Assembly (NCBI RefSeq): GCF_001908105.1
Contig: NZ_MKGQ01000038.1
Span: forward strand, 1-24,858
Direction: 5' to 3'
DNA: 24,858 nt
Source of the DNA: Xenorhabdus eapokensis
GTDB lineage: Bacteria; Pseudomonadota; Gammaproteobacteria; Enterobacterales; Enterobacteriaceae
The translations under genes and the position numbers were made by a program. The notes below the pieces were generated by a model, which was not told the origin of the DNA, made no database searches, and was given only the letters and a program-made list of their open reading frames with translations. Numbering within the stretch: the stretch's first letter is position 1; each line of letters opens with the position of its first letter. Positions 1 to 24,858 of the stretch are shown in pieces.

Positions 1-116
1 GGAAGAACTGTGAGAGATATTTGAATACCAGCCTTCAGTTCGTCAATCTGGCATTTCTCGTCGTGTTGCTGCGTAGAAAAAATACTGAATAGGCTGTAAG
101 GTACGGGCTTTGCCAT
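1..116 (-). CDS. Possible partial ORF at the left edge, after the lysis genes
   Basis: An ATG at 114-116 opens a frame that stays open to the window edge, about 38 codons, beginning MAKPVPYSLF and containing KCQIDELKAG. It overlaps the end of the 99-residue gene by about 70 bases in another frame. Overlapping small genes are normal in phage lysis cassettes (Rz/Rz1 type), which is the only reason to list it. There is no clear ribosome binding site and no recognised domain. It may be a chance frame; the sequence left of base 1 would decide. Confidence 0.2.
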   Translation of the reverse strand, partial: MAKPVPYSLFSIFSTQQHDEKCQIDELKAGIQISLTVL

Positions 117-342
117 TTATCACGGTGGTGGGGTTATTGGTGTCGCGTAGCCAATATTCGATTAACGCCCCTTTTAAGTGGTTTACTTTGTTCTTAAACA
201 TCACAGGAAACGCAATGGCACGGCCGCGATCAATAGCATCGCCAATATTGAGGATAATGACTTGTTTGCGTTGAAAGACGATCCGATCAATTACAGCCAC
301 AGCCAGTGAAGCCGTTGTAATGACCGACGGCGATAACATCAT
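43..342 (-). CDS. Small protein of the lysis cassette, unknown function
   Basis: This 99-residue protein has a hydrophobic N-terminal stretch (about residues 7-23) and a basic, partly hydrophobic remainder ending in RREMPD. The start is well supported: GGGAG lies about six bases upstream of the ATG, and the start overlaps the holin stop codon (ATGATG/TGA), so the two are translationally coupled. A small membrane-associated protein coupled to a holin may be an antiholin or lysis accessory protein, but I do not recognise the family. The function is inferred from position only. Confidence 0.55.
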   Translation of the reverse strand: MMLSPSVITTASLAVAVIDRIVFQRKQVIILNIGDAIDRGRAIAFPVMFKNKVNHLKGALIEYWLRDTNNPTTVINGKARTLQPIQYFFYAATRREMPD

Positions 343-644
343 TTTTTACTCCCGAATGCGTGATCAAATAGTTGGACTAATTTATTTTTAATGCCCGTCA
401 GCAGTTCTTGTCCGTTATTGCTGGCACCGATGACGGCGATGAACATCAGCGGCTCATCCCATTGTTGATGCTGTGCGAGAAAATAAGCGACGAGTCCAGC
501 ACTTACTGACATAATCAGTTCAGTCAGCAAATCCATAACATCACCCGAAATGCGTTTTTCACGTATTCCTTGCAGATATACACCAATGCCACTGAACACA
601 GAAAAGACAATTGCAAGTGCTAAAGACTCTGTTTCTGGTTGCAC
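339..644 (-). CDS. Phage holin, LydA-like (superfamily III)
   Basis: This 101-residue membrane protein would form the inner-membrane lesion that releases or activates the endolysin at the end of the lytic cycle. It has two hydrophobic segments, about residues 6-25 (LALAIVFSVFSGIGVYL) and 42-58 (LIMSVSAGLVAYFLA), a third weaker one around 66-75, and a short charged tail ending GSKK. Length and arrangement fit the LydA family of holins described in phage P1. The start is GTG at 642-644, with AGGGGAG about eight bases upstream. It is the first gene of the minus-strand lysis cassette and is coupled to the next gene. The exact subfamily is a by-eye assignment. Confidence 0.7.
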   Translation of the reverse strand: MQPETESLALAIVFSVFSGIGVYLQGIREKRISGDVMDLLTELIMSVSAGLVAYFLAQHQQWDEPLMFIAVIGASNNGQELLTGIKNKLVQLFDHAFGSKK

Positions 645-1067
645 TTAGCACTCTCCCCTATTGGAAATATGATTTCGGCAGAATAACAAAACTTTTCTTT
701 GGAATTTAAATTGAAAATTGCCAATTTTTTAACAGGTTATAGTTGGGTTTTGATAATTGGAGTTAAATTTAAAGTTAACTTATTATTAATAAAATACAAC
801 TCACTGTATTTATTAACCAGATTTTAATGTGGAGGGTATTGTTTTCATATTAGGTGCATTTTTGTCTGATAAATAAATTATTAATTTTTAATAATTGAAT
901 TTATTTAATAACATTTGATTGATTTAGTTAAAAATAACGGATAAGCTGGCGCAGTTTCTTTCTGTTAACTTTCGTTTGGTTTGTTGTTAACTGGAAAAAT
1001 GTTGCGGTCACGTTAGAACCTTTATTGCGTTAAGCGAGTCCTGTTTTCATCAGGGACACGGGCACGA

Positions 1068-1095
1068 AAGCCAATCTTGTCCATTGGCTTTTTTG
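1068..1095 (+). terminator. Rho-independent terminator, possible end of a small RNA
   Basis: AAGCCAAT (1068-1075) pairs with ATTGGCTT (1083-1090), with a seven-base loop and a run of six T on the plus strand. No protein gene lies upstream on this strand. Just before it, around 1039-1057, GTCCTG and CAGGGAC can form a second hairpin. Together they look like the 3' end of an untranslated RNA of about 100 nucleotides. I did not find a convincing promoter and do not recognise an RNA family. Confidence 0.5.
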
Positions 1096-1367
1096 CTTGC
1101 TTCTTTTCTCTCTATTCCCGTTATTCATTTCAGATAATTCCCGCATAAAAAGGTTAAATTACATTCTTGCGGGTGTTTATTCACATTAAATCAATAGTTG
1201 ATTATTTATTGCTCATTGCGATCAATAATAAAAACAAAAAATAATCAGCTTTTTTTGTTTATTTTGAAATATGCCTGTGAATTAGCGTCAAAAAACGAAG
1301 TTAATAATTTTCTATAAAACCTTGGCTATACGGTGACCTTGCACTATTTGACTATCGAAGATATTAC

Positions 1368-1420
1368 GCTTCCTCGCCCGTTCGCTCCCTACGGTCGGTC
1401 ACTAGGCCGTGGCGAGCGTT
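1368..1420. other. GC-rich island with CTCGCC/GGCGAG inverted ends
   Basis: A GC-rich block stands out in very AT-rich surroundings. CTCGCC (near 1374-1379) and GGCGAG (1411-1416) are exact inverted repeats that could form a large stem-loop, with ACGG/CCGT inside it. Block ends and spacing resemble, as I remember it, a conserved segment beside the replication origin of ColE1/pMB1 plasmids, which also begins CGCTTCCTCGC and ends GGCGAGCG. No replication gene or RNAI/RNAII-like region is visible here, so a functional origin is unlikely. Confidence 0.35.
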
Positions 1421-1620
1421 GCGATTTAATGGTTTTATGTTTCTTTGAATGTCATGATGTTAACTGGAGATTATCGTTAATGATCCAATTGTTATCTTAA
1501 CATGATCTGCTTTTAAAGCGCCGTTGAACGCTCTACATTGGATTATTTAGGGCTATGCAATAGCATTTCATGCCTTTGCCAATAAAATAGCTTAGAATCA
1601 ATTTTAGGGCATTTAGGAGA

Positions 1621-1775
1621 GCGTAAAAAAGTGTGGGGTATGGATTTGGTGAGAATTGGATAAAATAGTTTAACAACTCAGGTTACAGGGAATTGTGGGT
1701 TCTCACCGCTATCTGATAAGCACGCTTAATTGCTTAATTATAGTGAGTTAAAAAAGTACCCTACCTTTTTTACGC
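1621..1775. repeat. Inverted-repeat pair bounding ~155 bp (MITE-like)
   Basis: GCGTAAAAAAG followed by TGTGGGGTA (1621-1640) is matched in inverse orientation at 1757-1775, whose complement reads GCGTAAAAAAG then GTAGGGTA. About 16 of 19-20 positions agree. The enclosed DNA has no gene. I do not see a clear target duplication outside the repeats. It could be a small non-autonomous transposon remnant or a large RNA stem. It lies just upstream of the peptide operon. Confidence 0.4.
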
Positions 1776-1839
1776 CCCATAAAGTAACATTAATTTAACC
1801 TTTATTTAATCTTTGTTTAACAAAAAACAAACAAAAGGG

Positions 1840-1868
1840 TTGAAATGATAATCTTCGCTTAGTATGTT
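1840..1868 (+). promoter_or_regulatory. Sigma-70-like promoter of the peptide operon, with Fur-like half-box
   Basis: TTGAAA (1840-1845) and TATGTT (1863-1868) are separated by exactly 17 bases, giving 5/6 and 4/6 matches to the sigma-70 boxes. The spacer contains ATGATAATC (1845-1853), identical to nine consecutive bases of the Fur consensus, although the other half is not conserved. Transcription would begin near 1875. Iron control is speculation from one half-site. Confidence 0.45.
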
Positions 1869-1874
1869 CTCTTA

Positions 1875-1890
1875 GTCGCAAAAAAGCGAC
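1875..1890 (+). promoter_or_regulatory. Hairpin at the predicted 5' end of the operon mRNA
   Basis: GTCGC (1875-1879) and GCGAC (1886-1890) form a five-pair stem around a six-A loop, starting almost exactly where transcription from the predicted promoter would begin. A 5'-terminal stem commonly protects a short mRNA from decay. It lies about 30 bases upstream of the peptide start and does not cover the ribosome binding site. Confidence 0.4.
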
Positions 1891-1921
1891 CACAAAACAA
1901 CATTAACATAAGGATATTATC

Positions 1922-2008
1922 ATGCTAAAAAAATTCGATACTCAAAAAATTATTGGTCTGAAAAATCAATCTACTTGCTTCACCGTTATGACCATTGGTA
2001 CTAAATAG
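1922..2008 (+). CDS. Candidate RiPP precursor peptide (28 residues)
   Basis: The ATG is preceded by AAGGA with seven bases between. The peptide begins MLKKFDTQKI, with a charged first half, and ends STCFTVMTIGTK, rich in Thr and beta-branched residues with a single cysteine (Cys19). A basic/polar N-terminal part followed by a Ser/Thr/Cys-rich C-terminal part is the usual leader-core layout of RiPP precursors. Immediately downstream lie an HExxH peptide-hydroxylase-like enzyme, a CMD-like protein and an exporter, all on the same strand. I do not recognise a named precursor family. An alternative is a short leader peptide controlling the following hairpin by attenuation, but no run of one regulatory amino acid is obvious. 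The gene falls below usual ORF length cut-offs. Confidence 0.65.
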   Translation: MLKKFDTQKIIGLKNQSTCFTVMTIGTK

Positions 2009-2017
2009 TAACTTTAT

Positions 2018-2052
2018 AAGTAGATAAGTAGCGTTAAGCTGCTTATCTACTT
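2018..2052 (+). promoter_or_regulatory. Strong hairpin between peptide gene and modification genes
   Basis: Fifteen bases at 2018-2032 pair with 2038-2052 around the five-base loop GTTAA, with one G-T wobble as the only imperfection. The stem starts nine bases after the peptide stop and ends directly before AAAGGA, the ribosome binding site of the enzyme gene. No T tract follows, so it is not a complete terminator. The likely role is partial attenuation or a 3' stabiliser that gives much more peptide than enzyme, as in many RiPP operons. Confidence 0.65.
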
Positions 2053-2067
2053 AAAGGAACATTCATT

Positions 2068-3051
2068 ATGAATTTCACTCATCATCCAAGTTACAATCAA
2101 TCTGAATACCTAAAAAACTCCACACAAGAAAAACTACTCTCATCATTAGAGTATGTATTATACGTTTGCGATGATGTTTTAGATAAAAATATCATCTCAG
2201 AAGTTGTTGATTTCGTTTCCAACGCTAAAAAAAAGCGCTATTCAAGTGGATTCTTATTTTACATAATCAAAGAAATCGGCAAGGCAATCGAAAATCAATC
2301 CGTACATCGTATTCACCAATGCTTCAATCTAATTCCATTACTAAACATAACACCGGCAACTAAAGTTATAGTTGGGAACAAAGAAAACCTGCCAACAGGC
2401 ATGTTCGATTTCTACTCAAAAATTAATGATGATGTTTACGATTTTGAGTATGTAGATATAGAGATTGAAAATGAACGTCTTATCCAAGACAGCCTAAACG
2501 AAGCCTTCAAAATAATATTTGATATTGACTCAGAGCTATATCGAGAAATAATTAAAATAGTTGATGAGTTTTTCATATTCAGAACTCATAAAAGAGATAG
2601 CAACATCGTTTATTCAGGCAGTGATTTCAACAAACTTGGAACTGTATTTATCAATGAAGAAATATGTAACGGCGACAACATATACTTTTTAGTTGACAAA
2701 ATAATACATGAGTCTGCTCATCAAGTTCTACTGTCTATAATGACTCTTGATGAAATAGTATTGAATGATGATAGAGAAAGGTATCCATCACCTCTCAGAA
2801 CTGGTTTGAGAACAATGAATGGAATTTATCATGCTGCTTTTGTTTTATATAGAATATCTTGTTTCTTTAACAAGTTGGTAAAATCCGACCCTAGCGACAC
2901 CAAAGCAATCATTAATTTAGAACAAAATGTTCGACAATTCAAAGATTGCTATGGTGTTATAAGCAACAAAGGAGTACTTACCAACGCTGGAAAAAATATA
3001 ATTGATGCTTGCAATTCAGAAATAGAGGCAATATTGGATGGGATTTATTGA
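2068..3051 (+). CDS. Stand-alone HExxH-type peptide beta-hydroxylase-like enzyme
   Basis: This 327-residue protein carries HESAH at residues 214-218 in DKIIHESAHQVLL. The segment SPLRTGLRTMNGIYHAAFV follows, with His255 as a candidate third metal ligand and Arg244/Arg248 as candidate 2-oxoglutarate contacts. This spacing fits the HExxH domain (TIGR04267-type) linked to RiPP clusters. Fused radical-SAM members of that family are reported to be iron/2-oxoglutarate beta-hydroxylases rather than proteases. Here the domain stands alone with no radical SAM partner. About 200 mostly helical N-terminal residues may bind the peptide leader. AAAGGA lies about nine bases before the ATG, and the 3' end overlaps the next gene by 14 bases. 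The gene is clearly richer in A/T than the phage genes. Family assignment is by eye; a metallopeptidase is the main alternative. Confidence 0.7.
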   Translation: MNFTHHPSYNQSEYLKNSTQEKLLSSLEYVLYVCDDVLDKNIISEVVDFVSNAKKKRYSSGFLFYIIKEIGKAIENQSVHRIHQCFNLIPLLNITPATKVIVGNKENLPTGMFDFYSKINDDVYDFEYVDIEIENERLIQDSLNEAFKIIFDIDSELYREIIKIVDEFFIFRTHKRDSNIVYSGSDFNKLGTVFINEEICNGDNIYFLVDKIIHESAHQVLLSIMTLDEIVLNDDRERYPSPLRTGLRTMNGIYHAAFVLYRISCFFNKLVKSDPSDTKAIINLEQNVRQFKDCYGVISNKGVLTNAGKNIIDACNSEIEAILDGIY

Positions 3052-3439
3052 TTCTCTTGACCAAAAAACCATTGATTTGATAAGTAAATTTAATGGTGAT
3101 TCCCTAAGAAGGCTAAGGGAAGATTTGTATCCAATCGCTCCAGCTCTTGTGGAGCGGCTGATCAAAAGCATCTACCAAGATGCTTATCAAAGAGGTGTGC
3201 TGACCACAAGAGAACGGCACATTGCCACTATATCCGCCTTGATTGCTATTGGTGGAGCTGAGCGGCAGCTATCTTTCCAGAGTTACGCCGCGTATAGGCT
3301 TGGGTTTACGAGAGAGGATATGGAAGAAATTTTGATACAAAACTCGATTTTTTCTGGTTTTACTAGGGCTATGAACGCAGCTGTAATTTTTGATGATACT
3401 TGGAAAAAATTTCAACGTGGAAACGATAATGAAGCATAA
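3038..3439 (+). CDS. Cysteine-free carboxymuconolactone-decarboxylase (CMD)-fold protein
   Basis: This 133-residue, all-helical protein matches the CMD/AhpD fold. The pattern TTRERHIATISALIAIGG (about residues 56-73) is the typical second-helix signature, followed by QLSFQSYAAYRLGFTREDM and an EEIL helix. The AhpD CxxC pair is absent and the protein has no cysteine at all, so it is not an alkylhydroperoxidase-type reductase. It is closer to the decarboxylase or cofactor-free branch. The usual histidine after the CxxC position appears as Ser/Gln (residues 79-81), so catalysis is uncertain. The start overlaps the hydroxylase gene by 14 bases, giving translational coupling. Its role in peptide maturation is unknown: decarboxylation, isomerisation or a binding partner are all possible. 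Confidence 0.65.
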   Translation: MGFIDSLDQKTIDLISKFNGDSLRRLREDLYPIAPALVERLIKSIYQDAYQRGVLTTRERHIATISALIAIGGAERQLSFQSYAAYRLGFTREDMEEILIQNSIFSGFTRAMNAAVIFDDTWKKFQRGNDNEA

Positions 3440-4658
3440 GAATTTTTATTTATATCAATCGGCTGACATTATCTTCACATCATCTTGTCGTGCCATAGGC
3501 ATGTTACTTGCTTGGGTTATGATACAACACTACCAATTAAAGATTGAACTCGGTTGGTTCATATCCATATCTTGGCTACTGCAAGTTTTAACTCTTATTT
3601 TCATGGGGTTGTTTTCTAACCGATTCAGAAAAAAAACAGTCCCCGTTTTTTGTTCAGCTGCAAGTTTTTTATGCCTCATAACCCTTGAATTTGGTGGTAG
3701 CGTCGAGCCATTGCAGCTAGGTCTTATTTATATAGCGACATCTCTATTTAGCATAGCAATTCAACCTATAGGCTCTAGCATTATCCCAAACTTATATACT
3801 GGAAAGGATATTGAAAGGGCTTTTAGAATTAGAGGCTTTGTAAATTCAATCAACACTATCTTGGGTGCAGCCATATCAGGGTTTGTTATTAGCGCATTTT
3901 CAGCCGAACAAACAATTAGAATATTAATCGTATCTATCGGCGTTTCATGTTTAGCATTTATAATAGTTAAGACAAATGAGCTTTCTTTTAAAAACCCCAA
4001 TCACAAAAGTTTGTCAGCTATTAAAGCATTAGCAATAAATAATGTTGAAAGAGTTATGGTTACGGTTTCAGCCATGTCAAACTTCATTCTCACGCCAACA
4101 TTGATGTATATTACCCCGATATTAATCATAGATAGATATGGTTATACCGCGTTAGAAATCGGTCTATCTGAGGCAATGTTTGGCATAGGTATGTTTTTAG
4201 GTAGTGCTCTTTTTTGTAAAAAATTAAATAATGTATTTGGTGTTAGAATTACAACTGTTTTCAGTATAGCTACTGTCGGTGCCAGCTTGCTACTAATACT
4301 GATTGCTGACAATATCTACTCTTTGTTCCTAGGGTTGTTATTTGCTGGCGCAGGGGTGGTTATTTATAACATAAACACAACAAAAATCCGCTGTTCAGCA
4401 ACTCCAGCTGACTTAAGAAGCTCCTTTGAATCCATTTTTCTAGCCGTTTGTATTCTTCCAATTCCAGCAGGTGTAGCCATATCTACATTAATGGTTGATT
4501 CTGGTAAATTAGAACTCTCACTAACATTATTCTCTATGTTAATTTTCGCGTCGGCTCTGGCGGTTTGGCTATCTAAAGATTTTAGATTAATAGCTCAATT
4601 GGATAATGACGATTTGGATAGTCACTACATTAAGTTATATCCTAAAGCCTACTTGTAA
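3429..4658 (+). CDS. MFS transporter, probable peptide exporter
   Basis: This 409-residue protein has about twelve hydrophobic segments and, between segments 2 and 3, GLFSNRFRKKT (residues 60-70). That is the MFS motif A, with Asn for the usual Asp. The chosen start, MKHKNFYLYQ, overlaps the end of the CMD gene by 11 bases. An in-frame ATG at 3390 would add 13 residues that look like read-through of the CMD gene and is less likely. As last gene of the four-gene operon it probably exports the mature peptide or gives self-protection; export by an MFS protein rather than a peptidase-containing ABC transporter suggests a small product. Substrate cannot be read from sequence. High A/T content matches the other cargo genes. 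Confidence 0.8.
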   Translation: MKHKNFYLYQSADIIFTSSCRAIGMLLAWVMIQHYQLKIELGWFISISWLLQVLTLIFMGLFSNRFRKKTVPVFCSAASFLCLITLEFGGSVEPLQLGLIYIATSLFSIAIQPIGSSIIPNLYTGKDIERAFRIRGFVNSINTILGAAISGFVISAFSAEQTIRILIVSIGVSCLAFIIVKTNELSFKNPNHKSLSAIKALAINNVERVMVTVSAMSNFILTPTLMYITPILIIDRYGYTALEIGLSEAMFGIGMFLGSALFCKKLNNVFGVRITTVFSIATVGASLLLILIADNIYSLFLGLLFAGAGVVIYNINTTKIRCSATPADLRSSFESIFLAVCILPIPAGVAISTLMVDSGKLELSLTLFSMLIFASALAVWLSKDFRLIAQLDNDDLDSHYIKLYPKAYL

Positions 4659-4700
4659 CGATTAGCGTTTAAGGTCGTGTATTCAACGCGTTGATCACCC

Positions 4701-5046
4701 TCAAACATAATATTCACGTTCAATGAAAGTGCCGATGATTTTGTCATGCATTTCAGGTGATTTTGAGTAACCGAGTGTTTTACGGTTCAGTCGCTTAATT
4801 CGGTTACGTAAGGTTAAGTTTTCGCGTTCGATACGTTGAGTAAAATATTTTCCAACCAGATGTTTGGCTGAAGGTAGTAAATTATAGGCTCGGTAATTAT
4901 CAGTACACCAAAAGGCTACCTTGCATTTAGACAGTTTTTTCAATAACTTTTTCAGTGTTTTCTTGTTTCGTCTACCAAAAGCATGCGCAATGATACGTTT
5001 TAGACGAGGCTCCCAAGCATACCATAACCAACGTTGGCACTTTTTA
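4701..5046 (-). pseudogene. insB: IS1-family InsB transposase, C-terminal remnant
   Basis: The frame reads KKCQRWLWYAWEPRL near 5046, then AFGRRNKKTLKKL, FWCTDNYRAY, FTQRIERENLTLRNRIKRL and ends HDKIIGTFIEREYYV. This is the catalytic C-terminal half of IS1 InsB, and the WCTDNYRAY segment corresponds to the IS1 WMTDGWPLY catalytic-core segment. The N-terminal half and start are deleted, and the frame is fused out of phase to the insA remnant. Non-functional. Confidence 0.8.
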
Positions 5047-5200
5047 TTCCGGCTTGACAGGCTCGATAAGAGTAATCGAGCTGGAAAGTACGGTTACAGC
5101 ATAAGCAACGATAACGTTGGTGACCACCTTTACCGATACCATGTTTTTTAACATACTTCGTTTGGTGACAAAACCGACACTTTACTTCCACTGTGGCCAT
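5000..5200 (-). pseudogene. insA: IS1-family InsA, N-terminal remnant
   Basis: Starting at the ATG at 5198-5200, the product begins MATVEVKCRFC and shows the IS1 InsA zinc-finger pattern CRFCHQ...HQRYRCLCC, then TFQLDYSYRACQAG. Homology stops near 5046. The last 15 or so codons are insB DNA read out of frame and end at a stop at 5000. The InsA helix-turn-helix is missing. Confidence 0.75.
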
Positions 5201-5299
5201 GTATGTTATCTCGCAAAAATAAGCATTATAGACGAAGAACAACGCCTTGAATCATGGCCCAGTTGTTTCTGATATTCAATGGCCTGAGCATCCCTAATA

Positions 5300-5325
5300 A
5301 ACAGGGGCATAATGCCCCTGTTTTT
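5300..5325. terminator. Bidirectional terminator after the tail-fibre gene
   Basis: AACAGGGGCA (5300-5309) pairs perfectly with TGCCCCTGTT (5313-5322), three-base loop. On the plus strand five T follow (5321-5325); on the minus strand TTTATT follows. It lies about 45 bases beyond the fibre stop. It would end the minus-strand virion transcript and also block plus-strand read-through from the cargo operon and IS remnant. Confidence 0.75.
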
Positions 5326-5371
5326 AAGCCATATGATAGGCATTATTAATATTGATTTTCTAATATTATTT

Positions 5372-7480
5372 TTATAAATCCATAATATAAAACTCTAAAT
5401 TATGTGCGCCAAGTGAATTAAGATTTGACTCATGGAATATTTTTAGTGTTTTTCCATCAGGCATTATTTTAAAAATAATAGCAGCAACCATATCATTTTC
5501 ATATCCAAGACTTACTGCTTCTTGATACGCTTGCAACACAATTTCTGGAACAGGAGGAATAAAAAGCCCCACACCAAAAGATATACGCTCACGCTGACGA
5601 TACCTGGAAAATCCTTTAATAAATAAATGTTTACCTAGGCAATTTTCACTGAAAGTGAGACTCATATAATTTCTTTCCCCGCGTAGGTTTTGCTTATGTT
5701 CTCCAAACTCTCCAATTTTTCGCCATCCCTTCGCCCTATCCCGTGCCACGTCATTAACACGGGCATCGACCTCACCGCGACTGTAGGTTTCGCCTTTGCT
5801 GTACGCGCCGACATCGGCAGAGTTCAGCGCAATATCGCCTGACAGGGGTTTACCGTTGACGGTACGACCGGAGGGTACACGGCCATTGGCGTTATTATTA
5901 GCGTTGTTGGCGGTAGCTTGTGCTGCATTGGCAACGTTCCTGACATCCGTTACACGACTATCGATTTCGCCACGGCTGTACGTTTCCCCCTTGCTGTAAG
6001 CCCCGACATCGGCGGCATTTAATGCAATATCTCCTGCCAACGGTTTACCGTTGACGGTACGACCGGAGGGTACGCGGCCATTGGCGTTATTATTGGCATT
6101 ATTAGCGGCAGTCTGCGCCGCATTTGCCAGTGCCTTAGCATCATTGACATGCTTGTCTGTCTCACCCTTGCTGTAAGCCCCAACATCGGCAGCGCTTAAT
6201 GCGATATCGCTCGACAACGGTTTGCCATTCACTTTACGACCAGCCGGAACACGGCCGTTGGCATTATTATTAGCGTTGTTAGCGGCGGTTTGTGCGGTGT
6301 TGGCGACGTTTCGGATATCATTTACACGACTATCGACTTCGCCTCTGCTGTATGTCTCACCCTTGCTGTAAGCCCCGACATCGGCTGAATTTAATGCAAT
6401 ATCGCCTGACAGCGCTTTACCGTTGACGGTGCGGCCAGACGGTACACGGCCATTGGCGTTATTATTGGCATTGTTGGCGGCCGTCTGCGCTGCATTTGCC
6501 AATGCCTTGGCATCATTGACATGCTTGTCTGTCTCGCCCTTGCTGTAGGCCCCGACATCGGCAGAATTTAATGCAATATCGCCTGACAGCGGTTTACCGT
6601 TCACGGTACGACCGGAGGGCACACGGCCATTGGCGTTATTATTGGCGTTGTTGGCGGCAGTCTGGGCCGCATTTGCCAGTGCCTTGGCATCATTGACATG
6701 TTTGTCTGTCTCGCCCTTGCTGTAAGCCCCGACATCGGCAAAGTTTAAGACGATATCGCCTGCCAGCGGTTTACCGTTCACGGTGCGGCCAGAGGGAACG
6801 CGGCCGTTGGCATTGGTGTTGGCGTTGTTGGCGGCAGTCAGTGCGGCATTTGCCCGTGCATTGGTGTTGTCGAGTAGCGTTTTCCTGAGCGTATTGACTG
6901 CCTTGGGACTCGCGGCAATGCTTTCTTCGTCACTATCTATCTTTTCGCTTAACGTGATCCCCACGGTTTGAACGACGCGATGGGAAGTGTCAATCATGGC
7001 TTCTGTCACGGCCTTGGCGTCCATCGGCACGTTAACGCGACATAATTCTAACTGATTGCCGGATATTCCCTGAGAAACGTCTATAACGACGATATGCGCC
7101 GCTTTAATCGTGGAGGATGAATCTACCTGATTGGTGACTTTGCCAAATTCAAAATTCGCTTCAAGGGCAACGATGCTGGTTTTGCTGGCCGGAACCGGAA
7201 CAGTAATATCTTTCACCTGTTGAATGGAAATCTGACTTTTCCTGACGTTGATGGACGCGGCGCCCTGTCCGTCCTGCTCTGAGGATGAGGTAATCACTAC
7301 GGACAGGCCGGAGCCTGCTTTAGGCTGAAAACCGGTATAAATACCCGCTCGTAAGATCCCCTTAAATTTCCGGTTTAAGGCACTTGAAGTGTAGGGTTCC
7401 AAGTATTGAATATCGGCTAACAGGGGTAGGGACCCCCTGTCACTGGAAAGGATAACCGCTTCGTTGATCACCTGGGACAT
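5372..7480 (-). CDS. Tail fibre, repeat-rich, host-recognition protein
   Basis: This 702-residue protein is the last gene of the virion operon. Residues ~1-200 are a baseplate-attachment region beginning MSQVINEAVILSSDRG. Residues ~205-575 are six repeats combining an Ala/Asn-rich helical part (ANNANNNAN) with GRVPSGRTVNGKPL and ADVGAYSKGET. The last ~115 residues, from KGWRKIGEFGEH to LEFYIMDL, are unique and are the probable receptor-binding tip. VNGKPL...ADVGAY repeats are widespread in trimeric fibres of enterobacterial contractile phages. The start overlaps the previous stop (TAATG), with GAAGG upstream. No tail-fibre-assembly (tfa) gene follows, which is unusual; the terminator, IS remnant and cargo operon occupy that place. 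Host range should be set by the C-terminal tip. Confidence 0.85.
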   Translation of the reverse strand: MSQVINEAVILSSDRGSLPLLADIQYLEPYTSSALNRKFKGILRAGIYTGFQPKAGSGLSVVITSSSEQDGQGAASINVRKSQISIQQVKDITVPVPASKTSIVALEANFEFGKVTNQVDSSSTIKAAHIVVIDVSQGISGNQLELCRVNVPMDAKAVTEAMIDTSHRVVQTVGITLSEKIDSDEESIAASPKAVNTLRKTLLDNTNARANAALTAANNANTNANGRVPSGRTVNGKPLAGDIVLNFADVGAYSKGETDKHVNDAKALANAAQTAANNANNNANGRVPSGRTVNGKPLSGDIALNSADVGAYSKGETDKHVNDAKALANAAQTAANNANNNANGRVPSGRTVNGKALSGDIALNSADVGAYSKGETYSRGEVDSRVNDIRNVANTAQTAANNANNNANGRVPAGRKVNGKPLSSDIALSAADVGAYSKGETDKHVNDAKALANAAQTAANNANNNANGRVPSGRTVNGKPLAGDIALNAADVGAYSKGETYSRGEIDSRVTDVRNVANAAQATANNANNNANGRVPSGRTVNGKPLSGDIALNSADVGAYSKGETYSRGEVDARVNDVARDRAKGWRKIGEFGEHKQNLRGERNYMSLTFSENCLGKHLFIKGFSRYRQRERISFGVGLFIPPVPEIVLQAYQEAVSLGYENDMVAAIIFKIMPDGKTLKIFHESNLNSLGAHNLEFYIMDL
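5750..6868 (-). repeat. Six tandem repeats inside the tail-fibre gene (177 and 195 bp)
   Basis: The unit occurs six times in two versions. Type A, 59 codons, has GETDKHVNDAKALAN. Type B, 65 codons, has GETYSRGEVDSRVND. From the N terminus the order is A-A-B-A-B-B. Copies are highly similar at DNA level, with the VNGK region recurring at about 6767, 6590, 6413, 6218, 6040 and 5847. This is a substrate for recombination that would change fibre length. Confidence 0.85.
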
Positions 7481-7929
7481 TAGGCCACCTTCTGCTCAAT
7501 GGTCATGAGGGCGGTAAATAATTTGCCCTTATGCAGCGTGTCTTGCTGGCAGCACAACACGCCGAAAATATTGCCTTTGTTATCCACCAGCGCCAGTGTG
7601 TTGAAGTCAAAGGCTTTATCGTCGGGAAGATCGGATTCAGGCAGGGTTGCATTGATGGAAATCGTACTGCCGGAGACGGTACAAATGAGTGAACATTCAG
7701 CAAATTTCTTTAGCAGGTCGGTATTAGCGAAATCCAGCGGAATATCAGCAATATCCCAACCGCCCGTTGGATCGGCGGTAACAAGGGAGGATGTGCCGAA
7801 CCAGCCTTTGGTAATCAGAAACTGGCCGTTAACCCCGATAGCCGATTCCGCACGACGACTGTAGTAATAATTCAGTAATTGACCTTTGTAGAGCTTTCCG
7901 TTTGATACGGAGGCGAGCGCGTCTGCCAT
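7480..7929 (-). CDS. Small fibre- or baseplate-associated virion protein
   Basis: This 149-residue protein begins MADALASVSNGKLYKG and contains YYYSRRAESAIGVNGQFLITKGWFGTSS. GAGGTTG lies about seven bases before the ATG, and its stop overlaps the fibre start (TAATG), so the two are coupled. Length and position just before the fibre suit a fibre N-terminal adaptor, collar or hinge protein in the I-like to fibre interval. I do not recognise a named domain. Confidence 0.6.
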   Translation of the reverse strand: MADALASVSNGKLYKGQLLNYYYSRRAESAIGVNGQFLITKGWFGTSSLVTADPTGGWDIADIPLDFANTDLLKKFAECSLICTVSGSTISINATLPESDLPDDKAFDFNTLALVDNKGNIFGVLCCQQDTLHKGKLFTALMTIEQKVA

Positions 7930-8001
7930 AAAACAACCTCATTTTGTGTATTTTATGGCAGTGTATGCGAACTACAATTTCTCGATAAACCACCGCGTTG
8001 A

Positions 8002-9057
8002 CTATACAAAGACGATCTTTACGATGTCTTTAAAGGCGTGTGAACCGTCATACGGGAGTTGGATTTCTCTTGCACCGGCAGGGAATTCATAACTACCCAT
8101 TTTTCCGTCTGCATAGCTGACCAAACAGCCGCGCTGTCCGGTGGCTTCAAGGATAATTTGACCGGCCTCCTCCCGAAGACGCGGATCTCCCATAAATACG
8201 GGGGGCGCAAGGACGTTAACATCCAGTGCCCACATATCCAGCGGCACTTCATCCATGTTCAAAGGCGTGGTTTTCGTTTTGAATGTGACAGGCGCCATAG
8301 GGGAAGCGAGTTCAGCGCCGACCTGCATTTTTTTAACCCTGTCGCCCTGTTCGGGGAGGGCGCTAATACGTACTTGTTTAGCCGTCTGCTTAAGGTGAGT
8401 CATATCGGGTTTATCATGCAGCTGGGCTATGTTGTAAAACAGACGCGTTTCCGCCCTGTTCAGGTGGGTACGTTCCTTAAAGAGGATATCGGCCAGATGA
8501 GATGAGAGATCGGTATTGAAGCGTATTTTTTCCACCGTATCGTATGGTTCGGGGAGGGCGCTGATACGTATCTTTTCTGTTGTCTGTATCAAGCGAACGA
8601 TATCGTTGTTATCGACCAGCTGAATATGGGGAGAAAGTTCGGTGCTGAACCGTATCTTTTCAACCGTGTTGTGGTGTTCGGGGATGGCGCTGATACTGAC
8701 CTGCTCTGTTGTCCGTTTCAGATGAATGGCGTCGCAGTGCGCTTCTAACGGCACATCATATAGAATAAATTCGGGCATCACACAATACGTGATTTTTTCT
8801 ATTAACGGGATCTGTTCAACCGGAATAGGCAGAAAGGCTTTTTTCGCCCAGGAAGGGAATGAATAATGCTTTATCCCCTTCCCTTTCAGTGACACCCGAC
8901 ACCCGTAATGGCCTTCCGTTGAGATCCAGATTTGATTATTAACGAGATTAAACCGTGTGTCAGTCTGAGTGCCAAAAGGCACCGGAATAATGGGGGGGGG
9001 TATGATGTAAGTCCAGCGCCCATGCATCAAGGGGCATTTCATCAAAACGATAAGCAC
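8002..9057 (-). pseudogene. Downstream, out-of-frame part of the I-like tail gene
   Basis: Frame of up to 351 codons. The first ~22 overlap the I-like gene in another phase and are not meaningful; real coding begins after the G tract at 8992-9000. It then reads IIPVPFGTQ and a domain ending KITYCV, three imperfect repeats around ISALPE...VEKIRF, and a second copy of the domain from MDEVPLDMWALDV to KIVFV. The first domain copy starts in the upstream frame (FDEMPLDAWALDL), so the two frames are one gene. Joined, they give about 609 residues. No start with a ribosome binding site is seen at 9042-9057, so independent translation is unlikely. Expression needs a one-base change, slippage or frameshifting at the tract. 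Confidence 0.7.
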
Positions 9058-9832
9058 TCTGTTTTAGTGGGCGGATAATGGCGCGGATGACCTGGTTGGG
9101 CAGTTTTAACTGTCGGGTAGATCCCAATAGTGTATTTACTACATCCTGAAGTTTAAATTTGGCATTGATTAAGATACGAGTTTGTTTGAGTATCAGTAAT
9201 TCGGCTTCTTCCGTGATGGTGAAATAGAAAAAAAAGTGAAATCCGTTATACACGATTTCCAATGGGATCAGCGGGGCAATAACCTGATCAAACTGTTCTG
9301 TCAGCCTTTTGAACAGTCTGGCCTGTTCTTTGTAACCGTATTTTTCATACAGCGTGTTGAGTGATAATTGGATAACGCCGCGTGAGGTCAGAAAAAACTC
9401 GCCATAGCGTGACTGGGCGGTTTCCACCAGTTCATGAGGAAGAAATACTGTTCCGTAGGGAAAATGATCCTGATCCACGGGGGCCCATAAAGGCGACCAT
9501 TTGGCAGGCAGGTTGTTAAATTCCCGCCAGAATGTGGAAGAAATGGGACGTTCCGTGCCTTTAAAATGTATCTCATCAAGACGCTGAGAGAGCAAAATTG
9601 GTTTACTTTTTTCGCGTTCTGTTCGGATAATAAAAAATTTCCCCAGTTCTGAGATTCGCTTGTCCAGGTCTTCGGGGTGCATGGTGAAGATCGATTTCCG
9701 ATTGGAAATACGTTCCAACAAGGGTTCTACAGTTTTTTCCAAAACTGCCTGTAGGCTGTCGGTAAATTCACACCACAATTGTGATTTTTGTTTTTCGGGG
9801 GTTAGCCGGTGCTTTAACCAGTCCTTAATCAT
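8960..9832 (-). CDS. Baseplate/tail protein I-like, N-terminal part (frame broken)
   Basis: As read, 290 residues beginning MIKDWLKHRLTPEK. Residues ~1-200 have the helical build of phage tail protein I (P2 gpI-like), which links the baseplate wedge to the fibres, and it directly follows the J-like gene as in P2 (W-J-I). AGGA precedes the ATG. From residue ~267 it enters FDEMPLDAWALDL, the first copy of a module that recurs at the end of the next frame. At nine consecutive C (minus strand) the frame changes, and only ten further residues (HYSGAFWHSD) are read before a stop. One C fewer would restore a ~609-residue protein. It may be a truncated gene, a slippage site, or a sequencing error. 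Confidence 0.7.
   Translation of the reverse strand: MIKDWLKHRLTPEKQKSQLWCEFTDSLQAVLEKTVEPLLERISNRKSIFTMHPEDLDKRISELGKFFIIRTEREKSKPILLSQRLDEIHFKGTERPISSTFWREFNNLPAKWSPLWAPVDQDHFPYGTVFLPHELVETAQSRYGEFFLTSRGVIQLSLNTLYEKYGYKEQARLFKRLTEQFDQVIAPLIPLEIVYNGFHFFFYFTITEEAELLILKQTRILINAKFKLQDVVNTLLGSTRQLKLPNQVIRAIIRPLKQSAYRFDEMPLDAWALDLHHTPPHYSGAFWHSD
8992..9000. repeat. Homopolymer tract of nine G (nine C in the coding strand)
   Basis: The only long G/C homopolymer I noticed in the window lies exactly at the break between the two halves of the I-like tail gene. With nine C the upstream frame ends ten codons later. With eight (or eleven) C it continues as ...HHTPPIIPVPFG... into the downstream frame. 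Such tracts slip during replication and transcription and are also frequent sequencing-error sites. Confidence 0.85.
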
Positions 9833-9847
9833 AAATCCTGCCCGACC

Positions 9848-11260
9848 TTAATAAGTGATTTCGAACACTGAGTTGTCAGTATCGAGGTAGATAAAATCAT
9901 TCAACTGTTTAGCTTCCGTCATGCCAATCACCTCAATATTGAATTCAGTCAGTATTCCCAGTGATTCAACACAATCCCACAGGTTGTTAACCCGTATCTG
10001 TTCAAAATCACCGGCACTGTTTGAATCAAAACTGGTGGCATCGCGCCCGAATTGGTGATGGAGCCGATCACGGATTTGGGTTTTTGCATCGGAAATAATG
10101 ACGCTTTTGATGGCAATTCCCGTGAGTTTGATGGTGAAGGGTAATTCGTGGGACTCGACATAAATAAACTTTTTATTCAGCGCATTCGGGATGGATTCTA
10201 CGGCACCTAAAATTTCTTTTTTCAGGGCTTCTTGTGTGGATTTGGGTTTATGGCCACAAATGAAAATGGCGTTAATGTTATTCAAATCCTTAATGCCGGT
10301 GGATTTCTCCTGCTGCTGCTCTCCCCAGACGTTAATCCATGACGTCCCGACAATTTTGGATTTCAGGTAAAATTTGTAATCTCCGCCCCACACCACCTGA
10401 TCATCATAGGCGATGTAGTATTGCGCACGGTTTCGGATTTCTTCCGTTGTCTCGCTCCCCGCGCCCCCTGTTATGGGCGTGGTGGTGATAATTTCTAAGC
10501 TGTTGGTGTAGCTAGAGAACTCATTGGACGGTATCAGCTTTTGCCCTTCTACCAGCGTAATATCCCCTGCACTGCACCAGACGTGAATATCAATAATACT
10601 GCCTTCTGGGGGTTTTTTCCCAATAGAACCATCCCCGAAACGAATGCCAAGCTGTTCTGTGGGCTTATAAAACAGGACATAATTTTGACTTTCGCCGGTT
10701 GCGAGGCGAAATTGCGGGTTTTCTTCCCATAATTCTTCTACCCCGTTAATCGTGACATAGACGTCAATCTTGACGCATTCTGCGGTCAGATCTTTGGGTA
10801 GCGTTACTGACATAAAATCTTCTTCCTGCTGGACAATTTTTGTGACTTTCACAATTTCCATCTGTTTGATACTGACATTTTGCATTGTCTCACCAGAGGG
10901 AATATCCAGCACATCCATGATCATATAGGGGTACTGGTGATCGGATAAATACGTTGAGAATGCTGGTAATTGAATCCGATTTGCGGTCTTATTGCGCACG
11001 AACGCTAACCCGTGGCTGGGGATGATTAAGCGGCCAACATAACCTTTATCTTCGGCAGCGGCCAGAATAGAGGAACGTTTCGTCGCAGTGGAAATAAACC
11101 CTTCAGCTAAAGCCCGTTCAGCGAAGGTTTGCGCGTAGTAAATGACCTGTGTGCCGAAAATTGCCATCATTTTGACAAACTGGCTGTTCGTAAAACGTGC
11201 CCACCAGCTGTTTTTCTGCAATGTTTCATTAAATTTGACGAGTAAATCCTGGGTAGTCAT
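9848..11260 (-). CDS. Baseplate wedge protein, J/gp47-like
   Basis: This 470-residue protein starts at the ATG at 11258-11260, with AGGAGG four bases upstream and the start overlapping the gp25-like stop (TAATG). An open frame continues upstream but has no such signal. Residues ~150-300 include LGIRFGDGSIGKKPPEGSI and GGAGSETTEEIRNRAQYY, which are typical of baseplate J-family proteins: an (R/G)FGDG turn, then GG...E...R. These proteins form the wedge ring joining the tail tube to the fibres, comparable to P2 J and T4 gp6. It sits between the gp25-like and I-like genes as expected. Family assignment is by motif and order. Confidence 0.8.
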   Translation of the reverse strand: MTTQDLLVKFNETLQKNSWWARFTNSQFVKMMAIFGTQVIYYAQTFAERALAEGFISTATKRSSILAAAEDKGYVGRLIIPSHGLAFVRNKTANRIQLPAFSTYLSDHQYPYMIMDVLDIPSGETMQNVSIKQMEIVKVTKIVQQEEDFMSVTLPKDLTAECVKIDVYVTINGVEELWEENPQFRLATGESQNYVLFYKPTEQLGIRFGDGSIGKKPPEGSIIDIHVWCSAGDITLVEGQKLIPSNEFSSYTNSLEIITTTPITGGAGSETTEEIRNRAQYYIAYDDQVVWGGDYKFYLKSKIVGTSWINVWGEQQQEKSTGIKDLNNINAIFICGHKPKSTQEALKKEILGAVESIPNALNKKFIYVESHELPFTIKLTGIAIKSVIISDAKTQIRDRLHHQFGRDATSFDSNSAGDFEQIRVNNLWDCVESLGILTEFNIEVIGMTEAKQLNDFIYLDTDNSVFEITY

Positions 11261-11613
11261 TAATCCTCCTTTTGAAGCCCAATAGTGACGATACCGGTTT
11301 GTATCTGAAATGTGATGACATACATATCGATGGTATCGTTGGCGGGTGTACAACGTATCCCTGACAGACTGATTTCAGGGATATCGGTGCGTAATTTAGA
11401 AATCAGGCGATTCTCAATGAAAACTGCCACAAGCTGATTAGTGGGTTCATGTTTGAATTCCACTAAGGGATTTCCCCACTCTGGTAAGCCATAAATACTG
11501 CCAATAGGAGTACGTAACCATTCCTCCAATCTGGCTGGCAAGGCTTCGCTTGCCCCTGATTTGAGGGTTAAGCCTCCGGCATTGATACGGAGTAGGCAGT
11601 CAATTTCATTCAT
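11260..11613 (-). CDS. Baseplate wedge protein, gp25/W-like
   Basis: This 117-residue protein contains LPARLEEWLRTPIGSIYGLPEWGNPL, matching the gp25/GPW family hallmark in which a short protein carries RTP.G...P.WG. Towards the C terminus it shows the beta-strand pattern DMYVITFQIQTG. It is the conserved wedge component that nucleates sheath assembly in contractile tails. It lies directly after the tape measure (two bases between stop and start) and overlaps the J-like gene. Only a weak AGGGA precedes the ATG, so coupling to the tape measure is likely. Confidence 0.8.
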   Translation of the reverse strand: MNEIDCLLRINAGGLTLKSGASEALPARLEEWLRTPIGSIYGLPEWGNPLVEFKHEPTNQLVAVFIENRLISKLRTDIPEISLSGIRCTPANDTIDMYVITFQIQTGIVTIGLQKED

Positions 11614-11615
11614 TT

Positions 11616-14600
11616 CTAGTGATCCCTTTCTCTGAGCATTTCAGATAGTGCGTCGCTTGCGGCACCCAGCGGAATATCACTTCTCGGTGCGGGCTGCGCG
11701 GAATGGGTGGTTCTATTGGGATCTGTCCCATTGTTGTTGGCTTCTTTCTGAACGCTGATCAGTTTTTCGATAGACGCCGATATTTTTTGGAGTTGTGTCA
11801 GCATGGCCTTGTCTGCATTACTGGTCGATTTATCGCGTGTGACCGGCGTTTTTACCCCACTGGCCGCTAGATCGGTAACGGTGGGAAGACGGCTTGGCAG
11901 GGTCATACCGACGGGTTGGCGAATGGTGTTGGCAACGATGTTTGCCATGCCGTGTATACCGCTATCTATTTTCTGGGACACAAAGCCAGTGAGTGGGGAC
12001 AGTGCCCTGATCTTATCGTTGTCTAAACCGATGTTGCCTAACATGCCGTCCAGCATTCCGCTGCTGGAAAAACCCTGAGTCATGCTCTTAACGGTATCGG
12101 CCATACTTGGCAAGGCTATCTCAGATACGGTTTGTAAAAAACCGTCAGAAGGCTGTTTTGATGGGGCTTTATTCGCACTCTTTGCCATCGCCACCGGCAT
12201 AATACTGCCTTTATTGCCTACGGGCTTTTTATCCGTCAGGCTTTCAAGCGGAGCACTGGCAGGCAAGGCTTTATTTACATCATTGACAGAAACGATAGGT
12301 ATCGCGTCTTTGTTTATTGGTTCAGCGTGTTTCTCATTATGGCTACTTACGGTATCAATAGGCTCATTTTGGGTTGCATTATGGCTATTTATGGTATCGG
12401 TTGGGTTATTTATGGTGGCATTATTGCCGCTTCCGGTATCAGAACGGTTGATAGCCGATACTGGATTATCTTCTAATTGTGCCAGCGGATCATGGACGCG
12501 ATTTTTGACAAATTTAGCGTTATTCGCTTGGGCGATTTGGTCTACGGGAAACATGGCCGTTCGTAATCCTGCTGGCAGGTTTTCCGCACGCATATTCGTG
12601 GGGAGTGTTAGCCCTGCATCGGGTCTGTTCAAGCGAGTACCGGCCACATTATTGCCTGCGAATACATTGCTGATCTTTTCATCCGCGAGATGACGGATTT
12701 TTTTGATACTGCCCAAAACACCTGTATTTTCATCCTCTGACAGTGGTGTTACCGCAGCCTTGTTTTTTTGGGCTTTCGCCGTGGCACTGACCTGTTCGGG
12801 TGCACTGAATTGATCCGCTGAACTAATGGCTTTCAGCCCTTTTTCCGCCCGAACCTTGTTCACATGCTCCAGTGTTTCTGGGCTAAATTTACCAATCCAT
12901 GAATTGGCTGATTCGTCACGGGTGCCGATGGCATTCTTGATAAATTCGTCAGTAACTTGGGGATTGCCTCCCTCAATGGTTGAAATTGCCCTGATCATCT
13001 TGGTCATGGTTTCAGGGTTTGATAGATCTAATTGCTGGTCAGCGTTAACCCCCAGTGCCTTTGATAAATTAGCGATATATTCTTCGGTGTTGTTTTCGTT
13101 TTTAGGTGCATATTTCGTGATGATTGACTCAACGGTATTGAGCTTTTGATAACCGACGGCTTTTGACGTGCCGTTGGCATAGGACGTAATCTGGTTGGCA
13201 AGTGCTCTCATGCCTTCTTCAGGGGTATCGAACTTCGCAAAGGTTTGCTGTCCTTTGGCGTTAGGATCTTCAAGACGTGCCCCTTTCTGTCCGACATACA
13301 CCAAATTACCGAAATTATTATTGCGGAAGTTACGGTTTTTGGCGTTTTTTCCACCAATGTTAAGGTTGTTACCGAAATGATTCTGCTCCGGTGTCGAAGG
13401 GAAAAATACAGTAGGCACCATCTTACCGTCTTGCCCCATCTCCGCACCCAATGGAAGCATTTGATGTGTTAATTTGTTAACGGCCTGAGTCGTTTTATCT
13501 GTGCCTTCCGTGACAGCCTGAACCAATTCCGCGTTTTCTGAATTATTGTGTTTGTTTCCTTGCTTCGGCTTGTCAGAAGAGAAAAAATTAAGCGCGTCTA
13601 TCACGCTGTCATCAATGGCTTTGCCAAGATTAATGATACCGGTGACGCTATTATCTATTTTTTTGGCTATATCTCCGGTATTAAAGGTCAGTGCATCAGA
13701 CACACTGTCCAACCCCAGCCATTCTGCCCCGTCTGCCAGCAATCCCGCTGAGCCAGATACTAATCCCCCCAGATCTGCGACATTGGCGAGGGCATACTCT
13801 GTTTGCTGGCGAGTAGTGACCTCTTGTCCGTCTTTCAGACCAAATGTCTCGCGCTGGGCATCTGTGTCGGTAAAGCCATCATAAGCATCTAAACCGACGC
13901 CTATCGCCGTCCCAACAAGAGGAACGGCTTTGAGTGCGGTTTTCCCTGCTATTTTGCCCGCTGCTTTTACCGCACTTTTTTCTGTGCCTGTTTTAGCTGC
14001 CTTGGTTGCACTGCTCTCAGTAGCTTTTTTCGCGCCTTTTGTGGCCGCTTTTTGCGTGGCCTGTTCACTGGCTTTTTCTTCAGCACTGTTGAGGATAGCG
14101 TTACCCGCCGTGATAACACCTGCTGAACCGGCAACAACGGCAGTGGCTTTCGCTGCCCCTTTACCGATGTTTTTTAGCCCTTTTTTGTGCTTTTTCTTGG
14201 TCTTTTTGGTTTTCTTTTTATCGTGTCTGCTAACGTCAATATCAATGCCGTTGTCCTCGTCGCCTCTGGCGCTGAATTTGGATACCCGTGATTTGAGTTT
14301 TCCCAGCGCCAGTGCAGAGAGGATCGCCGCCCCCAATTTCCCGCCGATTTTTTTACCAAGGACTTTAACCGCCAGTGCGCTGAAGAGCGCCCCCAGAATA
14401 CCATCTCCCTTCTTTGTTTTATTCTTATCAACAAGATCTTCAAGCAGACTAATGACTTTTTCATCATTGGCTTGGGTTAATTGGGTTTGTTCCTTAATCG
14501 CTTTCGTCTGGTCGTTCTGATTTTGAGTGGCAAAGGATTTAGCGGATTTTGTCTGTTTTTCGCTACCTAATGTCAGGGGCGGCAGTGAAGGACGGATGAT

Positions 14601-15521
14601 TGGGGGGTGTTGGGTGGCAGGCTGCTTTTTTTTGCGTTTACCATTCACCCAATCATGCAGGGACACCACGTTGTTGACGGCATTAGAAGTGACATTGGCG
14701 GCTTCTTTTCCTGCCTTCCAGAACGAGCCACCGGCAGATCCCACAACATCTAAGGTGCTGCTATCCTTTGTGTCAGCCAGTGCCTTACTGGATTGTCCAA
14801 TTATACCGCCCAGCTTACGCAGAAAACTGGCCTGCATTTTTGCCTTGTCTTTGGTTTCCTGCTGGTGGGCTTGGTTGGCTTTTAGTGATTCGCTTTTGTC
14901 TTTTGACGCAAAGCGCCCCGATGCGGTACGGGGTTGGGACGTGTTATTCCCGTTATTGCGGGGTGTCACGGTGTCTGGAGCTGTTCCATGCCCTGCTTTG
15001 ATATTTTGGGCGGCGATTGATGCCTGTGTCTTCTGATCCCCATTTAACGCCTGTTTGTTTGCCAGATAGGATTTCAATGAAACGACATTAGGGATCGTGT
15101 CTTTCTCACTGTTTTTTATTCGCGCATCGCCGACAGGATGAACGTTGTTGATGGGATTAATGTTAGGCGCCCGTTTTAAGGTATTCGCTGTTTGGTTTTC
15201 ATTTGGAATAGAAACAGTGCGTGTTTTTATTCTATTTTTATTCTGAATGTTGTCGATTGAATGTGTGTTTTTGGACGGTGTTTTTTCAGCTTCGGTGAGT
15301 TTTAAACCCAGAGCATTATGCTGTGTTGCTTTTGATACACGGCGAGTGGGGCGGCTGATAATGAATTCATCGCTATCAACATTGACCTTGTTGTTTTGGG
15401 TGGACAGGCTGCGAATATCTGTTTGGATAGCAGACAATGCGGATAACTCAGCGTCACTGGCTTTTTCAATCGCATTGATGATGCGTTCCTGTTCCTGTAA
15501 ATCTAATGCGGTGTTGATCAT
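11616..15521 (-). CDS. Tail tape measure protein with embedded cell-wall-type domain
   Basis: This 1301-residue protein is by far the largest in the window and is the tape measure by length, position and composition. The N-terminal ~350 residues are polar and Gln/Asn/Lys-rich. Around 380-560 lie hydrophobic glycine/alanine helices (GGKLGAAILSALALG, AAKATAVVAGSAGVI, ALKAVPLVGTAIGVGL) and a lysine-rich KKTKKTKKKHKK stretch. Residues ~730-870 read RNNNFGNLVY, FAKFDTPEEGMRAL, YAPKNENNTEEYI and ALGV, a compact domain known from phage virion proteins that process or bind peptidoglycan. The usual ~0.15 nm per residue implies a tail of about 190-200 nm (inference). The start follows a weak GATAGAAAG signal 14 bases after the preceding extension frame. 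Confidence 0.85.
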   Translation of the reverse strand: MINTALDLQEQERIINAIEKASDAELSALSAIQTDIRSLSTQNNKVNVDSDEFIISRPTRRVSKATQHNALGLKLTEAEKTPSKNTHSIDNIQNKNRIKTRTVSIPNENQTANTLKRAPNINPINNVHPVGDARIKNSEKDTIPNVVSLKSYLANKQALNGDQKTQASIAAQNIKAGHGTAPDTVTPRNNGNNTSQPRTASGRFASKDKSESLKANQAHQQETKDKAKMQASFLRKLGGIIGQSSKALADTKDSSTLDVVGSAGGSFWKAGKEAANVTSNAVNNVVSLHDWVNGKRKKKQPATQHPPIIRPSLPPLTLGSEKQTKSAKSFATQNQNDQTKAIKEQTQLTQANDEKVISLLEDLVDKNKTKKGDGILGALFSALAVKVLGKKIGGKLGAAILSALALGKLKSRVSKFSARGDEDNGIDIDVSRHDKKKTKKTKKKHKKGLKNIGKGAAKATAVVAGSAGVITAGNAILNSAEEKASEQATQKAATKGAKKATESSATKAAKTGTEKSAVKAAGKIAGKTALKAVPLVGTAIGVGLDAYDGFTDTDAQRETFGLKDGQEVTTRQQTEYALANVADLGGLVSGSAGLLADGAEWLGLDSVSDALTFNTGDIAKKIDNSVTGIINLGKAIDDSVIDALNFFSSDKPKQGNKHNNSENAELVQAVTEGTDKTTQAVNKLTHQMLPLGAEMGQDGKMVPTVFFPSTPEQNHFGNNLNIGGKNAKNRNFRNNNFGNLVYVGQKGARLEDPNAKGQQTFAKFDTPEEGMRALANQITSYANGTSKAVGYQKLNTVESIITKYAPKNENNTEEYIANLSKALGVNADQQLDLSNPETMTKMIRAISTIEGGNPQVTDEFIKNAIGTRDESANSWIGKFSPETLEHVNKVRAEKGLKAISSADQFSAPEQVSATAKAQKNKAAVTPLSEDENTGVLGSIKKIRHLADEKISNVFAGNNVAGTRLNRPDAGLTLPTNMRAENLPAGLRTAMFPVDQIAQANNAKFVKNRVHDPLAQLEDNPVSAINRSDTGSGNNATINNPTDTINSHNATQNEPIDTVSSHNEKHAEPINKDAIPIVSVNDVNKALPASAPLESLTDKKPVGNKGSIMPVAMAKSANKAPSKQPSDGFLQTVSEIALPSMADTVKSMTQGFSSSGMLDGMLGNIGLDNDKIRALSPLTGFVSQKIDSGIHGMANIVANTIRQPVGMTLPSRLPTVTDLAASGVKTPVTRDKSTSNADKAMLTQLQKISASIEKLISVQKEANNNGTDPNRTTHSAQPAPRSDIPLGAASDALSEMLRERDH

Positions 15522-15534
15522 CTTTCTATCACCA

Positions 15535-15806
15535 TCACGTATTTTTCTTGAACTTTTTTTCTAAGGCTTCGTTCATCTTGAAGGCGCGCCATTCAGGCAG
15601 CCGGTCGATATCGCCAATGGGTTGATTGCCGTAGAGCGCCAAATTAGTTGTTAATACCAACCATCCATTGAGATCTAAAGTCTGGAAAGAAGTAGTGATT
15701 CCGAAATGGCGTGTACAGCTGAGTATATTTGGCCGTACCCTCCTTACCTGAATCAGGACAAAGGTGTTTGGGTAACAACAGGTTGGCCGTGCCTTTTTCA
15801 ATTTTC
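15535..15806 (-). other. Out-of-frame extension overlapping the chaperone gene
   Basis: A frame shifted by +1 (equivalently -2) relative to the upstream gene is open from about 15806 to a TGA at 15535. Past the upstream gene's stop it reads LALYGNQPIGDIDRLPEW and then NEALEKKFKKNT, a sensible charged tail. It lacks any ATG or GTG start; its first possible start, a TTG at 15801, has no ribosome binding site. This is the layout of tail-assembly-chaperone pairs (lambda G/GT, Mu-like), where frameshifting just before the tape-measure gene makes a minority long form. A near-perfect Shine-Dalgarno sequence, TAAGGAGG, lies inside the overlap at 15739-15746 with no usable start after it, as expected for a frameshift stimulator. 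The slip site itself is not obvious, and an indel mutation is the alternative. Confidence 0.45.
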
Positions 15807-16474
15807 ATCGCCAGTCCGTGTGCAAGGCGGCGGTTCATCAGTTCAATACTGGCAACTAAGGGGGAAAACTCTGTATCCAGTGCCATTTTTGCGATAAGTT
15901 CATAACGGATTTTGGCGGCTTCCATGAAATCTTCAGGCTGTTCCTGTAAATGGGCTTGGTGTGCTAATTCCATGATCCTGAGATTAATTAATTCCTTGCG
16001 ATAAGTCGGATCAGTCGAGAGCGGCAGGCTATTGCGGGTGCTCTCAAGGTGCTCCATTGCGCGGCCATCTAATGGTTTTAATATCCATGTTTTTGGCTGG
16101 CCTTTGACGGGGATAGAGATGGTTTCAAAGGCCTCAACCGTCAGGACATTCGCCGTCATATCCAGTGACCGTGCATCATAGTCGTAATAGTGCTCTTTTT
16201 GGCAATGGGAGCACGCATAAGAAACAGTGAGTGTTGTGTCGATTCGGGAATTACAGAAGATCCACCATAAGGCTGTGCGGCGGTCTTGCGCTGTCCAGAG
16301 TGCAGCATCATGCTTATTATCTCCTTCTTGAATATTATTCAAATACCGTGTGGTCAGCTCTTCTTCTTGTTCAGGATCTACGCCGCTGTAAGCCATCGCA
16401 TTAGACACATCAGGCAGACGGAAGCGAATTTCAATACTGGGATTAGAGGGCAGGGGAAAATCAGGAACTTGCAT
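15644..16474 (-). CDS. gp26-like baseplate hub / tail assembly chaperone
   Basis: This 276-residue protein begins MQVPDFPLPSNPSIEIRFRL. A CSHC metal-binding-like pair at about residues 88-91 (YACSHCQKEHYYDYD) follows a helical part with TARYL-like and RTALWWIFCN segments. A central CxxC within this length, directly before the tape measure, resembles the T4 baseplate chaperone family (gp26 and relatives). The upstream signal is weak (ACGGGTT, then ATATATG), so translation may depend on the preceding gene 11 bases away. The C terminus overlaps a +1 frame that may provide a long form. Family assignment is moderate; a lambda-G-type chaperone is the alternative. Confidence 0.55.
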   Translation of the reverse strand: MQVPDFPLPSNPSIEIRFRLPDVSNAMAYSGVDPEQEEELTTRYLNNIQEGDNKHDAALWTAQDRRTALWWIFCNSRIDTTLTVSYACSHCQKEHYYDYDARSLDMTANVLTVEAFETISIPVKGQPKTWILKPLDGRAMEHLESTRNSLPLSTDPTYRKELINLRIMELAHQAHLQEQPEDFMEAAKIRYELIAKMALDTEFSPLVASIELMNRRLAHGLAMKIEKGTANLLLPKHLCPDSGKEGTAKYTQLYTPFRNHYFFPDFRSQWMVGINN

Positions 16475-16485
16475 ATATAACCCGT

Positions 16486-17208
16486 TTAAAATTTAATAAT
16501 ATTACTGTTAGAAATAACCACCTCAGCGGCTGCATCGCGCTGCGCTCCCTCTGCCATTGGCACCACACTGGATTCAATGGATGAAATTTTCATGAAGGTC
16601 AGGGGGTAGGAGAGGAATTCGGTCACTTGGTCACGAGAACGGGTAGTTTCTCCGCGAGAGATCGGAAACACGTCAAATTCACTGTCTAATTCAAGGCTAC
16701 CGTTTTTCAAAACGCGATAGAGGCGTATCCCCATCGAATACTCCAGAGGCAGGTTAACCGTACCGTCATTATTGGTGACACGATTTGCCCGTTCATCAAA
16801 CCAACGGGCAATGGCACCCTCTTCAGAATCCCGCACGGTAATGGTGATGGTGCCCGCTTCCCGATGGGTGGGTTTATTGAAAACGACCGCCCCAATTTGC
16901 TTGGCTTCGGTTTCTATCGTGATGGAATCATAAGTAATGTCTTTGGCAAACATATCCAAACCATTGAGTCCGTCGGCTTCGATAGCCCATTGCCAGCCCT
17001 GTGCATAACGAATGCGCAGGGCGGAATGGACAACGGCTTTCGCGTTGCTCAGTTCAGCATTGAGACTACCCACACCACCAACGCGACCAGAGATCATGGA
17101 GGAGGAACGCTCTAATACCTTGCTGATAAAATGATTGCCCGCAGCTTTACCAAAGCTGGACAAACTGTTGTAACCTAGCGACTTGCCTACGCTGCTGAAG
17201 ATTCCCAT
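16486..17208 (-). CDS. Tail tube/baseplate-tube-like virion protein
   Basis: This 240-residue protein begins MGIFSSVGKSLGYNS, with a flexible Ser/Gly-rich N-terminal ~50 residues. A beta-rich body follows with WQWAIEADGLNGLDMFAKDI, EAGTITITVRD and WFDERANRVTNNDGTVNLP. This build, with a phrase on the analyte-facing strand followed by VRD and WF, is that of tail-tube and tube-terminator proteins in contractile phages (gp19/gp54 type). AAGGAG overlaps the stop of the upstream gene and lies six bases before the ATG. It immediately precedes the chaperone and tape measure. The precise role within the tube is inferred. Confidence 0.5.
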   Translation of the reverse strand: MGIFSSVGKSLGYNSLSSFGKAAGNHFISKVLERSSSMISGRVGGVGSLNAELSNAKAVVHSALRIRYAQGWQWAIEADGLNGLDMFAKDITYDSITIETEAKQIGAVVFNKPTHREAGTITITVRDSEEGAIARWFDERANRVTNNDGTVNLPLEYSMGIRLYRVLKNGSLELDSEFDVFPISRGETTRSRDQVTEFLSYPLTFMKISSIESSVVPMAEGAQRDAAAEVVISNSNIIKF

Positions 17209-17218
17209 TGATGTCTCC

Positions 17219-17773
17219 TTACGGCATTAAACTGGCACCGGTGATAATGGCACGGTTCGATGCCATTTTATCTTCCAGATCGATTTTACGTTGATACAGG
17301 GTGGCTTCATCGGGCAGGTGACTGATATCCAGTTTGCCCGCTGCCGACACACGCCGCTTACGTTCTGTGTTTTGAATATCGATCAGGCACTCAAGGTAGT
17401 TTTCCAGTACACCGCAGAGGCTGGGGGGAATAACCCAATGATCTAGGTCACAATCGCGCAAATTGGTGAGATACACCAACGTCAAGGGATAACGTTCATC
17501 GCCCATCAAATCAAGCTGGAGTGCATCCTCATAAGGTTCAGTGAAAACGAGTGAGCTGCGTTGGTCAATGACATGCACCAGCTCAAGATAATCATCAGGA
17601 TAGGGCAGGGAGATCCCCGCCGTTTTCTCTACATGAATCCGTTTAATGAGTCCTGCGCGATCTTGGTATTCTGTCAGCGCCTTAACCAACATGCCTTTTA
17701 ACGTGTCTTCTTCCACCACCAGGAGTGGACGGAATCGCGTTTTCACAGAATCTAAGAGTTGCATCGGTGTCAT
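17219..17773 (-). CDS. Head-tail connector or tail completion-like protein
   Basis: This 184-residue protein begins MTPMQLLDSVKTRF and continues LVKALTEYQDRAGLI, a helical start common in head-tail adaptor and neck proteins. A central beta part (SLPYPDDYLELVHV) and a C-terminal helical segment (RKIDLEDKMASNRAI) follow. The stop of the upstream gene lies four bases away, with AGGA as binding site. Its position among tail genes, after sheath and candidate tube, allows a neck or tail-completion role. The family is not recognised with certainty. Confidence 0.45.
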   Translation of the reverse strand: MTPMQLLDSVKTRFRPLLVVEEDTLKGMLVKALTEYQDRAGLIKRIHVEKTAGISLPYPDDYLELVHVIDQRSSLVFTEPYEDALQLDLMGDERYPLTLVYLTNLRDCDLDHWVIPPSLCGVLENYLECLIDIQNTERKRRVSAAGKLDISHLPDEATLYQRKIDLEDKMASNRAIITGASLMP

Positions 17774-17776
17774 GGA

Positions 17777-18268
17777 TTATTCCTGCCAGTTGTACACGGC
17801 ACGCATAGAAGGACGCACCACCGCTGTGACATCTTCAGAGGCCAGATCTACGGCGTCGCAGTACAATTTTACCATTTCATAGGAACGGATCGGGTTGCCC
17901 CACTCGCCGTTTTTCGATTCACTGGCAAGGTAAATATCAATATCGATATACGCTTTTTCCAATACCCACTCTTTCACCGCAGCTAATACCACGCCTTCGA
18001 TAGTTTCTGCGCACTGAAACTGGAATTCGCCCTGATTCCTGAACACCCCGTGCTGGTTGATTTTCACACCAGAGGGCGCATAGTCTTCAACATCTTCACG
18101 GGTAAATTCGCCCAATTGCGTTGTCCGGATAAGAATGGATAAATGCTCATAGCCTTTGATGACCATCCAATAATCCGCGCCAATGAGCCGTTCTCCCGCC
18201 GCCTTGGATTGGTTAAACCGTTTTTTCAGAAACGCCTTATTTGCTTTACTATTACTGAAACCAGTCAT
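17777..18268 (-). CDS. Candidate tail tube protein
   Basis: This 163-residue protein has a short basic N terminus (KANKAFLKKRFNQSK) and then a compact beta-sandwich-like body: ADYWMVIKGYEHLSILIRTT, GVFRNQGEFQFQCAETIEG and, at the end, DAVDLASEDVTAVVRPSMRA. The pattern (Y-W-hydrophobic-G-Y-E-hydrophobic early; C-A-E-T central; DAVDL...P-S-hydrophobic-R late) suits a tail-tube subunit, and it lies downstream of the sheath. GGAG is seven bases before the ATG. The alternative is another tail accessory protein. The 240-residue protein at 16486 is a second tube-like candidate. Confidence 0.45.
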   Translation of the reverse strand: MTGFSNSKANKAFLKKRFNQSKAAGERLIGADYWMVIKGYEHLSILIRTTQLGEFTREDVEDYAPSGVKINQHGVFRNQGEFQFQCAETIEGVVLAAVKEWVLEKAYIDIDIYLASESKNGEWGNPIRSYEMVKLYCDAVDLASEDVTAVVRPSMRAVYNWQE

Positions 18269-18280
18269 TAATTAACTCCA

Positions 18281-18856
18281 TTAAATAAACATGTAGGGGA
18301 TTTCGGTTCGGTTTTGTACCTGCATACCGGACAGGGAGAGCGTCACTGTGTTATGGGTGTAGTAACCTTCCGCTGTTCTGGGGGCATCCAGTTCGAAGCT
18401 CACTTCCTGAATCACGACATCGGTCAGTTTTAACCGACGTCCGATATCGATCACGACCGGCTCAGGCCGTCTTCCTCCGGGCATGACCATACCCAATTCC
18501 GGCGAGGCCATTTGTAATAACGTCATGATGGCTGACTGGACTTCGATCTGCGCGTCCTGCTTTGCCATAAAATGCAAAGGCAAGGTGATTTGCGGGGGCT
18601 TTTGCCCCTGCCAGACCATCAGCGAGTTAATACGGGTAATGGATGTGCTGTCGGTCATGACCTGTGCGCCATTGGCTATAGTGGAGATACCGGCCATTGA
18701 ACCAATGGAATCATTTTCGAAAGGTGATTCCCACAGGGACTGTAGCGTTGCCATCGCACCATCACCGATATAGCCAACCACCATTGATTCAGTATTCGTG
18801 ATATAGGCTTTGAGAAACGGGCTGATACCATCTGGCATGATTGCACCGCAAATCAT
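18281..18856 (-). CDS. Conserved virion structural protein, tail-associated
   Basis: This 191-residue protein begins MICGAIMPDGISPFLK. It contains LWESPFENDSIGS, LPLHFMAKQDAQIEVQSAI, MASPELGMVMPGGRRPEP and a C-terminal segment ELDAPRTAEGYYTHNTVTLSLSG cut by single residues. The composition is that of a soluble virion protein with a central helix and a final beta part, and I recall similar proteins among tail structural proteins of large myoviruses. AAGGGG is six bases before the ATG, directly after a strong intergenic hairpin. The exact role is unknown. Confidence 0.5.
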   Translation of the reverse strand: MICGAIMPDGISPFLKAYITNTESMVVGYIGDGAMATLQSLWESPFENDSIGSMAGISTIANGAQVMTDSTSITRINSLMVWQGQKPPQITLPLHFMAKQDAQIEVQSAIMTLLQMASPELGMVMPGGRRPEPVVIDIGRRLKLTDVVIQEVSFELDAPRTAEGYYTHNTVTLSLSGMQVQNRTEIPYMFI

Positions 18857-18870
18857 GAAATTCCCCTTAT

Positions 18871-18894
18871 GCCACCAGCCATTTAGCTGGTGGC
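18871..18894 (-). promoter_or_regulatory. Intergenic hairpin upstream of the 191-residue gene
   Basis: GCCACCAGC (18871-18879) and GCTGGTGGC (18886-18894) form a perfect nine-pair stem with a six-base loop. It lies between the stop of the 241-residue gene and the next start and is followed by ATAAGGGG, the ribosome binding site. There is no T tract, so it is more likely an mRNA processing or 3' stability element, or partial attenuator, than a full terminator. Confidence 0.6.
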
Positions 18895-18901
18895 CTCATT
18901 A

Positions 18902-19627
18902 TTACAATCCGCGTTTTTTACGGATGAGGTTAGATTTTCTACGGGCTTTTTTGGCCGACGCAGTTTGCGCTTTCATACGTGCTTTTTTCAACGCGCTTTT
19001 CTGCGCAGCACTCAGACGACGCGGGCGGGGTTGCTTGCGGATCAGTTTTACTACGCCGTCACGCACCACTTTGATGCTGGCTTCCATCATCGCGCCGTCA
19101 GCACCGCCTGTGACCGCAAATTCAGCAATGATGTCGTCTTCATCATCGGGTGATACGTCAATGGCAGACAGCACTGCATCCGCAGCGTCATCATCGGCAT
19201 TGTCGATCATGGCCGTAACATCGCTTTGTTCGGCACCCATTGAAACCGCCGCATCTGCCATGAAACCTAGCCACATGTTGTAGTCATCAATTTGCTCATC
19301 CGTGAGGTCATCATCGCTGTCCTGGAGCAGGTCAGACAGTCCTAGGGCGAATTCATCAAAGGAATCGAAAGTGCCTTCCCCGTTTTGCGCCCAATCAATC
19401 ACCGCAGCGGCAGCAATTCCGCGAAAATCCTGCTCGGCCTTTTTGTACACGGCTTCCAGTAGCATATCTTCTGGTGTTTTTTTACCTTTGGCGGATTGTA
19501 ACGATGGGATCTTGCCCGCCGATTGCGCTTGGCTGGATTCCATCATCGCCACCTGACCCGCTGGCGTGGCAAATGCCCGTAAACGGGAGTTAAGTAGCCC
19601 GCCGCGAGTGAACATACCTTTACTCAT
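18902..19627 (-). CDS. Charge-segregated virion-associated protein, unknown function
   Basis: This 241-residue protein has three parts. The N-terminal ~90 residues begin MSKGMFTRGGLLNSRL. A strongly acidic middle contains DSDDDLTDEQIDD and NADDDAADAV. The strongly basic C-terminal ~45 residues contain RKQPRPRR and KKARRKSNLIRKKRGL. AAGGAGGGG is placed ideally before the ATG. It sits between sheath and candidate tail genes. Such an acid-base layout is seen in internal virion or DNA-binding proteins and in scaffold-like proteins, but no family is recognised. Confidence 0.5.
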   Translation of the reverse strand: MSKGMFTRGGLLNSRLRAFATPAGQVAMMESSQAQSAGKIPSLQSAKGKKTPEDMLLEAVYKKAEQDFRGIAAAAVIDWAQNGEGTFDSFDEFALGLSDLLQDSDDDLTDEQIDDYNMWLGFMADAAVSMGAEQSDVTAMIDNADDDAADAVLSAIDVSPDDEDDIIAEFAVTGGADGAMMEASIKVVRDGVVKLIRKQPRPRRLSAAQKSALKKARMKAQTASAKKARRKSNLIRKKRGL

Positions 19628-19645
19628 TTTTGATCCCCTCCTTCA

Positions 19646-21223
19646 TTAAGCTATCAACACAGGTTCAGCAACGATGCGACGTGATACACCGGTTGGACAG
19701 GCTGCATACCGAATATGCCACATATCAAATTCATCCTGTGTTACCTTCACGACATAGGGCGCTGTACCGTCTGCCGCATTACGGGGCGAAACCAAGGCAC
19801 CCGACGCCACAAAACGGTCAAGCAGTTTCGGGATTTCCCTTTCCAAGCCACGGCGGGTAATGCCATCAGGCTCATGTTTCAACGCGTTACCAATGTCATA
19901 CACTAGGCGGGCAATCGCATTAAATGTACTGTTGACGTGCTGGAAGCGAAGATAGTTTTTCTTGGCATAAGTGGTGAGGGCGTCATCGATCATGACAGAA
20001 CCATCGGAGGCAAAACCCACGCTATTGATCCCACTAGTGGCATAAAGTTCTAGATCAATCTCAGTGGCGGCAGGCAATGGCTGGATATTTTGTCGCAGTA
20101 ATACGCCGCGTGATTGTCCGGCGGGGGATAAGTGATAGCCACCCACGTCTGCAATCATCGCAACACCTTTGGCCTTCGCGGTAAACGCATCACCCGACAG
20201 GCCATATACAACCTGAGCACCTGAGAAGGGATCACGGCTTTTATAAGGAAAATGATAACGGCAAACATGGGCGTACTGACCAAACCCTTGCTTCTGAGCT
20301 GTACTAATCGCTCTGTCCGGTGTCTCAGTTGGGGGTAAATCACAGAACATATCGACACGGACATCATTCGCTAATTTTGCCAGTTCGGACAACGTTGAAG
20401 GATTATAACAGCCTAATGACAGGATCGCGGTATAGTTCACTTTTGAAGCAGCCAGTGCCCGAATAGCAGGTGCATAATCCGCACTGATAAGGTTGTTAAT
20501 ATTGCCGTCTGATCCGCCCTCAAAATATTTGTCTTCAAATCCATTAAAATTTTCTGGCAGCTGTGAGATGTTGTCACCTACTACGGCCCGTAAACGATGC
20601 GTGTTGTTTTCTAACGCAATAGGCAAAAAGGCGGGTTGCCCCATATCATCAGTAGCTTCAGGCTTAAATGACACTTGAATGGTATCCAGTGTTGTTTTTC
20701 TACCTAAGTCATCAATTTCTTTTAGGATGAGGGTATACATCCCTTTGCTGTCTGGATTTTTAATCAGCGATAAGGTGCGGTTCTCAGAAGCATCACCATC
20801 ATCCACATAGATGGAGAAATAACCTGCCTTATTCGTAGAGATTTCTTCACCAAAATTAATATTAGTCGTGTATGCCGAGGGGGGATAGCTGGGTGAATCT
20901 TCACCAAGCACCTTAATGACTGGAATTTTCATGCCGTCAGTGGCAATACGCACAATATAGCCATTGCCCCCATTTAACGCCTGATAGACATGGCGATACG
21001 GCTCAAAATGTTGGCTTGAATAGGGATGTATCGGATCGCCCAAGACTTTTTGCAGGGTATCGGGGGTGACGTGCAATACCGTATTCGGTTTACCGCGTTT
21101 TGCCACTACCACACCGGCAAAGACGGAGGAACCGCCTGTTGCATTCGTAAAAGTGGCATCTGCGTTGGGCGGCATAATGGCGATACCGGTCGCCTGACCA
21201 ATAGCGAAAGGAATTTTATTCAT
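19646..21223 (-). CDS. Contractile tail sheath protein
   Basis: This 525-residue protein begins MNKIPFAIGQATGIAIMPP. The region HVYQALNGGNGYIVRIATDG (about residues 85-105) is the signature of sheath N-terminal domains, where YxALxNGG..xxVVRV recurs. The C-terminal part is typical: SDGSVMIDDALTTYAKKNYLRFQHVNS without gaps, a helix containing NAIARLVYDIGNALKHEP, and a final RRIVAEPVLI strand-like end that hooks to neighbouring subunits. Length is within the usual 400-550 range. AAGG is about nine bases before the ATG. Together with the gp25- and J-like genes it fixes this phage as contractile-tailed. Confidence 0.85.
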   Translation of the reverse strand: MNKIPFAIGQATGIAIMPPNADATFTNATGGSSVFAGVVVAKRGKPNTVLHVTPDTLQKVLGDPIHPYSSQHFEPYRHVYQALNGGNGYIVRIATDGMKIPVIKVLGEDSPSYPPSAYTTNINFGEEISTNKAGYFSIYVDDGDASENRTLSLIKNPDSKGMYTLILKEIDDLGRKTTLDTIQVSFKPEATDDMGQPAFLPIALENNTHRLRAVVGDNISQLPENFNGFEDKYFEGGSDGNINNLISADYAPAIRALAASKVNYTAILSLGCYNPSTLSELAKLANDVRVDMFCDLPPTETPDRAISTAQKQGFGQYAHVCRYHFPYKSRDPFSGAQVVYGLSGDAFTAKAKGVAMIADVGGYHLSPAGQSRGVLLRQNIQPLPAATEIDLELYATSGINSVGFASDGSVMIDDALTTYAKKNYLRFQHVNSTFNAIARLVYDIGNALKHEPDGITRRGLEREIPKLLDRFVASGALVSPRNAADGTAPYVVKVTQDEFDMWHIRYAACPTGVSRRIVAEPVLIA

Positions 21224-21237
21224 GTGCTATGCCTTAT

Positions 21238-21255
21238 GGTGCCATTGCTGGCACC
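21238..21255 (-). promoter_or_regulatory. Intergenic hairpin with GCAA tetraloop after the capsid gene
   Basis: On the minus strand GGTGCCA and TGGCACC form a seven-pair stem closed by GCAA, a GNRA-type tetraloop. It lies between the capsid stop (21274) and the sheath start (21223) and is followed by ATAAGG, the sheath ribosome binding site. No T tract follows. It would suit a 3' stability or processing element for the abundant capsid mRNA. Confidence 0.6.
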
Positions 21256-21273
21256 GTCATCAATGAAATTTAA

Positions 21274-23055
21274 TCAGTGGTTTTTTTTGTCGTTTTGTTT
21301 TCCAGTATCGACGTTTGTAAACGCTGCATTCGTCTTGCCTTTTCTCTGGCCGTCAGAAATGAGTTTGCCGGTGAGCATGTCGATAGCGCCGATCTTGGTG
21401 TTGGTCAGTGTGAGTTTGGTGAAATATTTTTCGCCATTTCGCGGATGAATTTCATTGATCGCCGAACCCCATAATGTGGTGCGGTTGATGAGCGCGGTGG
21501 TCGTTGGATGAACGAACGGAATAGCGGGTACGGCATCGCCGGCCACTAAGCCGGCGTCGCCGATATTGTCCCCACGACCATAGAAGAAAATGTCGTTGCC
21601 AGAAAACTGGCAACCTTCGTCAGACAGTTGCTCACACACGCTTTCCGGTACTTCAAAAATACGGTATATGCCAAACAACGTCCCGATGAACTGAATGCGA
21701 GGGGACTGGACATAGCCTTCAGCGGGCTTAAAGTACGTTTCCGGCATGGATTTAATGAAGTTAGCTGCCGCGCCCCCCGCAAAACCGCCGCGAATCCCTG
21801 TTTTTTTGGTGCGGTTGGTCATTCTGGTAGATTCGTGCGTAATTGCAGATTTCAGTAACGCAACGTAGGAGTCCCATTGTTGGGTGGTTGGCAGGGCAAT
21901 ATCAAATTCGCTACCGTGGATAGTATGAAAAACGATTTTGCGCAGGCGCATCATGTCAATTTCATGGGATAACCAGCTGCGCACGGTAGAGAACTGCATG
22001 GAGGCTAAGTCAAGACCAAACTCACGTCGCGCATCCATCAGGGATTGAATGGTGTGTTCCGCTGCCAGTACGTATTGAGACGGGACAACTTCCCATTTGC
22101 GCATACCGTGGTTCACCAGTGGGATCAGGTCGGCTTTTTTCTCAATATCAATTTCAAGCGCGACGGCTAATTCGGTGCCTTTGGCCGGAACCGCCTCCCC
22201 GTTAAATTCAACCGTGATTTCGCCTTTGGCATAATCAATCGTGCCGGTGACGGAATACGTGACGCCTGCATGATCCTGACCGTCAAAATAGACCTTGCCG
22301 GATTTGTTATCACGATCAGAGCGTTTGCGGTTAACCATCAGCACCGTGCGACCAGCACGGATAGGCATTTCTTGGCCTTCCTGAGAATCCGCCAGCTTAA
22401 ATTTAAAGGATTTTTTTGTGCCGTCCGGTTGCTGGTCATCAGGGAAAATGTAGGTGCGGCTCATTTGTGAGTAAACACCGGCCGACTGCATATTCAGCTC
22501 ATCACCGATATCATAGGAGCCGAATTTCGAGCCTGCGACGTTGAAAACCTCATAAACATTGGATTCGTCGCGTTCGCACGGCACGAACGTACAGGCATCG
22601 CCTGTAGCGGCACCTAACGCGGTTGGCAGGATCAGGGCGGCAAACAGCGCTTGACGCATCACACCGTCGCTGGTGGACATATCCGATTTGACACTTTCGA
22701 ACATGGCCGCGCCGACACCTTCGTGTTTTTCCGCCGCCGCTTCCAGAATCAGACGCTCACACGCATGATGGGCGTTAGCCAGAATTTCAGATGAAGGGTA
22801 ATGCCCATTGCGATCACTGTATTCCGCCAGACTGTCCGCCCATGCGCTGGCAACTTGGCCGACATATTCAGGGTTCACACCCTCAAACATGGGGACGGTT
22901 TTCGCGGACTCTAAGATACTGGCGTAACGCTCTTGCGGATCGTCAATAAAAGCCCCGTCCCTGAACTGTGCATGAGCTGCAAACGAAAGGACTTGTGCAG
23001 CGCGCTCATTAACGTCTTTCTGACGTTCTTTGAATTCTTTAATATTGTTACTCAC
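21274..23055 (-). CDS. Major capsid protein
   Basis: This 593-residue protein is the first gene of the minus-strand virion operon. It begins MSNNIKEFKERQKDVNERAA. Helices with VMRQALFAALILPTALGAAT follow, then a beta-rich central insertion (about residues 200-310, including TVLMVNRKRSDRD), a long helix region QYVLAAEHTIQSLMDARREFGLDLAS split around residue 340, and a late domain with SRIQ-like and FIGTLFGIYRIFEVPE segments. This resembles large capsid proteins of myoviruses in which the HK97 core is enlarged by an extra domain. The start is GTG at 23053-23055 with only a weak binding site. No protease or portal gene is upstream on this strand. Confidence 0.7.
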   Translation of the reverse strand: MSNNIKEFKERQKDVNERAAQVLSFAAHAQFRDGAFIDDPQERYASILESAKTVPMFEGVNPEYVGQVASAWADSLAEYSDRNGHYPSSEILANAHHACERLILEAAAEKHEGVGAAMFESVKSDMSTSDGVMRQALFAALILPTALGAATGDACTFVPCERDESNVYEVFNVAGSKFGSYDIGDELNMQSAGVYSQMSRTYIFPDDQQPDGTKKSFKFKLADSQEGQEMPIRAGRTVLMVNRKRSDRDNKSGKVYFDGQDHAGVTYSVTGTIDYAKGEITVEFNGEAVPAKGTELAVALEIDIEKKADLIPLVNHGMRKWEVVPSQYVLAAEHTIQSLMDARREFGLDLASMQFSTVRSWLSHEIDMMRLRKIVFHTIHGSEFDIALPTTQQWDSYVALLKSAITHESTRMTNRTKKTGIRGGFAGGAAANFIKSMPETYFKPAEGYVQSPRIQFIGTLFGIYRIFEVPESVCEQLSDEGCQFSGNDIFFYGRGDNIGDAGLVAGDAVPAIPFVHPTTTALINRTTLWGSAINEIHPRNGEKYFTKLTLTNTKIGAIDMLTGKLISDGQRKGKTNAAFTNVDTGKQNDKKNH

Positions 23056-23233
23056 CGTAATGGCCCTTTTCAGAGTGCGAAAATACGGGAGTTAGCTTTT
23101 CGACGCGCTTAGCATAGGTTAACTACAATATCCCTCCCTAATCCTGACGCGGTGTTTTTGATATTTTTTCCAAAAAAAATCATTTAGAATCTACGTGATT
23201 ACGCCAGTTTATTAATTAATAAATAAGGAAATT

Positions 23234-23632
23234 ATGAGTTATCGCGCTTACCTGACCTATGAAAACGGTCGCCAGAGTCATTTGTGCTTTACCCGCGACA
23301 GAAAAGAGATCCACCAGCATATTGAATTCTTGTTGGCGGATGCGGATTTGCGCGAAACGGCAAAAGAGATGGTGCTGGAATACAATAACGTTCCATTATT
23401 CTTCTGTCGTATGGATGAGGTGAACGAAAAAACGATAACCCTGATCCCGTGGCCGAAAGTGGGCAAGAAACGTACCCTGAAAACGCCGAAAATCGCGTCT
23501 CTGTCGATGCCTGTCCAAATGTATGAATTCTTACAGTCCGTTGGGGGCGGGAGTGCCAGCAAGGGCATTCAGGCGATGTGCTTGGAAAAAATGGGGGACA
23601 ACGCCCCGATGGATGCCATGTTTTACGATTGA
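23234..23632 (+). CDS. Small phage protein, unknown function
   Basis: This 132-residue protein is divergent from the capsid gene, with AAGGA six bases before the ATG. It begins MSYRAYLTYENGRQSHL. A central acidic/aromatic part (VPLFFCRMDEVNEKTITLIPW) is followed by a basic linker (KVGKKRTLKTPK) and a C-terminal SLSMPVQMYEFLQSVGGGSA, then SKGIQAMCLEK. That last strand-helix-GG-S-helix pattern resembles ribbon-helix-helix DNA-binding domains, so a small regulator is possible. This is a suggestion from pattern only. The 178-base divergent gap must hold promoters for both strands, but I could not pick a convincing one. Confidence 0.55.
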   Translation: MSYRAYLTYENGRQSHLCFTRDRKEIHQHIEFLLADADLRETAKEMVLEYNNVPLFFCRMDEVNEKTITLIPWPKVGKKRTLKTPKIASLSMPVQMYEFLQSVGGGSASKGIQAMCLEKMGDNAPMDAMFYD

Positions 23633-23696
23633 CGAAATAGTTCATCGTGACTGGGGGAATTCGCCGTGGGACAGTGATATCCGCACGGCTTTTCCC

Positions 23697-23789
23697 TTAA
23701 AGAGGATCAGCGGACAAGGTGAGTTTGTAACCCAAATTCAATAGCGTTTTTTCGATAGTGTCAATTTTTGTATTGTGGTAAATATCAAT
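23697..23789 (-). pseudogene. hicB: hicB antitoxin, C-terminal fragment
   Basis: Read on the minus strand, the last ~30 codons are IDIYHNTKIDTIEKTLLNLG, then YKLTLSADPL and a stop. This matches the C-terminal end of HicB antitoxins; E. coli HicB has LHHATKIDAVQLAAKALGKE followed by LSLVMV. The rest of the gene is found at 24574-24858. The same frame continues right of 23789 into repeat-like DNA that does not look like HicB. Confidence 0.6.
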
Positions 23790-23864
23790 TTCTCCGCACC
23801 TGATTCCCTGCCGCTTGCGGCGATGGAAGTATAATTTTCTGGACAGTTGCTTGATTTGTATGTT

Positions 23865-23892
23865 AATGCTAATGTATGCGTACACTAACATT
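23865..23892. promoter_or_regulatory. 28-base palindrome upstream of the 165-residue gene (operator)
   Basis: AATGCTAATGTATG (23865-23878) is followed by its near-inverse CGTACACTAACATT (23879-23892). Only purine/purine or pyrimidine/pyrimidine mismatches break the symmetry. It ends eight bases before the ribosome binding site AAGGA-GTG region, a position suited to a repressor operator. Its left arm is repeated in the palindrome after the gene. Confidence 0.6.
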
Positions 23893-23909
23893 AAAAAGGA
23901 TACTGAACA

Positions 23910-24407
23910 GTGAAAACAATGAAAGAAGCAACAAAGCAAGCGATGGATTATTTTTTGAGGAGTAAGGTCTACACGGTGGAAAAACTCAAAGCAGATTATA
24001 TGGCCGAACTTGCTGATTACAGCGACGGAATCTGGGAAGCGCCGCAGCGTGCTGCTCGCTTGGGGGCGGCGGTGAAGCGCTACAAAACATCAGAAATGTT
24101 ATGTTTCATTTTCGCAACTGTCACAAATGAATATAAATTCGACCCAGATCTAACCCCACTGACAGTAAAACGTTTATGTAACGCGCTCTTTGGCAGAACG
24201 GGTAGCCAGTGGCTTATTGTTGACGTCTTCGGGGAGAAAGGGCGTCAGCACCGGAGCAAAGACAGCAATCCGGAAAGAATTGAACAAATGGCAGACAGAT
24301 TTCGCACAGCAGCCATACAACACTGGAGCGTTACTCTTGCGGAAATTGAACGGGTAAAACGCGAGTACCAGGCAGAAATAAAGAAAAAACAAAATGCAAA
24401 GGAATAA
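23910..24407 (+). CDS. 165-residue protein on the hicB insertion, unknown function
   Basis: The product begins MKTMKEATKQAMDYFLRS from a GTG at 23910, with AAGGA about nine bases upstream; an ATG at 23919 is the alternative. It contains EKLKADYMAELADYSDGIW, RAARLGAAVKRYKTSEMLCF, the central SQWLIVDVFGEKGRQHR and a long charged C-terminal coil (ERVKREYQAEIKKKQNAKE). It is mostly helical with no signal peptide or membrane segment. I recognise no family. No transposase, helix-turn-helix or nuclease motif is evident. It is the only gene on the insertion and is bracketed by two palindromes sharing the same left arm, which suggests control by a dedicated regulator. Confidence 0.6.
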   Translation: MKTMKEATKQAMDYFLRSKVYTVEKLKADYMAELADYSDGIWEAPQRAARLGAAVKRYKTSEMLCFIFATVTNEYKFDPDLTPLTVKRLCNALFGRTGSQWLIVDVFGEKGRQHRSKDSNPERIEQMADRFRTAAIQHWSVTLAEIERVKREYQAEIKKKQNAKE

Positions 24408-24413
24408 CTGCCT

Positions 24414-24447
24414 ATTAATGCTAATGTATGCATGCATTATCATTAAT
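24414..24447. promoter_or_regulatory. 34-base palindrome downstream of the 165-residue gene
   Basis: ATTAATG (24414-24420) and CATTAAT (24441-24447) are exact inverse arms, and the inner part CTAATGTATGCATGCATTAT is nearly symmetric about the GC at 24430-24431. The left arm TTAATGCTAATGTATGC is identical to that of the palindrome at 23865-23892 (17 bases). It lies seven bases after the stop codon. Confidence 0.6.
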
Positions 24448-24540
24448 AATATTCAGTAGATATGATAGGCAAATACGTTAAAAATCAGGGTGGAAATTAT
24501 CAAAAACTCCATGCAGATCACCAGTTGGCTCTACTCTGAA

Positions 24541-24560
24541 ATACCCCGCTGCTTGCGGCG
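24541..24560. repeat. GC-rich hairpin repeat, second copy at 23803-23822
   Basis: The two 20-base segments match at 17 positions and share GCTTGCGGCG. The copy at 24541 extends into a hairpin in which CCCCGC (24544-24549) pairs with GCGGGG (24558-24563); the copy at 23803 has lost most of its right arm. Hairpins of this kind commonly follow genes as terminators in enterobacteria; no strong T tract is present here. Confidence 0.5.
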
Positions 24561-24573
24561 GGGCTGCTTATTT

Positions 24574-24858
24574 AATTGTTTTAAATTCTGTTCTTTTAAT
24601 GCCAATACGCAGCCCTCATTCTGCGTGGCTAATACCTGATTTGACCATTGCATTTAGCAAAAACACCTTGGCCACCATGCTGGAGGGGATATCAATATAG
24701 TGCTCTGTTATCGTGTTACTCGGTAGCGGGATTACCTTATCTTTGTGTGTTATAAATATTAAGTCCTCAAGAGAAATTAATTGCAAATTGGTCACCATAA
24801 CCAGCTAATAATGTATTGATCTCATATTCCATGGTTTCCTGAGTCCAGGTGATAAAAC
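24574..24858 (-). pseudogene. hicB: hicB antitoxin, N-terminal and middle part, decayed
   Basis: The minus strand encodes KVIPLPSNTITEHYIDIPSS, then MVAKVFLLNAMVKSGISHAE, an in-frame TGA (24616-24618), and LRIGIKRTEF. This follows HicB, where E. coli has LIPLPS, VASKVLLLNAF and ELARRIG. The beginning is in a different frame (ITWTQETMEYEINTLL) that ends at a stop near 24770, so at least one frameshift and one nonsense codon are present besides the insertion. HicB normally neutralises the HicA mRNA interferase and represses the operon. hicA would lie right of the window edge. Function as an antitoxin is very unlikely. Confidence 0.6.

Follow-up and report, generated by a model that had tools for sequence, protein, structure and literature searches.

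The 24,858-nt window (the whole stretch of Xenorhabdus eapokensis DNA that was analysed) very probably carries a minimal cassette for a RiPP, a ribosomally made and post-translationally modified peptide; we put the probability of this reading at roughly 0.8. A conserved, translated-looking peptide tied to its neighbouring genes, the families of the three proteins that these genes encode and the mobility of the cassette are established here, and a conserved short precursor gene beside a modifying enzyme is found at 10 of 11 related loci. Between 1922 and 4658, on the plus strand, lie a 28-codon peptide gene (MLKKFDTQKIIGLKNQSTCFTVMTIGTK, 1922..2008), a strong hairpin (2017..2053) and three overlapping genes, for a 327-aa HExxH enzyme (2068..3051), a cysteine-free 133-aa CMD/PcaC-like protein (3038..3439) and a 409-aa MFS transporter (3429..4658), with overlaps of 14 nt (HExxH/CMD) and 11 nt (CMD/MFS). 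The cassette is AT-rich, at 34.5% GC vs 47.8% for the phage stretch 5372-21223, and sits between fibre and lysis genes on the minus strand (5372-7480 and 43-644); the open reading frame coordinates, the folding score given below, the composition and this placement all bear out a preliminary description of the DNA. The promoter-like boxes that it also reported, TTGAAA-17-TATGTT at 1840..1868 on the plus strand, are present and match consensus at 9 of 12 positions, but they come from a consensus scan only (the same boxes were seen by eye at locus L001) and are no more frequent than chance predicts (2 such sites in 1700-2100 vs 1.7 expected). Fur-like metal regulation, which the letters GATAAT in the promoter spacer might suggest, was set aside, since inspection by eye of the sequences upstream showed no conservation of these letters.

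The peptide gene was followed through 11 close loci with readable DNA, from Xenorhabdus, Acinetobacter rudis, Salinivibrio, Vibrio ostreicida, Moraxella catarrhalis, M. oculi and Histophilus somni; close HExxH proteins known only as proteins, including those of Dickeya oryzae and Vibrio alginolyticus, stand outside this count. The preliminary description had made its reading depend on a short peptide, conserved in its C-terminal half, preceding the HExxH/CMD pair, and that is what we found: a related peptide, roughly MLKKFDxxKIVGLKNxSxCxTIMTIGxK, precedes the HExxH gene in 10 of the 11, which we take to span four bacterial families. The sole exception is X. kozodoii, where HExxH, CMD and MFS genes occur without the peptide and the HExxH gene is broken. 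In alignment A2, which holds 6 of the 10 peptides (L002, L006, L010 and L013 are left out), 14 of 28 positions are invariant, including N15, S17, C19, T21, M23, T24, I25, G26 and K28 of the probable core; the L010 frame stops after residue 27, and those of L002 and L006 (2 of 10) have ATA or ATT in place of the ATG of the others. In 14 of the 15 pairs of six loci pS is 0.60-0.84 vs a pN of 0.07-0.32, and the close Moraxella/Histophilus pair gives 0.18 vs 0.03; that silent sites diverge far more than amino-acid sites indicates, at the level of sequence comparison, selection on the peptide gene at the protein level. The window peptide matches nothing in Pfam or NCBIfam; two related and five distant peptides searched against NCBIfam gave one sub-cut-off match (the L037 peptide against a radical-SAM RiPP precursor family, 17.1 bits where 50 are required); the peptide was not found in phage records, and a degenerate DNA pattern for it returned nothing from IMG/VR.

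The N-terminal half of the peptide resembles short peptides that stand before some distant HExxH genes and is therefore probably a leader (residues 1-14, 1922..1963, motif FDxxKIIxLK), which would leave residues 15-28 (1964..2005) as the probable core aligned in A2; both lie on the plus strand. Of 19 distant HExxH loci, 8 have a leader-related motif upstream, vs 154 of 3187 control segments, in a comparison for which the motif was set after seeing examples and some loci are near copies; at L011 three leader-like short peptides stand in tandem before the HExxH gene. The 500 nt upstream of the other 11 distant loci contain no leader-like peptide; at 6 of these (Vibrionaceae, two apparently one locus) another reading frame reaches the HExxH start. 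Among the 10 close peptides, two (L006 and L008) fall outside the strict leader pattern.

After the peptide stop codon an inverted self-match on the plus strand forms the hairpin: this stretch folds at -25.1 kcal/mol (z = -7.5), and none of 200 shuffles is as stable. All 10 loci with the peptide have a hairpin in this position, with differing sequences and with z = -2.5 to -7.5 in the six tested.

The HExxH protein (HESAH at residues 214-218) belongs to TIGR04267 of NCBIfam (66.3 bits vs a cut-off of 40) and matches ChlH (PDB 8s5f) by profile with E 9e-12. The closest fold to its structure model (AF2 pLDDT 88.5) is again 8s5f (Foldseek E 6.3e-10, TM 0.66), and 8s5f and 22ob are the only fold matches below E 0.001. 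H214, E215, H218, R244, R248 and H255, which we take to be the Fe and 2OG ligands, are invariant in the 20 rows of alignment A1 and are aligned with identical residues in ChlH; 22nu/22ob have Gln at the position of H255. The family profile and the ChlH matches thus favour an enzyme of the RiPP-linked hydroxylase type, as the preliminary description held, and not a peptidase. The HExxH gene is broken in 5 of the 11 close loci. No HExxH protein was found in phage records, and of 39 IMG/VR stretches that matched a word pattern none was confirmed by the HExxH profile.

The second protein falls in the CMD superfamily (PF02627, 43.3 bits vs a Pfam gathering threshold of 23; 2af7, E 2e-13). It is not PcaC proper, the TIGR02425 equivalog giving 38.4 bits vs a cut-off of 155.7. 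It lacks Cys in all 9 loci compared, E59-R60-H61 are invariant in 15 aligned CMD proteins, and its frame is open in 11 of 11 close loci; its structure model (mean pLDDT 66) was kept out of the fold search. The third protein, a probable exporter or immunity protein, matches PF07690 (72.9 bits vs 33.4, scanned with a longer frame, 3390-4658); the TTG at 3390 is a mechanical extension, and we place the start at the ATG at 3429, which is consistent with a conserved MKHK and an annotated relative. An MFS frame follows the CMD gene in 11 of 11 close loci (matched by eye outside the window), cut short in two.

The cassette (1766..4672, plus strand) is a blastn block common to the Xenorhabdus plasmids pXT141 and TH1 unnamed1 and a copy in a 4.8-Mb contig, with identities of 97.6% to L001, 96.6% to L013 and, in two pieces, 97.2% and 91.0% to L002. 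The match begins at 1760 in TH1 unnamed1 and in the 4.8-Mb contig copy and has its right edge at 4672 in L001 and L002; the L013 match ends inside the MFS gene. A left flank (1617..1764, no strand assigned) with a GAGAGCGTAAAAAAGTGTGGGG stretch is common to pXT141 (87% by blastn) and not to L002, L003, L005 or L013; a copy of the motif also opens each of two 184-nt direct repeats at L001. Adjoining the cassette, between the MFS and fibre genes, is an IS1-family element on the minus strand that does not figure in the preliminary description (4672 to about 5242; PF03400 and PF03811, NF033558 below cut-off), with its transposase in two frames (4701-4943 and 5000-5242); the plasmid IS1 matches start near 4671-4674.

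The carrier is P1-like, judging from its gene content, and probably a phage-plasmid: the 24.9-kb window includes PmgB-, PmgC- and PmgG-like head genes, sheath, baseplate, LydB-like and holin genes. The LydB/LydA-like lysis genes (43..644, minus strand) match PF16084 (LydB, 53 bits), phrog_1898 and the holin phrog_1527, with PF16083 (LydA) only at 20.5 bits, below the cut-off of 28.4; the tail fibre gene (5372..7480, minus strand) matches phrog_23008 and others. The carrier's best plasmid match is a 177-kb Xenorhabdus bovienii megaplasmid, and a megablast of the whole window against phage records was empty. The earlier view of the cassette as prophage cargo stands as regards the P1-like carrier but is too narrow: since the cassette also sits on two plasmids, one of them IncC, and on genome contigs, including one of chromosome size, it is a mobile unit and not phage-specific cargo.

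If the cassette is a self-contained hydroxylation pathway, as we infer, the 28-residue peptide would be the precursor, with residues 1-14 as the leader that binds the HExxH enzyme and residues 15-28 (NxSxCxT[IV]MTIGxK) as the core, and the hairpin would make the short peptide transcript longer-lived or more abundant than the enzyme transcript. The Fe(II)/2-oxoglutarate HExxH enzyme would oxidise the core: candidate chemistry is beta-hydroxylation at N15, T21/T24, I25 or C19 or, alternatively, alpha-hydroxylation of Gly26, by which the variable tail (TK, NK, SK, VKDKK, VKDQDKK or V alone) would be cut off and an amide left, comparable to PosC and PflC, which act at small residues and leave an amide (PMC12636437). 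The CMD-like protein may act second, on the oxidised peptide, or assist the HExxH enzyme; the MFS protein would export the product and probably protect the producer. The leader may be removed by a general cell peptidase; the cassette contains no leader protease gene, and family scans with Pfam and NCBIfam reported no recognition domain for its proteins. A bolder and decidedly tentative extension is that HExxH and CMD act together, as a two-enzyme module for oxidation and rearrangement (or decarboxylation/lyase chemistry), on the conserved C-x-T-I/V-M-T-I-G core, a new RiPP class whose antibacterial product would pass between phage-plasmids, conjugative plasmids and bacteria of human or animal airways, with CMD and/or MFS serving as orphan immunity where HExxH has decayed. 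No precedent was found for CMD chemistry of the PcaC type on peptides.

An open reading frame with a hairpin, placed upstream of a transporter gene, is a classical attenuation arrangement, and U runs follow the Moraxella and Histophilus hairpins, so the 28-codon frame might be a regulatory leader that controls the downstream genes, the HExxH enzyme having another substrate. We consider this unlikely: amino acids are conserved across both halves of the peptide while silent sites diverge widely, the hairpin lies wholly beyond the stop codon, characterised enzymes of the HExxH family have peptide substrates, and similar short frames stand before other HExxH genes in different gene neighbourhoods, in one case as three tandem copies. 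Slightly less probable still is that the HExxH protein is a metallopeptidase by which the peptide is trimmed or degraded, and that CMD and MFS make up a detoxification pair. PflC does hydrolyse a truncated, leader-less substrate (PMC12636437), but sequence and fold place the cassette enzyme in the aKG-HExxH family, and it retains the two arginines and the third His that align with ChlH; it has no Pfam peptidase match, and its best peptidase-like fold is at E 0.57 (prob 0.16).

A more serious competitor, though one that we hold to be the lesser possibility, is a RiPP pathway with a non-antibiotic product, i.e. a signal, a metal ligand or a peptide-derived cofactor, with the MFS protein as its exporter: the conserved C19 could bind a metal, and killing is seen nowhere in the data. 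A bacteriocin-like trait is the better fit to the patchy distribution, the mobility and the frequent gene decay; the HExxH gene is broken in 5 of 11 loci while the CMD frame is open in 11 of 11. By analogy only, microcin C has an MFS exporter. Likewise as an analogy, pantocin A combines a precursor of ~30 aa with a resistance transporter (PMC12250964).

The RiPP cassette looks like the source of an apparently undescribed family of small natural products, and a likely natural-product pathway on a phage-like element of an insect-killing Xenorhabdus. It would be a very small HExxH hydroxylase system, comprising a single 28-residue substrate, an oxygenase, a CMD-like partner and an exporter, so that substrate recognition and chemistry can be tested directly by co-expression. 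To our knowledge no other CMD-family protein is tied to peptide modification, and the cassette CMD would be the first. Moraxella catarrhalis, Acinetobacter and Vibrio likewise carry this apparently undescribed biosynthetic locus, which is easily overlooked because the 28-codon gene is missing from the gene tables examined, namely those shown for both plasmid records.

The literature searches made found no paper on this gene set, but its parts have known relatives. The cassette enzyme shares with ChlH of ChlH/ChlB (PDB 8s5f) the HExxH family, fold and H/E/H/R/R/H residues, and belongs to the same domain family as PflC and PosC (PMC12636437), PesO (PMC13060819), BipH (PMC12707348) and BpmH, the last as told in PMC12636437. 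As far as the available parts of these sources go, pfl, pes and bip also cluster a standalone HExxH enzyme with a precursor peptide; these HExxH enzymes are, however, fused to radical SAM or have MNIO and/or radical SAM in the cluster, whereas here HExxH is accompanied only by the CMD-like and MFS proteins, and PosA has at least 94 residues (PMC12636437) vs 28 here. Pantocin A, PaaP-PaaA-PaaB-PaaC, also comprises four genes, for a 30-aa precursor, two enzymes, one of them a 2OG-Fe(II) oxygenase, and a resistance transporter; there PaaA is ThiF-like and the transporter EamA (PMC12250964), whereas the cassette proteins match the HExxH, CMD and MFS families. The cassette CMD shares PF02627 with PcaC and has solved relatives in 2af7 and 4g9q, but it has Gln81 where 2af7 has His and, unlike PcaC, is linked to a peptide operon. 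Nearer to the whole arrangement are loci in Pantoea agglomerans (L037), a Pasteurellaceae genome (L039) and Xenorhabdus (L015/L016), each with a peptide frame of 23-27 aa, an HExxH gene (27% identical to that of the cassette over half its length in L037) and a transporter (annotated MFS in L037, by eye in L039 and L015/L016); in the stretches examined no adjacent CMD gene was seen, their cores differ (KSPLSGW type), and L037 and L039 have a leader like KKLDSSKLLKIKS.

Judged from sequence, the cassette is a real, conserved and mobile unit of minimal RiPP type: a conserved peptide in 10 of 11 close loci and the family match of the HExxH enzyme bear out the minimal RiPP-like operon of the preliminary description. 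On the plus strand it comprises the precursor peptide gene (1922-2008), the HExxH gene (2068-3051), the CMD gene (3038-3439) and the MFS gene (3429-4658), with an IS1-family element directly after them; these four genes are the AT-rich block that had been described between the lysis genes and the fibre, at 34.5% GC against 47.8% in the carrier. The 11 close loci are seven from a pattern-based scan of species genomes, which returned nine HExxH relatives (seven close and two distant), plus the window, plasmid pXT141 (L001), the TH1 plasmid (L002) and a 4.8-Mb Xenorhabdus contig (L013).

A related peptide lies upstream of HExxH in 10 of these loci (MLKKFDTQKIIGLKNQSTCFTVMTIGTK in the window, MLNKFDINKIVALKNKSKCLTIMTIGNK in A. 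rudis, MLKKFNTKKMVTLKNNSACLTIMTIGTK in V. ostreicida and MLKQLDLSKVVGLKNQSNCKTIMTIGVKDKK in M. catarrhalis), so that the expected gene of 25-35 residues with a conserved C-terminal part does precede the HExxH/CMD pair; the exception is X. kozodoii (L005), where no precursor peptide was found upstream of HExxH and HExxH is itself broken. Pairing six of the ten peptide-bearing loci gave pS of 0.60-0.84 versus pN of 0.07-0.32 in 14 of 15 pairs, and 0.18 versus 0.03 in the close Moraxella/Histophilus pair; with pS this far above pN, the peptide is not a chance ORF. It is absent from the gene tables of two plasmid records, tables known to be incomplete. The start position of the frame is ATA in L002 (10164) and ATT in L006 (7863), where relatives have ATG, and ATT or ATA also replaces ATG in the peptide frame of L015 (about 1110-1210), a Xenorhabdus HExxH and MFS locus; these three frames, which adjoin otherwise conserved loci, are either dead genes or genes with rare start codons. 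One of the ten frames, that of L010, ends after residue 27. A stem-loop of differing sequence follows the peptide stop in all ten peptide-bearing loci (z of -7.5, -4.3, -6.6, -5.5, -2.5 and -2.8 in the six folded with shuffles), with a terminator-like 3' U run in Moraxella and Histophilus and none in Xenorhabdus; the hairpin might serve dosage, giving more peptide than enzyme.

The HExxH protein scores 66.3 bits against TIGR04267 (cut-off 40). A PDB search with a profile of 20 HExxH relatives returned ChlH (8s5f) at E 9e-12 and 22nu/22ob at E 0.003, and a fold search with the AlphaFold2 model (pLDDT 88.5) placed only 8s5f and 22ob, the latter named SjiH in the result, below E 0.001; the family score and the agreement of profile and fold on ChlH uphold the earlier assignment to a RiPP-linked type. 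H214, E215, H218, R244, R248 and H255 are invariant in the 20-row alignment of HExxH proteins and identical in aligned ChlH, and the residue aligned with H255 is Gln in 22nu. The CMD protein belongs to PF02627 and is cysteine-free as first described, Cys being absent at 9 of 9 compared loci; its Gln81 aligns with a His of 2af7. An MFS frame lies downstream in 11 of 11 close loci (matched by eye outside the window), being full length in eight, still open where the L013 locus ends, and 361 and 113 codons long in L008 and L006.

The carrier has P1-like gene content over the 24.9-kb window (PmgB-, PmgC- and PmgG-like head genes, sheath, baseplate, fibre and fibre assembly) and a LydB-like gene and a holin for lysis, PmgB, PmgC, PmgG, LydB and the like being P1 gene names. 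Megablast of the window against phage records gave no match. Among plasmids the X. bovienii CS03 megaplasmid matches it best (coverage 47%, at 81%), so a phage-plasmid appears likelier than an ordinary prophage. The prophage cargo first proposed is too narrow a description, as the cassette also lies on two other plasmids and in a 4.8-Mb contig. Two window ORFs lack a Pfam match at 0.01: 8002-9057 (minus), with only a marginal PHROG match, and 23910-24407 (plus), with no PHROG match.

The cassette is a mobile unit. Block 1766-4672 recurs at 97.6% on IncC plasmid pXT141 of Xenorhabdus sp. TCT-1, in two pieces (97.2% and 91.0%) on the 252-kb plasmid of Xenorhabdus sp. TH1, and at 96.6% in L013, there matched to 4548, the end of the fetched locus. 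The left edge of the match to L002 and L013 is window position 1760, and that to L001 extends leftwards to 1617 at 87%, past a 63-nt insertion. Two identical 184-nt direct repeats flank the pXT141 cassette (L001 11745-11928 and 15205-15388); L001 11850-11999, containing part of the left repeat, resembles ISKra4-like elements such as ISXne1, and the right repeat continues into a Tn3 transposase DDE domain (PF01526). The M. catarrhalis and H. somni CMD proteins, which come from different orders, are 93% identical, and that of A. rudis, a relative of Moraxella, is nearer to that of the window (80%) than to that of M. catarrhalis (64%); together these identities point to horizontal transfer. Upstream of the pXT141 cassette, L001 6331-11633 encodes an S-adenosylmethionine decarboxylase, a radical SAM enzyme, an MFS protein and a gene annotated as ornithine decarboxylase SpeF, and looks like another small biosynthetic cluster.

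Every part is open in five of the 11 loci (the window, L001, L004, L007 and, as far as the locus goes, L013), HExxH is broken in five (L002, L005, L008, L009 and L010), and CMD is open in all 11. HExxH loss beside an intact CMD agrees with an accessory trait that is costly and whose self-protection is kept, though draft assemblies may contain errors. In X. kozodoii (L005 8333-9367, P0013) the second half of HExxH is joined in frame to CMD. The M. catarrhalis CMD entry P0078 has 951 contigs among the matches listed and HExxH entries P0019, P0033, P0040 and P0042 have 19 to 54 each, P0033 being 29 residues shorter than P0019; CMD and MFS may persist after HExxH loss.

HExxH relatives of any degree occur in 7 of 30 Xenorhabdus genomes and 6 of 394 genomes of its order; for the families of Moraxella, Vibrio and Histophilus the counts are 4 of 299, 8 of 296 and 2 of 140, respectively. 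They are uncommon in the groups scanned and mostly of distant types. Short peptides also lie before distant HExxH genes. Amylibacter (L011) has three such genes in tandem, of MTIDLKKLLVLKVPSSG type, and Gemmobacter (L012) a single short peptide; Pantoea (L037) has MKKVESSKLLKIKSPLSGWSFSK, a Pasteurellaceae genome (L039) has MKKLDSSKLLKIKSAISGWSFSHN, Xenorhabdus L017-L019 have an KIKLDAKKIFSASANRTAPIMDQVN-type peptide, and L040 has VKLDVSKLYGFN. Over 703,806 six-frame residues from the fetched loci, a strict ten-residue leader pattern had 17 hits, of which 16 were HExxH-linked peptides (three of them repeat fetches, L022, L023 and L026) and one was stray (L003); it misses the close peptides of L006 and L008. 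A looser pattern precedes 8 of the 19 distant HExxH genes and occurs in 154 of 3187 control segments, a count leaving out L031, where no HExxH frame was found; six of its 11 misses are Vibrionaceae in which another reading frame reaches up to HExxH. The patterns were fixed after examples had been seen and some loci are near copies (L017-L019; L033 and L036 appear to be a single locus), so a leader common to close and distant peptides is supported but not proven.

L017-L019 are another kind of Xenorhabdus locus, with a 36-residue peptide (ending in SANRTAPIMDQVN in two of them), HExxH and, by eye, an FkbM-like methyltransferase and an MFS-like gene. In the Rhodobacterales, L011 7100-9889 and L012 7351-9877 hold three and one short peptides, respectively, with HExxH and a gene resembling, by eye, an AMP-binding adenylation enzyme. 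L042 and L024, where HExxH adjoins a YcaO-like gene, are a different RiPP class; L042 also has a Nif11-like leader peptide with GG (both by eye).

No paper describing this gene set was found by title and passages in the open-licence literature, subscription papers lying mostly outside that scope; the passages available from PMC12636437, PMC13060819, PMC12250964, PMC12707348 and PMC12452194 do not describe it. That literature yielded no paper joining carboxymuconolactone decarboxylase, RiPP and precursor peptide, and those co-mentioning Moraxella catarrhalis, RiPP and precursor peptide carry none of these terms in any title. The CMD-like partner is the most novel part of the cassette, its peptide-related role being a prediction. 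In the likeliest scheme, HExxH would bind the leader and oxidise the core, CMD would act after it or assist, and MFS would export the product. According to PMC12636437, PosC and PflC cleave the backbone where a small residue stands (Ala and, for PosC, in part Gly), leaving an amide, by what its authors infer to be alpha-carbon oxidation, and beta-hydroxylate larger residues. Gly26 is kept in 10 of 10 peptides of the close loci and the tail after it differs in both sequence and length (TK, NK, SK, VKDKK, VKDQDKK, V), so that cutting at Gly26, as hypothesized here to give ...T[IV]MTI-NH2, would fit.
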